NCBI RefSeq assembly: GCF_006539865.1
Contig: NZ_BJNV01000035.1
Span: 1-50,428, forward strand
DNA: 50,428 nt
Reading direction: 5' to 3'
From: Zoogloea ramigera
GTDB taxonomy: Bacteria > Pseudomonadota > Gammaproteobacteria > Burkholderiales > Rhodocyclaceae
Within the stretch, counting starts at the first letter, position 1. Each line of letters begins with the position of its first letter. Below are positions 1 to 50,428 of this stretch, one piece after another. The notes under the pieces were generated by a model. It did no database searches. It saw only the letters and a list, made by a program, of their open reading frames with translations, and was not told the DNA's origin. The translations under genes and the position numbers were made by a program.

Positions 1-1
1 C

Positions 2-451
2 AGCCTGCCGCCGGCCGATGCCGTGCCTGCGCCGCCGCGGGCGGAGGCCGCCCCGCGCCGGGTCGCCGACGTGCCGCCCGCCGCCTGCCGTGACTGCGGG
101 GTGGTCGAAAGCGTCGAGGCGGTCCAGCAGAAGGGTGAAGGCTCGGGCCTCGGTGCGGTGGGTGGGGCGATCCTCGGCGGCGTGCTCGGCCACCAGGTGG
201 GCGAGGGCTCCGGCAAGCAGATCGCACGCATCGGCGGGGCCGTGCTCGGCGGCCTGGCCGGTAACGAGGCCGAAAAGCGCTACCGGGCGATCAGCCACTA
301 CCGCATCGGCGTGCGGATGGACGACGGCAGCTACCGGGTCGTCGAGCAGCAGAATGCGCCGGCCTGGCAGCGGGGTGACACGGTGCGCGTGGAAAACGGC
401 GGGGTCGTGGCCGGCGGCAGGGCGCCGACGGCGGGAAGCTCGGCTTTCTGA
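2..451 (+). CDS. Glycine-zipper 2TM envelope protein, 5' end outside window
   Basis: The reading frame is open from the left edge of the window to a TGA at 449-451, so the true start lies upstream and only the C-terminal part (about 149 residues) is visible. The middle holds a glycine-zipper 2TM segment: GLGAVGGAILGGVLG, a short charged turn (QVGEGSGKQ), then IGGAVLGGLAGNEAEKRY. This is the pattern of SlyB/17-kDa-antigen-like outer-membrane lipoproteins and related zipper proteins. A soluble tail of about 55 residues follows (YRIGVRMDDGSYRVVEQ and onward). Family members usually stabilise or decorate the envelope, and the specific role here is unknown. The stop codon runs straight into a terminator-like repeat. 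The lipoprotein signal, if any, is out of view. Confidence 0.8.
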   Translation, partial: SLPPADAVPAPPRAEAAPRRVADVPPAACRDCGVVESVEAVQQKGEGSGLGAVGGAILGGVLGHQVGEGSGKQIARIGGAVLGGLAGNEAEKRYRAISHYRIGVRMDDGSYRVVEQQNAPAWQRGDTVRVENGGVVAGGRAPTAGSSAF

Positions 452-513
452 GCACCCCCAGGGCCGGGCTCCGCCCCCGTGGGGGCAAGGAAACTTTGGG
501 GCAGCCCGGCGTT
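450..513 (+). repeat. Dispersed terminator-like intergenic repeat, copy 1
   Basis: This element begins at the stop codon of the glycine-zipper gene. It reads GAGCACCCCCAGGGCCGGGC, then a GCCCCC/GGGGGC inverted repeat at 473-486, then AAGGAAACTTTGGGGC. An outer stem pairs CCGGGCT (464-470) with AGCCCGG (503-509), and a T-rich stretch follows (CGTTTTCTTTG). A second, diverged copy lies at 39280-39352 on the minus strand, also downstream of a gene and in the same orientation relative to it. It probably acts as a transcription terminator. Confidence 0.7.
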
Positions 514-551
514 TTCTTTGAGAGCGTGCGTGAAAGCCATGGCCACAAAGC

Positions 552-573
552 AAAAACCCGCCGGGGAGGCGGG
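552..573 (-). terminator. Rho-independent terminator of the tRNA operon
   Basis: On the minus strand CCCGCC (573-568) and GGCGGG (562-557) form a 6-bp GC stem around a 5-base loop, followed by TTTTT (556-552). It lies about 40 bases beyond the 3' end of tRNA-Val, as expected for the end of the tRNA transcript. Confidence 0.8.
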
Positions 574-615
574 CTTGGCGCTGCGTGGGCCTTGAGGGCC
601 AGGCAGTAAAACTGT

Positions 616-692
616 TGGTGCGTCCTGACGGAATCGAACCGCCGACCTCCACGATGTCAACGTGGCGCTCTAACCAGCTGAGCTAAGGACGC
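616..692 (-). tRNA. tRNA-Val (GAC)
   Basis: The minus strand folds as a full cloverleaf of 77 nt with encoded CCA. The acceptor stem is GCGTCCT/AGGACGC, the D-arm region contains AGCTCAGCTGGTTAGAGC, and the anticodon stem CCACG/CGTGG encloses loop TTGACAT, giving anticodon GAC (reads GUC, valine). The T arm contains GGTTCGATTCC. It is the last gene of a three-tRNA operon. Confidence 0.95.
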
Positions 693-702
693 ATCCGGAG
701 GG

Positions 703-780
<78 letters not shown>

Positions 781-830
781 TCCGTGTGTGCTGCGACTTA
801 CACTTTCCGGAAACTCACCCCGAGGGGCGT

Positions 831-906
831 TGGAGCGGCAGAAGAGTCTCGAACTCTCGACCTCAACCTTGGCAAGGTTGCGCTCTACCAACTGAGCTAC
901 TGCCGC
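831..906 (-). tRNA. tRNA-Gly (GCC)
   Basis: A 76-nt cloverleaf with encoded CCA lies on the minus strand. The acceptor is GCGGCAG/CTGCCGC, the D arm contains AGCTCAGTTGGTAGAGC, and the anticodon stem CAACC/GGTTG has loop TTGCCAA, so the anticodon is GCC (glycine). It is the first gene of the operon, about 50 bases from the promoter. Confidence 0.95.
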
Positions 907-957
907 TTTGTTCCGGAACTTCCGCGTGGTGTCTGGAACACCTCGGGAAGGGCGCGA

Positions 958-985
958 ATTATACGTCGGGCGGCAGTGTTTGCAA
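958..985 (-). promoter_or_regulatory. Sigma-70 promoter of the tRNA operon
   Basis: On the minus strand TTGCAA (985-980) and a perfect TATAAT (963-958) are separated by 16 bp. The -10 is followed by CGCGCCC, a GC-rich segment of the stringent-discriminator type common on stable-RNA promoters. The first tRNA starts about 50 bases downstream. Confidence 0.8.
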
Positions 986-1123
986 TAGCCTTTTGCGTTT
1001 TTTTGTGTGGCCCGGCGGGAGGGCGGCCCTACCGAGGGGGAAGGGGGCTGTCGCGCCCTGGCTTGGCAAGCACGTAAAGGGCCGCGGTGGGCACGAACAG
1101 TGTGATCGGGCGCAGGGGCGGGA

Positions 1124-3064
1124 TCAGCCCGTGCCGCCGAGGATCCGCCCGTTCGAGATCACGCAGCAACGGTCCCGTCCGCTGCGTTTGGCGGCGTAGA
1201 GGGCCTGGTCGGCGGTGGCGATGAGGTTGTCCTCGTTGGGTGTCGAGGGCTCCCGGCTGGAGATGCCGACGCTGATGCTGGTGTTGATCACCCGCTCGCC
1301 GACCCGGATCGGCGCGTCCCGCACGCTCAGGCGCAGCCGTTCGGCGGCCTGGAGGGCGGCGCGGAGGTCGCCGTTCTGGCAGATCACCAGGAATTCCTCG
1401 CCGCCCATCCGGATGACGTGGTCGTCCTTGCGGGCGGTGCCGCGCAGCCGCTGGCCGACCTCGACCAGCACCCGGTCGCCCACGGCGTGGCCGTGGGTGT
1501 CGTTGATGGCCTTGAAGCGGTCGATGTCGATCATCATCACCGCCAGCCCCTGCCGCGAGCGGGAGGTGGCGCTCCAGGCCTGCCCGAGGATCTCCATGCC
1601 GGCGCGGCGGTTGGGCAGGCCGGTGAGCAGGTCGGTGAGGGCGTAGTGTTCGAGCTTGCGGTTGCTGATGGCCAGCTCGGAGGCGAACTGCTTGAGCTGG
1701 GCCCGGTCGCGTTCCCAGCTCTCGAGGAGCTGCACGTAGTGCAGGGCCGCCCGCATACGCGCCGACAGGGCGCGCATCTTGACGGGCTTGGTCACATAGT
1801 CGTCGACGCCGGCCTCGAAGGCTTCGACGATCTCGTCCTCGGCGTCCATGCCGGTGAGCATGATCACGTACATCGACTGGCCCCATTCGGTGGCGCGCAG
1901 GGCCCGGCAGAACTCCAGGCCGTTCATCACCGGCATCATCCAGTCGGTGACGACGATGTGGGGCATCACCTTGAGCGCCAACGCCAGGGCCTCCTCGCCG
2001 TTGGCGGCGCAATACACGTCGGGCCCGGCGAGGCTGCGCAGCTGGGCTTCGATGATGACCCGGGAGGTGGGCTCGTCCTCCACCAGCAGCACCCGCATCG
2101 CCATGGTCTTGAGCTCGGCGGCCTTGGGGGCCGGGGCTTCCGCCATGGTGGTGAAGGGGGGCAGGCGGCGGGCGGGTACCTTGAGGAGCTCGCTCCACTC
2201 GCGCCAGCGGGCCAGGATGCGGTCGACGAGCTCGCCGACTTCGGTGCCGTCCAGGCCTAGCCGGCCGCCCAGCAGGAAGAGTTCGGCGATGAGCCCGCCG
2301 CGTTTGTCCTCGGGGGCCAGCCCCATGTCGGCAATGCGCCGGGCGTGGTGGAACAGGCGGACCAGCTGGTAGGGCCGCGAGCCTTCGGCGAAGCCGGCCT
2401 GGTCGGGGGCCTCGTGGTGGCAGACGGGCTCGGCGAGGGCTTTCGGGATGCCGCTGTCGGCGAGAATGGCGGCGGTGAAGGCGTTGTGGTCGGTCTGCAG
2501 GCGGGCCTGCTCGAGTGCTGCGAGCTGGCTGTCGTCCTCGCACTCCTCGAGCAGGCAGCCGTAGTCGACGGGGTGCACCGTCGCCAGCGCGAGGCAGCCG
2601 ATGCGCGCCATCAGGCCGCAGGCAAAAAGCTCGTCCGGGGAGCCGATGCGGCTCTGGCTCGCCAGGGCCTGGCAGGCCACCGCCATCAGCAGGGCGTGGG
2701 ACCAGAAGTGGGCGTAGTCGAAGGCTTCGCAGGGGCCGCTCTGGTATTGGTCCACCAGCGAAAACCCCACCGCGAGCTGACGCACGGTGCTCATTCCGAG
2801 GCGCATCACTGCCTCGGAGACGGCCACGAAGGGGCGCCCGGTGGTGTTGGCCGCTGCGGTGTTGGCGAGCTGCAGGAGGCGGCTGCTGAGGGCCGGATCG
2901 GTCTGTACGACGCGGGCGATCTCGTCGATGCGGGCATCGTCCCGGCGGCAGATTTCCATGATCGCCAGTGCCACGCCCTTGGGGCTCGGCAACTGGCCGC
3001 TGAAGCGCAGTTGTTCTATCGGCATGCGGTGGGGCTGGTCAGGTTCGGGGGAGGAGGTTGTCAT
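1124..3064 (-). CDS. HDOD - response regulator - diguanylate cyclase protein
   Basis: This is a 646-residue signalling protein with three modules. Residues about 18-220 form an HDOD domain (an HD-related domain without catalytic HD; note SPKGVALAIMEICRRDDA and TDPALSSRLLQLAN). Residues 323-440 form a receiver with LLVEDE, phospho-acceptor D374 in VVTDWMMPVMNG, and K427 in YVTKPVK. Residues about 470-635 form a GGDEF domain with active-site GGEEF at 554-558 and an inhibitory I-site RxxD (RKDD, 545-548). It is therefore probably an active cyclic-di-GMP synthase controlled by phosphorylation and product inhibition. The ATG is preceded by TGAGGT at good spacing; a second Met at residue 14 is possible. 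It lies downstream of a hybrid-kinase cluster on the same strand, whose receivers and HPt domains are candidate phosphate donors. That link is inference from position. Confidence 0.9.
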   Translation of the reverse strand: MTTSSPEPDQPHRMPIEQLRFSGQLPSPKGVALAIMEICRRDDARIDEIARVVQTDPALSSRLLQLANTAAANTTGRPFVAVSEAVMRLGMSTVRQLAVGFSLVDQYQSGPCEAFDYAHFWSHALLMAVACQALASQSRIGSPDELFACGLMARIGCLALATVHPVDYGCLLEECEDDSQLAALEQARLQTDHNAFTAAILADSGIPKALAEPVCHHEAPDQAGFAEGSRPYQLVRLFHHARRIADMGLAPEDKRGGLIAELFLLGGRLGLDGTEVGELVDRILARWREWSELLKVPARRLPPFTTMAEAPAPKAAELKTMAMRVLLVEDEPTSRVIIEAQLRSLAGPDVYCAANGEEALALALKVMPHIVVTDWMMPVMNGLEFCRALRATEWGQSMYVIMLTGMDAEDEIVEAFEAGVDDYVTKPVKMRALSARMRAALHYVQLLESWERDRAQLKQFASELAISNRKLEHYALTDLLTGLPNRRAGMEILGQAWSATSRSRQGLAVMMIDIDRFKAINDTHGHAVGDRVLVEVGQRLRGTARKDDHVIRMGGEEFLVICQNGDLRAALQAAERLRLSVRDAPIRVGERVINTSISVGISSREPSTPNEDNLIATADQALYAAKRSGRDRCCVISNGRILGGTG

Positions 3065-3124
3065 GGGTTTACCTCAGGAGCGGTCGGCCCTGCGGTGATG
3101 GGGTGGGCCGCGACGCCTGGCGGC

Positions 3125-3180
3125 TCTCTTTTTATTTATATCGGTTTTATTTCTTAAAAATTCAGTCGGCCGGCCGGATT
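3125..3180 (-). promoter_or_regulatory. AT-rich putative promoter of the HDOD-GGDEF gene
   Basis: This short stretch is strikingly AT-rich in a GC-rich region. On the minus strand it contains TATAAA (3140-3135) preceded by an A/T tract (AATTTTTAAGAAATAAAA) that could act as UP element and spacer. No convincing -35 is visible. It lies about 60-70 bases upstream of the start codon, so the HDOD gene may have its own promoter in addition to read-through from the kinase. Confidence 0.35.
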
Positions 3181-3208
3181 TTTTTGACCTGGCCCGAGGG
3201 GGCGTGGG

Positions 3209-5716
3209 TCAGGCGAAGTCGGCGAGCAGCGTCTCGATTTCGGCCAGGACCCGCTGGTGCTCGCCCTGGGCCTCGCCGAAGAGGCGGTGGGCGGCCTCGT
3301 GGCGGCCGGCCTTGCCCAGGCTGGCGAGGGTTTCGACCTGCTCGGCCAGCCGGTTGGCGCCGATGTTGGCGCTGCTCGAGCCGAGGGTGTGGGCGGCGGC
3401 GGCGAGGCTGTCGGCATCGCCGGTGGCCACCGCCTGCCCGAGGCTGTCGATGAGCGGGCCGGAGGCCTGCAGGTAGCTGCGCAGCAGGCGCTGGACGAAG
3501 CCCCTCTCGCCGGTCGGGTCGAGCTCCCGGTAGGCAGCGAGCACCTGGGGGTCGATGGCCTCCGGCAGGGCTGCGGCGGCATTTGCGGGGAGCCAGCGGC
3601 GCAGGGCCTCCGCGAGCCGGGCCTTGGTGTAGGGCTTGGCGAGGTAGTCGTCCATGCCCGCGGCTAGGCACTGGTCACGGTCGCCTTCCAGCGCGTTGGC
3701 GGTCAGGGCGATCACCGGCAGCCGAGGTCCGCCGGCGGGCTCGCGGGCGCGCAGTGCGGCGGTGGCTTCGTAGCCGTTCATCACCGGCATCTGGCAGTCC
3801 ATCAGCACGAGGTCGAAGGCCCGGGCGTCGAGCCGGGCCAGCGCCTCGACGCCGTTGCAGGCGATCGTGACCTGGAGGCCGAGTTTTTTGAGCATGGCGG
3901 CGGCCAGCTCCTGGTTGACCAGATTGTCTTCGGCCAGCAGCACGTGGCCCTGTAGCCGGGGGCGGGGCGGAGTGCCGGTGCCGCCCGGCGCAGGGGCGCT
4001 GGCCGGTGCCGCGCCGCCGAGTGCCCGGCCCACGGCCGCCTGGAGCTCGGCCCGACGTACTGGTTTGTTGACCCGCTGGACGATGCCGGCCCGGGCGTGT
4101 TGGTCGGTGTCGTCGGTGTCGAGGGTGGAGCTCAGCAGCACGCTCCGGGTCTGGGCGAGGGCTGGGTCGGCGTGGATGGCGGCGGCGAGCTGCATGCCGT
4201 CCATCCCGGGCAGGTGCCGGTCGACGAGGGCCAGCGCGACCGGGCTCCCACCCGCCGCGGCGGTGCGCAGCGTGGCCAGGGCTTCCGCGGCGCTGGCGGC
4301 GCAGTGCACCTGTGCGCCCCAGGCGGCCAGCTGAGCGTGCAGGATGCCCCGGGTGCTCGGGTTGTCGTCCACCACCAGCACCCACCGCCCCACGAGCTGC
4401 GCCGGTGCGGCGGGCGGCGGAGTGGCAACCTGCGGGCGGGCGAGGGGGAGCGTGATGCGGAAGCAGGCGCCCTGGCCCGCTTCGCTGTCGACGCTGAGGC
4501 GGCCACTCATCAGCTCGACCAGGCGTTTGCTGATCGCCAGCCCGAGGCCGGTGCCGCCGAACTCGCGGGTGGTGGAGCCGTCGGCCTGGGAGAAGTGCTC
4601 GAAGATCTTATGCTGCGCCTCGGGGCTGATGCCGACGCCGGTGTCTTTCACGCTCAGTTCGAGGGTGCCGTCGGCGCCGACTTCGGCGTGCACCACCACC
4701 TCGCCCTGATGGGTGAACTTGATGGCGTTGCTGAGCAGGTTGGCCAGCACCTGGCGCAGCCGGAAGGGGTCGCCGTGGGCCTGCAGGGCCTGGTCTGGCG
4801 GGCTCAGCTGGCTTGCCAGTTCGAGGCCCTTCCGGGCGGCGGGCTCGGCGAACATGGCCACGCTGTCCTCGACGAGCTCGCCCAGGTCGAAGTCGATGGC
4901 TTCGAGGTGCATGTGGCCGGACTCGATCTTCGAGAAATCGAGGATGTCGTTGATGATGCCCAGCAGGTGGTGGCCCGACTGCTGGACCACGCGGGCATAG
5001 CGCTCCTGGGTGGGGTCGAGGCGGGTCGCGAGGAGCAGCTCGGTCATGCCCAGCACACCGTTCATCGGGGTGCGGATCTCGTGGCTCATGGTGGCGAGGA
5101 ATTCGCTCTTGGCCTGGTTGGCGGCCTCGGCTTGGTCCTTGGCGGCGTGCAGCTCGGCGGTGCGGGTGCGGACGGTTTCTTCAAGGTGGCGCTGGTGCTC
5201 GCGCAGGCGGGCCTCGGCGTTGCGCAGGGCGTCCAGCGGGATGCGCCGCCCCGGCCCCCAGATCGCCCAGGCGATGGCGCTGCTGGTGAGCAGGATCAGC
5301 AAGCCGGGGGCCAGCTCCTGGCGGTGATCGATGCCGATGGTGATCTCGCCCACCGGCTGGCCGAAGGCGTGCACCGGCGTGCTGTGCAGCTGCACATACC
5401 AGGCGGGTGGCGGGCCGCCCTCGAGGAGGGGCTGCCCGCCCGTGCCGGTGAGCCGGAAATATTCATTCGACAATATCATCGGCTCCAGCTGCACGTTGAG
5501 GCGGCTGGAGTTGTCTTCCCAGAAGTCGGGTTGAATCTGGATGAATTGTTCGATGAGGCGGGCCCGGTCGCGCAGGTCTGCGTCGATCTGGCGGGCCGAT
5601 TCGGAATGCACATACCAGCCGTAGAAGGACAGCGGCCCGGCCAGCAGGAGCAGGGCCAGCACGCCGGCCAGGCGCGTGACCAAGCGCGAGACGCGGCGGT
5701 GGACGAACTCGTTCAT
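3209..5716 (-). CDS. Hybrid sensor histidine kinase, HK-REC-REC-HPt
   Basis: This 835-residue inner-membrane kinase has TM helices at about 15-37 and 138-153 bracketing a short periplasmic sensor of about 100 residues. A coiled linker follows, then HisKA with H212 in [13 protein letters not shown], and HATPase_c with N-box [15 protein letters not shown] and [10 protein letters not shown]. Receiver 1 has acceptor D499 in [11 protein letters not shown], receiver 2 has D640 in [13 protein letters not shown], and a C-terminal HPt has H776. In the HPt motif the usual basic residue is glycine ([12 protein letters not shown], against [12 protein letters not shown] in the paralogue next door). The start codon overlaps the stop of the periplasmic-binding-protein gene (ATGA), so the two are translationally coupled. 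It is strongly similar to the 928-residue kinase at 6566-9352, which suggests a duplication. Confidence 0.93.
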
Positions 5717-6552
5717 CGCCCGGCCGGGAGATATGCGCTGCGCTGCAGCACCGCGTGGGCCTTGTCGCTCTGCAGGAAGGCGGCGAACTTGTCGGCGAGT
5801 GGGCTCGGCTGGCGCGGCAGGGCGACGCTGATCTCCTTGCGCCAGGGGTAGCGGCCCTCCTTGAGCGTGGCCAGGCTCGGTGCTACGCCGTTGATCTCGA
5901 ACACGGTGAGCCTGGCGCCGCTGGCGCGCAGCAGCCCCAGGGTGGTGGGTCCGAGGGAGCCGGGGCTGTGGGTGAGCAGGGTGAGGGTTTCCAGGTCGTC
6001 CTGGCCCAGGGCCATGCCGGGGCGCCGGGCGGCGGTGTCGACGGCCTTCGCCATCATCGGCGACATGGATTTCAGGGTTTGGGTGTCGCTCTCGAAGCTG
6101 GCGCGCAGCACGAGCCGGATCGGCTGGTCGTTGTCCCAGCGGGTCTGCCGCCCTTCATACACGGCGGCCAGCTCATCCAGCGTGAAGCCGTTCTTCTTCT
6201 GGCCGCCCGCCGAGGCGAGGACCAGCGGCGTCGTTGCCAGCACGAAATGTCGCCCGATCCGGGCGGCCTCGTCGGGCTTGAGGGCCCGGCCCGGCAGCGC
6301 CAGGTCGATGCGCCCGCCGGCCAGGGCCTTGAGGGCACCGCTGGAGCCCAGCGGCGGGGTGGGCTGCAGCAGCTCGGCGTCGGGGTGTTGTTTGCGGAAT
6401 TCTTCGAACAGCGCCGTCACGAGGGGCGCAGACGAGCCGGTGCCGCTGATCCGGAGCGGCTCGGCCAGGGCGGGCTGCGCGATGAGCGCGGTGAGGGCCA
6501 GGAGGGCAGCGGCTTTGCCCATCGACGGGCGCGGGGTGGCGTGGTGGGGCAT
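5713..6552 (-). CDS. Periplasmic phosphate/PstS-like substrate-binding protein
   Basis: This is a 279-residue exported binding protein. The N-terminus has a hydrophobic signal ([19 protein letters not shown], cleavage probably after ALA) followed by [25 protein letters not shown]. That is the opening strand and anion loop of the PstS/PBP-like family (GSGSS-type phosphate loop). Further family-like segments are [21 protein letters not shown] and [11 protein letters not shown] near the C-terminus. No ABC permease or ATPase is adjacent. It sits between two hybrid kinases, 13 bases after one and overlapping the next by 4 bases, so it most likely presents a ligand to one or both kinases rather than feeding a transporter (inference). 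A Met 10 residues further in (at 6522) is an alternative start placing the signal peptide at the N-terminus. Confidence 0.8.
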
Positions 6553-6565
6553 GGCGGGGCGGGGT

Positions 6566-9352
6566 TCAGGCGGTTTCGTCGAGCAGGGCGTGGACGTCGG
6601 CGACGAGCGCGGCGTAGGCGGCCCGGGCCTCGCCGATGGAGAGGGCGGCTTGATCCAGCTGGCCGGCCTTGGCGAGGGCTTCGAGCCCGCGGAAATGTTC
6701 GGCTGCCGCCAGGCCGCCGATGTTGGCACTGCTGGACTTGAGGGCGTGGGCCGCTTCGCGGGCGGCGCTGGCATCCCCGGCGGGGATGGCGGTTTCGAGC
6801 TTGTGGATGAGCGCGGTCGAGCTCTCGAGATACACCGCCAGCAGCCTCCGGGCGAGGCTCCAGCCGCCGTCGGGGTCGAGTTCGCGGTAGGGTTCGAGCA
6901 CCTTGCGGTCGATGGCCGTGGCGCCCTTAGGGGCGTTGGTGCTGGTGGGCGGCGGGGCGGCGGCATCTGCCGCGGGGGCCGGCCGGGTTGGCAGCCAGCG
7001 CTGCAGGGTGGCCTCGAGCTGGGCGGTGGTGTAGGGCTTGGCGAGGTAGTCGTCCATGCCGGCGGCGAGGCACTGGTTGCGGTCGCCCTCCATGGCGTTG
7101 GCGGTGAGGGCGATCACCGGCAGGTGGTGGCCGCCCTGACCCTCCCGGGCGCGCAGCAGCGCGGTGGCCTGGTAGCCGTCCATCACCGGCATCTGGCAGT
7201 CCATCAGGATGGCGTCGAAGGCTTGCGTGGCCGCCAGCGCGAGGGCTTCCTCGCCGTGCTGGGCGATGGCCACCGTGAGGCCCAGCTTCTGCAGCATCGC
7301 GCGGGCGAGCTCCTGGTTGACCGGGTTGTCCTCGGCCAGCAGCACATGGCCGTGGAGCAGGCCGCCGGGGGCGGGTCTGGCAGTGGGCGCCGCCGGGGGC
7401 GCGACCGCCGCGCTGCCGGCGCCCAGGGCCCAGCCGACGACGTGGCGGAGTTCGGCCTGGCGTACGGGCTTGCTCACGCAGCGCAGGATGCCGGCCTCCT
7501 CGCGCTCGCGGGCGTTGCCGGCGATGAAGGTCGAGGTGAGCATGATCAGCCGGGTCGGGGCGAGGGCCGGCTCGGCGTGGATGGCCTGGGCGAGCTGCAG
7601 GCCGTCCATCCCGGGCATGTGCATGTCGAGGATGGCGAGATCGAAGGGCTGGCCGAGCCCGGCCGCTTCGTGGAGGGCTTCGAGGGCCTGGGCGCCGCTC
7701 TCGGCGCAGTGCACCTGCATGCCCCAGCCGCCCAGCTGCAGGCGCAGGATGTCGAGGTTGGTGAGGTTGTCGTCCACCACCAGCACCCGCGCGCCTTCGA
7801 GCCGGGTGGTGGCGGATTCGGGCGCATCCGCTGGGCTGGCCGCCCGGGGCAGGCGCAGGTCGATGTGGAAGCGGGAGCCCTTGCCCACCTCGCTGTCGAC
7901 GCCGATGCGGCCACCCATCAGCTCGATCAGCCGCCGGCTGATCGCCAGCCCCAGCCCGGTGCCGCCGAACTCGCGGGTGGTGGTGCCGTCGGCCTGGGAG
8001 AAGTGCTCGAAGATCTTCTCGCGGGCGGCGGCGGAGATGCCGACGCCGGTGTCCTCGACGCTCAGGCTCACCTGCATGTGCTCGCCCTCCGGCACGACCT
8101 GGGCGCGCACCACGACCTCGCCCTGGCGGGTGAACTTGATGGCGTTGTTGAGCAGGTTGGCCAGCACCTGGCGCAGCCGGAAGGCGTCGCCGCGCATGCG
8201 CAGGGCGACGTTGGGCGGGCTGAGCTGGCTGGCCAGCTCGAGGCCTTTCCCGGCGGCCGGCTGGGCGAACATCTCCACGCTGTCCTCGACGAGCTCGACC
8301 AGGTCGAAGTCGGTGGCTTCGAGCTCGATGTAGCCCGACTCGATCTTCGAGAAATCGAGGATGTCGTTGATGATGCCCAGCAGGTGGCGCCCCGACTGCT
8401 GGACCAGCTCGGCGTAGCGCTGCTGGGTGGGGTCGAGCCGGGAGCTCAGCAGCAGCTCGGTCATGCCGAGCACGCCGTTCATCGGGGTGCGGATCTCGTG
8501 GCTCATGGTGGCGAGGAACTCGCTCTTGGCCTGGCTGGCGGCTTCGGCCTGCTCCTTGGCGGCGCGCAGCTCGGCGGTGCGCCCTTCGACGAGCTCCTCG
8601 AGGTGTTCCTGGTGCTCGCGCAGGCTCGCGTCGCGGGCCCGCAGTTCGCCCAGCATGTCGTTGAAGCTGTCCACCAGCCTGCCGATCTCGTCCTCGCCGC
8701 TGCGGGGGATGTGCTGGTCGTAACGCTGGCTTTCGGCCACCTCGCGGGCGGCCGCGGCGAGGCGCAGCACCGGCTCGCTGATGCGGTGCTGCAGGCGCTG
8801 GGCGGCCAGCACCGCCAGCAGCAGCACCAGAACGCCCAGCCCGGCCGTGGTGAGGCTGTCCCGGCGGATCTGGCGCCACATCTCGGACGGGTCGACCACC
8901 ATCGACAGGGTCCCCAGGGTCTCGGCACCGTCGATGCCGGCGGCGGTGGGCCGCAGCACGTAGTCGAAGCGCAGCGGGCGGGTCGACAAGGGCAGGCCGC
9001 GTTCGAAGCCGTTTGGCGTGAGCTGCGCGAAGACGTCGGGGGCGACGCCGGCGGGGTAGGCGGCCAGCAGGCGCCCGTCGGGCAGGACGATGCGGGCCGC
9101 CACCACCTCGGGTTGCTCGCGCAGGCTGGCCAGGTTGACCGCCGCGGCCTGCTCGTCGCCGAACACCACCGCCGCCTCGGCGTTGGCGGCCACCACGTGG
9201 GCCAGGCTGCGCAGCTGGGACATCATCGAGCCCTGCTGGCGCAGGGTGCCGGCGACGGTGAAGATGATCAGGGCCAGCGCGAGCACCGCGAAGGCCATGC
9301 CGGCCAGCATCAGCAGCAGGCGTCGGCGCAGGGAGGAGGCTTTCCAGTTCAT
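6566..9352 (-). CDS. Hybrid sensor histidine kinase with HAMP, HK-REC-REC-HPt
   Basis: This is a 928-residue membrane kinase. Two TM helices (about 12-34 and 168-184) flank a periplasmic sensor of about 130 residues resembling CHASE8-type domains ([22 protein letters not shown]). HAMP lies at about 185-240, then a coiled coil, and HisKA with H285 in [13 protein letters not shown]. The HATPase has [15 protein letters not shown] and [10 protein letters not shown]. Two receivers follow ([13 protein letters not shown] and [13 protein letters not shown]), then an HPt with H869 in [13 protein letters not shown]. The start [11 protein letters not shown] was chosen because the upstream in-frame extension is Arg/Pro-rich non-coding-like sequence, and this start puts the TM helix in its usual place. 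It is the first gene of a three-gene unit with the binding protein and the second kinase. Its core is nearly collinear with the 835-residue kinase, but that kinase lacks HAMP and has a different sensor. Confidence 0.92.
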
Positions 9353-9766
9353 GGCGTCACCCGCCTGGCCGCGGCGGCCTTGAAACATATCCTGCGGCCC
9401 TCGGCGGCCGGGCTGGGCTGGGCGACGACGGGCGTTCCGCAGGGAGTGGGGGGCAGATGGCTGCGAGGCATGGCAGGGGCTGGTTGGGCTGGGAGGTGTC
9501 TGGCGGTGGTTTGCCATTCGCACCCGCCGGGTAGGCGTGTGTACGGATGCGAGGCATAGCGGCAGCGGGCCGCGCAGACTTTAGTGCCGGCGTGGCGCCC
9601 GCCGTGAATCGGGGGGTGGGGCGGCTGCCGCGGGGCGGCGCCTGCGTGAAGCCGGCGGGGCCACCGGGGTGTGAGCGGCGCCGTCGCCAGGTGGCCCGGC
9701 GGCGCGCTTTCTGGGATTATTCTGGCCACGACACCCACGTCCTTGCCCGTAACCAGGAGTTCTTCC
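9353..9766. other. Divergent intergenic region, no gene seen
   Basis: These 414 bases separate the divergent kinase operon and the OYE reductase gene. Only GC-rich sequence with no codon-like conserved product was found on either strand. A TATTCT element near 9718 could be a -10 for the plus-strand gene, but no good -35 is seen. Promoters for both directions are expected here. Confidence 0.5.
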
Positions 9767-10879
9767 ATGTCGGCCTTGTTCACGCCCTTCGCCCTCGACG
9801 GCCTCAGCCTCCCCAACCGCATCGTCATCGCGCCCATGTGCCAGTACTCGGCGGTGGACGGCAACGCCCAGGACTGGCACCTGATCCACCTGGGCAACCT
9901 GGCGCTCTCCGGCGCCGGGCTCCTGGTCATCGAGGCCACCGGCGTCGAGCCGGAGGGGCGCATCACGCCGGCCTGCCTCGGCCTGTGGTCGGATGCCAAC
10001 GAGGCGGCCCTCGGCCGGGTGGTCGAGGGCGTCCGCAAGTATTCGGACATGCCGCTGGCGATCCAGCTCGGCCACGCCGGCCGCAAGGCCTCCAGCGCGC
10101 TGCCCTGGCAGGGCGGGCAGCTGTTGGCGCCGGAGGCGGGCGGCTGGCCGACGCAGGGGCCGTCGGCGCTGCCCCATCTGCCCCACGAACCGGCTCCGCG
10201 GGCCATCGATGCTGATAGTCTGGTGCGCATCCGCGAGGCTTTTGCGGCGGCGGCGCGGCGGGCGGCGCGGATCGGGATCGACTGCATCGAGCTGCACGGG
10301 GCCCACGGCTATCTGCTGCACCAGTTCCTGTCGCCGCTCTCCAACCAGCGCGACGATGCCTACGGCGGCAGCCTCGAGAACCGCATGCGCTTTCCGCTGG
10401 AGGTGTTCGACGCGGTGCGGGCGGCCTTTCCGGCGGGCAAGCCGGTGGGGATGCGCATCTCGGCCACCGACTGGGTTGAGGGCGGCTGGGACCTGGAGCA
10501 GAGCGTGGTGCTGGCCCAGGCGCTGAAGGCCCGCGGCTGCGCGTTCATGCATGTCTCCACCGGCGGCCTGTCGCCCCAGCAGAAGCTGGTGCCGGGGCCG
10601 GGCTACCAGCTGCCGTTTGCGGTGCGCATCCGTCAGGAGACCGGTATGCCGACCATCGCGGTGGGCCTGATCACCGAGCCGGAGCAGGCCGAGGAGATCG
10701 TCGCCAGGGGCCAGGCCGATCTGGTGGGCGTCGCCCGCTGCATGCTCTACGACCCGCGCTGGCCGTGGCATGCCGCGGCCCGGCTGGGCGCCCGCTTGAC
10801 GGCGGCGCCCCAGTACTGGCGCTGCCTGCCCCGCGAGCACGCCCAGCTGTTCTCGGGTGCGCAGGTGGGCGGGCGCTGA
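9767..10879 (+). CDS. NADH:flavin oxidoreductase, old yellow enzyme family (YqjM/XenA type)
   Basis: This 370-residue TIM-barrel FMN flavoprotein should reduce activated C=C bonds of enones or related xenobiotics with NAD(P)H in the cytosol. Motifs read in order: APMCQYSA with C25, the cysteine that tunes FMN in the XenA/YqjM class; WHLIHLGNLALSGAGL; QLGHAGRKAS; HGAHGYLLHQFLSP with the substrate-binding His and following YGGSLENRMRF; and GLITEPEQAEEIV with GVARCMLYDP for FMN phosphate binding. The length is normal for class III OYEs. The start ATG has AGGAG 8 bases upstream (9754-9758), which rejects the longer upstream in-frame extension. It is the only plus-strand gene in the kinase block and stands alone. 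The physiological substrate cannot be read from context. Confidence 0.93.
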   Translation: MSALFTPFALDGLSLPNRIVIAPMCQYSAVDGNAQDWHLIHLGNLALSGAGLLVIEATGVEPEGRITPACLGLWSDANEAALGRVVEGVRKYSDMPLAIQLGHAGRKASSALPWQGGQLLAPEAGGWPTQGPSALPHLPHEPAPRAIDADSLVRIREAFAAAARRAARIGIDCIELHGAHGYLLHQFLSPLSNQRDDAYGGSLENRMRFPLEVFDAVRAAFPAGKPVGMRISATDWVEGGWDLEQSVVLAQALKARGCAFMHVSTGGLSPQQKLVPGPGYQLPFAVRIRQETGMPTIAVGLITEPEQAEEIVARGQADLVGVARCMLYDPRWPWHAAARLGARLTAAPQYWRCLPREHAQLFSGAQVGGR

Positions 10880-10916
10880 GATGAGCCACTGAGGCGCGCC
10901 GCGCGCCCCTGCCGCA

Positions 10917-13900
10917 TCATGCGGTGGGGCGGGGGCGGGCGTGGCGGAGGATGCTGGCGATGAGCTGGTCGGGGTCGAGGGGCTTGGCCAGGTGGTCGAC
11001 CATGCCGGCGGCCAGGCAGGTGGCGCGTTCTTCATTGAGGGCGTGGGCGGTCTGGCCGATGACGGGGAGGCCGGGGGCCAGGGCGCGGATCTGCCGGGTG
11101 GCTTCGTAGCCGTCCATGACCGGCATCTGCACGTCCATCAGCACCACGTCGAAGCCGTCGGCGCCGCGCTGCCTGACGTGGTCGACGGCCTCCTGGCCAT
11201 TGATGGCGAGGGTGACCTCGGCGCCTTCGCTCACCAGGTTGTCTTCGAGCACGAGCTGATTCACCTCGTTGTCCTCGGCGGCCAGGATGCGCAGCCCGGC
11301 CAGCCGGGGCCCCGGCCCGGGCGCTGCCAGGGCGGGGGCGGCGGGCTGGGCGGCCGCCACTTCGATGCAGGGCAGCCGGACCTCGAAACGGCTGCCTGCG
11401 CCGGCCTGGCTCTCGGCGCTGAGGGTGCCGCCCATCAGCTCGACGATGCGGCGGGTGATCGCGAGGCCCAGTCCGGTGCCGCCGAAGCGCCGGGTGGTGG
11501 AGTTGTCGGCCTGCTCGAAGGGGGCAAAGACGGTGGCGAGCTGCTCGGTCGTCATGCCGATGCCGGTGTCGATGACGCTGAACACCAGGCTCTCGCCCTC
11601 CCGGCCGACCTCCAGCGTGATGCCGCCCCGTTCGGTGAACTTGACCGCGTTCGAAAGCAGGTTGACCAGGATCTGGGCGATCCGCAGCGGGTCGGACAGG
11701 CACACCGCGGGCAGCGGCGAGCGCTGGCGGAGCTGCAGGCACAGGCCCTTGCTGGAGGCGGCTTCTTCCATCAGCAGCAGGGCGTCGCCGGTGACCCGGG
11801 CCGGCTCGATCGGGATGGCCTCGATGCGCAGCTTGCCGGCTTCGATCTTCGAGTAGTCGAGGATGTCGTTGATGATGCCCAGCAGGAGCCGCCCCGAGGC
11901 CAGGATGCGGGCGAAGACGGCCTGCGTGGCGTCGCGCCCGGCGTTGTCGCGAAAGCCCATCCGCGCGAGCCCGAGCACGCCGTTTAGGGGGGTGCGGATT
12001 TCATGGCTCATGTTGGCGAGGAATTCACTTTTCACGCGGGCCAGCCGCACGGCCTCGGCGCGGGCGGTTTCGAGGTCGGCGGTGCGGGCGGAGACGAGCG
12101 CCTCGAGGCTGTCCTGGTAGCGCGCCAGCTCTTCGTCCTTGCGCACCCGTTCGGTGATGTCCTGCAGGATGGCGATGCCGCCGACGATCTCGCCGGCGGT
12201 GTCGCGCAGCGGGGCGCAGGTCATGGCGATCGCCAGCTCCCGGCCCGAGTAAGTGGTGCGATATGGCCCCTCGTACTGGGCGAGCTCGCCGGCGAGGGCC
12301 GCGCGCATGCCCGGGATGACCCGCTGGTCCTTCAGCTTCCGGCAATCGAGGGCGTTCATGTAGCTCAACGGCGCCCCCATGATGCGGGCGAACTGCTGGT
12401 TGCAGTAGCTCACCTGCAGCGTGAGGGTGTAGTGCAGGATGCCCACCGGCGAGTATTCGAGCAGCAGGCGGTTGCGTTCCTCGATCTCGCGCAGGGCCAG
12501 CTCGGCCAGCTTGCGGTCGGTGATCTCGGTGCTCACGCCGTCCCACAGCACCGAGCCGTCGCCCTGGAGGGTCGCGCTGGCCAGCACCGCGATCCAGCGC
12601 AGCTCGGTACCGACCCGGACCCGCCCCTCCCAGCCAAAGGCCTGCCCCTGCCCCATGTGGGTATCGATCGTGTCGCGCAGCGCGCGGCGGTCGGCCTCGA
12701 CGAGGGTGTCGAGCAGGACTTCGGCCGAGTTCAGCAGGGCCTCGGCGGTCTGCCCCACCTGCGCGCAGAAGCGCGGGCTGACGTAGGTGAAGCCGGGCTG
12801 TCCGGCCGCGTCGAGGCGGAACTTGATGATCCCCACCGGGATGCGGCCCACCAAGCCCTGGTAGTCATCCACGGCCTGCTGCAAGGATTGCTCGACCTGC
12901 TTGCGGGTGCTGATGTCCTGCACTGCGCCATACACCGCGACCAGCCTGCCGTCGGCGTCCCGCTCGGCCCGGCCAAGGCCGTGTATCCAGCGCAGCGTGC
13001 CGTCGGGCATGTGGAGGCGATAGACCATGTCGTAGGGCTGGCCATCCTTGAGCAGGCCTTGCTCGAAGCGCTCGCGGGCGGCGGGCTGGTCATCCGGGTG
13101 GATCCGGCCCAGCCAGTCGTCGTGGGAGAACGGCCGCTCGGGGGCGACACCCAGGACCCTGTCGAAGGCCTGGGAGTGGGTCACCTGGCCGCTGGCGAGG
13201 TCGATGGAGTAGGCGCCGAGCCGGCCGATCTGCTCGGCGGCGTCGAGGGCGAGGTCGCGCTTGCGCAGCTCGTGGAGGGTGGTTTCGAGGTGGGCCTTGC
13301 TCTCGAGGGCCCGGGCCGCTGCGTCGCGCTGGCGCCGGTAGAGCCGCCCGATGGCCAGCGCCGAGCCTGACGAGACGAGCAGGAAGACCCCCAGTATGAT
13401 GGCGGTGCGGGTTGCGTCGTGCCGCCACTGGGCGAGGTAGGCGTCCCGCGCGAGGCCCACCACGAGGAGGAAGGGCAGGCCTTCGACCCGCCGCACGGCA
13501 TTGATCCGCTCGACGCCGTCGGAGGTGTCTGCGCTGCGGTAGGTGAAGCTCGTCTGGCCGGCTTCGAGATGGCGGCGCAGGTCGCTTGACGCCCATACGT
13601 TGCCGGTCGTCCCGGCCGGGCCGGCGACGGGCGGGCTGCGGGTGATCAGGCTGTAGTCATCGAAGCGCAGGATCGCGGTGCCGCCCTCACCCAGTTGCGG
13701 GCGGGACAGCAGCTCGGTGAAGTGCTCCAGCGGCACGATCACCGAGACGATGCCGCCGAAGCTGCCGTCCGGCCGGTTGAAGCGTCGCGAGAAGGGGATC
13801 AGCCAGCCCGAGCTGCCCTGCCGGTTGACCGGGCGGCCGATGACCAGACCCCGGGCCGGATCGTCGCGCAGCAGCTTGAAGCACTGGCAGACGTCCTGAA

Positions 13901-14315
13901 CCAGCCCCGGGCTGCCGCGGTTGGCCCACCTGGGCTGCCCCTTGGCGTCGAACACGCGGATGCTCTCGGTTTCGGGCAGCCAGCCCTTGAAGCGGGCCAG
14001 CATGGTGAGGACTTCGTTTTCGTCCAGATACTTGCTGCCGCCCTGGGCTTCGCGGCTGAACTCGTCGGCGAGGGCCTGCAGCGCCACGTCGATGCTGCGG
14101 GCGCTGCTGGAGAGGCTCTGGTCGAGCACATGGGCCAGGTTGAGGGTTGCGGTCTGGGCCTGCGACTCGACGTTGTGAAGGCTTTGCTGGAGATTCAGCA
14201 CACCGAGGGCGATGGCCGCCAGGTTGCACAGCACGACGACGGCGCCGAGCAGCAAGGTGATGCGCTCTCGTGGGGCAGGGGTGGCGCGGGCGGCGGCAGG
14301 GGAGGGCTCGTTCAT
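10917..14315 (-). CDS. Multi-sensor hybrid histidine kinase (Cache, PAS x3, HK, REC)
   Basis: This 1132-residue membrane protein has an N-terminal TM at about 20-42, then a periplasmic dCache-like sensor (LDQSLSSSARSIDVALQALADEF through FFLLVVGLARDAYL-type C-terminal strand), and a second TM at about 305-325. Three PAS/PAC units follow; their PAC ends are visible as AVYGAVQDISTRKQ, WDGVSTEITDRKL and GIAILQDITERVRK. HisKA carries H771 in [13 protein letters not shown], and HATPase shows LLSNAVKF, DTGIGM and [10 protein letters not shown]. One receiver has acceptor D1061 in VVLMDVQMPVMDG. There is no HPt or output domain, so phosphate must pass to a separate protein. It is convergent with the OYE gene, 37 bases apart. 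No strong Shine-Dalgarno precedes the ATG, so the exact start is less certain. Confidence 0.92.
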   Translation of the reverse strand: MNEPSPAAARATPAPRERITLLLGAVVVLCNLAAIALGVLNLQQSLHNVESQAQTATLNLAHVLDQSLSSSARSIDVALQALADEFSREAQGGSKYLDENEVLTMLARFKGWLPETESIRVFDAKGQPRWANRGSPGLVQDVCQCFKLLRDDPARGLVIGRPVNRQGSSGWLIPFSRRFNRPDGSFGGIVSVIVPLEHFTELLSRPQLGEGGTAILRFDDYSLITRSPPVAGPAGTTGNVWASSDLRRHLEAGQTSFTYRSADTSDGVERINAVRRVEGLPFLLVVGLARDAYLAQWRHDATRTAIILGVFLLVSSGSALAIGRLYRRQRDAAARALESKAHLETTLHELRKRDLALDAAEQIGRLGAYSIDLASGQVTHSQAFDRVLGVAPERPFSHDDWLGRIHPDDQPAARERFEQGLLKDGQPYDMVYRLHMPDGTLRWIHGLGRAERDADGRLVAVYGAVQDISTRKQVEQSLQQAVDDYQGLVGRIPVGIIKFRLDAAGQPGFTYVSPRFCAQVGQTAEALLNSAEVLLDTLVEADRRALRDTIDTHMGQGQAFGWEGRVRVGTELRWIAVLASATLQGDGSVLWDGVSTEITDRKLAELALREIEERNRLLLEYSPVGILHYTLTLQVSYCNQQFARIMGAPLSYMNALDCRKLKDQRVIPGMRAALAGELAQYEGPYRTTYSGRELAIAMTCAPLRDTAGEIVGGIAILQDITERVRKDEELARYQDSLEALVSARTADLETARAEAVRLARVKSEFLANMSHEIRTPLNGVLGLARMGFRDNAGRDATQAVFARILASGRLLLGIINDILDYSKIEAGKLRIEAIPIEPARVTGDALLLMEEAASSKGLCLQLRQRSPLPAVCLSDPLRIAQILVNLLSNAVKFTERGGITLEVGREGESLVFSVIDTGIGMTTEQLATVFAPFEQADNSTTRRFGGTGLGLAITRRIVELMGGTLSAESQAGAGSRFEVRLPCIEVAAAQPAAPALAAPGPGPRLAGLRILAAEDNEVNQLVLEDNLVSEGAEVTLAINGQEAVDHVRQRGADGFDVVLMDVQMPVMDGYEATRQIRALAPGLPVIGQTAHALNEERATCLAAGMVDHLAKPLDPDQLIASILRHARPRPTA

Positions 14316-14427
14316 CGTCCGGCTCGGGCCAGGCTTGGCAGGTGGTCAGTCTATTTCATAACTCCCTGGTGTACGGCAGACGAGCCGGAATCTGAAGCGC
14401 CTGCAGCCCGGGCGGTGCGGCGCAGGG

Positions 14428-15651
14428 TCAGCGTTTGTTGCCGGTCGGCAGCGCTGCGGGGGATGACAGGATGATCTGCCGCTGCAGCGCCACCAGGCGC
14501 TCGACGACGGCCGGCCAGCCGAGCGCCGCGACCCGCGCCCGCGCGGCCAGGGCCTGGCGGGCGCGCTGCGCCGGGGCGTCGGCGAGGCTCACCGCGCCGG
14601 CCACGAAGGCGGCCTCGTCGCCGGGTTCGGCCAGCCAGCCGTGGGTGTCGTGGCGGATCAGCTCGAGCGCCGCGGCGTCCCGGTAGGCCACCACCGGCAG
14701 GCCGCTGGCGAGGGCTTCGGCCACCACGTTGCCGTAGGTTTCGGTGAGGCTGGGAAACAGGAACAGGTCGCCGCTGGCGTAGTGTTCGGCCAGCGCGGTG
14801 CCGGTCTGCATCCCGGCGAACACCGCCCGGGGCTGGCGGCTGCGCAGGGCGGCCAGGGCCGGCCCGCCGCCGACCATCACGAGGCGGGCGCGGGGGTGGC
14901 GGGCGTGGATCGCCGCGAAGGCCTTCTCGAGCAGGGCGAGGTTCTTCTCGGGGGCGATCCGCCCCACGTAGAGCACGGCCAGGTCGTCGGGGCCCAGCCC
15001 CCACTGGCGGCGCAGCCCGGCGTTGCGCCGGTAGGGGGCGAACAGCTCGGTGTCCACACCGCGGGACACCACGTCGATCCGCGGGATGCCCAGCGCCAGC
15101 AGCTCGTTGCCGAGGGCCCGGGTGGGCACCAGGGTCAGGTCGGCCCGCTTGTGGAAGCTGCGCAGGTAGGCAGCGATCGGCGCTTTCAGCCAGCCCACCC
15201 CGTAATGGCCGGTGTAGCGGTGGAAGTTGGTGTGGAATTCGCTGATCACCGGCAGCTGCAGCTTGCGCGCCGCGGCCAGCGCCGACCAGCCGAGCGGGCC
15301 TTCGGTGACCAGCTGGACGATGTCCGGCCGCTGGCGCGACCAGCGCCGCAGCAGGAGCTGGCGGGCCGGCAGGCCGAGCTGCAGCTGGGCGTACTTGGGG
15401 AGCGGGATGCCGCGGGACAGCATCTCTTCGAGGCCGTCAGTGGCCCGGGCACCGGGTTCGCCGCCCTCGTGGGGCTGGCGTGGGCGGATCAGGTCAACCC
15501 GGTGGCCGGCAGCGACCAGCCCCTCCACCAGCCGGCCGGTGCTCATGGCGACGCCGTTGATTTCGGGCGGATAGGTTTCGGTCACCAGCGCTACCCGGAG
15601 GGAAGCGGGTTGCTTGACGAGTTCGTGGCAGACGAGTCCGGCGCGGTCCAT
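14428..15651 (-). CDS. Glycosyltransferase family 4 (GT-B)
   Basis: This is a soluble or membrane-associated GT-B glycosyltransferase of about 407 residues. The N-terminal half opens with RVALVTETYPPEINGVAMST, the Gly-rich acceptor-side loop seen in MgtA/SQD2-like mannosyl- and sulfoquinovosyl-transferases, followed by EFHTNFHRYTGHYG. The C-terminal half has VLYVGRIAPEKNLALL, MVGGGPALAAL and the donor-binding EX7E region FPSLTETYGNVVAEALASGLPVVA. It probably transfers a hexose from a nucleotide sugar to a lipid or polyol acceptor; the acceptor is not deducible. The assigned ATG has little Shine-Dalgarno sequence, and a GTG start about 11 residues in (VKQPASLRVAL) is plausible. It precedes the large kinase by 112 bases, and its upstream neighbour is the SRPBCC gene. 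Confidence 0.85.
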   Translation of the reverse strand: MDRAGLVCHELVKQPASLRVALVTETYPPEINGVAMSTGRLVEGLVAAGHRVDLIRPRQPHEGGEPGARATDGLEEMLSRGIPLPKYAQLQLGLPARQLLLRRWSRQRPDIVQLVTEGPLGWSALAAARKLQLPVISEFHTNFHRYTGHYGVGWLKAPIAAYLRSFHKRADLTLVPTRALGNELLALGIPRIDVVSRGVDTELFAPYRRNAGLRRQWGLGPDDLAVLYVGRIAPEKNLALLEKAFAAIHARHPRARLVMVGGGPALAALRSRQPRAVFAGMQTGTALAEHYASGDLFLFPSLTETYGNVVAEALASGLPVVAYRDAAALELIRHDTHGWLAEPGDEAAFVAGAVSLADAPAQRARQALAARARVAALGWPAVVERLVALQRQIILSSPAALPTGNKR

Positions 15652-15727
15652 GCGGGCAGTGTCGGGGCGCGATGCTGCACGGATGTGACGGGCAGGTGAT
15701 GCCCGGGTGACGCCGCCGGGGTGCGGT

Positions 15728-16219
15728 TCAGCCGGATCTTTCCTGGGCGGCGAGGGCGTGCAGCTGGTCGGCCAGGGCGTCGAGGCATTCGGACCAGCCG
15801 GCCTGGTGGCCGTCGCGCTCGGCCTCGTCGGCGAACAGGCCCTGGTGCAGGCTGAGGCGGGTGCGTTCGCCCAGGGCGTCCAGGCTCACGCTGAGGCAGG
15901 TCTCCGGGCTGCGCTGCCCGTTCGCGTCTTCCCAGCTGTGGCTCATCACGATGGATTCCGGCGCGAGGATGTCCAGGTAGAGGCCGCCGGCCCGGTGGGC
16001 GGTGCCGTCGGGCGCCACCATGTGGCAGTGCCAGGCGCCGCCGGGCCGGAAGTCGGAGGTCCCGACGGAGACGCGGAAGCCCGTCGGCGCGCTCCAGGCG
16101 CGAAACAGCTGGGGTTCGCTCCACATCCGGAAGACCTTTTCCCGGGGGGCGTCGAGGTAGCGGACGAGGGTGAATTGCAGGCCGGCGGCGGTCTCGCCGT
16201 CGGGGGATGGCGGCATCAT
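15728..16219 (-). CDS. SRPBCC / AHSA1-like (START superfamily) protein
   Basis: This small 163-residue helix-grip protein shows FTLVRYLDAPREKVFRMWSEPQLFRAWSAP, then SDFRPGGAWHCHMVAPDG, and a C-terminal helix with GWSECLDALADQL. This is the standard layout of the activator-of-Hsp90-ATPase-1-like SRPBCC proteins. They bind hydrophobic ligands in a deep cavity and are often found as uncharacterised polyketide-cyclase-like proteins. The start is the first of two adjacent Met codons, with AAGGAG 6 bases upstream. The long upstream extension of the frame overlaps the plus-strand RlmN-like gene and is spurious. It is divergent from that gene, and nothing in the context gives a ligand. Confidence 0.85.
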   Translation of the reverse strand: MMPPSPDGETAAGLQFTLVRYLDAPREKVFRMWSEPQLFRAWSAPTGFRVSVGTSDFRPGGAWHCHMVAPDGTAHRAGGLYLDILAPESIVMSHSWEDANGQRSPETCLSVSLDALGERTRLSLHQGLFADEAERDGHQAGWSECLDALADQLHALAAQERSG

Positions 16220-16239
16220 CGTGACTCTCCTTGGCGGGC

Positions 16240-16267
16240 AGGTGGGTACTGCCCGAAACGGGCACCT
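16240..16267. promoter_or_regulatory. Inverted repeat upstream of the SRPBCC gene
   Basis: GCCCG-AAA-CGGGC (16251-16263) forms a perfect 5-bp arm hairpin, with further AGGT/ACCT complementarity outside it (16240-16243 and 16264-16267). It sits 30-50 bases before the SRPBCC start, inside a 171-base divergent promoter region, and could be an operator or a leader hairpin. No factor is identifiable. Confidence 0.3.
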
Positions 16268-16390
16268 CCATAAATTAGGGTGAGCCGGGCTGCACGGCAA
16301 GGAAGATTTTGTGACCTCGCGTGCCTTGCGCCGCCGCGGGCCACGTCGGCTATCCCGGGCGCCCGCGCGAATGCTAGGATTCGCCCCCTC

Positions 16391-17449
16391 ATGCGCATCG
16401 AAACCCTCCGCCAGCGCCTCGCCGATCTGGGCGCCAAACCCGTGCATGTGCAGCGCATGCTGCGCGCCTGGCTGCACGCCCTGCCCCTCGACGCCGGCCC
16501 CACGCGGCGCGGCCCGGCGCTGCCCAGGGCGGTCGTCGACGCCCTGCCGGCGCTCACCGCCGAGCTGGCCGGGCTGGCCCGGGTGCGTTCCGAGCACCCC
16601 GGCGAAGACGGCTCGGCCCGCCTGCTGGTCGAGCTCGCCGACGGCCAGACCGTCGAGAGCGTGTTGCTGCCCCGCGACGGCCTGTGCGTGTCGAGCCAGG
16701 TGGGCTGCGCGGTGGGCTGCACCTTCTGCATGACCGGCCGCGACGGCCTGCTGCGCCAGCTGACGAGCGCCGAGATCCTGGCCCAGGTGGTGCTGGCGCG
16801 GGCCCGGCGGCCGGTGAAGAAGGTGGTGTTCATGGGCATGGGCGAGCCGGCCCACAACATGGACGCAGTGCTCGAGACGATCCAGCTGCTCGGCGAAGAG
16901 GGCGGCATCGGGCACAAGAACCTGGTGTTCTCGACGGTGGGCGATCACCGCGTCTTCGAGCGCCTGCCCGGCCTGCGCGTCAAGCCGGCGCTGGCCCTGT
17001 CGCTGCACACCAGCCGCGCCGGGCTGCGCGCCGAGCTGCTGCCCAAGGCGCCACGCATCACGCCGGACGAGCTCGTCGAGCTGGGCGAGGCCTACGCCCG
17101 CGCGACCGGCTATCCGATCCAGTACCAATGGACACTGATCGAGGGCATCAACGACACGCCGGAGGAGCTCGACGGCATCGTCAGGCTGCTCGCCGGCAAG
17201 TACGCGATCATGAACATGATCCCCTACAACTCGGTGCCCGACCTTCCCTACCGCCGCCCGGACTGGGCGAAGGCCGCCGAGATCGCCCGCAGCCTGCACC
17301 GCCGCGGCGTCCTCACCAAGCTGCGCAACTCTGCCGGGCAGGATGTGGACGGCGGTTGCGGCCAGCTGCGCGCCCGCAGCCTGCAGGGCGACGCCACCAC
17401 CGAGGCGCCGCTGCGCTTCGCGCGCCGGCCGCCGACAGGCGCTCAGTAA
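16391..17449 (+). CDS. RlmN/Cfr-family radical SAM RNA methyltransferase, divergent
   Basis: This is a 352-residue radical SAM enzyme. The [4Fe-4S] cluster motif is C106-x3-C110-x2-C113 (SSQVGCAVGCTFCMTGR). GMGEP appears at 149-153, and the C-terminal methyl-carrying cysteine of the RlmN/Cfr mechanism is C323 in DVDGGCGQLR. These define the dual-specificity family that methylates C2 (RlmN) or C8 (Cfr) of adenosines in rRNA/tRNA. Several positions differ from textbook RlmN. The region after the SLH motif reads TSRAGLRAELLPKAPRITPDEL rather than the usual acidic/LMPIN pattern, and DVDGG replaces DI-AA before the key Cys. The start is the ATG where family alignment begins. The stop overlaps the stop of the convergent acyltransferase by 7 bases. 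It may be a paralogue with a different target from housekeeping RlmN. Confidence 0.85.
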   Translation: MRIETLRQRLADLGAKPVHVQRMLRAWLHALPLDAGPTRRGPALPRAVVDALPALTAELAGLARVRSEHPGEDGSARLLVELADGQTVESVLLPRDGLCVSSQVGCAVGCTFCMTGRDGLLRQLTSAEILAQVVLARARRPVKKVVFMGMGEPAHNMDAVLETIQLLGEEGGIGHKNLVFSTVGDHRVFERLPGLRVKPALALSLHTSRAGLRAELLPKAPRITPDELVELGEAYARATGYPIQYQWTLIEGINDTPEELDGIVRLLAGKYAIMNMIPYNSVPDLPYRRPDWAKAAEIARSLHRRGVLTKLRNSAGQDVDGGCGQLRARSLQGDATTEAPLRFARRPPTGAQ

Positions 17450-18315
17450 AGCTTGGGCTCGCCGGCCGGGCGGGTCTTGAAGCGGCGATGCACCCAGTAG
17501 TACTGGGCCGGCATCGTGCCGATGGCCTCCTCGATGCAGGCGTTCATCCGGCGGGTGTCGGCCTCGACGCTGCTGCCCGGGAAATCGCCCCACGGCTCGC
17601 CCAGCTCCACCACGTAGCCCTGGCCGCCCGGCAGCATGCGGGTGAAGCAGGGCACCACCACCGCGCCGCCCAGCCTGGCGAGCCGCGGCAGCGCCGACAG
17701 GGTGGCCGCCTGCACCCCGAAAAACGGCACGAAGATCGAATCCTCGGGGCCGTTGTCCATGTCGGGCAGGTAATAAAAGGGGCGAATCTCTTTCATCGCC
17801 TTGATCGAGGCGCGCACGCTCTCGTCCCGCCGCAGCAGCACCTGGCTGCCGAAGCGGCTGCGCCCGTGGAACAGCCAGCGGTCGATGACCTTGTCCTTCT
17901 GGCGGGCGTAGATGCTGACGCAGTCGAAGGAGATCGCCATCCGGGTGCCGCCCAGGTCGAGGCCGAGGAAGTGGGGGGTGAGCAGGATCACCGGCTGGCG
18001 CGCGTCCACCAGCTGTCGAAGCCGCTCTTCCCCCTCGATGCGGACCAGGCGCCGGATGCGCTCGGCCGGGGCGAACCAGGCAAGGCCGCGCTCGACGAGG
18101 CTACGCCCGGCCAGCGCGAAGTGCTCCCGGGCGAGGGCCCGCCGCTCGGCCTCGGGGAGCTCCGGGAAGCACAGGCGCAGATTGGTATGCACCACCCGCC
18201 GGCGCGGCGCGATGATCACGTAAAGCAGCAGGCCGATGGCGCGGCCGATGGGCGCCTGCAGCGACAGGGGCAGCCAGTGGAGCAGCCACAGCAGGGCGAC
18301 GACGATTCGACTCAT
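17443..18315 (-). CDS. LpxL/HtrB-family lipid A acyltransferase (second of pair)
   Basis: This is a 290-residue inner-membrane acyltransferase. The N-terminal hydrophobic helix (VVALLWLLHWLPLSLQAPIG) anchors it, and the catalytic HX4D motif is HFLGLD in ILLTPHFLGLDLGGTRM. Further family segments are YYLPDMDNGPEDSIFVPFFGVQAAT and the C-terminal QYYWVHRRFKTRP, the W-HRRFK signature of lauroyl/myristoyl lipid A acyltransferases. It should add a secondary acyl chain to Kdo2-lipid IVA on the cytoplasmic face, using acyl-ACP. The start codon overlaps the stop of the upstream acyltransferase gene (ATGA), so the two are a coupled pair, as is common in betaproteobacteria. Which of the pair is LpxL or LpxM cannot be told from sequence alone. 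Confidence 0.9.
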   Translation of the reverse strand: MSRIVVALLWLLHWLPLSLQAPIGRAIGLLLYVIIAPRRRVVHTNLRLCFPELPEAERRALAREHFALAGRSLVERGLAWFAPAERIRRLVRIEGEERLRQLVDARQPVILLTPHFLGLDLGGTRMAISFDCVSIYARQKDKVIDRWLFHGRSRFGSQVLLRRDESVRASIKAMKEIRPFYYLPDMDNGPEDSIFVPFFGVQAATLSALPRLARLGGAVVVPCFTRMLPGGQGYVVELGEPWGDFPGSSVEADTRRMNACIEEAIGTMPAQYYWVHRRFKTRPAGEPKLY

Positions 18316-19205
18316 GGGATGTCCGGACGGGTTGGGTCTTGGTGGGCCTGGCGCGCAGGCGCGGCGGGCGCCCCCGACGGGCGCTTGTAGCGGTTGTAGC
18401 CCCACAGGTACTGGGCCGGGTTTTCGCGGATCTGAGCTTCCATCTCGCGGTTGATCGCGGCGGCACGGGCTTCGGTGTCGCCTGCCAGGGGCGTCAGCGC
18501 CGGGCGCAGGTGCAGGTGGAAGCCGGCCCCGCCGGGCAGGCGCTCGGCCCAGGCAAACAGGGTCGTCACGCCGGCCACCTCGGAGAGCCGGGCGGCGAGG
18601 GTCATGGTGTAGGCCGGCCGGCCGAAGAAGGGCAGCCAGGCGCCCTCGCCGCTGCCGGGCACCTGGTCGGGCAGCATTCCGACGGCCTCGCGGGCACGCA
18701 GCGCCTTGATCAGCCGGCGCACGCCGCCCACGTCGGCGGGGGCGATGTGCATGTTGCCGCGGCTGCGCCCGGCGTTGATGAGCGGCTGCAGCACGGCCTT
18801 CTTGGGCGCCCGGTAGAGCACCGTGATGGGCTTGTGGGTGGAGAAATACTGGGCGGTGATCTCGAAGCAGCCCAGGTGCGGCGTGATGAACAGGATGCCG
18901 CCGCCCGCGGCTTCGGCCGCCTCGACGTGCTCCCAGCCGCTCACCCGGACGACCCGGGCGACCAGGTCGGGCTGGGGGCGCAGCAGCATCCAGGGCAGCT
19001 CGAGCGCCTGCTTGCCGATTTCGCCGACCGCCTGTTTCCACAGCCGCGCGGCCTCATCGGGCCCCAGGGCGTGTTCGAGATTGCTGCGCAGGCGCCGCCG
19101 GTAGGTGGGCGAAAAGGCGTAGGTGAGCCAGCCGGCCAGCACGCCAAAAGCCTGCAGCAGCCCGAGGGGCAGGCGGGCGAGGAGGGAGAAGATCAGGGAC
19201 GCCAT
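18312..19205 (-). CDS. LpxL/HtrB-family lipid A acyltransferase (first of pair)
   Basis: This 297-residue acyltransferase is homologous to its downstream partner. A hydrophobic N-terminus (LIFSLLARLPLGLLQAFGVLAG) is followed by YRRRLRSNLEHALG. The catalytic HX4E is HLGCFE in ILFITPHLGCFEITAQYF, followed by VGMLPDQVPGSGEGAWLPFFGRPA and the C-terminal QYLWGYNRYKRP. The last segment is NRYKRP rather than HRRFK, as in the LpxL-like subgroup where the family signature is looser. It probably performs one of the two late acylations of lipid A. It is divergent from metK across a 258-base regulatory region. Little Shine-Dalgarno sequence is visible before the ATG. Confidence 0.88.
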   Translation of the reverse strand: MASLIFSLLARLPLGLLQAFGVLAGWLTYAFSPTYRRRLRSNLEHALGPDEAARLWKQAVGEIGKQALELPWMLLRPQPDLVARVVRVSGWEHVEAAEAAGGGILFITPHLGCFEITAQYFSTHKPITVLYRAPKKAVLQPLINAGRSRGNMHIAPADVGGVRRLIKALRAREAVGMLPDQVPGSGEGAWLPFFGRPAYTMTLAARLSEVAGVTTLFAWAERLPGGAGFHLHLRPALTPLAGDTEARAAAINREMEAQIRENPAQYLWGYNRYKRPSGAPAAPARQAHQDPTRPDIP

Positions 19206-19251
19206 CAGCGGGAGTGGTCGACGAGGTGGGGAAATCGGTGGGGCGGCCGCA

Positions 19252-19279
19252 TTGACGGCCTGGAAAGCAAAGTTATAAT
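19252..19279 (+). promoter_or_regulatory. Sigma-70 promoter of metK
   Basis: TTGACG (19252-19257) and a perfect TATAAT (19274-19279) are separated by 16 bp. A start site near 19286 leaves a leader of about 180 nt before the metK ATG, much longer than a housekeeping gene needs. Confidence 0.8.
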
Positions 19280-19315
19280 TGTGATTCCGCCGAGTTAATC
19301 CGACAACTTGCAGGG

Positions 19316-19445
19316 CGGAGCGGGCTACGGTTTACCGGGTTCGAGGCCGATATCGGGTCAGCACGATATCTCGCCGTCCAAATACTGCTAAAGCGTCGCC
19401 GCTCCGAAACCCCCGAGACGGCAACGCCGTAACCCGGGGGTTTTT
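19316..19445 (+). promoter_or_regulatory. Structured metK leader, candidate riboswitch or attenuator
   Basis: A long-range stem GGAGCGG (19317-19323) / CCGCTCC (19399-19405) encloses about 75 nt and is immediately followed by a terminator hairpin. Inside it, GATATCG (19349-19355) pairs with CGATATC (19364-19370) around an 8-nt loop. CCGGGTT (19335-19341), within the enclosed region, is a perfect 7-nt complement of AACCCGG (19431-19437) in the 3' arm of the terminator. That makes an antiterminator that would exclude termination. MetK makes S-adenosylmethionine, so SAM or a related metabolite is the natural ligand guess, but the leader does not match SAM or SAH aptamer consensus sequences I can recall. 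The GATATC inverted repeat could instead be an operator for a DNA-binding repressor. The pairings are read directly; the regulatory role is inference. Confidence 0.6.
19407..19445 (+). terminator. Terminator hairpin in the metK leader (attenuator)
   Basis: AAACCCCCG (19407-19415) pairs with CGGGGGTTT (19435-19443), with an inner ACGGC-AAC-GCCGT hairpin (19418-19430) and TTTTT at 19441-19445. The hairpin ends only 7 nt before the metK Shine-Dalgarno AGGAG. It lies between the metK promoter and the coding region, so it can only make sense as a conditional stop. Confidence 0.7.
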
Positions 19446-19463
19446 GTGTTTCAGGAGCATGCA

Positions 19464-20630
19464 ATGGCCAAAGAATACCTGTTTACCTCCGAATCCGTTT
19501 CTGAAGGCCACCCCGACAAGGTTGCCGACCAGATCTCCGATGCGGTTCTCGACGCCATCCTCGCCAAGGACCCGCGGGGCCGGGTGGCTTGCGAGACGCT
19601 GGTGTCCACCGGCCTCGTGGTGATCTCCGGCGAGATCACCACCAAGGCCGACATCAACTACATGGACATCGCCCGCGAAACCGTGCGGCGCATCGGCTAC
19701 GACGATTCCGACATCGGCTTCGACTATAAGAGCTGCGCGGTGCTCACCGCGATCAACCGCCAGTCCGCCGACATCGCCCAGGGCGTCAATGAGGGCGAAG
19801 GCCTCGACCTCGACCAGGGCGCCGGCGACCAGGGCCTGATGTTCGGCTACGCCTGCAACGAGACGCCGAGCCTGATGCCCTTCCCGATCTACTACGCCCA
19901 CCGCATCATGCAGCGCCAGGCGGAGGTGCGTAAGGACGGCCGTCTGCCCTTCCTGCGCCCGGATGCCAAGAGCCAGCTCACGGTGCGCTATGTTGACGGC
20001 AAGCCGGTGGCCATCGACACCGTGGTGGTGTCCACCCAGCACAACCCGGACATCTCCTACGACGACCTCAAGGAGGCGGTCATCGAAGAGGTGATCAAGC
20101 CGGTGCTGCCCAAGGAGATGCTCTCCGCCAACACCCGCTACCTGATCAACCCCACCGGGCGCTTCGTGATCGGCGGCCCGGCCGGTGACTGCGGCCTCAC
20201 CGGGCGCAAGATCATCGTCGACACCTACGGCGGCGCGGCCCACCACGGCGGTGGCGCATTCTCGGGCAAGGACCCGTCGAAGGTCGACCGCTCGGCGGCC
20301 TACGCGGGTCGTTACGTGGCGAAGAACATCGTCGCCGCGGGCCTCGCCGACCGCTGCGAGGTGCAGGTGGCCTACGCCATCGGCGTCGCCAAGCCGGTGA
20401 GCCTGATGGTCGAAACCTTCGGCACCGGCAAGGTGTCCGACGAGAAGATCGTCGAACTCGTGCAGCGGCACTTCGACCTGCGCCCGAAGGGCATCATCGC
20501 CGCCCTCGACCTGCTGCGCCCGATCTACTCGCGTACCGCCGCCTACGGCCACTTCGGCCGCGAGGAGGTGGATTTCACCTGGGAAACCACCGACAAGGCC
20601 GCGGCGCTGCGGGCCGACGCGGGTCTTTAA
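19464..20630 (+). CDS. metK: S-adenosylmethionine synthase MetK
   Basis: This 388-residue cytosolic enzyme makes S-adenosylmethionine from methionine and ATP. Family motifs are present throughout: [27 protein letters not shown] at the N-terminus; [17 protein letters not shown] (methionine-binding loop); [21 protein letters not shown] (P-loop-like phosphate motif); and [27 protein letters not shown]. The length and start [12 protein letters not shown] are standard. AGGAG lies 6 bases before the ATG, which rejects an in-frame GTG at 19446 inside the terminator. It has its own sigma-70 promoter and a structured leader with terminator. It converges on the phosphoesterase gene with only 15 bases between stop codons. 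Confidence 0.98.
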
Positions 20631-20645
20631 TCCGCCGCCGCTGAC

Positions 20646-22004
20646 TCACAGCCCGCCCGCGCAGCGGGCGTGGGTCAGCATCTGCGCATTCAGCCCGGCG
20701 GGGCCGGCGGAGATGCGGACGTAATTGAGTGAGTAGGGAAAAGCCGCTTCGTTCTTCAGGTCGGCCAGGCGCAGCTTGGTCTGCTTGCCGATTTCGGCGT
20801 AGCGCGTCCACGAGCCCGGGTTGAAGTAGCGCTTGCCGGGCGCCTCGCTCACGCTCCAGTCGTCCGGGCAATGGGTGTGGCCGAGGACGACCACCTCGGC
20901 GATGCTGCCGGCCCGTGTGAGTTCGGCCTTCGCGACCTCCCGGAAGAGCAGCTTGTCGTCCATCTTCTGGGATTCGGCCAGTTGCAGCGTGCCCTGGCCT
21001 GCGCCAAGGGTGCCACCCACCGGCGCCTTGGCCAGCGCGGCTTCCCAGGCGCCCGGGGGCTCACCGGCCATCACCGCAATCATCAGGGCTTCCAGCCGCT
21101 CCGGGTCGCCGGCGAGCGTGGCGTGGATCTTCTCGTCGTCGGCACTGCCGTCCAGGTAGCTGCGGTACCAGCCGCGGAGCGTGGCGCCGATGGCGTCGTC
21201 AGCCTGCATGATCTCCACCAGTTTTCGGGGCAGGGCGCGGGCGTCGGCCTTCTCGCCCAGCGTCACGCCCGGGTGGCGGGCGGCGAAGCGGGCGAACATC
21301 CAGCCGATGCTGGCCAGGCCGAGGGTGTTCTCCCGGGCCAGGATGCGCCACAGGGCGCTGACCGGTTTGATGTTGTCGGCGAAGGGGTAGTTGCCCTCCA
21401 GCCAGTTCACGAACTTCACCATGAACAGGGTGCCCGGGCACATCTCGAGCCGCTGCTCGCCACCGGGGCCGCTGACGAAGGGGTGGGCCCAGTGCCTGAA
21501 CTGGTTGGCCAGGTCGTGCTGATGGCCGTGGGCGATGCGCAGGCGGCCGTCGAAGCGGCTGGTCCAGTCGGCGCCGAGGACGAAGTCGATGGGCCCGGCG
21601 GCGGCGCGCAGGTCGGCCTGGACGCCTTCCCAGAACAAATCCACGTCGTGGTTGCCGGCGGCGAGGGTGACCCGGTTGCCGGCGGCGCTGAAGGCCTTCA
21701 GCGCGGCAAAGACTTCCGGGTGGCCGTCGAGGATCAGCTTGAGCTTGGCGCGGGATTCGCCCTCCGAGCACCACGCGTCGGCCGAGCGCAGGGTGTAGAG
21801 GTGCTGGCCAACCTGGGCGAACTCGAGGAAATCCCCGTTGATGTAGAGCTCGATGCGGCCGGCCTGGCCGTCGTCGGAGGCCCGCAGGGTGTCGATGAAG
21901 CCGGCCAGCTGCTGCTGGTCGAACACGTGGTCGTCGCCCTTGTCGGCGCCGCCGCCGCCCAAGTGCAGGTCGCTGATGACGATCACGACGGGTTTCGCGC
22001 TCAT
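20646..22004 (-). CDS. Calcineurin-like metallophosphoesterase paired with CHAT protease
   Basis: This is a 452-residue enzyme with the dinuclear metal motifs of the calcineurin-like phosphoesterase superfamily: D12-x-H14 (VISDLHLGG), G57-D58 (NGDFLEF), G117-N-H-D (AAGNHDVD), HGHQH at 159-163 and GHTH at 375-378 (VVLGHTHCPDD). A helical insertion of about 200 residues separates the last two motifs, much larger than in minimal family members. No signal peptide is present, so it acts in the cytosol. It might cleave a nucleotide, cyclic nucleotide, nucleic acid or phospholipid; the substrate is not readable. AAGGAG lies 6 bases before the ATG. It follows the CHAT protease gene by 14 bases in the same direction, so the two form an operon. 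It may be a substrate or effector of the protease (inference). Confidence 0.85.
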   Translation of the reverse strand: MSAKPVVIVISDLHLGGGGADKGDDHVFDQQQLAGFIDTLRASDDGQAGRIELYINGDFLEFAQVGQHLYTLRSADAWCSEGESRAKLKLILDGHPEVFAALKAFSAAGNRVTLAAGNHDVDLFWEGVQADLRAAAGPIDFVLGADWTSRFDGRLRIAHGHQHDLANQFRHWAHPFVSGPGGEQRLEMCPGTLFMVKFVNWLEGNYPFADNIKPVSALWRILARENTLGLASIGWMFARFAARHPGVTLGEKADARALPRKLVEIMQADDAIGATLRGWYRSYLDGSADDEKIHATLAGDPERLEALMIAVMAGEPPGAWEAALAKAPVGGTLGAGQGTLQLAESQKMDDKLLFREVAKAELTRAGSIAEVVVLGHTHCPDDWSVSEAPGKRYFNPGSWTRYAEIGKQTKLRLADLKNEAAFPYSLNYVRISAGPAGLNAQMLTHARCAGGL

Positions 22005-22018
22005 GGAAGGCTCCTTCG

Positions 22019-24280
22019 TCAGGCCCGGGCCCGGACGTCGCCCGGGGCGTGCAGGGTGTAGAAAAGCCCGATCGGGATGTTTCGGGCGATGAGTTCGAGG
22101 CGTACCGCCTGGAGGGCCGCGGCGAGGTCGTGGCTGCCGTCCAGGTACAGGCTGCTGATCCGCTGGCCGATGGCGGCGGCGGTGGTCGCCGGCACCGGGC
22201 AGCTGGTGGTCACCAGGCCCAGGGCCTGCTTGTCGCGCCGGAAGGCGGTGTAGAAGTTGGTGAGGGCCAGGGCGCTGTGGGCGCCGGAGCCGCAGGAGTT
22301 GAGGAACACGATGGGCCGGCCGTCGAAGGGCGGCGTGCCGGCAAGGCTGGCCGGCTGGATGAGGTTGGGCGGGGTTCCGCCCAGGTCGATGGCGTTGCCG
22401 GCGCCGCCCAGGCCGTGGCAGAACAGGTAGATCCACTTGCGGGATGGCGCTGCGCCGTTGCCCAGCAGCAGGGCCCGGGCCGCCGCGGGGTCGGCCTCGT
22501 CGCAGGGGATGTTCTGCAGCCGGGCCTGCGCGGCCCAGGCGTGGTGGGACGCGGCCGGCAGGGGCGAGACGCCGGCGAAATCATCGTCGATGGCCGGATT
22601 GACGCACAGGCTGGCGCCGGGCGTCGAATTGCGGTGCGCCTTCTTGTCCTGCGCGATGTTCGAGTCCTGGGGGAGCGTGGTGTGGAAGAGGTAGCGGGCG
22701 CCCCACAGGAGGGCCGGTTTGACTGCCAGGGCGTCGGGGTTTTCGGGGTAGATCATCTCCCAGGGGATGAAGATCGAGTTGGTGATCACCGACACCCGCG
22801 AGTTGGCTGGCAGGGCATTGATGTCGTGCAGGAATTTGGCCAGATCCGGGTCGGCGGTGAGGGTCGCCCATAGCGCCCAGCCGGCCCGGGCGATGGTCAG
22901 GAACATGCCGTCGAGGCTTTTCTGCTGGTTCGAGGTGGGCGGCTGCTGGAAGGGGTCGGTGAGGTAGGACCACAGGGCGTCGCTCGGGACGCTGTCGACG
23001 CTGCTCTTGAACACCGCCACCGCCTGCTCGACGCTCGCCGGGCTCAGCGTGGGGAGGGCGCAGGTGTCGCCGTAGCCGCTCGCGTTGTTGGCGTAGCTGA
23101 CATTCAGCGCGCCGCCCTGGCTGCGGAACACGAGCTGGGCGCCGACCGGCTGGCCGTCGCTGTCGAGGTCGATGTGGCGCACCTCGGCCGCCATGACGAC
23201 CGGGGCGTTGGCCGCGACGATGGGGAGTTCGAGGAAGAAGCTGCCGAGCTGCACGCCGTCGAGGTCGAGGTAGGCCCAGGCGCCGGCGGCGGGGTTGATG
23301 AGCCGGCCCGCCTTCAGCGGAAAGCGGATCTCAGGCTCCAGGCGGCGTTCGACGACCTGCGCGGTCTGGCGGCAGGGCGTGCCGTCGCGGAGGTCGTAGC
23401 CGACCGGCACCAGCATCACGCCGAGGCTGCCGCCGCTTTCGATGGCCTGTTCGAGCTGCGCGCCGGAGGCCACCGCGAGGCTGTCGGCCCGCAGGGCGCC
23501 CAGGAAGAAGACGAGGTCGGCCTCGCCGCCGAGGGCGACGGCGCTGCCGCGGGCGCCCGTGCCTTCGAGGCGAAACTGGAAGTCAACGGTGGGCGGCGGG
23601 CCGGCGGAGGTGTCGGCCGCCGGCAGCTCGGGGGCGGTGTGCTCGAGGTCGGCGAGATCGAGCTGGAAAGCCAGTCCGCGGTGGCCGGGTAGTGCGGTCT
23701 GCGCCAGGATCTCGTCGAAGGCCTTGCTGTCGGCCTGCTGGATATAGGCGAAGCCGCGGTGGTCGCCACCGAGGCTCTTGCTGAAACGTGGCTGCGTTTC
23801 GGCGTGAGGAGCGTTGTGGGTGAGTATTGGTAACCGCGGAGTGGCCAACGTGACGGCGGTGGATTGGAATCGTGCCTTCCCGGCGTCTCCACCGATCGAT
23901 GGCATGTGGATGACCAGCGGCGGCACCGGCCTGGCGGGCGTGCGGAACCTGGCGTTCTGTTGCGCCAGTGTCGGCTTGGTCCGGCCGGGGGCGGCGAGGA
24001 TCACGAACCCTGCCCCGGGTTTTGCGGCCAGGGCCCGTTTGAGGACGAGGCTGGGGCGGGTGAGCGTGAGCTTGCTCCGGGAGGGCTGCGGACGGCTGGC
24101 GATCAGGGCGCGGATCTGTGCGACGAGCGCCCTTGCCTGGGCGGTATCGCCATGGTCGAGGGCCTGGCGGAGCGCCTGCTTCAGGGCGGTGAATTCGGCC
24201 CAGGCCTCCTTGAGCTGGATCCGCAGGCGGAGGTCATCCCGTTCGAGCCGGCGCAGGAACTGCGTTTCGCGGGTGCCCAT
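22019..24280 (-). CDS. CHAT-domain caspase-like protease
   Basis: This is a 753-residue protein. Residues 1-65 are helical and charged, probably a coiled coil (RRLERDDLRLRIQLKEAWAEF), followed by a basic, low-complexity linker (about 65-120). Residues about 200-400 are rich in beta strands. Residues about 495-753 form a CHAT (caspase HetF-associated TPR) protease domain. The catalytic dyad is intact: H622 in IYLFCHGLGG and C663 in IVFLNSCGSGA, with IFIPWEMIYPENP upstream as the usual substrate-pocket segment. CHAT proteases act when a sensor partner is triggered and cut a companion protein, as known for the Csx29 TPR-CHAT protease of type III-E CRISPR and for gasdermin-cutting proteases. The start MGTRE was chosen for the strong GGAGG 7 bases upstream. 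No TPR repeats are seen. A 28-bp near-palindrome lies about 60 bases upstream. Confidence 0.88.
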   Translation of the reverse strand: MGTRETQFLRRLERDDLRLRIQLKEAWAEFTALKQALRQALDHGDTAQARALVAQIRALIASRPQPSRSKLTLTRPSLVLKRALAAKPGAGFVILAAPGRTKPTLAQQNARFRTPARPVPPLVIHMPSIGGDAGKARFQSTAVTLATPRLPILTHNAPHAETQPRFSKSLGGDHRGFAYIQQADSKAFDEILAQTALPGHRGLAFQLDLADLEHTAPELPAADTSAGPPPTVDFQFRLEGTGARGSAVALGGEADLVFFLGALRADSLAVASGAQLEQAIESGGSLGVMLVPVGYDLRDGTPCRQTAQVVERRLEPEIRFPLKAGRLINPAAGAWAYLDLDGVQLGSFFLELPIVAANAPVVMAAEVRHIDLDSDGQPVGAQLVFRSQGGALNVSYANNASGYGDTCALPTLSPASVEQAVAVFKSSVDSVPSDALWSYLTDPFQQPPTSNQQKSLDGMFLTIARAGWALWATLTADPDLAKFLHDINALPANSRVSVITNSIFIPWEMIYPENPDALAVKPALLWGARYLFHTTLPQDSNIAQDKKAHRNSTPGASLCVNPAIDDDFAGVSPLPAASHHAWAAQARLQNIPCDEADPAAARALLLGNGAAPSRKWIYLFCHGLGGAGNAIDLGGTPPNLIQPASLAGTPPFDGRPIVFLNSCGSGAHSALALTNFYTAFRRDKQALGLVTTSCPVPATTAAAIGQRISSLYLDGSHDLAAALQAVRLELIARNIPIGLFYTLHAPGDVRARA

Positions 24281-24340
24281 GCTTGATCCTCCCCGGTTTG
24301 CCTGCTCGCGGTGGGTGCTGATGTACTCAGTGTGGATCAT

Positions 24341-24368
24341 CCGCCGGCAACTTTAAAGTAGCCGGCGG
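24341..24368. promoter_or_regulatory. 28-bp near-perfect palindrome upstream of the CHAT gene
   Basis: CCGCCGGC (24341-24348) and GCCGGCGG (24361-24368) flank an ACTTTAAAGT core; 13 of 14 base pairs of the dyad match. It lies between the stop of the broken MBL gene (11 bases away) and the CHAT start (about 60 bases). No T-run follows on the minus strand, so it is not a classical terminator. It could be an operator for the CHAT/phosphoesterase operon. Confidence 0.5.
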
Positions 24369-24378
24369 AGGCGTTGGC

Positions 24379-25353
24379 TTACTTGCTGCCGGGCAGCGGG
24401 CTGTATTCCACCGGAACCCAGGCGAAGCCCTTGCCTTCGGCGCGCACGTGGCCGACGCCGGGGAAGGGCAGGTGCATGCCGGAGATCAGCTGTTTGTCCT
24501 TGGCGGCCCAGGCAAAGAGCTTCTTGCGGGCGGCGATTGCGGCCTTCTTGTCGCTGTCGAACTCGATGGCCACCTAGGGGCGGGCGAACTGCACCGCGTG
24601 GCTGTGCACCGCGTCGCCGAGGATCAGCAGGCGCTGGCCGGCGGATTCGACGAGGTAGCTGGTGTGGCCCGGGGTGTGGCCGTTGGAGGCCACGGCCTTG
24701 ATGCCGCCGAGGTCCACCTCGCCCGTGAAGGGCTTGAATTTGCCGGCGGCCTGGTAAGGCGCAACCGACTTGCGGGCGATCTCGAAGAAGGGCTTGAAGC
24801 CGTCCGGCGCCTTGGCGGCGTTGGCCTCGGACAGCCAGAAGTCGGCCTCGGTCTGGGCCACACGGATCTCGGCGTTGGGGAACAGCGGCTGGCCGGCGGC
24901 GTCGAGGACGCCGGCCACGTGGTCGGCGTGGAGGTGGTTGAGCAGCACCACGTCGACCTTGTCGGGGCTGTAGCCGGCGGCGCGGAGCTGCTCGCCGATG
25001 AAGCCGAGGGTCGGGCCGAAGGCCTTGGCGGCACCGGCGTCCACCAGGATCAGCTTGCCGCCGGCGTTGATGAGGTAGGCGTTGACGGCGGTCTGGACCT
25101 TGTCGCCGGCCAGGAACTTGCTCGCCAGCAGGCGCTGCACCTCGGCCTTGCTGGCGCCCAGCAGCAGCTTGGCGTCGAGGTCGACGTAGCCGTCGTAGAG
25201 GGCGGTGATCTCGAGATTGCCCAGCGCCATGCGGTAGTAGCCGGGCACCTGGGTGTGCTGCGGGGCGGCTTCGGCGTTGGCTGTGCCGATGGCGGGCGAG
25301 AACGGGACGAGACTGGCGGCGATGGCCAGGGCGCTCAGGGTGCGACGGATCAT
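24379..25353 (-). pseudogene. Periplasmic MBL-fold hydrolase interrupted by an in-frame TAG
   Basis: The frame encodes a signal peptide (MIRRTLSALAIAASLVPFSPAIGTANA) and a metallo-beta-lactamase fold. The motifs are H140-x-H142-x-D144-H145 (LLNHLHADHVAG), GHTPGHTS with H230, and D247 in LILGDAVHSH. Codon 260 is TAG (24574-24576), but the same frame continues for 64 more residues to the natural stop at 24379. That stretch is clearly coding (VAIEFDSDKKAAIAARKKLF and a conserved-looking WVPVEYSPLPGSK end). A single base change from GAG, CAG or AAG explains it. The first 259 residues keep all metal ligands but lose the last strands and helix of the fold, so the product is probably inactive or unstable. 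A sequencing error or amber readthrough cannot be excluded. GGAG lies 8 bases before the ATG. Confidence 0.85.
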
Positions 25354-25411
25354 GGATTGGGCTCCGGTTGAGGGGAGCCGCAAGGATACGCCAGGCAGGT
25401 GTCGTTGGGCT

Positions 25412-25729
25412 TCAGGGCCCGGCATGCACCGCCAGCCAGACGGTGTCGGGGCCGGTGGCGGCGACCCGGTGGCGGCAGCCGGCGGGGATCAGCAGCCAGT
25501 CGCCGGGCGCCAGGGCCTGGCGGCGGCCGTCACCAAACTCGAGCTCGGCGCTGCCCTGGGCGAGCAGCACCCATTCGTCGTCGGGCTGCGCGTACCAGAA
25601 GCCGGGCGGGCTGGCGTGAAAATGGGAGAGGATGCGCTCGATGCGCAGGCCGGGCCTGGTGAAGAGTGTCTCGAAGTGCTCTTCTGCGGCCGGCGGGGGA
25701 ATCTGGGCGAACAGGTTGGCAGCGCGCAT
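25412..25729 (-). CDS. Small cupin-domain protein
   Basis: This is a 105-residue single-domain cupin. Motif 1 is degenerate (GFWYAQPDDEWVLLAQGSAELEFGD), keeping the E...G pattern but not the HxH pair. Motif 2 is present as PGDWLLIPAGCRHRVAATGPD with a metal-type histidine. Such small cupins (phosphomannose-isomerase-like) often bind small ligands or metals without known catalysis. The start ATG has only a weak GGAG upstream. It lies 58 bases before the MBL gene on the same strand and could be co-transcribed with it. Function unknown. Confidence 0.8.
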   Translation of the reverse strand: MRAANLFAQIPPPAAEEHFETLFTRPGLRIERILSHFHASPPGFWYAQPDDEWVLLAQGSAELEFGDGRRQALAPGDWLLIPAGCRHRVAATGPDTVWLAVHAGP

Positions 25730-26008
25730 CGGGCGGCTCCGGGGGCGAGGACGAGCAGGATACGGGGGAGAAAGGCTGAAGAAAAAGGCTGCGCCGGGAT
25801 GAAATCTCTGTTGGGTATTGGGGGCTTTTTTGTGCCCCGGCGCGCCGCGGAAGGACGATGACTCGACTTGGCGGACGCCTTGCCTTCCGGCAGCCGAACC
25901 AAATCAAACCAGAATGTTAAGGGAGCTCGAGCCCGCAAGCCAATTGAAGATGGCCATTGGTGGCATAGCCGCAGCCTATGGCTGTACTGGCACAGCCTTG
26001 CTGGCCGC
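25730..26008. other. Intergenic region downstream of ccmI, no gene seen
   Basis: These 279 bases separate the ccm operon end from the cupin gene and are more AT-rich than their surroundings. GGCTGT-ACTGGC-ACAGCC near 25980 is a 6-bp hairpin that might end the ccm transcript, but no T-run follows. A GGGGC/GCCCC hairpin near 25823 encloses a T-tract in its loop. No open frame here looks coding. Confidence 0.4.
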
Positions 26009-27247
26009 TTATTCGACGACCTTGTCGATCACGATGCTGAGCTTGCGGGCGCCGGGCTGCACCGGGCCGCTCTCGCCGCGCAGGTCGCCGGGCTTGGCGG
26101 TGGCGTCGCCCGACCTGGAAACCCGCGCCTCGATGCGCAGGCTGCCGGCCGACGAGAGCTTGAACTCGGGGCTGAGCGCCATGCTGTCGTCGAGGGTGAA
26201 CTCCCGTGGCAGGTCGGCGACGCGGGTACGCACCACGGCCAGCGGCATGCGCGGGCCTTCGGCGGCGCGGGCGAAGATGAATACCACGTCGTCGGGCGCG
26301 GCCTTGGCCTTGAGGGCCGGGGCCAGCTCGACCCGGCCGCTCACGGTTTTACCCGCTGCGGCCTCAGTGCCGGCCTTGGGGCTGGTATTGGGGCTTGCTG
26401 AGGCCTTGCCCGCGCCGAGCTGGCTCTTCGCCTTCTCGATGCCGGCGGCGAGGTTCTGGGCGTCGGGGCTGCCGGGCGGGAGCATCGCCAGCACGGCCTC
26501 CCAGTGGCGCACCGCATCGGCGAAGTTGCTGCGGAAGAAGGCGTCGGTGCCGGCCAGCACCAGGGCCTGGGGGTTTTGCGGTTCGTCCTTCAGCACGCGC
26601 TGGAGGAGGTCGCGCCCGCGGCCTTCGACGCGCCCCTGGTTGAGCTCGGCGGACAGTTCGGCCACCTGGAGCATCATTTCGGAGCTGGCCTCCATCGCCG
26701 CGCCGGCCTTGTCGAAGGCCTTGGCGGCGTCGGCGAAGCGGCCGGTCACCATGTAGCTGCGGCCGAGCATGGCCCAGCCTTCGAGATTGCCCGGGTCTTT
26801 TTCGAGCTTGGCGGCGAGGGCGTCGACCATTTTTTCGATCTCGGCGGCGGAGGCCTGCTGGCCTTCGCGGGCCGCCGGGTCGAGGGCGGCCGGCGTGCCG
26901 AGCACGACGTACAGCACGGCGGCGGCCAGCGGCAGCGTGACGGCCAGCGCCAGCGCGGTGCGCGGCAGCCGGCGCGGGGTCAGCGGCGCGGCGTCGGCCA
27001 CCTCGGCGGCGGCGACGTCTTCGAGCACCCGGCGTTCGAGCTCGTCGCGGGCGCTGCCATAGTCGGCCTGGGACAGCACGCCGCTGGCCAGGTCACGCTC
27101 GAGCTCGGCGAGCTGGTCGCGGTAGATGGCGGTGTTGATGGCCTTGCGCGAGGCGCCCGCGCCACCGTGCCGGCGCAGCAGCGGCCAGCACAGCACGGCG
27201 AGGACGAGGAGGGTAAGCAGGCCGGTGCTGATCCAGAAGGCGGTCAT
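26009..27247 (-). CDS. ccmI: Cytochrome c maturation protein CcmI
   Basis: This 412-residue membrane protein has two N-terminal TM helices (about 3-20 and 93-115) flanking a cytoplasmic loop with RKAINTAIYRDQLAELERDLASGVLSQADYGSARDELERRVLED. That is the leucine-zipper-like CcmI-1 segment. The periplasmic part has TPR repeats (about 135-265: LEGWAMLGRSYMVTGRFADAAKAFDKA and so on) that bind the C-terminus of apocytochrome c and chaperone it to the CcmFH lyase. A further C-terminal beta domain (VSGRVELAPALKAKAAPDDVVFIFARA) is typical of long CcmI forms. Its start overlaps the ccmH stop by 4 bases. It is the last gene of the ccmABCDEFGHI operon. Confidence 0.93.
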   Translation of the reverse strand: MTAFWISTGLLTLLVLAVLCWPLLRRHGGAGASRKAINTAIYRDQLAELERDLASGVLSQADYGSARDELERRVLEDVAAAEVADAAPLTPRRLPRTALALAVTLPLAAAVLYVVLGTPAALDPAAREGQQASAAEIEKMVDALAAKLEKDPGNLEGWAMLGRSYMVTGRFADAAKAFDKAGAAMEASSEMMLQVAELSAELNQGRVEGRGRDLLQRVLKDEPQNPQALVLAGTDAFFRSNFADAVRHWEAVLAMLPPGSPDAQNLAAGIEKAKSQLGAGKASASPNTSPKAGTEAAAGKTVSGRVELAPALKAKAAPDDVVFIFARAAEGPRMPLAVVRTRVADLPREFTLDDSMALSPEFKLSSAGSLRIEARVSRSGDATAKPGDLRGESGPVQPGARKLSIVIDKVVE

Positions 27248-27738
27248 GCGTTGTGTTTGGGCGGGTTGTCGGTGCCGGGGTCGGCGAGGAGGGCTTTGGC
27301 GGCGGCCTTGTCGGCGGCCGTCAGCGCGGTGGGGGCGAGGCCGGCGCTGCGCCGGCGCAGGTAGGCGATGAGGCCGACGAGGGCGCCGACGAGCAGCACG
27401 AAGGGGCCGAACCACAGGAGCCAGGTGGTCGGCTTGACCGGCGGGCGGTAGAGCACGAAGTCACCGTAGCGGGCGACCAGGTAGTCCTTGATCTCCGGGT
27501 CTGACTTGCCGTCGCGAATCAGTTTGCGCACTTCACGGCGCAGGTCTTCGGCCAGCTCGGCGCGGGAGGCGGCGAGGCTCTCGTTCTGGCACACCAGGCA
27601 GCGCAGCTCTTCGGATATGACGACGAGGCGGGCTTCGACGGCCGGGTCTTCGGCCATCGGGGTGGCGTCGGCGGCGAGGCTGGCACCGGCGGTACCGAGC
27701 ACGGCGGCCGTCAGCAGGCAGGCGAGGGCGCGCTTCAT
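27244..27738 (-). CDS. ccmH: Cytochrome c maturation thiol oxidoreductase CcmH
   Basis: This 164-residue protein has a signal peptide (MKRALACLLTAAVLGTAGASLAA). The redox motif C47-x2-C50 sits in EELRCLVCQNESLAASRAELAEDLRREV, and a C-terminal TM anchor at about 105-126 (WLLWFGPFVLLVGALVGLIAYLRRR). It reduces the heme-binding cysteines of apocytochrome c in the periplasm together with CcmG and works with CcmF in heme ligation. The length is that of the short (CcmL-type) form, with the TPR part supplied separately by CcmI. It overlaps ccmG and ccmI by 4 bases on each side. Confidence 0.95.
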   Translation of the reverse strand: MKRALACLLTAAVLGTAGASLAADATPMAEDPAVEARLVVISEELRCLVCQNESLAASRAELAEDLRREVRKLIRDGKSDPEIKDYLVARYGDFVLYRPPVKPTTWLLWFGPFVLLVGALVGLIAYLRRRSAGLAPTALTAADKAAAKALLADPGTDNPPKHNA

Positions 27739-28325
27739 GAGGCTTCCCCGGCGAGCTGCCTGGCGAGCGGGAGGATCTTCTGTTCGAGCGCCTCGGGGGT
27801 GATCGGGCCGATCTGCTTGAAGCGGATGATGCCTTTCTTGTCGATCAGGTAGGTCTCAGGCACGCCGTACACGCCGTAGTCGATGCCGACCCGGCCGTCC
27901 ATGTCGAGCACCGACAGCGCGTAGGGGTCGCCGTGGCGGGCCAGCCAGGCGCCGGCGCGTTGGCGCACCAGGGCGGGCTCTTCGCCGGCAGGGACTTTCT
28001 TCATGTCGATCTCGCCGTCGCCGCGCAGCTCTTTGTAGTTGAGGCCGACGATGGGCAGGCCGCCCTGCTTGGCGAAGGCCACCAGCAGCGGGTGCTCGGC
28101 CCGGCACGACACGCACCACGAGGCCCACACGTTGAGCAGCCACACCTGGCCGCGCATGTCGGCGGGCGAGAACTGCTTGCCCGGGGCGAGGGTGTCGAGG
28201 CGGAACTCGGGGGCCGGCTTGCCGACCAGCGGCGAGGGCACCTCGCGCGGGTCGCGCTTGAGGCCGACGGCCAGGAACACCACCAGGACGAGGAAAACAG
28301 CGAGGGGAATCAGGAAACGTTTCAA
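27735..28325 (-). CDS. ccmG: Thiol:disulfide interchange protein CcmG/DsbE
   Basis: This is a 196-residue membrane-anchored thioredoxin-like protein. An N-terminal TM (about 4-22) is followed by PLVGKPAPEFRLDTL, then the active site C71-x2-C74 in NVWASWCVSCRAEHP. The CcmG acidic insert (GEIDMKKVPAGEEPAL) and GVYGVPETYLIDKKGIIRFKQIG with cis-Pro follow. It carries electrons from DsbD/CcdA to CcmH and apocytochrome. No ATG is available near the N-terminus: the best start is TTG at 28325-28323, which overlaps the ccmF stop (TTGA), so initiation is probably coupled to ccmF translation. The far upstream in-frame ATG lies deep inside ccmF and is rejected. Confidence 0.92.
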   Translation of the reverse strand: MKRFLIPLAVFLVLVVFLAVGLKRDPREVPSPLVGKPAPEFRLDTLAPGKQFSPADMRGQVWLLNVWASWCVSCRAEHPLLVAFAKQGGLPIVGLNYKELRGDGEIDMKKVPAGEEPALVRQRAGAWLARHGDPYALSVLDMDGRVGIDYGVYGVPETYLIDKKGIIRFKQIGPITPEALEQKILPLARQLAGEAS

Positions 28326-30277
28326 GAGGCGGCTCCCTGGCCGGCCAGGCGGGCAGCCCGGGCGGCCTTGGCGGTGAGGCGGTAGCGGCGGTCGGCGGCG
28401 GCGAGGAGGCCGCCCAGGGCCATCATCACCACGCCGCCCCAGATCCAGCTGACGAAGGGTTTGTAATACACGCGCACGCTCCAGGCGCCGTCGCCGCCTT
28501 CCAGCGGGTCGCCCAGCGAGACGTAGATGTCGCGGGTCAGGCCGGGGTCGATGAAGGCTTCGGTCATCGGCATCGCGGAAGAGAGGTACTTGCGTTTCTC
28601 GGGGTGCAGCGGCATCACCAGCTTGCCGTCCTCGAGGAGCTCGAGGTTGCCACGGGCGGCGCTGTAGTTGGGGCCTTCGATGCCCTCGACGCCCAGGAAG
28701 CGGATCGTGTAGTGGCCGGCCGCCACGGTGTCGCCGGGGGCCATGCGCACGTCGCGCTCGGTTTCGTAGTGCTTGACCATCACGATGCCGACCACGCACA
28801 CCGCGATGCCCATGTGGGCCACGTGCATCCCCCAGAAGGCCAGCGGCGGCAGGCCCGACTTGAGGCGCGCAGCGATCTGCAGCAGCGAGGCGCCGATGAT
28901 CCACACCGCCAGCGCAAGGCCCAGCGCCACCCCGGCCGACCACTCGCCGGCGGCGAAGGGCAGCGCCACGCCGGCCAGCGCCGCGATGGCCAGCGCCACG
29001 CGCAGTGGGCGGATGATGTCGGCGAGGCTGGCCTGTTTCCAGCGCGCCACCGGCCCGGCGGCCATCAGGAACAGCAGCGGCACCATCAGCGGCGCGAACA
29101 CCGCGTTGAAATACGGTGGGCCCACCGACAGCTTGCCCAGGTTGAGGGCGTCGAGCACCAGCGGATACAGCGTGCCGAGCATCACCGCGCCGGCCGCGCA
29201 CAGCAGCAGCACGTTGTTGATGAGCAGCAGGGTCTCCCGCGACACCAGCGCGAAGGCGCCGCCGATGCTCACCTTGGGCGCGCGCCAGGCGAACAGGGTG
29301 AGGGACGCGCCCACCACCACCGCCAGGAAGATCAGGATGAACACGCCACGCTTGGGGTCGGAGGCAAACGCATGCACCGAGCTCAGCACCCCCGAGCGGA
29401 CCAGGAAGGTGCCCAGCAGCGACAGCGAGAACGCGCCGATGGCCAGCAGCACCGTCCAGTTCTTGAAGCTGCCGCGCTTCTCGGTGACGGCCAGCGAGTG
29501 GATGAGCGCGGTGCCGACCAGCCAGGGCATGAAGGAGGCGTTCTCGACCGGGTCCCAGAACCACCAGCCGCCCCAGCCCAGCTCGTAGTAGGCCCAGATC
29601 GAGCCGAGGCCGATGCCCAGCGTGAGGAAGATCCACGCGGCGGTCGTCCACGGCCGCGACCAGCGCGCCCAGGCGGCATCGAGCCGGCCCGACAGCAGCG
29701 CGGCGATGGCGAAGGCGAACGCCACCGAGAAGCCCACGTAGCCCATGTAGAGCATCGGCGGGTGGAAGATCAGGCCCGGGTCTTGAAGCAGCGGGTTGAG
29801 GTCGCGGCCGTCGTCGGCGCCGGGCAGGAGGCGCTCGAAGGGGCTGGAGGTGAGCAGGATGAACAGCAGGAAGCCCGCCGCCACCAGGCCCATCACGCCC
29901 TCAACCCGCGCCACCATGTCGTCGGGCAGGCTGCGCGAGAAGGCCGCGACCGCCATCCCCCACAGGGACAGCATCAGCACCCACAAGAGCAGCGAGCCCT
30001 CGTGGCCACCCCACACGCCGGCGATGCGGTATTCGAGCGGCAGCCGCGAGTTGGAGTGCTGGGCCACGTAGAGCACCGAGAAGTCATTGCCGATGAAGGC
30101 CGCGGTGAGGCAGCCGAAGGCGATCGCGATGAGCAGGAACAGCGTGGCCGAGGCCGGCCGCGCGAGCGCCACCCAGGCCGCCACCCCACGCTGGGCGCCG
30201 ATCAGCGGAAGCGTGCCCTGCACCAGGGCGACCAGCAGGGCGAGGACGAGGGCGAAGGTGCCGATTTCCGGGATCAT
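28322..30277 (-). CDS. ccmF: Heme lyase subunit CcmF
   Basis: This 651-residue polytopic membrane protein has about 14-15 TM helices and is the core of the cytochrome c heme lyase. The tryptophan-rich WWD heme-binding motif lies at about 234-250 (GWGGWWFWDPVENASFM). Other family segments include LEYRIAGVWGGHEGSLLLWVLML, HPPMLYMGYVGFSVAF and a periplasmic C-terminal domain (YTIRFLGVEGIEGPNY). It receives heme from CcmE and ligates it to the CxxCH of apocytochrome c with CcmH and CcmI. There is no recognisable Shine-Dalgarno before the ATG. The 43-base gap to ccmE is filled by a C-rich heptamer-like repeat. The stop overlaps the ccmG TTG start. Confidence 0.97.
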   Translation of the reverse strand: MIPEIGTFALVLALLVALVQGTLPLIGAQRGVAAWVALARPASATLFLLIAIAFGCLTAAFIGNDFSVLYVAQHSNSRLPLEYRIAGVWGGHEGSLLLWVLMLSLWGMAVAAFSRSLPDDMVARVEGVMGLVAAGFLLFILLTSSPFERLLPGADDGRDLNPLLQDPGLIFHPPMLYMGYVGFSVAFAFAIAALLSGRLDAAWARWSRPWTTAAWIFLTLGIGLGSIWAYYELGWGGWWFWDPVENASFMPWLVGTALIHSLAVTEKRGSFKNWTVLLAIGAFSLSLLGTFLVRSGVLSSVHAFASDPKRGVFILIFLAVVVGASLTLFAWRAPKVSIGGAFALVSRETLLLINNVLLLCAAGAVMLGTLYPLVLDALNLGKLSVGPPYFNAVFAPLMVPLLFLMAAGPVARWKQASLADIIRPLRVALAIAALAGVALPFAAGEWSAGVALGLALAVWIIGASLLQIAARLKSGLPPLAFWGMHVAHMGIAVCVVGIVMVKHYETERDVRMAPGDTVAAGHYTIRFLGVEGIEGPNYSAARGNLELLEDGKLVMPLHPEKRKYLSSAMPMTEAFIDPGLTRDIYVSLGDPLEGGDGAWSVRVYYKPFVSWIWGGVVMMALGGLLAAADRRYRLTAKAARAARLAGQGAAS

Positions 30278-30284
30278 GGGCGGT

Positions 30285-30320
30285 GGGGAGTGGGAGGTAG
30301 GGAGTGGGAAATCAGGGGGC
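30285..30320 (-). repeat. C-rich ACTCCCC-type repeat before ccmF
   Basis: Read on the plus strand it is GGGGAGTGGGAGGTAGGGAG followed by TGGGAAATCAGGGGGC. On the coding strand this is a run of degenerate ACTCCCC heptamers preceded by GCCCCCTGATTTCCC. It fills the space between the ccmE stop and the ccmF ATG and replaces any Shine-Dalgarno. Similar elements occur at 31744-31784 and 47141-47175. The plus strand has four runs of at least three G within quadruplex-forming spacing. Confidence 0.7.
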
Positions 30321-30761
30321 TTATTGTTTCAGGGTGCGGGAGGCCTCGTGGGCCTTGTCGACAGCGGCCTGGGCCTCGGGCGGCATGTAGTTTTCGTCGT
30401 GCTTGGCGAGCACCTCGGAGGCGGTGAACAGGCCGTCGGGCCCGATGCTGCCCTGGGCGACCACGCCTTTGCCCTCGCTGAAGAGGTCCGGCAGGATGCC
30501 CTTGTAGCTCACCGGGATCTCCTTGGCCGTGTCGGTGACGACGAAGCGCGCGGTGATGTCGGTGCGTTGCAGGCTGCCCTCCTTCACCAGCCCGCCGATG
30601 CGGAAGGGGCGCCCCTGGGGCGCCTCGCCGCTGGCCACCTGGGTCGGCGTGAAGAAGAACACCAGGTTGCTCTGGAAGGCGTTGAGGATCAGCGCGGCGG
30701 CAATACCGATGGCGGCGAGGCCGCCTACGACGATGGCGAGGCGTTTCTGGCGGGGTTTCAT
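30321..30761 (-). CDS. ccmE: Heme chaperone CcmE
   Basis: This is a 146-residue protein with an N-terminal TM anchor ([22 protein letters not shown]) and a periplasmic OB-fold ([35 protein letters not shown]). The covalent heme-binding residue is H121 in the HDENY motif ([12 protein letters not shown]), so this is the classical His-type CcmE rather than the Cys-type variant. It takes heme from the CcmABCD complex and passes it to CcmF. It lies between ccmD and ccmF in the operon, 36 bases after ccmD. Confidence 0.97.
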
Positions 30762-30797
30762 GTAATGGCCCTGGGTGATCTGGAGGCGCGGCCCGGC

Positions 30798-31001
30798 TCA
30801 GGGGCGGCGGCTGGCGTGCTCATTGAGAGCCTCCCGGTCGGCGGCGAGTTCCCGGCGCAGCAGGCGGCGGGTGTCGGCAAAGCGCTTCCTGGCGAGCTGG
30901 GTTTCGATCAGCAGGGCGGCAAAGGTCACGCCGAAGCTGCCCCACACATAGAGGCCGTAGCCCCCCATCGCAAAGAATTCGGCGGCGCTGCCCCAGTTCA
31001 T
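30798..31001 (-). CDS. ccmD: Heme exporter small subunit CcmD
   Basis: This is a 67-residue single-TM protein reading MNWGSAAEFFAMGGYGLYVWGSFG, the conserved CcmD opening, with a TM at about 15-34 and a charged cytoplasmic tail. It releases holo-CcmE from the CcmABC complex. Its ATG overlaps the ccmC stop (ATGA), which fixes the start. It is easily missed because it is short. Confidence 0.93.
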   Translation of the reverse strand: MNWGSAAEFFAMGGYGLYVWGSFGVTFAALLIETQLARKRFADTRRLLRRELAADREALNEHASRRP

Positions 31002-31735
31002 CGCTGCATCTCCGGAAGCTCGGCCACCCAGCCGGCGTGGTGTTCGCGTTCGAGGATGATCGCCCGCACCCGGTACAGGCTCATCGCGATGCTGTACATC
31101 CAGAAGGCCAGCGCCATCAGCAGCATGCCCCACAGCATGGTGGTGGCCATGGAGGGCGCCTTGGTGAGGGACACCGAGGCGCCCTGGTGCAGGGTGTTCC
31201 ACCACTTCACCGAGAAATAGATGATCGGCACGTTCACCACGCCCACCAGCGCCACGATGGCGCCGGCTTTGTCTGCGCGGCGCGGGTCGTCGATGGCCGA
31301 GGTGAGGGCGATGTAGCCGAGGTAGAGGAAGAACAGGATCAGCTCGGAGGTGAGGCGCGCGTCCCACACCCACCAGGCGCCCCACATCGGCTTGCCCCAC
31401 AGGGCGCCAGTCCATAGCGACAGGAAGGCGAACAGTGCGCCGGTGGGCGCCAGGGCGGCGCTCATCATGCCTGACAGCCGGGTGTTGAAGGTGATGCCGA
31501 TGGCGGCCCAGAAGGCCATCACGCAGTAGATGAACATCGACATCCACGAGGCCGGCACGTGGATGAAGATGATCCGGTAGCCCTCGCCCTGCTGGAAATC
31601 GGTGGGTGCGACGAAGAAGCTGATCCACAGCCCGGCGGCGCAGAAGGCCGTGGCCAGCGCGGCAAACCACGGCCACAGCTTCCCGGCGAGGGGGTAGAAG
31701 CTGGCCGGCGAGGCGAACTTGAACCAGTTGATCAT
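30998..31735 (-). CDS. ccmC: Heme-handling membrane protein CcmC
   Basis: This 245-residue protein has six TM helices and the WWD domain (GKPMWGAWWVWDARLTSELILFFLYLGY), with the expected flanking external histidines (IIFIHVPASWMSMF and NTLHQG). It presents heme to CcmE on the periplasmic face. The start MINWFKFASPASFYPLAGK is the family start. The upstream in-frame extension covers the heptamer repeat and ccmB and is rejected. As for ccmF, no Shine-Dalgarno precedes the ATG; the region is occupied by a C-rich repeat. It overlaps ccmD by 4 bases. Confidence 0.96.
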   Translation of the reverse strand: MINWFKFASPASFYPLAGKLWPWFAALATAFCAAGLWISFFVAPTDFQQGEGYRIIFIHVPASWMSMFIYCVMAFWAAIGITFNTRLSGMMSAALAPTGALFAFLSLWTGALWGKPMWGAWWVWDARLTSELILFFLYLGYIALTSAIDDPRRADKAGAIVALVGVVNVPIIYFSVKWWNTLHQGASVSLTKAPSMATTMLWGMLLMALAFWMYSIAMSLYRVRAIILEREHHAGWVAELPEMQR

Positions 31736-31743
31736 GGGGTGAT

Positions 31744-31784
31744 GGGGAGTGGTAGTGGGGAGTGGGAAATGGGAAGTCAGGGGG
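31744..31784 (-). repeat. C-rich ACTCCCC-type repeat before ccmC
   Basis: The plus strand reads GGGGAGTGGTAGTGGGGAGT, then GGGAAATGGGAAGTCAGGGG, ending at the ccmB stop codon. It resembles the element before ccmF, including the GGGAAAT and TCAGGGGGC parts, and fills the 49-base gap between ccmB and the ccmC ATG. Confidence 0.7.
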
Positions 31785-32450
31785 CTAGTCGAGGGCGATG
31801 CGTAGCGCGGCGGTGGCGGCCCACGGGGCAAAGAACACACCCAGCGCCAGCAGCGCGCCGAGCAGCGACAAATGCCCGCCAGCGCCCAGGCCGGCCACGT
31901 CGGCCTCGACCGCGCCGGCGCCAAAAATCAGCGCCGGAATATACAGGGGCAGCACCAGCAGCGACAGCAGCACACCGCCGCCGCGCACACCCAGGGTGAG
32001 CGCCGCGCCGATCGCGCCGATCAGCGACAGGATGGGCGTGCCCAGCAAGAGCGAGAGCATCAGCACCCCCAGCGCCCGCGCCGACAGGTCGAACTGCAGC
32101 CCCAGCACCGGTGCCAGCAGCACCAGCGGCAGGCCCGAGGTGAGCCAGTGGGCGAGCACCTTGCCGCTCACCAGCACGGCCAGCGGAGTAGGAGACAGGG
32201 CCATCTGCTCGAGAGTTCCGTCCTGGTGGTCGGTGGCGAACAGGCGACCGAGGGACAGCATGGCCGCCAGCAGCGCGGCGACCCACAGCACGCCCGGGGC
32301 GATGCGCCGCAGCATCGCGGTTTCGGGCCCGATCCCGAGGGGGAACAGGCTGACCACGATCATGAAGAAGAACAGCGCGGTGAGCACCTCGCTCTTGCGC
32401 CGGGCGGCGAGCAGCAGGTCGCGGCGGACGATGGCGATGAAGGCGTTCAT
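31785..32450 (-). CDS. ccmB: Heme exporter permease CcmB
   Basis: This 221-residue membrane protein has six TM helices. It begins MNAFIAIVRRDLLLAARRKSEVLTALFFFMIVVSLFPLGIGPE and contains the CcmB-typical DGTLEQMALSP loop and LVSGKVLAHWL. It is the permease partner of the CcmA ATPase; the complex with CcmC and CcmD drives release of holo-CcmE. The start overlaps the ccmA stop (ATGA). Confidence 0.95.
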   Translation of the reverse strand: MNAFIAIVRRDLLLAARRKSEVLTALFFFMIVVSLFPLGIGPETAMLRRIAPGVLWVAALLAAMLSLGRLFATDHQDGTLEQMALSPTPLAVLVSGKVLAHWLTSGLPLVLLAPVLGLQFDLSARALGVLMLSLLLGTPILSLIGAIGAALTLGVRGGGVLLSLLVLPLYIPALIFGAGAVEADVAGLGAGGHLSLLGALLALGVFFAPWAATAALRIALD

Positions 32451-33061
32451 CGGCCCAGCCTCAGGTTGCCGCCGCTGCCGGCCAAATGCACCGCCTGGTG
32501 GCTGGTGAACAGCAGCAGGCCGCCGCGGGCGAGGTGTTCGTCGAGGATGTTGCACAGTTGGTCCACCGCTGCCACGTCGAGGGCAACGAAGGGTTCGTCG
32601 AGGACCCACAGCCGGGCCTGGCTGCACAGCAGGCGGGCCAGCGCCACGCGGCGCTTCTGGCCCTGGGAGAGCACCCGGCTGGGCAGGTCCTCACGCCCGG
32701 CGAGGCCGATGCGGCGCAGGGCAGCGAGGGCGGTGGCCTCGTCCAGCGGCCGCCCGGCCACCGCGGCGGCGATCTGCAGGTTCTCGAGGGCCGACAGGTC
32801 GTCCTTGATCGCCGGAGCGTGGCCCAGGTAGAGCAGGCGCGCGTGGAACTCGTCGCGGGCCTCGGCCACCGGCCGGCCCTCCCATTCGAGGTGCCCCTCG
32901 GCGGCGCCGGCCAGCCCGGCCACGATGCGCAGCAGGCTCGTCTTGCCCGCCCCGTTGGGGCCTTCGACCTGCAGCCATTCGCCGGCCGGGACGACAAAGT
33001 CCACGCCGGAAAACAGGCGGCGATCACCGCGATCGCAGGCAAGGCCGTGGGCTTGGAGCAT
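32447..33061 (-). CDS. ccmA: Heme exporter ATP-binding protein CcmA
   Basis: This is a 204-residue ABC ATPase with Walker A GPNGAGKTSLL, the ABC signature LSQGQKRRVALARLL, Walker B LWVLDEPFVALD and the H-loop LLLFTSHQAVH. It powers the CcmABCD step of cytochrome c maturation at the cytoplasmic face. The start MLQAHGLAC is preferred; a Met 12 residues upstream adds an Arg-rich extension not typical of the family. It is the first gene of ccmABCDEFGHI. The operon promoter should lie in 33062-33136, between this start and the terminator of the upstream ParA-like gene; no clear hexamers were seen there. Confidence 0.96.
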   Translation of the reverse strand: MLQAHGLACDRGDRRLFSGVDFVVPAGEWLQVEGPNGAGKTSLLRIVAGLAGAAEGHLEWEGRPVAEARDEFHARLLYLGHAPAIKDDLSALENLQIAAAVAGRPLDEATALAALRRIGLAGREDLPSRVLSQGQKRRVALARLLCSQARLWVLDEPFVALDVAAVDQLCNILDEHLARGGLLLFTSHQAVHLAGSGGNLRLGR

Positions 33062-33136
33062 TGGGGCGCGAAACCGGAGAGTCGAAGTCCGGCGCATTCT
33101 GCCCGAGGGGGCGGGGTGGGTAAATGGGGATGGATC

Positions 33137-33165
33137 AAGGAAAACCGCCCCGCGATGCGGGGCGG
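33137..33165 (-). terminator. Rho-independent terminator after the ParA-like gene
   Basis: On the minus strand CCGCCCCGC (33165-33157) and GCGGGGCGG (33153-33145) form a perfect 9-bp stem with a 3-base loop, followed by TTTTCC. It lies 27 bases beyond the ParA-like stop and insulates the ccm operon. Confidence 0.88.
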
Positions 33166-33191
33166 CGTGCCTGGGTGTGACGGCGGGGGCG

Positions 33192-33878
33192 TCAGTGATG
33201 GGGGCTGCCGGCGTAGGTATCGGGCGTCTGGATGGCGGGGCGCACGGCGGGGGCTTCTGCTTCGACGGCCGGGCTGGCCACCTCCATGATCTCCATCACC
33301 TGCCGCGCCAGGCTCCGGCAGGCGTTGCCGAGGTTGGAGGGCAGACCGTCGGGGATGTGCTTTTGCAGCAGGAGCTTGGAGGCCGACAGGCTGGCCACCG
33401 GATGCAGCAGGCGGTGGCGGTGTTCGCCGAGGATCTGGGCCACGTTGCGGTCGGCGGCGTCGCGTTGCCAGGCGTTGGTGGGCCACTGGGAGGGCAGGGC
33501 GTAGGCGTGGGGGAAGGTTTCGAGGTCGCGCAGCACGGTGCGCAGGTCTTCGTGGGAGTCGCGGAAGGGCAGCAGCACGAGATCACAGAGGCCGTCGAGC
33601 TGGCGGTCGACCTCGGAGCGGTTGCCGCCGCCGTCGATCACGCCGATCCAGCCCTGCATGCTGCGCAGCTTGCCGGCGACCTTGTGGAGGGCTTCCGGCG
33701 TGCGGGCGTCGGCGGTGACGTAACGGCGGCCGTCGGGCGAGAGCGGCTCGCGGGAGGTGTCGGTGAGCACGCAGGCGGAGCGCTGGCCGAGCAGCCCGAA
33801 GCCCTGGCAAAGCATGTGGGACAGGGTCGTCTTGCCGGTGCCGCCCTTGTTGCCGATGATGCAGATGATCTGGGACAT
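33192..33878 (-). CDS. Orphan ParA/MinD-like ATPase
   Basis: This 228-residue P-loop ATPase has the deviant Walker A motif of the ParA/MinD class (IGNKGGTGKTTLSHML, with the signature lysine before GGTGKT), WIGVIDGGGNRSEVD as the Walker B-like strand, and CDLVLLPFRDSHEDL. The short switch/effector region and the C-terminal Pro/Ala-rich tail resemble plasmid or conjugative-element ParA-like proteins more than chromosomal Soj. No parB or parS is seen beside it. The start MSQIICIIG has AGAGGT 7 bases upstream. It is followed by a strong terminator and preceded by an inverted repeat next to a candidate -10. Role unknown; possibly positioning of a cargo or a mobile-element relic. Confidence 0.82.
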   Translation of the reverse strand: MSQIICIIGNKGGTGKTTLSHMLCQGFGLLGQRSACVLTDTSREPLSPDGRRYVTADARTPEALHKVAGKLRSMQGWIGVIDGGGNRSEVDRQLDGLCDLVLLPFRDSHEDLRTVLRDLETFPHAYALPSQWPTNAWQRDAADRNVAQILGEHRHRLLHPVASLSASKLLLQKHIPDGLPSNLGNACRSLARQVMEIMEVASPAVEAEAPAVRPAIQTPDTYAGSPHH

Positions 33879-33917
33879 GCGGGTTACCTCTCGCTGGATG
33901 CCGGGCACGATGACATG

Positions 33918-33942
33918 ATTATCTGCCTTGTTACGGCAGGCA
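33918..33942 (-). promoter_or_regulatory. Candidate -10 and inverted repeat upstream of the ParA-like gene
   Basis: On the minus strand GATAAT (33923-33918) is directly preceded by the inverted repeat TGCCT-N9-AGGCA (33942-33924). The spacing would let a bound dimer block the promoter, as in autorepressed parA promoters. No good -35 is visible. Confidence 0.3.
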
Positions 33943-34001
33943 GAGGGGCTGAATTGAGGGCGGATTGCGGCTCAATTTCTTTTTCCTGGCAAGCACTTGC
34001 T

Positions 34002-34790
34002 TCAAGCCGCGGGGCGCGGGGCCCAGGCCGTGGTGCGTAGCTTGGGCGCCGGGCCGGCGGGGCGGTAGAGGTAGAGCCGGGTGCGGCGGCGGTCGGGCAC
34101 CTCGATCACCGCGTCGGGGGTGACGCCCTCGATCGGGAAGCTGTTGCTGACCAGCAGGCTGCCGGGGCGGAGCTCTTCGGTGGCCTTGCGCCACACCTCC
34201 GCCATCGGTACTGGCGACAGGAAGGCATACACCAGGTCGTAGTCGGCCCAGGGCAGCTTCCAGAAGTCGCCCCGGGCCAGCGCGATGTTGGGTTGCCGGC
34301 GGGACAGCAGGCAGGACAGCAGGTAGGGCGCGGGGGCCGCTTCGATGCCCTCGCAGCGGCAGTCGGGGCGCAGGCGGGCGAGGGGGCGCAGCAGTGCGCC
34401 GGTGCCGCTGCCCAGGTCGAGCAGGCGGGTCGGGTAGTCACGCGGGAGCAGCTCGGCCACCGCCGCGGCGGTCTGGGGGTTGGACAGGAACAGCGGTACC
34501 TGGGTGCGGAAGCTGCTCCAATACACCAGCGCAAAAGCCACGAAGGCGGCGAGATACCAGCCCGGTGCGATGCCCAGTTGCAGCGCACCGACCACTAGCG
34601 GGATGAAACCCAGGTGGATCCAACGCCACCACGGGGCGCTCCGGAGGGCGATGGCCGCACCCGCGGCGCCCACGGCCTGCACCGCGACCAGCGGCCACAG
34701 CCCTGCCGGCAGCAGGCCGCTGCGGGCGGCACCTAAAGCCAGCAGGCAGCCGGCCAGCTGGGCGAGGAGGGCTTTGAGGGCGGGGGGCAT
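34002..34790 (-). CDS. Membrane-associated class I SAM methyltransferase
   Basis: This is a 262-residue protein. The N-terminal third has three or four TM helices (about 5-25, 30-50 and 58-92). It is followed by a soluble methyltransferase-like domain with motif I LLDLGSGTGALLRPLA at about 122-137, the acidic strand end CEGIEAAP, and motif IV region YDLVYAFLSPVPMAEVWRK. The substrate is unknown; membrane attachment suggests a lipid, quinone or envelope target. The start is ATG 34790. It lies upstream of the ParA-like gene on the same strand with 123 bases between, including a GCAAG-TG-CTTGC palindrome just past the stop. Confidence 0.8.
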   Translation of the reverse strand: MPPALKALLAQLAGCLLALGAARSGLLPAGLWPLVAVQAVGAAGAAIALRSAPWWRWIHLGFIPLVVGALQLGIAPGWYLAAFVAFALVYWSSFRTQVPLFLSNPQTAAAVAELLPRDYPTRLLDLGSGTGALLRPLARLRPDCRCEGIEAAPAPYLLSCLLSRRQPNIALARGDFWKLPWADYDLVYAFLSPVPMAEVWRKATEELRPGSLLVSNSFPIEGVTPDAVIEVPDRRRTRLYLYRPAGPAPKLRTTAWAPRPAA

Positions 34791-34878
34791 GGCGCGAGTT
34801 TAACCCGTGGCCATGCCCCTGAGGATGCGCTCGCGTGCTTTCGGGCGAGCCCCTTGCTGGTGTCCGCCCGGTGCGGTG

Positions 34879-35496
34879 TCAGCGCGGTTTGCGGCGCTGG
34901 CGAAGCGCGGCCAGACCGGCGAGGCCGGTGGCGAGCAGCATGCCGGTGGCAGGCTCGGAGACGACTTCGACGCGAAGGGCTCCGGCATGGCTGGAGGCGG
35001 GGCCGTAGGCGAGGTCACCGCCCAGGTAGTCGTAGGACGTGCAGGGTTGGCTGACCCACTCGAAGCATTCGTTGCCCGTCGGGGTGGCGGCGTAGCGCAT
35101 GTTGAAGCCCAGCAGCAGGCGCTCGACCATCGACAGGTCGGCGAGGTTGATGCCGACGAGGTCCATCACCGTGTTAACGCTGTTGTTCGTCGCGTCGACC
35201 GTGGCGGTGCCGGTGCCGCTGACGGTCCACAGGGCGTAGCTGGCGGGTGCATTGAGGAGGCCGGCGAAGCCGCCGTCGTAAACGGTGGAGAACACCGAGA
35301 CGCCATTGCTGGACGAGACCTGCTGCGCCTCGCTCAAGGTGAGATCCCAGATGTCGAGTCCGCAGGTGTTCTCCTGGGGGAACATCCGGAACTCGTTGAG
35401 CGCTGTTGCGGCCGTTCCGGCGACGAGGTATTCCTTGAACAGGATGTGTCCGCTTCCGATGCAGTCCTTGAACTTGAGGCCAACCGATGCGGCCAT
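34879..35496 (-). CDS. PEP-CTERM protein lacking a signal peptide, probable 5' truncated remnant
   Basis: The C-terminus is a PEP-CTERM sorting tail: VSEPATGMLLATGLAGLAALRQRRKPR, with the EP motif, a hydrophobic helix and an Arg-rich end. It marks exported proteins processed by exosortase/archaeosortase-type EpsH. The body has secreted-protein character (Asn/Thr/Ser-rich, four cysteines). Such proteins always need an N-terminal signal peptide, but none is found from the first plausible Met (MAASVGLKFKDC) or in the upstream in-frame extension to 35622, which overlaps the next gene. The gene may have lost its 5' end, possibly in the rearrangement that built the adjacent paralogue cluster. About 205 residues remain. 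No exosortase gene is in the window. Confidence 0.6.
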   Translation of the reverse strand: MAASVGLKFKDCIGSGHILFKEYLVAGTAATALNEFRMFPQENTCGLDIWDLTLSEAQQVSSSNGVSVFSTVYDGGFAGLLNAPASYALWTVSGTGTATVDATNNSVNTVMDLVGINLADLSMVERLLLGFNMRYAATPTGNECFEWVSQPCTSYDYLGGDLAYGPASSHAGALRVEVVSEPATGMLLATGLAGLAALRQRRKPR

Positions 35497-35578
35497 GGGC
35501 CGCAGCCTGGCTTTGTCGCCGTGCGCAAGACTCCGTTTCGGGCGCATCCGGGGACGTGCCCGGTGTACGTTTTCAGGG

Positions 35579-35971
35579 CTAGTGACCAAGGTTGGCGAGG
35601 AGTATCCAGAGCAGCATGACACCGAGAAATCCTTTTACACCATAGACCCGTGGTGCCCACGTGATCGTCATGATGATGAAGTTCAGGATGGTGACGGCCA
35701 GCAGGATGAGCCCGGCTGCTACCCACTCGTTGAAGATGATGATCCCGCCAAAGCCACCGCTGATTCCGGTGGCCTTGGCGAGCAAGAGGGTCAGGCCGGC
35801 GGTGAGCAGCGGCGCGAGAGTGCTCCAGGCCTCGTAGCGGGTGGGCCGCCAATCCTTGTCGGATCGCCGTGCCCTGGAAAGAACGGGATCTGCGTCGTGG
35901 GGGCTGGTAGGGGTTCGTCTGTCCTCCGGGGGCATCATCATGTCCCGCAGGTTTTTTTCGCTCATGGGCAT
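35579..35971 (-). CDS. Truncated paralogue of the membrane ankyrin-like family
   Basis: This 130-residue protein matches only the N-terminal membrane part of the two larger neighbours. It starts MPMSEKN like the MPMNDTD start of its neighbour. It then has three TM segments, with AVTILNFIIMTITW aligning with VAAILNFIVMTIRR and FLGVMLLWILLANLG aligning with FWAALLIWILIFSVA. It ends where the soluble domain should begin. AAAGG lies 8 bases before the ATG. It is either a decayed copy or a stand-alone membrane partner. Upstream non-coding sequence also resembles the gap after the 503-residue paralogue (HKGHP/HKAHP when translated), as expected from tandem duplication. Confidence 0.7.
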   Translation of the reverse strand: MPMSEKNLRDMMMPPEDRRTPTSPHDADPVLSRARRSDKDWRPTRYEAWSTLAPLLTAGLTLLLAKATGISGGFGGIIIFNEWVAAGLILLAVTILNFIIMTITWAPRVYGVKGFLGVMLLWILLANLGH

Positions 35972-36017
35972 GGGGTGGCCTTTGTGCTTGTTTCCGGGCT
36001 GGGGTTTGCGGCGGCCT

Positions 36018-37463
36018 TCAGTCCTTCTGCGGCCCGGCGGCCTGTTCTGCCAGATAGGCGTCCAGGCAACGGGGTTTGGGCTCGCCGGGCTTGGCGTAGT
36101 CGCCGCGGCGGTAGCCCTGGCTCGTCTCTTGCGCCTCAAGGATTGCCGCGTCGACGGGTTTCTTCAGCGTGGCACGGATCATCCTTTCCCGCCGCCGGTC
36201 CTGGGTGATGGGGACGCCCCGGTCGAGCAGGGCCTTGACGCTGCCCACCGCGCCGGTGCCCCAGGCGATCTCGACGGGGCCGCATTGCTTGCAGCTCTCG
36301 AGGGGTGAAACGATGGATGGACGGAAAACTCGCATTACTGGTGGCTCGCATTCGGTGCGGCACGCTTCTGCGTCGATCGGGGTAGCGGTGCGAAGGGACG
36401 GGTCTGAGAGCAAGAGGTCGAGCATCGGCAGGTAGCCGTCCAGCGTCCCGAGCGCTGCTTCATTCCGGCCGGCGGACTGGGCCCACAGGTGCAGGGCGTT
36501 TCCCTTGCCCTGGTCACGGGTGGTCGGCAGGGCGTCGAAGTGGGTGCGGCCGTCGGTGAGGAGCCATTTCAGGACCTTGACGGCCTTAGCATCGATCAGG
36601 AGGTCGAGCAGGGCCATGTCGGAGCGCTCCTGGAAGCGCCGGTGGCTGCCTCTGTAGTGGATGAGCATCGCTTGCTCAAGGGACGCGCCCCGTTTCAGCA
36701 GCTCGCTCACCCGCTCCGGGGCATCGGCGCGGATGGCGTAGTGGAGCCCATGATTGAGCTCATCTGGCTTGGCGTAGTCGAGCATGACCTGCCGAAGGGC
36801 AGGGTCCAGGCCGAACAGGGCTGCGGTCAGGCCATTGACGTCGTGCTGTACCCGGGTGCCGGTCGCGCAGTAGTAGAGGGACTTTTGCTTCGGATCGTCC
36901 CGGCTTGCCGGGTACGGGGCTATGGCGCCAAGGTGGCCCGGTGCGCCGGACTGCAGCGCCTCGACGAAACTCGTCTTGCCGCGAATGGCAAGCTGGTTGT
37001 AGAGCACTTCGAGCGTGTAGTAGCGGTCACAATGCAGCCGGCAATTTTTGACGGCAGTTTGGAAGGCTTGCAGGTCGTCGCCGTCGGCGGCGAGCTTTAT
37101 TGCTTCGGTACGCTGTGCTGCGGCGGCAGCGCGCCGCTCGTCGGCGGTGCTGATGTAGCGGGCGACGGAGAAAATGAGTATCCAGATCAGGAGCGCAGCC
37201 CAAAACCCCCTCGACGGATATGAGCTATCGGCCCGGCGGATGGTCATCACGATGAAGTTCAGGATCGCTGCGACTACCAGCAACGTCGGGATGGCCAGCC
37301 ACCAGACGGAGAAGATCCCTGCGAGGCTGAGGCCCCCGGCAAGGCTGCCGACAACCCGGTAAAGGGGGATGGCAATCAGCAGGGCAATCGGTACGGCGAG
37401 GATGCTTCGGCCCTCATAGGGCGTCAGCAACGTGTCTTGCGGGTCTGTGTCGTTCATGGGCAT
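36018..37463 (-). CDS. Membrane-anchored ankyrin-like protein, paralogue 2
   Basis: This is a 481-residue protein of a family I do not recognise by name. Residues about 20-105 contain three TM helices. The rest is soluble with ankyrin-like helical pairs, for example LHYAIRADAPERVSELLKRGASLEQAML, LLDLLIDAKAVKVLKWLLTDG and GSVKALLDRGVPITQ. Cysteine pairs are shared with the next paralogue: CRLHC, LYYCATGTRV, CRTEC and CKQCGPVEIAWG. The C-terminus is CLDAYLAEQAAGPQ, almost identical in both. G+C content is visibly lower than the flanks, which may indicate transfer. The start MPMNDTDP has an AGGA about 10 bases upstream. It is the middle gene of three same-strand tandem paralogues. Repeat-rich membrane proteins of this kind can be immunity or scaffold proteins, but there is no direct evidence. 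Confidence 0.75.
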   Translation of the reverse strand: MPMNDTDPQDTLLTPYEGRSILAVPIALLIAIPLYRVVGSLAGGLSLAGIFSVWWLAIPTLLVVAAILNFIVMTIRRADSSYPSRGFWAALLIWILIFSVARYISTADERRAAAAAQRTEAIKLAADGDDLQAFQTAVKNCRLHCDRYYTLEVLYNQLAIRGKTSFVEALQSGAPGHLGAIAPYPASRDDPKQKSLYYCATGTRVQHDVNGLTAALFGLDPALRQVMLDYAKPDELNHGLHYAIRADAPERVSELLKRGASLEQAMLIHYRGSHRRFQERSDMALLDLLIDAKAVKVLKWLLTDGRTHFDALPTTRDQGKGNALHLWAQSAGRNEAALGTLDGYLPMLDLLLSDPSLRTATPIDAEACRTECEPPVMRVFRPSIVSPLESCKQCGPVEIAWGTGAVGSVKALLDRGVPITQDRRRERMIRATLKKPVDAAILEAQETSQGYRRGDYAKPGEPKPRCLDAYLAEQAAGPQKD

Positions 37464-37529
37464 GCCTGATCTTTCCTGTGGTTTATCGGGTGTGCTTTGT
37501 GCAGGTGCGTCTGGCCATGCCTGGGAGGC

Positions 37530-39041
37530 TCAGCGCTGTTGCGGCCCGGCGGCCTGTTCGGCCAGGAAGGCATCCAGGCAGTTGGCGTCAGGCGTGGCGG
37601 CTTCGCCTTGATAGGAGCGCAGCCGCATCTGCTGGGCTTTGCCCACTTCCGGATCGGTGGGGGCCTGCAGGGCGGCAAGGATGAGCTTGCGTCGTTTGTG
37701 GTCGGACGAGATGGGCAGACCGCGGTCGATCAGGGCCTTGACGCTGCCCACGCCCCCTGCGCCCCAGGCGAGCTCGACCGGCCCGCATTGCAGGCAGCGC
37801 TCTTCGACCTGCATGTAGATCGACTTGGGTGTCTTGAAACCGGCCGGCTGGCAGTTGTCGCGGCAGGCCTGGGGATCGAGGGGGGCTGTATCCCGGAAGG
37901 CGGGTTCGGCGAGCAGCCCGTCGAGTACCGGCAGGTGGCTGTCGAGTGTGCCGAAGCGCGCCTCGTGCTGGCTGGCGGCGCGGGCCCACAGGTGCAGGGC
38001 GTCGGCTTCGCCCTTGTTGCGGGTGGCATCCAGCGCGTCGAGATGGGCGCGGCCGTCGGTGAGGAACCACTTGAGCACGTGGGCGGCCCGGGCTTCGATG
38101 AGGAGCTCGACCAGGGCCAGCCGGGAGGCGCGCGGGGCTTGCAGGCGGTGGTTGTCGTAGGACATGAGCACGGCCCGTTCGAGGGAGGCGCCCCGCTGCA
38201 ACAGCTCGGCCACGCGCTCGGGCGCGTCGGCGCGGATGGCGTAATGCAGGCCGTTGTAGAGCTCATGGGGGGCGGCGTAGTCGAGCATGAGCTGCCGGAG
38301 CGCCGGCAGTGGGCCGAACAGTGCGGCGGTCATCCCGTCGAGGTGGTGGCCGACCCGGGCGCCGGTGGCGCAGTAGAGCAGGCGGCCGGCCTCCAGGCGG
38401 GCGCGGTGGTGGGAGGCTTCGGCGAGGGACGATAGGTGAGTTGGCGAGCGGGCCTGCAGGTCGCGGACGAAGGCGATGTTGCCGCGCATGGCGAGGACGT
38501 TGTAGAGCGTCTGGATCATGGCCGGGCTGCAGTCGAGCCCGCAGCCGTCTACGGCCCGCTGGAAGGCCGGCAGGTCGGTGCCCCGGGCGGCGGCCCAGAC
38601 AGCGTCTTCGCCGACAGGAGCATGCAGCTTGCGAGGCATGGAGAACCTGTAGGGCCCCCAGATCGCGCCGGCGACCAGCAGCCAGGCGGCGAGGCCCGCC
38701 ACGAAGCCCTTGCCACCGAAAAGGTTCCAGCTCACCGCCACGCTCATCAGCGCGAAGTTGATGCAGGCTGCGATCCAGGGGTAGCCCACGACCGGCTTCA
38801 GGAGAAAGACCAAAAGCCGGAAGACAAAAAAGTCGCTGTTCGAGCCCTCGACCAGGATCTTGAACGCCCCGGCCAGCACAAGGGCCCATAGGCTCAGCCG
38901 GATGTAGGTGGGCGAGATGTGACCGTGGGGCTTGCGGCCGAAGATGCGAGGGCCGGCCTTGTCCGCGGTGGGCGGCGGCGTGTCGCCGGGGGAGGAGGAC
39001 GGATTGGATTCGGGGGGCGCTGCGGCGTGGCTGTCGGGCAT
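37530..39041 (-). CDS. Membrane-anchored ankyrin-like protein, paralogue 1
   Basis: This is a 503-residue paralogue of the neighbouring 481-residue protein. A Pro/Ser-rich cytosolic head (about 1-40) precedes TM segments at about 45-65, 85-110 and 115-135. The soluble domain then carries ankyrin-like repeats (GLHYAIRADAPERVAELLQRGASLERAVL, LVELLIEARAAHVLKWFLTDG, GSVKALIDRGLPISSD). It shares the cysteine pattern CGLDC, LLYCATGARV, CRDNC and CLQCGPVELAWG, and the C-terminal CLDAFLAEQAAGPQ. The start MPDSHAAAP has GGAG 8 bases upstream; the longer in-frame extension runs into the promoter region and is rejected. It is the first gene of the tandem cluster and probably carries its promoter in the AT-rich stretch at 39155-39215. 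Confidence 0.75.
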   Translation of the reverse strand: MPDSHAAAPPESNPSSSPGDTPPPTADKAGPRIFGRKPHGHISPTYIRLSLWALVLAGAFKILVEGSNSDFFVFRLLVFLLKPVVGYPWIAACINFALMSVAVSWNLFGGKGFVAGLAAWLLVAGAIWGPYRFSMPRKLHAPVGEDAVWAAARGTDLPAFQRAVDGCGLDCSPAMIQTLYNVLAMRGNIAFVRDLQARSPTHLSSLAEASHHRARLEAGRLLYCATGARVGHHLDGMTAALFGPLPALRQLMLDYAAPHELYNGLHYAIRADAPERVAELLQRGASLERAVLMSYDNHRLQAPRASRLALVELLIEARAAHVLKWFLTDGRAHLDALDATRNKGEADALHLWARAASQHEARFGTLDSHLPVLDGLLAEPAFRDTAPLDPQACRDNCQPAGFKTPKSIYMQVEERCLQCGPVELAWGAGGVGSVKALIDRGLPISSDHKRRKLILAALQAPTDPEVGKAQQMRLRSYQGEAATPDANCLDAFLAEQAAGPQQR

Positions 39042-39154
39042 CTCTCGGGCTCCGGGGTTCGTCGATTCATCGGCCGCGCCAGCCTTTGTGGCTGCACGGC
39101 TCGTGCAATCGGCGTGCCAGCAGCCCGGGTGGCGGGGCTGGCAGAGCATGTGGC

Positions 39155-39215
39155 CGATAGCTGTATAAAATTATATATAAAAATTCATAGCGTATGCCTT
39201 TCAATTTTCCCTTTT
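39155..39215 (-). promoter_or_regulatory. AT-rich putative promoter of the ankyrin-like cluster
   Basis: On the minus strand this runs from AAAAGGGAAAATTGAAAGGC through ATGAATTTTTATATATAATT. TTGAAA and TATATA/TATAAT-like hexamers are present, but the best spacing (19) is not ideal. The AT content is far above the surroundings and it lies 110-175 bases upstream of the first paralogue. Confidence 0.4.
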
Positions 39216-39279
39216 GTCATCGTCTGCGGGGCTGAAACGCGTCGATGTGCCTGGGCGACCCAAGGCAGCCTCTCCTGGA

Positions 39280-39352
39280 AACGCAGGGCAGCCCGAAGTT
39301 TCCTTGTCCCCACGGGGGCTGGGCTGGGTGGAGCCCGGCCCTGGGGGCGCTC
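39280..39352 (-). repeat. Dispersed terminator-like intergenic repeat, copy 2
   Basis: Read on the minus strand it starts GAGCGCCCCCAGGGCCGGGC, then TCCACCCAGCCCAGCCCCCG, TGGGGACAAGGAAACTTCGG, GCTGCCCTGCGTT. It matches the copy at 450-513 apart from a 9-base insertion and scattered substitutions. Here the outer stem can be made by CAGGGC with GCCCTG instead of CCGGGCT with AGCCCGG. It lies about 90 bases downstream of the indolepyruvate oxidoreductase stop, in the same orientation as that gene. Confidence 0.7.
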
Positions 39353-39440
39353 AGCGGCGGCCTCCGTCGCCCGCAACGGCGTGACGACGCACGTGCAGCC
39401 GGAGCCGGGGCTCCACGGGCATTGAACTGGCGCTGCCGCT

Positions 39441-42400
39441 TCAAGCCACCTGCGCCCCGCCCTGGTGGCCCGGTCTGGCGGGGGCCACCAGGGCGGCCCG
39501 CTTCTCGGCGGCCTTCTTCATCGACCAGGCCTTCACGTGCCCGAAGCCGCGGATGTCTTCCGGCAGCCGGGCGAGGGCGATGGCGCGGGGCAGGCGCGCC
39601 GCGTCGAGGCCGTCGAGGAGCGCGCCGATGTCGGCCTCGTACTGGGCGATGAGGGCCCGCTCGGCCTTGCGTTCCGGGTGGTAGCCGAAGGGGTCGAAGG
39701 GCGTGCCGCGGAGGCGGCGCAGGCGGGCCAGCCAGCTAAAGGCCTTTTCCATCCAGGGGCCGAAGACGATCTTCTTGATGCGCCCGCTGTCCGGGTCGGG
39801 GCGGGCCAGGAAGGTGGGGGCGAGGTGGAAGCGCAGCGTGTAACCGCCCTCGAAGCGGGCGTCGAGGCCGGCACGGAAGGCCGGGTCGGCGAATAGGCGG
39901 GCGACTTCGTATTCGTCCTTGTAGGCCAGCAGCTTGAAGTAATTGCGGGCCACCGCGTCGGTGAGGGCCTCGCTGCCCAGCGGGGCCTCGGCGGCGCGCA
40001 CGCGGGCGACGAAGTCGGTGTAGCGGCGGGCGTAGGCGGCGTCCTGGTAGGCGGTGAGTTCAAAGGTGCGGCGAGCGATGCGCTCGTCGAGGCTTTCGGG
40101 GCGCAGGCGGATCACCGGCGCCGGGCTCACCGCGCGTTGCACGGCGGCCAGGTCGACGGCGGCGCGGCGGCCCCACAGCAGGGCCTGGCGGTTCATCTCG
40201 ACGGCGGCGCCGTTGAGCTCGATGGCCTTGTCGAGGCTGGCCTCGCTCACCGGCACCCAGCCCCGCTGCCAGGCGTAGCCGAGCAGGAACAGGTTGGTGG
40301 CGATGGCGTCGCCGAGCAGCTTGGTGGCCAGGCTACCGGCGTCGAGGAAATCAAAGTTCTTCTTGCCGACGGCCTCCACGATGGCGGCCTGCATTTTGTC
40401 CTGGGGGAAGGCCCAGTCGGGGTTGCGGGTGAACTCCGAGGTGGGGGTTTCGAAGCAGTTAACGACGCCGTGGGTGGTGCCCACCGCCATCTTGGCGAGG
40501 GCGTCGACGCTTGCGGTGACGACCAGGTCGCCACCGATCACCGCGTTGGCCTCGCCGGTGGCGATGCGTACCGCGTGGAGATCCTCGGGCCGGTCGGCGA
40601 TGCGGATGTGGCTGAACACCGAGCCGCCCTTCTGGGCCAGGCCGGTCATGTCGAGCACCGTGACGCCCTTGCCGTCGAGGTGGGCGGCCATACCGATCAG
40701 CGCGCCGATGGTGACGACGCCGGTGCCACCGACGCCGGTGACGAGGATGCCCCACGGCTTGCCGGTGGCGGGCAGCCGCGGCGCCGGCAGCGGGCCGAAG
40801 CGCTCGCCCTTGCCGGCCTGGGCGCGGCCGTGGCGCAGGCGGCCGCCCTCGACGGTGACGAAGCTCGGGCAGAAGCCGTTCATGCACGAATAATCCTTGT
40901 TGCAGGCCGACTGGTCGATCTGGCGCTTGCGGCCGAACTCGGTCTCGACGGGCAGGATGGCCATGCAGTTGGACTCGCGGCCGCAGTCGCCGCAGCCTTC
41001 GCACACCGCCTCGTTGATGTACACGCGGGTCTGCGGGTCGGGGTAGGTGCCGCGTTTGCGGCGGCGGCGCTTCTCGGCGGCGCAGGTCTGGTGATAGACG
41101 ATCATCGACACGCCGGGCAGGGTGCGCAGTTCGCGCTGGATCACGTCCATCTCGTCCCGGTGGCGCACGCTGACCCCGTGGGGGATGTCGGCCACCCGCC
41201 AGGGCGTGTCGCTGCCGTCGGTGACGAGCACGATGTTGCCCACGCCTTCGGCCTGCAGCTGGTGCAGCAGCCGCGGCACCGTCAGCTCGCCATCCACCGG
41301 CTGGCCGCCGGTCATCGCCACCGCGTCGTTGAAGAGGATCTTGTAGGTGATGCCGCTGGTCGGCTGGCGGTGGTGGCGGGGTCGGTTGAAGGCCGCCACC
41401 GCCTGGCGGATGGCCAGGATGCCGGAATGAAAATAGGTGCCGTCGCCCAGGTTGGCGAAGATGTGGCGCTCGTCGGTGAAGGGCGCCTGGCCCACCCACG
41501 GCACGCCCTCGCCGCCCATGTGGCTGAAGGTGGCGGTGCGCCGGTCGGGCATGAAGCTGGCCATGTAGTGGCAGCCGATGCCGGCCAGCGCGCGGCTGCC
41601 GTCGGGCACGTGGGTCGAGGTGTTGTGGGGGCAGCCGGGGCAGAAGGTGGGCACCCGGTCGATGGCGAACACCCGGTGGCCGAGCAGGGCCTCCTTGGCC
41701 TGCAGGAAGGCCAGCCGCTGCTCGATGTGCTCCGACGTGAAGAAGCGCCCGATGCGCCCGGCGATCACCCGGGCGATCATCGCCGGGGTGAGCTCGCCGG
41801 CCGCCGGCAGCAGCCAGTCGCCGTGGTCCACGCAGCTGCGGCCATCGGCGCCGGTGCTGCGGAGCATCGCCCACTCGCCCTTCTCGTCGAACTTGCCCAC
41901 CACCCGCGGGCGCACGTCCTCGCGCCAGTTGTAGAGCTCTTCCTTGAGCTGGTATTCGATGAGCTGGCGTTTTTCCTCCACCACCAGGATCTCGTCGAGG
42001 CCCTCGGCGAAGCGCCGCACGCCGTCGGCCTCAAGTGGCCACACCATGCCCACCTTGTAGAGCCGGATGCCGATCTCGGCGGCGAGGGCCTCGTCGATGC
42101 CCAGGTCGTCGAGGGCCTGGCGCACATCCAGGTAGCTCTTGCCGGCGGTGATGATGCCCAGCCGCGGCTGGGGCGAGTCGATGACCACCCGGTTGAGCCC
42201 GTTGGCGCGGCAGTAGGCCAGCGCGGCGTAGAGCTTTTGGTGGAGCAGGCGTTTCTCCTGCACCAGCGGCGGGTCGGGCCAGCGCAGGTTGAGGCCGCCG
42301 TCGGGCAGCACGAAGTCGGTGGGCTCGCGGGTGACCACGCGCATCGGGTCCACATCCACCGACGCCGACGTCTCGACGGTGTCGGCCAGCGCCTTGAAGG

Positions 42401-43010
42401 CCACCCAGCAGCCCGACCAGCGCGACAGGGCCCAGCCATGCACGCCGAAGTCGAGGTATTCCTGCACCCCGGCCGGGGCCAGCACCGGCATCATCATCGA
42501 CTTGAAGAAGTGGTCGGTCTGGTGGGGCAGGGTGGATGACTTGGCCGCGTGGTCGTCGCCGGCGATCGCCAGCACACCGCCAAACCTGCTGCTGCCGGCG
42601 GCGTTGGCGTGGCGGAACACGTCGCCGCAGCGGTCGACCCCCGGCCCCTTGCCGTACCACATCGCAAACACGCCCTGCACCCGCGCCTTGGGCGACAGGG
42701 CCAGCTGCTGGGTGCCCCACACCGCGGTGGCGGCCAGGTCTTCGTTGATGCCCGGCTGGAACACGATGTCGTGCTCGGCCAGGTGCTCGGCGGCCTTCCA
42801 CAGGCTGAGGTCCAGCCCGCCCAGCGGCGAGCCCCGGTAGCCCGACACGAAGCCGGCGGTGTTGAGCCCGGCGGCCCGGTCGCGCTCGCGCTGGATCATC
42901 AAGAGGCGCACCAGCGCCTGGTAGCCGGTGAGATAAACCCGGCCGGATTCGGTGGTGTATTTGTCGTCCAGGCTTGCGCTGCGGACGGGGCGGGGATCCT
43001 GCTCGGCCAT
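39441..43010 (-). CDS. Fused indolepyruvate ferredoxin oxidoreductase (IorA-IorB type)
   Basis: This 1189-residue cytosolic enzyme oxidatively decarboxylates aryl pyruvates (indole-, phenyl- or hydroxyphenylpyruvate) to aryl-acetyl-CoA, reducing ferredoxin. In order: a pyrimidine-binding domain (GFVSGYRGSPLGGLD, PGINEDLAATAVWG); a domain-II-like region; and a TPP-binding domain with CPGCPHN at 457-463 and GDGTYFHSG at 522-530. Two iron-sulfur clusters follow, with cysteines 670, 673, 676, 682 (CEGCGDCGRESNC) and 703, 709, 714. The gamma subunit-like domain starts with GILVTGVGGTGVVTIG at about 754. Alpha, beta and ferredoxin parts are thus one polypeptide, a form common in Proteobacteria. The start MAEQDPRPV is the natural family start; the upstream extension is Arg/Ala-rich and rejected. 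No ferredoxin gene is adjacent. A C-terminal region of about 200 residues beyond the gamma fold is typical of the fused class. Confidence 0.93.
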   Translation of the reverse strand: MAEQDPRPVRSASLDDKYTTESGRVYLTGYQALVRLLMIQRERDRAAGLNTAGFVSGYRGSPLGGLDLSLWKAAEHLAEHDIVFQPGINEDLAATAVWGTQQLALSPKARVQGVFAMWYGKGPGVDRCGDVFRHANAAGSSRFGGVLAIAGDDHAAKSSTLPHQTDHFFKSMMMPVLAPAGVQEYLDFGVHGWALSRWSGCWVAFKALADTVETSASVDVDPMRVVTREPTDFVLPDGGLNLRWPDPPLVQEKRLLHQKLYAALAYCRANGLNRVVIDSPQPRLGIITAGKSYLDVRQALDDLGIDEALAAEIGIRLYKVGMVWPLEADGVRRFAEGLDEILVVEEKRQLIEYQLKEELYNWREDVRPRVVGKFDEKGEWAMLRSTGADGRSCVDHGDWLLPAAGELTPAMIARVIAGRIGRFFTSEHIEQRLAFLQAKEALLGHRVFAIDRVPTFCPGCPHNTSTHVPDGSRALAGIGCHYMASFMPDRRTATFSHMGGEGVPWVGQAPFTDERHIFANLGDGTYFHSGILAIRQAVAAFNRPRHHRQPTSGITYKILFNDAVAMTGGQPVDGELTVPRLLHQLQAEGVGNIVLVTDGSDTPWRVADIPHGVSVRHRDEMDVIQRELRTLPGVSMIVYHQTCAAEKRRRRKRGTYPDPQTRVYINEAVCEGCGDCGRESNCMAILPVETEFGRKRQIDQSACNKDYSCMNGFCPSFVTVEGGRLRHGRAQAGKGERFGPLPAPRLPATGKPWGILVTGVGGTGVVTIGALIGMAAHLDGKGVTVLDMTGLAQKGGSVFSHIRIADRPEDLHAVRIATGEANAVIGGDLVVTASVDALAKMAVGTTHGVVNCFETPTSEFTRNPDWAFPQDKMQAAIVEAVGKKNFDFLDAGSLATKLLGDAIATNLFLLGYAWQRGWVPVSEASLDKAIELNGAAVEMNRQALLWGRRAAVDLAAVQRAVSPAPVIRLRPESLDERIARRTFELTAYQDAAYARRYTDFVARVRAAEAPLGSEALTDAVARNYFKLLAYKDEYEVARLFADPAFRAGLDARFEGGYTLRFHLAPTFLARPDPDSGRIKKIVFGPWMEKAFSWLARLRRLRGTPFDPFGYHPERKAERALIAQYEADIGALLDGLDAARLPRAIALARLPEDIRGFGHVKAWSMKKAAEKRAALVAPARPGHQGGAQVA

Positions 43011-43111
43011 GGTGTTGCCCTCGCAAAAATCGGTGGATCGATCTGCGCGACAAGCCTGCCGCCGCGCGCCGCTGCCTGCCCTGTTTGAGGCGGCAGCGGC
43101 GCGCGGGTTCC

Positions 43112-45010
43112 TCAAAAATACAGTTGCCAGCCCAGCTGGATGCTGCGTTCGGTGCTCCGTGTGTCGGGCAGTTCAAGCTGCGTCCACTCGTAGCCGGCCA
43201 CCAGGTTGCTGTGCGGGCCCACGCGGCTGCGCAGGCGGGCGCGGAAGCTGCTGCGCTCGAGGCGCCGGTCGATGTACCACTGGCGGCCGGCCTCGATCTG
43301 CACCCGGCTGTGCTCGCCCAGGTCGCGCAGCACGCCGACCAGCGGGCCGGTGCCGATGGCCCAGTTCTTCTGCAGGCCGGCGTGGCTGAGGAGCTGGTTT
43401 TCTAGGAACACGTAGCCCAGCAGCGGCCTCTGGCCAAGCTTCCATTCCCACGCTGCGCCGGGGCCGCCGGCGAGCATCGGGGCGATGGGGCGGGTGGCGC
43501 CCAGGCTGCGCTCCCAGCCGAAGCGCACCTTCCACGACAGCGGCTGGGACCACGCTCGGCGCGGCGCCACCGAGACGATGTCGACCGGCAGGAGGCGGTC
43601 GAGCTGCCAGCCCCGGCCTTCGCGCTGGCTGGCGGCCAGGTCGCCGAAGCGGATCTGGGCGCCGCGGGCGTAGCCGCGTTCGGGGTCGAGGAGATCGTGG
43701 TAGGCCGGGCGGAGCTCGAGGAACAGCGCCGCGTCGCCCGCCAGGCTGCCGGCGGCGAGGCCGGCGCGTGCCGAGGCGTGGCCGCTCTCGGGGCGCTCGG
43801 GCACGGGGACGGTGCCAGTGTCGATGGCCGGAAGCGTGCTGCGGCGGGTCTGGATGGCCTTCAGACGGGCGAGGGCCTCGTCCTGCCCGAGCTTGCCACC
43901 GTGGCCGCGGAAGGACACCAGGCGGTCGGCGAACTCGAGCTGCTCGATGGCCAGCGGGCTGTCGCCCAGGCTCTCCGGCGTGGTGCCGCCGTCGGCCACG
44001 GCGATGGCGGCTTCCAGCTGGGCCGGCGCGAGGCGGCCGGCGCGGTGGGCGAGTTCGGTGCCCGCCGAGGCGCGGAAGTGGATGTCGGTGACCAGCCCCG
44101 GCGTGGCGGCCACCACGCCCTTGACGGTGTCCACCGGGATCGCCGTCCAGAAAAACTGCTGCGAGAGGCGCAGGCCCGGCCGCGCCACGTCGAGCAGGCG
44201 CAGCATCATGTACGAGCAGTTCTCGTCGAAGAACCAGTAGTCGAAGCGCGTGGCGCCGATCTCCCAGGCGTGGCGCAGCAGCTGGCGGGTTTCGGCGGTG
44301 CTCAGGTTGAGCTGGTATTCCCACACGTCGCGGCTTTCCATGTCGCTGTATTCGCGCACCTTCACGTAGTAGGGCGAGCTGGAAAGCATGCCGGGGTAGA
44401 GCCCGGTGAGGCCCTTGAGGGCGAAGCTGAAGCCGTCGCTGGCGTCGGCCTTGGCGGCGTAGTTGATGGTGTAGGCGAGCAGCCGGGTGGCCTCGGTCTG
44501 GCCGACGGCGTCGATGCGCAGCAGGGTGTGGCCGAACATCGAGGCCGGGCTGTTCACGTAGGCCGACGGGAAGACCAGGGTGGCGCCGGCCGGGTTGATC
44601 GCCGCCATCCAGGCCTCGAGCCGCGGGCAGGGCTGGGCCGGCAGGGTGGCGGTGCTCATGCCGAGGCGCGTGCGCAGCCAGTGCACGCGGGCCGGAAAGC
44701 GGCACTGGGGGTGGCTGTCGGGGTCGTCGGGGCGGGCCGGGTCGAACAGGCGGGCGAGGGTCGCGTCGAGTTCGGCGGCCGGGTTGCTGGCGCCGTCCGG
44801 GGCGTTGAAGAAGCCCGGGTCGTCGGCCAGGCTGCGCAGCCGGCGGGTGAGCGGGTGGGCTTCGTACTGGAGCAGGTCAGCCCAGGCCGGGTCGTCGGCG
44901 AGGTGCAGGCTGCGGGCCTGGGCCTGGAGGTCGCCGGGGCCGTCGGCCCGGGCCGGGAGGGCGGCCGTGGACAGGCACAGGGTGGCGCCGAGGGCGAGCA
45001 GTGTTCGCAT
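43112..45010 (-). CDS. DUF4105 (Lnb N-terminal-like) periplasmic/outer-membrane protein
   Basis: This is a 632-residue exported protein with a signal peptide (MRTLLALGATLCLSTAALPARA). The DUF4105 domain shows LVFPSAYVNSPASMFGHTLLRID, with the conserved HTLL histidine, YTINYAAKADASDGFSFALKGL, and YWFFDENCSYMMLRLLDVA with the conserved Asn-Cys pair. This papain-like His/Cys arrangement suggests a hydrolase or amidase-type activity; it is related to the N-terminal domain of lacto-N-biosidase-like proteins. The C-terminal 200 residues are rich in alternating aromatic strands (VRFGWERSLG, GYVFLENQLLSHAG, IQLGWQLYF) and end in F, as in outer-membrane barrels. It is downstream of a DUF3015 gene, an association common in proteobacteria, but a terminator lies between them. 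Confidence 0.85.
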   Translation of the reverse strand: MRTLLALGATLCLSTAALPARADGPGDLQAQARSLHLADDPAWADLLQYEAHPLTRRLRSLADDPGFFNAPDGASNPAAELDATLARLFDPARPDDPDSHPQCRFPARVHWLRTRLGMSTATLPAQPCPRLEAWMAAINPAGATLVFPSAYVNSPASMFGHTLLRIDAVGQTEATRLLAYTINYAAKADASDGFSFALKGLTGLYPGMLSSSPYYVKVREYSDMESRDVWEYQLNLSTAETRQLLRHAWEIGATRFDYWFFDENCSYMMLRLLDVARPGLRLSQQFFWTAIPVDTVKGVVAATPGLVTDIHFRASAGTELAHRAGRLAPAQLEAAIAVADGGTTPESLGDSPLAIEQLEFADRLVSFRGHGGKLGQDEALARLKAIQTRRSTLPAIDTGTVPVPERPESGHASARAGLAAGSLAGDAALFLELRPAYHDLLDPERGYARGAQIRFGDLAASQREGRGWQLDRLLPVDIVSVAPRRAWSQPLSWKVRFGWERSLGATRPIAPMLAGGPGAAWEWKLGQRPLLGYVFLENQLLSHAGLQKNWAIGTGPLVGVLRDLGEHSRVQIEAGRQWYIDRRLERSSFRARLRSRVGPHSNLVAGYEWTQLELPDTRSTERSIQLGWQLYF

Positions 45011-45040
45011 GGGATGAAGGCGGGAGCGGCCGGCGGGCGT

Positions 45041-45067
45041 TAAAAAGCCCTGTGCGGGCACAGGGCT
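45041..45067 (-). terminator. Rho-independent terminator between DUF3015 and DUF4105 genes
   Basis: On the minus strand AGCCCTGTGC (45067-45058) and GCACAGGGCT (45055-45046) form a perfect 10-bp stem with a 2-base apex, followed by TTTTA. It ends the DUF3015 transcript or attenuates read-through into the DUF4105 gene, whose ATG is only 31 bases downstream. Confidence 0.88.
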
Positions 45068-45117
45068 ATGGCTTGCTGCGGGCCGTGGGCTGGCCAGGGC
45101 CCGCAATGCTGCGGCAA

Positions 45118-45600
45118 TCAGACGGCTTCGGCGTACTTGGCGAGGCGGGCGTCGGACTGCAGGGCGGCCTTCAGGCGGGCGGCGATGCTGTCGGCGGACT
45201 CGACCGAGGCGAAGATCTCGGCGTGGCGGGCCTTGGTGAGGCTGACGAAGGCGGCCTTGTCGGCGGCGTCGACCTTCAGCAGCGCAGCCAGCGCATCCAG
45301 GGTTTCGCCTTGGCCGGAGGCGGCGTCGCGGGCCAGCTGGGCCTTGTTGCCGTCGATGAACAGGGCGGTCTTCCAGTTGGAGCTGACCACGCCGTCCTGG
45401 GTACAGCCCAGGGTGCCGGAGGTGATGCCGAAGGTCTGGTTGCCGAAGGTGCCGTTGGTGGTGACGGCGAGCACCTGCGGCGCGATGCCGTTCTGGCCTT
45501 CGAAAACCTTGGAGCCGAGGCCGCAGGAGCCGACGTTGTTGGCCGCGGCGAAGGCGGTGACAGGGAGAGACACGAGCGCTGCGAGAAGAATTTTTTTCAT
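45118..45600 (-). CDS. DUF3015 family exported protein
   Basis: This is a 160-residue periplasmic protein. The signal peptide MKKILLAALVSLPVTAFA is followed by NNVGSCGLGSKVFEGQNGIAPQVLAVTTNGTFGNQTFGITSGTLGC. This is the DUF3015 signature, with two conserved cysteines, the GNQTFGITSGTLGC block and WKTALFIDGNKAQLARDAASGQGE. A helical C-terminal half follows (about 95-160). Function is unknown; genes of this family often neighbour DUF4105 genes, as here. GAGG lies 8 bases before the ATG. Confidence 0.9.
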   Translation of the reverse strand: MKKILLAALVSLPVTAFAAANNVGSCGLGSKVFEGQNGIAPQVLAVTTNGTFGNQTFGITSGTLGCTQDGVVSSNWKTALFIDGNKAQLARDAASGQGETLDALAALLKVDAADKAAFVSLTKARHAEIFASVESADSIAARLKAALQSDARLAKYAEAV

Positions 45601-45735
45601 TATCCGATCCTCAAGGTTGTGTTCCTGTTCGGGCACTGCCGGTGCAATGCCAATGCGATCTTAACCCAATTCGTGCGGCTTGCCAGCGCGGTGCGCGGGC
45701 GTGTTGCTTTCGCGCACGCCCGGCTTCCGGGGGCA

Positions 45736-47136
45736 TCACGCCCGGTAGGCCGCCTGCACCACGCCCGGCGGCAGCACCTTGCCGGGGTTTAGGAGGTTGA
45801 GCGGGTCGAGGGTGGCCTTGAGGCTGGCCATCACCGCCACCGCGTCGCCGTGCTCGGCGAGCAGGAAGTCCTGCTTGCCGATGCCGATGCCGTGCTCGCC
45901 GGTGCAGGTGCCGTCGAGGGCCAGCGCCCGCTCGACGATGCGCCGGCCGAGCGCCTCGGCGGCCTCCACCTGCTCGGGCTGGTCGGGGTGGGTGAGGATC
46001 ACCACGTGGAAGTTGCCGTCGCCCACGTGGCCGACGATGGGGGCGATCAGGCCGCTGGCGGCGATGTCGTCTTGCGTGCCGGTGATCGCCTCGGCGAGGC
46101 GCGAGATGGGCACGCAGACGTCGGTGGAGATGGCCTTGCAGTCGGGCACCAGGTTGATGCTGGCGTGCAGCACCTGGTGGCGGGCCTGCCACAGGCGGTT
46201 GCGGTCTTCCTGGCGGGTGGCCCACTCGAAGCCCTCGCCGCCGTTGTCGCGGGCGATCTCCTGCACGGTTTGCGCCTGCTCCTCGACGCCGGTGGGCGAG
46301 CCGTGGAACTCGAAGAACAGCATCGGCGCCTCGCGCAGGGTGGTCTTGCTGTAGCGGTTGACGGCGTGCACGGTGAGGGCGTCGAGCAGCTCGATGCGCG
46401 CCACCGGCACGCCGAGCTGGATGGTCTGGATCACCGTCTGCACCGCGCTCGCCACGTCGGGGAAGGCGCAGGTGGCGCTCGACATGGCCTCGGGCAGCGG
46501 GTGCAGGCGCACGGTGACCTCGGTGATGACGCCCAGCGTGCCCTCCGAGCCGACGAACAGGCGGGTCAGGTCGTAGCCGGCGGACGACTTGCGGGCCCGC
46601 CCGCCGGTGCGGATCACCCGCCCGTCGGCCATCACCACTTCGAGGCCCAGGGTGTTCTCGCGCATCGTGCCGTAGCGCACGGCGTTGGTGCCCGAGGCGC
46701 GGGTCGACACCATGCCGCCCAGCGACGCGTCAGCGCCCGGGTCGATCGGGAAGAACAGGCCCGTGCCATGCAGCGCCGCGTTGAGCGTCTTGCGCGACAC
46801 GCCGGGCTGCACCACGGCGTCCATGTCCTCGCCGTGGATGGCGACGATCTGGTTCATCTCGGAGAGATCGAGGCACAGCCCGCCATTGACCGCCAGGATG
46901 TGGCCCTCCAGCGAGCTGCCGGCGCCGTAGGGGATCAGCGGCACCCGGTGCTCGCGGCACAGGTTCACGATCTCGACCACCTCGGCGGTGGAGTGGGCCC
47001 ACACCACGCCGTCGGGCAGCGCATCCGAGAAGTGGGATTCGTCGTGGCCGTGGTGGGTGCGCACCGCCTCGGCGGTGGAGAAACGCTTGCCGAAACGCTC
47101 GGCGAGGGCGGCGGTGAAGGGCGTGGGCAGGGGCAT
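45736..47136 (-). CDS. FAD-linked 2-hydroxyacid oxidase, GlcD / D-lactate dehydrogenase type
   Basis: This is a 466-residue flavoprotein of the vanillyl-alcohol-oxidase fold. The FAD-binding PP-loop is VPLIPYGAGSSLEGHI, followed by DPGADASLGGMVSTRASGTNAVRYG and GLEVVMADGRVIRTGGRARKSSAGYDLTRLFVGSEGTLGVIT. The C-terminal cap has PIVGHVGDGNFHVVIL (metal/substrate histidines) and CTGEHGIGIGKQDFL. This is the layout of glycolate oxidase subunit GlcD and of D-lactate (cytochrome) dehydrogenases. It oxidises a D-2-hydroxyacid at the membrane and passes electrons to the respiratory chain. glcE/glcF partners are absent, which favours D-lactate dehydrogenase. The ATG is preceded by a C-rich heptamer repeat instead of a Shine-Dalgarno. 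Confidence 0.9.
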   Translation of the reverse strand: MPLPTPFTAALAERFGKRFSTAEAVRTHHGHDESHFSDALPDGVVWAHSTAEVVEIVNLCREHRVPLIPYGAGSSLEGHILAVNGGLCLDLSEMNQIVAIHGEDMDAVVQPGVSRKTLNAALHGTGLFFPIDPGADASLGGMVSTRASGTNAVRYGTMRENTLGLEVVMADGRVIRTGGRARKSSAGYDLTRLFVGSEGTLGVITEVTVRLHPLPEAMSSATCAFPDVASAVQTVIQTIQLGVPVARIELLDALTVHAVNRYSKTTLREAPMLFFEFHGSPTGVEEQAQTVQEIARDNGGEGFEWATRQEDRNRLWQARHQVLHASINLVPDCKAISTDVCVPISRLAEAITGTQDDIAASGLIAPIVGHVGDGNFHVVILTHPDQPEQVEAAEALGRRIVERALALDGTCTGEHGIGIGKQDFLLAEHGDAVAVMASLKATLDPLNLLNPGKVLPPGVVQAAYRA

Positions 47137-47140
47137 GGCG

Positions 47141-47175
47141 GAGTGGGGAGTGGGGAGTGGGGAGTGGGGAGTGGG
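47141..47175 (-). repeat. ACTCCCC tandem heptamer before the GlcD-like gene
   Basis: Read on the plus strand it is GAGTGGGGAGTGGGGAGTGG, continued to five GAGTGGG(G) units and ending GTGGGCGTCAGG. The coding strand therefore carries (ACTCCCC)n ending 4 bases before the ATG. On the plus strand it is a textbook quadruplex motif with four G4 tracts. The trailing TCAGG is shared with the elements before ccmC and ccmF. Confidence 0.8.
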
Positions 47176-47232
47176 CGTCAGGTTAGCGCGCTTCGCCGCT
47201 GATCTCCATCCGGGGTGCCCCGCAGGTCGGGG

Positions 47233-47967
47233 TCATCGGAGCGCGGGCGCCTGCCGTTGCAGCGTTTCCTCGGCCACCGGGCCAAAGAACTGTCGGGTCA
47301 GGGAAAAGAAGCGGCTGAGCCGGCCTGAGGATGGCACAAGGTCAACCGCGACCAGATCGGGAAGACTCCAGCCTCTCTCGGTGTGCTCAATAAACAATTC
47401 GTCGAGTTCGTCCCACCACTGGCGCCGCCGGGTGACGAGGAAAGGGCTGTTGAGGTTGAGTGTGTCGATGGTGTACTGAGCACGATCCCGTGCCGGGGCA
47501 TCGAGATCATCGGTCGGTGTCACGCGCCCATCGGACAGGTAGGCGAAGAAGCGACCGCTGTCGGGTTGATGCGGTGAAATGAAGCGATGCATGTCCACCG
47601 GGCGCTGCTCGTCTTGTTTGCCGGGGGCATGGCCGCCAAAGAGTTCGTCGCCCTTAGCCTTGAATGTGCCCAGGTCATTGGTGCTGTGCAGGGCACTTGC
47701 AGCAAGGTTCGCGTAGTCGAGGGTGCGAAGCGGATTCTGCGCTTTGTTCTCGACGTGCTCGATGTGATAGCCCAGCCCTTCCTCGTCAGCGCGCAGTTCG
47801 CTGTAGCAGCACAGATGAAACTGCTCGGCGAGCAGGTGCTGCAGCACTTCGTCCTTGTGGTGAAAGTTCTTCCAGCGACTTTTTGCTTGATCGGGTGTTT
47901 GGGGCGGATTGGTGTTCGACTGCTTGAGGTGAAAACCACCCGAGCCTTGTTTTTGAATCGCCCTCAT
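47233..47967 (-). CDS. PtuB-like HNH nuclease of a Septu-type defence pair
   Basis: This 244-residue protein resembles the HNH proteins (TIGR02646/PtuB type) that accompany PtuA ATPases in Septu systems and some retrons. The nuclease core is C53-C54-Y-S-E (LCCYSELRADE), then H68-I-E-H71 (GYHIEHVENKAQNP), then N87 (LDYANLAAS). This matches the EH...N pattern of the beta-beta-alpha-Me fold, although the second zinc cysteine pair usual in HNH domains is not seen. The C-terminal 150 residues carry LNLNSPFLVTRRRQWWDELDELF, the helical part typical of the family. It is encoded immediately downstream of the ATPase with an ATGA overlap, so the two are translated together. On phage infection such pairs are thought to degrade nucleic acid. 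Base composition is less G+C rich than the flanks. Confidence 0.75.
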   Translation of the reverse strand: MRAIQKQGSGGFHLKQSNTNPPQTPDQAKSRWKNFHHKDEVLQHLLAEQFHLCCYSELRADEEGLGYHIEHVENKAQNPLRTLDYANLAASALHSTNDLGTFKAKGDELFGGHAPGKQDEQRPVDMHRFISPHQPDSGRFFAYLSDGRVTPTDDLDAPARDRAQYTIDTLNLNSPFLVTRRRQWWDELDELFIEHTERGWSLPDLVAVDLVPSSGRLSRFFSLTRQFFGPVAEETLQRQAPALR

Positions 47968-49343
47968 CGCCTCAAAGCCTCCTGCCGCTGGATGCTGCGG
48001 CGGAGGCGCTGAAGCTGAGGGTGCTGTTCGCCCAGCGCCTGGGTGAGCTGGCTCAGGAGACTGACGGCGGCGTCATCCTGATAACGGCCCTGATCCACCC
48101 ATTCGGTCAGGCGCTGCAAATCTGCCTTCTCGGCGACCGGCGGCTGGGGGTCGACGAGCATCACACTCTGCATCACATCGCCGCTGGGCTCGCCGTAGGT
48201 GTGAGCCAAGGGTTCCGTGGCGATGATGTTGCCGCTCGGATCGGGCCCTAGAACCCGGATGTTCTCGCGGCGGACCGTGCTGAGCACCTGCGGGCTGTGG
48301 GTGGTGACGATGAACTGCAGTCGTGGAAAAGCCCTACGCAAGGCACCGGCGATGGTCTGCTGCCAGGATGGATGCAGAAACATGTCGACCTCGTCGATCA
48401 GCGCGACCCCGGGTGTCTCGAGGGCCGCATCGGCCCCCAGATGTGGATTGAGCTTGTAGGCACGATAAGCCAGGTCGGCCACCATCGCGATGGCGTTGCG
48501 CACACCGTCGCTCAGCATGTCCACCGGCATGCTGCCGAACTGTGCGTGGTGCATGACCAGCTGCTGATGCTGGCTGGCCTTGTATTCCAGCCCATGCCAG
48601 CCGGTAGTTTCGCTGACGAGCGTATCGACGGCGCGCGTGATGACGTCGATGATCGTCGCGAAACGCTGCCCGGTCTCGTCCAGCGGGCGGCCTTGTTCAA
48701 GCGCCCGGATCTGCTCTTCACGATAACTGCGAAAGATCCAGCCATACCATGCGGTGAAGGCCTTGAAGCTCGACGAGTAAGCGAGGCAATTCAGATAGCC
48801 CGAACTGCGGGAGTAATCGCTAGTGTTGAGCACGACATCCTCGGCGGTCGAGGTGAAGCGCCCTTCAAACCACAGGCGTGATGTGCCGAGGTAGCTGACG
48901 AGGGGCAGCGTGACAGTGTTATTGGCGCCGCGCAGCTGCTGCTCAAGCTGGTTGGCGAAGGCGGTCAGTTGCTTGGCGCCGGCGTCAGCCAGAGTGTTGG
49001 TGCCGGGTTTTACGCGTTCCCGGCTTTGCACCCATGTGCGTTCGGTGGAGTCTGTCTCCCAGGTGCCGATGGCTTCGATCCTGCTCGGGAGTTGCGGCTC
49101 CATGTTGCCATCGGCTTGCGGCGCCAGGCGAACGTCTGCGATCTGAATCGTGGCACTCTTGCCTGCTTGGCTTCCCAGGTCGAAGCCCTTCACATAGGGC
49201 CACAGAGCAACCCGCGCCGCATCCAGCACCGTGGTCTTGCCACTGCCGTTGGGGGCGATCAGGACGGTCAGTTCGGGGTGAAAGTCGATCTGCAAGGATT
49301 CGAAACAGCGGTAATTGCCAAGGGTCAGTTGCTTCAGGTGCAT
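47964..49343 (-). CDS. PtuA-like AAA/ABC-type ATPase of a Septu-type defence pair
   Basis: This is a 459-residue ATPase of the SMC/RecF-like AAA_15/AAA_21 class. It starts MHLKQLTLGNYRCFESLQIDF, the usual strand opening, with Walker A APNGSGKTT at 30-38. A long helical insertion (about 90-270) is followed by the signature-like MLSDGVRNAIAMVADLAY, Walker B ALIDEVDMFLHP with DEVD at 317-320, and the H-loop TTHSPQ with H349. This is the architecture of PtuA in Septu defence, where the ATPase holds the HNH nuclease in check or activates it. The start MHLKQL is inferred from the fold; GGGAG is about 11 bases upstream, so the exact start has some uncertainty. No reverse transcriptase or msr/msd is seen, so it is not an obvious retron. 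A dyad array lies 173 bases upstream. Confidence 0.82.
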   Translation of the reverse strand: MHLKQLTLGNYRCFESLQIDFHPELTVLIAPNGSGKTTVLDAARVALWPYVKGFDLGSQAGKSATIQIADVRLAPQADGNMEPQLPSRIEAIGTWETDSTERTWVQSRERVKPGTNTLADAGAKQLTAFANQLEQQLRGANNTVTLPLVSYLGTSRLWFEGRFTSTAEDVVLNTSDYSRSSGYLNCLAYSSSFKAFTAWYGWIFRSYREEQIRALEQGRPLDETGQRFATIIDVITRAVDTLVSETTGWHGLEYKASQHQQLVMHHAQFGSMPVDMLSDGVRNAIAMVADLAYRAYKLNPHLGADAALETPGVALIDEVDMFLHPSWQQTIAGALRRAFPRLQFIVTTHSPQVLSTVRRENIRVLGPDPSGNIIATEPLAHTYGEPSGDVMQSVMLVDPQPPVAEKADLQRLTEWVDQGRYQDDAAVSLLSQLTQALGEQHPQLQRLRRSIQRQEALRR

Positions 49344-49371
49344 GGCGCATGGCTCCCTGCGGAGTAAGTCG

Positions 49372-49386
49372 TTCAAATTTCTTGAA
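49372..49386. promoter_or_regulatory. 15-bp palindrome upstream of the PtuA-like gene
   Basis: TTCAA-ATTTC-TTGAA is a perfect 5-bp arm dyad located 29 bases before the PtuA start, inside a possible promoter: TTGGTT followed 17 bases later by TTACTC on the minus strand, both weak. It could be a repressor operator for the defence pair. Confidence 0.35.
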
Positions 49387-49515
49387 CCAAGGCTGCGGAG
49401 TATGAAGGACGTAGACGGAAATCTCGACCAGGCCCGCCGGCTCCAGGCGTTGACTATCAGCCGTTGGAGGAGACAGGGTGGGCGTGGCACTGGCGGCTTG
49501 GGGGAACCCTCGGTC

Positions 49516-49784
49516 GCCTCATTTTGAGGCGATGTTGCCTGGAAATGAGGCAGCCGAGGGTCCCGCTGACCCTCTGCCGCCTAAAAATGAGGCGACCGAC
49601 CCTCCCGCGGACCCTCGGGCGCCTAAAAATGAGGCGACATCGCCTAAAAATGAGGCGGCCGAGGGTGGCGGGGACCCTCGCTTGCCTAAAGTTTAGGCGA
49701 CGCTGCCTAAAGTTTAGGCGGCGTCGCCTAATAATGAGGCAGCACCGCCTCAAAATGAGGCGATGGAGGGTCGGCCGGACCCTC
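49516..49784. repeat. Array of 13 short dyads on an exact 21-bp lattice, two interleaved classes
   Basis: Nine class A dyads, GCCT-N7-AGGC (15 bp), start at 49516, 49537, 49579, 49621, 49642, 49684, 49705, 49726 and 49747. Four class B elements, GAGGGTC-N5-GACCCTC (19 bp), start at 49556, 49598, 49661 and 49766. The centres of all 13 fall at 49523 plus multiples of 21, with no exception, giving the order AABABAABAAAAB. A decayed class B unit (right arm AACCCTC, 49505-49511) fits the lattice one step earlier. In the 49598 element the left arm is inverted, making a direct repeat. Class A centres vary (CATTTTG, AAAAATG, AAAGTTT, AATAATG and others) while arms stay fixed. 21 bp is two helical turns, so all sites face the same side of the DNA. 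The array lies between the PtuA-like gene and a small minus-strand gene. Function unknown. Confidence 0.9.
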
Positions 49785-49831
49785 CGTCGATCAACAATCA
49801 CCCCCCCGCCGGGGAGACGCCCGGGCCGGGT

Positions 49832-50296
49832 TCAGGCCGCGTCGTCGACCTTGGCCGGGCTGCTGCGGCGCACGTTGGAGCGCATGCTCTCCTGTAGCGG
49901 CGCCACGTTGTCGGCCTTGCCGTACTTCTTGAGCAGGTCATAGCCGTCGTAGCACGCGGTCTGGATGTCGCTGCCGAGGGCCACCCGGGTGTCGGCGCAC
50001 TTGGCCGTCAGGGCCTGCAGGCGCAGCAGCCGCGGGCGCAGCGCGTCGTAGGCGGCCAGATCGCGCTTCAGCTCTTTCAGGTCGAAGCCCGGCGGCAGCG
50101 CCTGCTGGTTCTGCTCGAGGATCGCCGTGGTCTGCCGGCAGAAAGTCTCGCTCCGCTCTCCGATCTTGGTGAGCCGCCGCATTTGCTCCGGGGTGAGGGA
50201 GACGAAGATGTCCATCAGCTGCTCGATGGCGTCGAGCGCGGCATCGAACTTGGGCAATTCATCGGTGAGGTCGAGGGAGATGAGGTTCTGGGCCAT
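49832..50296 (-). CDS. Uncharacterised helical protein
   Basis: This 154-residue protein (MAQNLISLDLTDELPKFDAALDAIEQLMDIFVSLTPEQ at its start) is predicted almost entirely alpha-helical, with no signal peptide or TM segment. Two cysteines occur at intervals in the second half (LTAKCADTRVAL, IQTACYDGYDLLKKYG). AGGAG lies 7 bases before the ATG, so the start is clear. I do not recognise a named family. Its 3' end is followed directly by the dyad array, so the two may be co-transcribed as a 3' UTR. A weak promoter is visible upstream. Confidence 0.8.
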   Translation of the reverse strand: MAQNLISLDLTDELPKFDAALDAIEQLMDIFVSLTPEQMRRLTKIGERSETFCRQTTAILEQNQQALPPGFDLKELKRDLAAYDALRPRLLRLQALTAKCADTRVALGSDIQTACYDGYDLLKKYGKADNVAPLQESMRSNVRRSSPAKVDDAA

Positions 50297-50358
50297 GGCG
50301 GTGCTCCTGAATTTGGAATGGAAGGGCTTGGAATGCGGCGGTTCTGGCGCGCAGGAGA

Positions 50359-50388
50359 ATATTACTTAATGCTAAGCTTTTTGGGTAA
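50359..50388 (-). promoter_or_regulatory. Weak putative promoter of the 154-residue protein gene
   Basis: On the minus strand TTACCC (50388-50383) and TAATAT (50364-50359) are separated by 18 bp of AT-rich sequence. The -10 region lies about 65 bases before the ATG. Confidence 0.3.
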
Positions 50389-50393
50389 TCTGC

Positions 50394-50428
50394 GGGTCGG
50401 GTCGGGTCGGGTCGGGTCGGGTCGGGTC
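50394..50428. repeat. GGGTC pentamer tandem repeat at the window edge
   Basis: Seven uninterrupted copies of GGGTC run to the last base of the window and may continue beyond. The unit on the other strand, GACCC, equals part of the class B half-site (GACCCTC) of the nearby dyad array, which may be coincidence. Confidence 0.9.

Follow-up and report, generated by a model that had tools for sequence, protein, structure and literature searches.

A 21-bp lattice of inverted repeats beside a small helical protein gene of Zoogloea ramigera: a candidate platform for dimeric proteins

The window analyzed here (the whole stretch of 50,428 nucleotides from Zoogloea ramigera) contains an array of short inverted repeats whose centres lie exactly 21 bp apart, directly 3' of the gene for a 154-aa protein of an unnamed paralogous family (F1). 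The pitch, symmetry and polarity of this arrangement recur at other loci, while the letters of the repeats change from locus to locus. In our judgement, there is an even chance that the array serves as a phased duplex-DNA platform for one or more dimeric proteins, a reading drawn from sequence comparisons. The features of the window are as follows (strand is given where one applies).

49492-49785: dyad lattice, 14 slots of 21 bp, the first decayed, centres 49502 to 49775
49516-49530: class A site 1 (GCCT-N7-AGGC)
49537-49551: class A site 2
49556-49574: class B site 1 (GAGGGTC-N5-GACCCTC, exact)
49579-49593: class A site 3
49598-49616: class B site 2, direct (GACCCTC-N5-GACCCTC)
49621-49635: class A site 4
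49642-49656: class A site 5
49661-49679: class B site 3 (one mismatch, GAGGGTG)
49684-49698: class A site 6
49705-49719: class A site 7
49726-49740: class A site 8
49747-49761: class A site 9
49766-49784: class B site 4 (exact)
49832-50296, minus strand: F1 gene; its acidic 154-aa product belongs to an unnamed paralogous family and is predicted to be all-helix, and the array adjoins the gene on its 3' side
47964-49490, minus strand: PtuA-like AAA ATPase, ORF from GTG 49490; a neighbour, judged outside the element
47233-47967, minus strand: PtuB-like HNH protein; a neighbour, judged outside the element
45736-47136, minus strand: FAD-linked oxidase; in genome G004 directly after F1 and its array

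For PtuA, the ATG at 49343 seems a likelier start than the GTG at 49490. A pure CGGGT repeat closes the contig upstream of the F1 start (50393-50428), and the 7-mer GGAGTGG occurs five times between the PtuB and FAD-linked oxidase genes (47140-47175).

The first-pass annotation had described thirteen phased dyads of two classes, preceded by a decayed fourteenth. The lattice itself stands: 13 consecutive slot centres run from 49523 to 49775 with every step exactly 21 bp, nine of the 13 slots are class A (GCCT-N7-AGGC) and the decayed slot is present one step earlier, at 49502. The other four slots carry class B half-sites (GAGGGTC/GACCCTC), but not all as the perfect inverted repeats described. 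Those centred at 49565 and 49775 are exact, that at 49670 has a single mismatch and that at 49607 repeats the half-site in direct orientation, which leaves dyads in 12 of the 13 slots. At period 21 the best dyad score in the window is 47, while the maximum of 40 whole-window dinucleotide shuffles is 14.

Site anatomy was compared over 115 lattice slots from 11 arrays in four genomes, with array limits set beforehand and decayed end slots left out. Pitch and dyad phase are exact throughout except for one 1-bp slip (in G008 C204), which bears out the earlier proposal that dyad phase is preserved rather than unit length. Class A or class B accounts for 112 of these phased slots (82 and 30, respectively), and two of the three unassigned slots have GATGA/TCATC halves. 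The GCCT/AGGC letters of the 82 class A units show 6 mismatches in 656 positions (0.9%), a rate that is partly set by choice because class A membership required at least 5 of 8 matches to these letters, yet just 3 of the 115 slots were left unassigned. Offsets -2 (A) and +2 (T) show 3 mismatches in 164. Other positions are degenerate: A/C and T/G mixtures prevail at offsets -3 and +3, the base preceding GCCT is C or T about equally often, the centre is nearly free, and mismatches reach about half at the most degenerate positions. The class A half-site consensus is Y-GCCT-M-A. Linkers between units are 4-6 bp in length, and class A flanks are variable and roughly symmetric. Conserved half-sites beside degenerate positions, as in a binding motif, speak for a protein-binding platform. 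Against it, only 20 of the 30 class B units are inverted and 10 are direct repeats.

The two halves of a class A unit vary independently at the degenerate position. For the A/C choice, the four combinations number 24, 14, 17 and 8 (OR 0.81, p 0.79; 63 of 76 units, the 13 with another base being left out), and at the base preceding GCCT the halves show a weak trend in the opposite direction (OR 0.34, p 0.047; 74 of 76 units). As a stem would couple its halves, this independence points to two protomers rather than to a stem. Within-array covariation totals z 11.6 and peaks in the window, at 6.9, where the array is a mixture of two classes. It is near 0 in several one-motif arrays, and whole-unit covariation is seen in arrays with several unit classes.

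Arrays related to that of the window are found in the same genome on contigs C22, C89, C142, C25 (small) and C50, and class A/B arrays are also found in G004, G008 and G018. Adjacent class A pairs occur in 4 of the 60 genomes searched, all four among the 23 Zoogloea genomes, and in the window's own genome every one of the 27 exact class A sites falls within a lattice or a small remnant. Pattern TTCATCGACNTCGGCT is present in 1 of the 23 genomes. From flanks compared by eye, array positions are common to the window's contig (C35) and G004 C61, beside the 154-aa gene; to C22, G018 C71 and G008 C37, beside a gene that we take to be 5-formyltetrahydrofolate cyclo-ligase-like; and to C25 and G008 C204. 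In G008, a transposase-like insertion seems by eye to interrupt a class A array (L042 from about 1625, L051 1-95). A second inverted repeat (GTCGGACTTCAGTCCGAC) lies directly behind two G004 arrays (L130 about 7500-7640, L138 about 10110-10250).

When named genomes were scanned for two adjacent class A units, 14 stretches came up, nine from Zoogloea. The other five were judged by eye to be ordinary repeats, tandem or coding: Treponema has a long 21-bp tandem repeat that is nearly uniform (L075 2829-3130, dyad score 25), Actinomycetes a uniform repeat (L082, score 18), and the remaining three stretches (L077, L078 and L079) score 7 to 10. Because an ordinary uniform repeat such as that of Treponema reaches 25, the dyad score alone proves no function. 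Many units of the Treponema repeat have GCCTCA/TGAGGC halves, and one frame is open over the repeat, which may be either an ordinary repeat or a relative. Viral contigs gave three stretches, two of them coding-like. In one contig (L083 1817-1852) a pair of class A-like units stands at a distance of exactly 21 bp in apparently non-coding sequence; the others (L084 3038-3073, L085 5671-5706) have 21-bp palindromic repeats that look coding. Neither the array nor F1 has a match in plasmid or phage records, and a plasmid or phage origin was rejected on these grounds.

Linkage to F1 reaches beyond the class A/B letters. F1 has 77 matches in 14 of the 23 Zoogloea genomes, 12 of them in its own genome, and 60 of the 77 loci were examined. 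Many of these genes have a 3' period-21 dyad lattice with letters of its own, such as TTTCGG..CCGAAA, CGCAAG..CTTGCG, GATGCAGTT..AACTGCATC and CGAGCAGC..GCTGCTCG. Polarity was counted at the 55 loci with at least 400 bp on both sides, taking a dyad score of at least 11 as a lattice: 28 of 55 have a lattice 3' of F1 and 0 of 55 have one 5' (Fisher 7e-11), so that about half of the F1 loci are without a lattice at this threshold. The co-occurrence with homologues of the 154-aa protein for which the first-pass annotation proposed to look is therefore present. Control periods of 18, 19, 20, 22, 23 and 24 bp gave 0, 0, 0, 2, 2 and 0 of 55 downstream of F1, and two Zoogloea F1 loci favour period 22. 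Across about 1.1 Mb chosen around F1, 23 segments score at least 16 at period 21, versus 0 to 7 at other periods and 11 at the harmonic period 42; at a score of at least 20 the counts are 14 versus 0 to 2. Eighteen of the 23 segments sit just 3' of F1. The other five comprise four arrays (C22, C89, G004 C86 and C50) and one segment that looks like coding sequence (L121).

Lattices were also sought in 389 kb of other DNA from the window's own genome that was not chosen around F1, counting odd and even centres apart. At a score of at least 16, period 21 has 10 segments, period 15 has 7, period 12 has 6 and period 24 has 5, and here the count alone does not set period 21 apart. Four further lattices in this DNA (L201, L203, L214 and L216) were judged real by eye, and two of them lie 5' of members of a second small family, F2. 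One lattice 5' of an F2 gene (L214 5703-5955) has a 63-bp superperiod with three unit types. F2 is found in 15 of the 23 Zoogloea genomes, namely the 14 with F1 and G021. Thirty of the 61 F2 matches were fetched, and of the 28 loci counted, 10 have a lattice 5' and none has one 3' (p 7e-4). No convincing lattice was found in 400 kb of G006, which has no F1 or F2 match; a run of G/C homopolymers in that genome (L189 2489-2657) is possibly an assembly artefact.

The F1 profile matches 2 of the 398 genomes of a phylum sample, the window's own genome included. The other matching genome belongs to a family of the same class (f35), and F1 is found in 50 of 149 f35 genomes. Examination of 32 of the 117 f35 matches, mainly the best of each genome, showed lattices with new letters, 3' of F1 in 13 of 31 loci versus 5' in 2 of 31 (p 0.002), with control periods giving 0 to 2 of 31. 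At one f35 locus (L288) the lattice comprises 13 units at a pitch of 22 bp. F2 was found in 0 of 149 f35 genomes in a search run without a positive control.

The strongest rival to the platform reading is that the array is a selfish or neutral 21-bp satellite, spread by block duplication, with palindromes kept by template-switch correction and no function. Several observations fit such a satellite: block copies exist within the window array (TRF periods 42, 63 and 105), some arrays lie away from F1 and F2 (C22, C89, C50, L201 and L216 have neither gene adjoining), a uniform 21-bp repeat exists in the Treponema contig, and motifs turn over quickly between loci. Array letters are alike for 4 of 5 F1 pairs of at least 0.79 identity and mostly not near 0.7 (19 arrays), and some arrays within the window's genome share words (the window with L124 and L033). 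Nevertheless, we consider a functionless satellite unlikely for three reasons. First, decay is not uniform, as half-sites are conserved beside positions where mismatches are at about half. Second, template-switch correction would couple the halves, whereas the degenerate position is independent between them. Third, the polarity relative to F1 and F2 and the recurrence in f35 would need an extra reason. An ordinary minisatellite would show uniform unit decay and no link to a gene family, and the arrays show neither.

Another possibility is that the array acts as RNA, being transcribed as a row of hairpins (the 3' UTR of F1, the leader of F2) that protects or processes the transcript. The arrays do lie 3' of F1, often near the stop codon, and as RNA the window array folds far better than shuffles (z -12.9). 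The "comb of hairpins" that the first-pass annotation foresaw for the single-stranded form is not the fold predicted, however: the minimum-energy RNA structure mostly pairs distant units into one long hairpin. A stem in RNA would be expected to accept G-U pairs and to be short of A-C. Across 24 arrays read on the sense strand, there are 216 G-T versus 158 A-C mismatches, a G-T share (0.578) that does not differ from that of a slid-partner control (0.571, p 0.79), and therefore no G-U signature was found. Neither G-U tolerance on one strand nor coupling at the degenerate class A position was observed, and no Rfam match lies above the gathering score. Terminator-like hairpins point in both directions. 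In f35 such a hairpin follows F1 in 12 of 13 loci, and in 8 of the 13 its end precedes the lattice (4 of 13 on the opposite strand), the lattice start of L288 being taken from its 22-bp lattice, while in Zoogloea one is recognized before the lattice at only 5 of 24 loci (0 of 24 on the opposite strand). The earlier suggestion of a structured RNA is thus weakened by the mismatches and the f35 terminators and retains the scarcity of Zoogloea terminators in its favour, and we regard a transcribed hairpin array as improbable.

The first-pass annotation also raised the possibility that the array is a regulator, trigger or self-marker of the Septu-like pair that adjoins it, and the array does lie about 150 bp upstream of the likely PtuA start. 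At the orthologous F1 locus of G004, however, an array is followed directly by the FAD-linked oxidase gene that follows PtuB in the window, with no PtuAB in between, which argues that the array is not a Septu part. In G007, F1 again stands beside that FAD-linked oxidase gene with a window-array-like sequence between them and no PtuAB, and C22, C89 and G004 C86 carry arrays of the window's classes next to different genes. The co-occurrence with ptuAB that the annotation suggested looking for accordingly fails at these loci; a role for the array in the PtuAB pair is largely refuted, and we hold it to be extremely improbable. Judging from the loci compared, PtuAB either entered the window site or was lost elsewhere, and the array does not depend on it. 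The genes directly beside the pair (47233-49490) include no reverse transcriptase, although the NCBIfam models that the pair matches are those of the retron Ec78 effectors.

A further reading of the gene content beside F1 is a recombination or landing site, in which arrays would provide repeated sequence where cargo such as defence genes enters. The F1 locus carries PtuAB in the window's own genome (G000), other gene pairs in its place in G017 (presumably an AAA ATPase and a second gene) and G002 (presumably a DUF262-like gene and a second gene), and neither in G004 or G007. A gene that we assume to be type I restriction-like also adjoins the C9 and G004 C86 arrays. Scans of 88 proteins downstream and 85 upstream of F1, though, gave defence-type matches on either side, so that no enrichment is shown, and the window cargo has an array on one side only. 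We think a landing site rather improbable. At the F1 locus of two relatives, the gene pairs that take the place of PtuAB (L088 2106-3925, L140 4455-6262) mark a possible cargo hot spot.

Returning to the platform reading, sharp half-sites, independent halves, strand symmetry and helical pitch together suggest dimeric, sequence-specific binding on duplex DNA. The first-pass proposal of dimer-type sites at two helical turns per step thus gains support. Each 21-bp slot would be a putative site for a dimeric, sequence-specific protein, and a spacing of two helical turns would line up neighbouring dimers along the same face of the double helix, which may build up into a short nucleoprotein filament or scaffold of a centromere-, silencer- or boundary-like kind. 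Class A (Y-GCCT-M-A) and class B (GAGGGTC) would then represent two specificities at one pitch, and the window element would be one of a larger set located 3' of F1 (in Zoogloea and f35) and 5' of F2 (in Zoogloea). The preference for period 21 at F1 loci and its repetition in f35, the lack of G-U bias and the f35 terminators all favour such a platform. The lattices lacking an F1 or F2 neighbour, the few Zoogloea terminators and the unremarkable period-21 count in the 389 kb count against it. As motifs differ between loci, a platform also needs many specificities or fast co-evolution.

The candidate binder is an F1/F2-linked factor or another protein. Scans of F1 and F2 members against Pfam, NCBIfam and PHROG gave no significant match, and the AlphaFold models of the two families are all-helix (pLDDT 82.8 for F1 and 87.0 for F2) with no match at E 0.001 or less in a PDB fold search. 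A phasin identity for the 154-aa protein was dropped, being unsupported by Pfam and NCBIfam. The median pI is 5.3 for F1, an acidic family with only a short basic tail, and 9.0 for F2, which is basic; the acidity of F1 speaks against simple DNA binding by F1, and this, together with the missing domain and PDB matches of both families, weighs against the platform. Motifs that are private to each locus, in a polarity fixed relative to F1 or F2, suggest a cognate system. It is possible, though on balance doubtful, that these are a new class of two-part chromosomal element in which the gene for a small helical protein (F1, or in Zoogloea also F2) has a 21-bp lattice of its own beside it, pitch, symmetry and polarity recurring across bacterial families while the word changes per locus. 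Each protein, directly or with a partner, might recognize the array private to it and assemble a nucleoprotein structure specific to that locus.

These pitch-conserved rows of palindromes look like an undescribed DNA platform for proteins. In agreement with the first-pass view that no element of this design was known, none was found in the open full-text literature (the search left most subscription journals outside its range), and none is described in the available portions of PMC5648520 and PMC3733652. If the reading is correct, the arrays would form a family of sequence-changing, pitch-conserved bacterial DNA platforms tied to unnamed protein families, and the question of how an architecture is conserved despite turnover of the recognized word would become testable. 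The period-21 dyad scan beside F1 is consensus-free and, as a detection rule, would find members that single-repeat searches miss.

Among known systems, the arrays were compared with REP/BIME sequences and their RAYT proteins (REPtrons), which are short intergenic palindromes that are sometimes clustered and, in the case of GTAG REPs, go with a dedicated protein gene (PMC3733652, in the portions available). The window array likewise consists of 20-40 bp intergenic palindromes in many copies. It differs in its exact lattice, of which those portions of PMC3733652 make no mention for REPs, and in that the GTAG or CGTC tag at one palindrome end, by which they define REP/RAYT elements, is absent from class A units. 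Its letters vary per locus, and the linked proteins are F1 and F2. The RAYT-type Y1 transposase (PF01797) has 0 matches in G000, G008, G018, G013 and G014; matches were found in 7 of the 12 genomes searched, including four in G006, which lacks F1. REP/RAYT membership was rejected on both the tag and the transposase.

CRISPR arrays consist of identical direct repeats with unique spacers, in contrast to the variable dyads with 4-6 bp linkers seen here, and the Septu genes adjoin the window array although arrays are also found without them. Partition sites and iterated operators are rows of protein-binding sites in helical phase beside a small protein gene, and the array, with its phased putative binding sites next to F1, resembles them in both respects. 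No ParA-type gene is among the window neighbours (F1, PtuA, PtuB and the FAD-linked oxidase), and the array differs from partition sites in its many chromosomal copies, its differing motifs and its at least two site classes per lattice. Bacterial minisatellites (VNTRs) have constant-length tandem units, copy-number differences and block duplication. The array shares these three features but keeps dyad phase rather than unit identity, combines unrelated classes in one lattice and has a fixed polarity to two gene families. At eukaryotic satellite centromeres the architecture is kept and the sequence is not; if the platform reading is correct, these arrays would be a bacterial counterpart of satellite DNA that has a defined gene as its partner.
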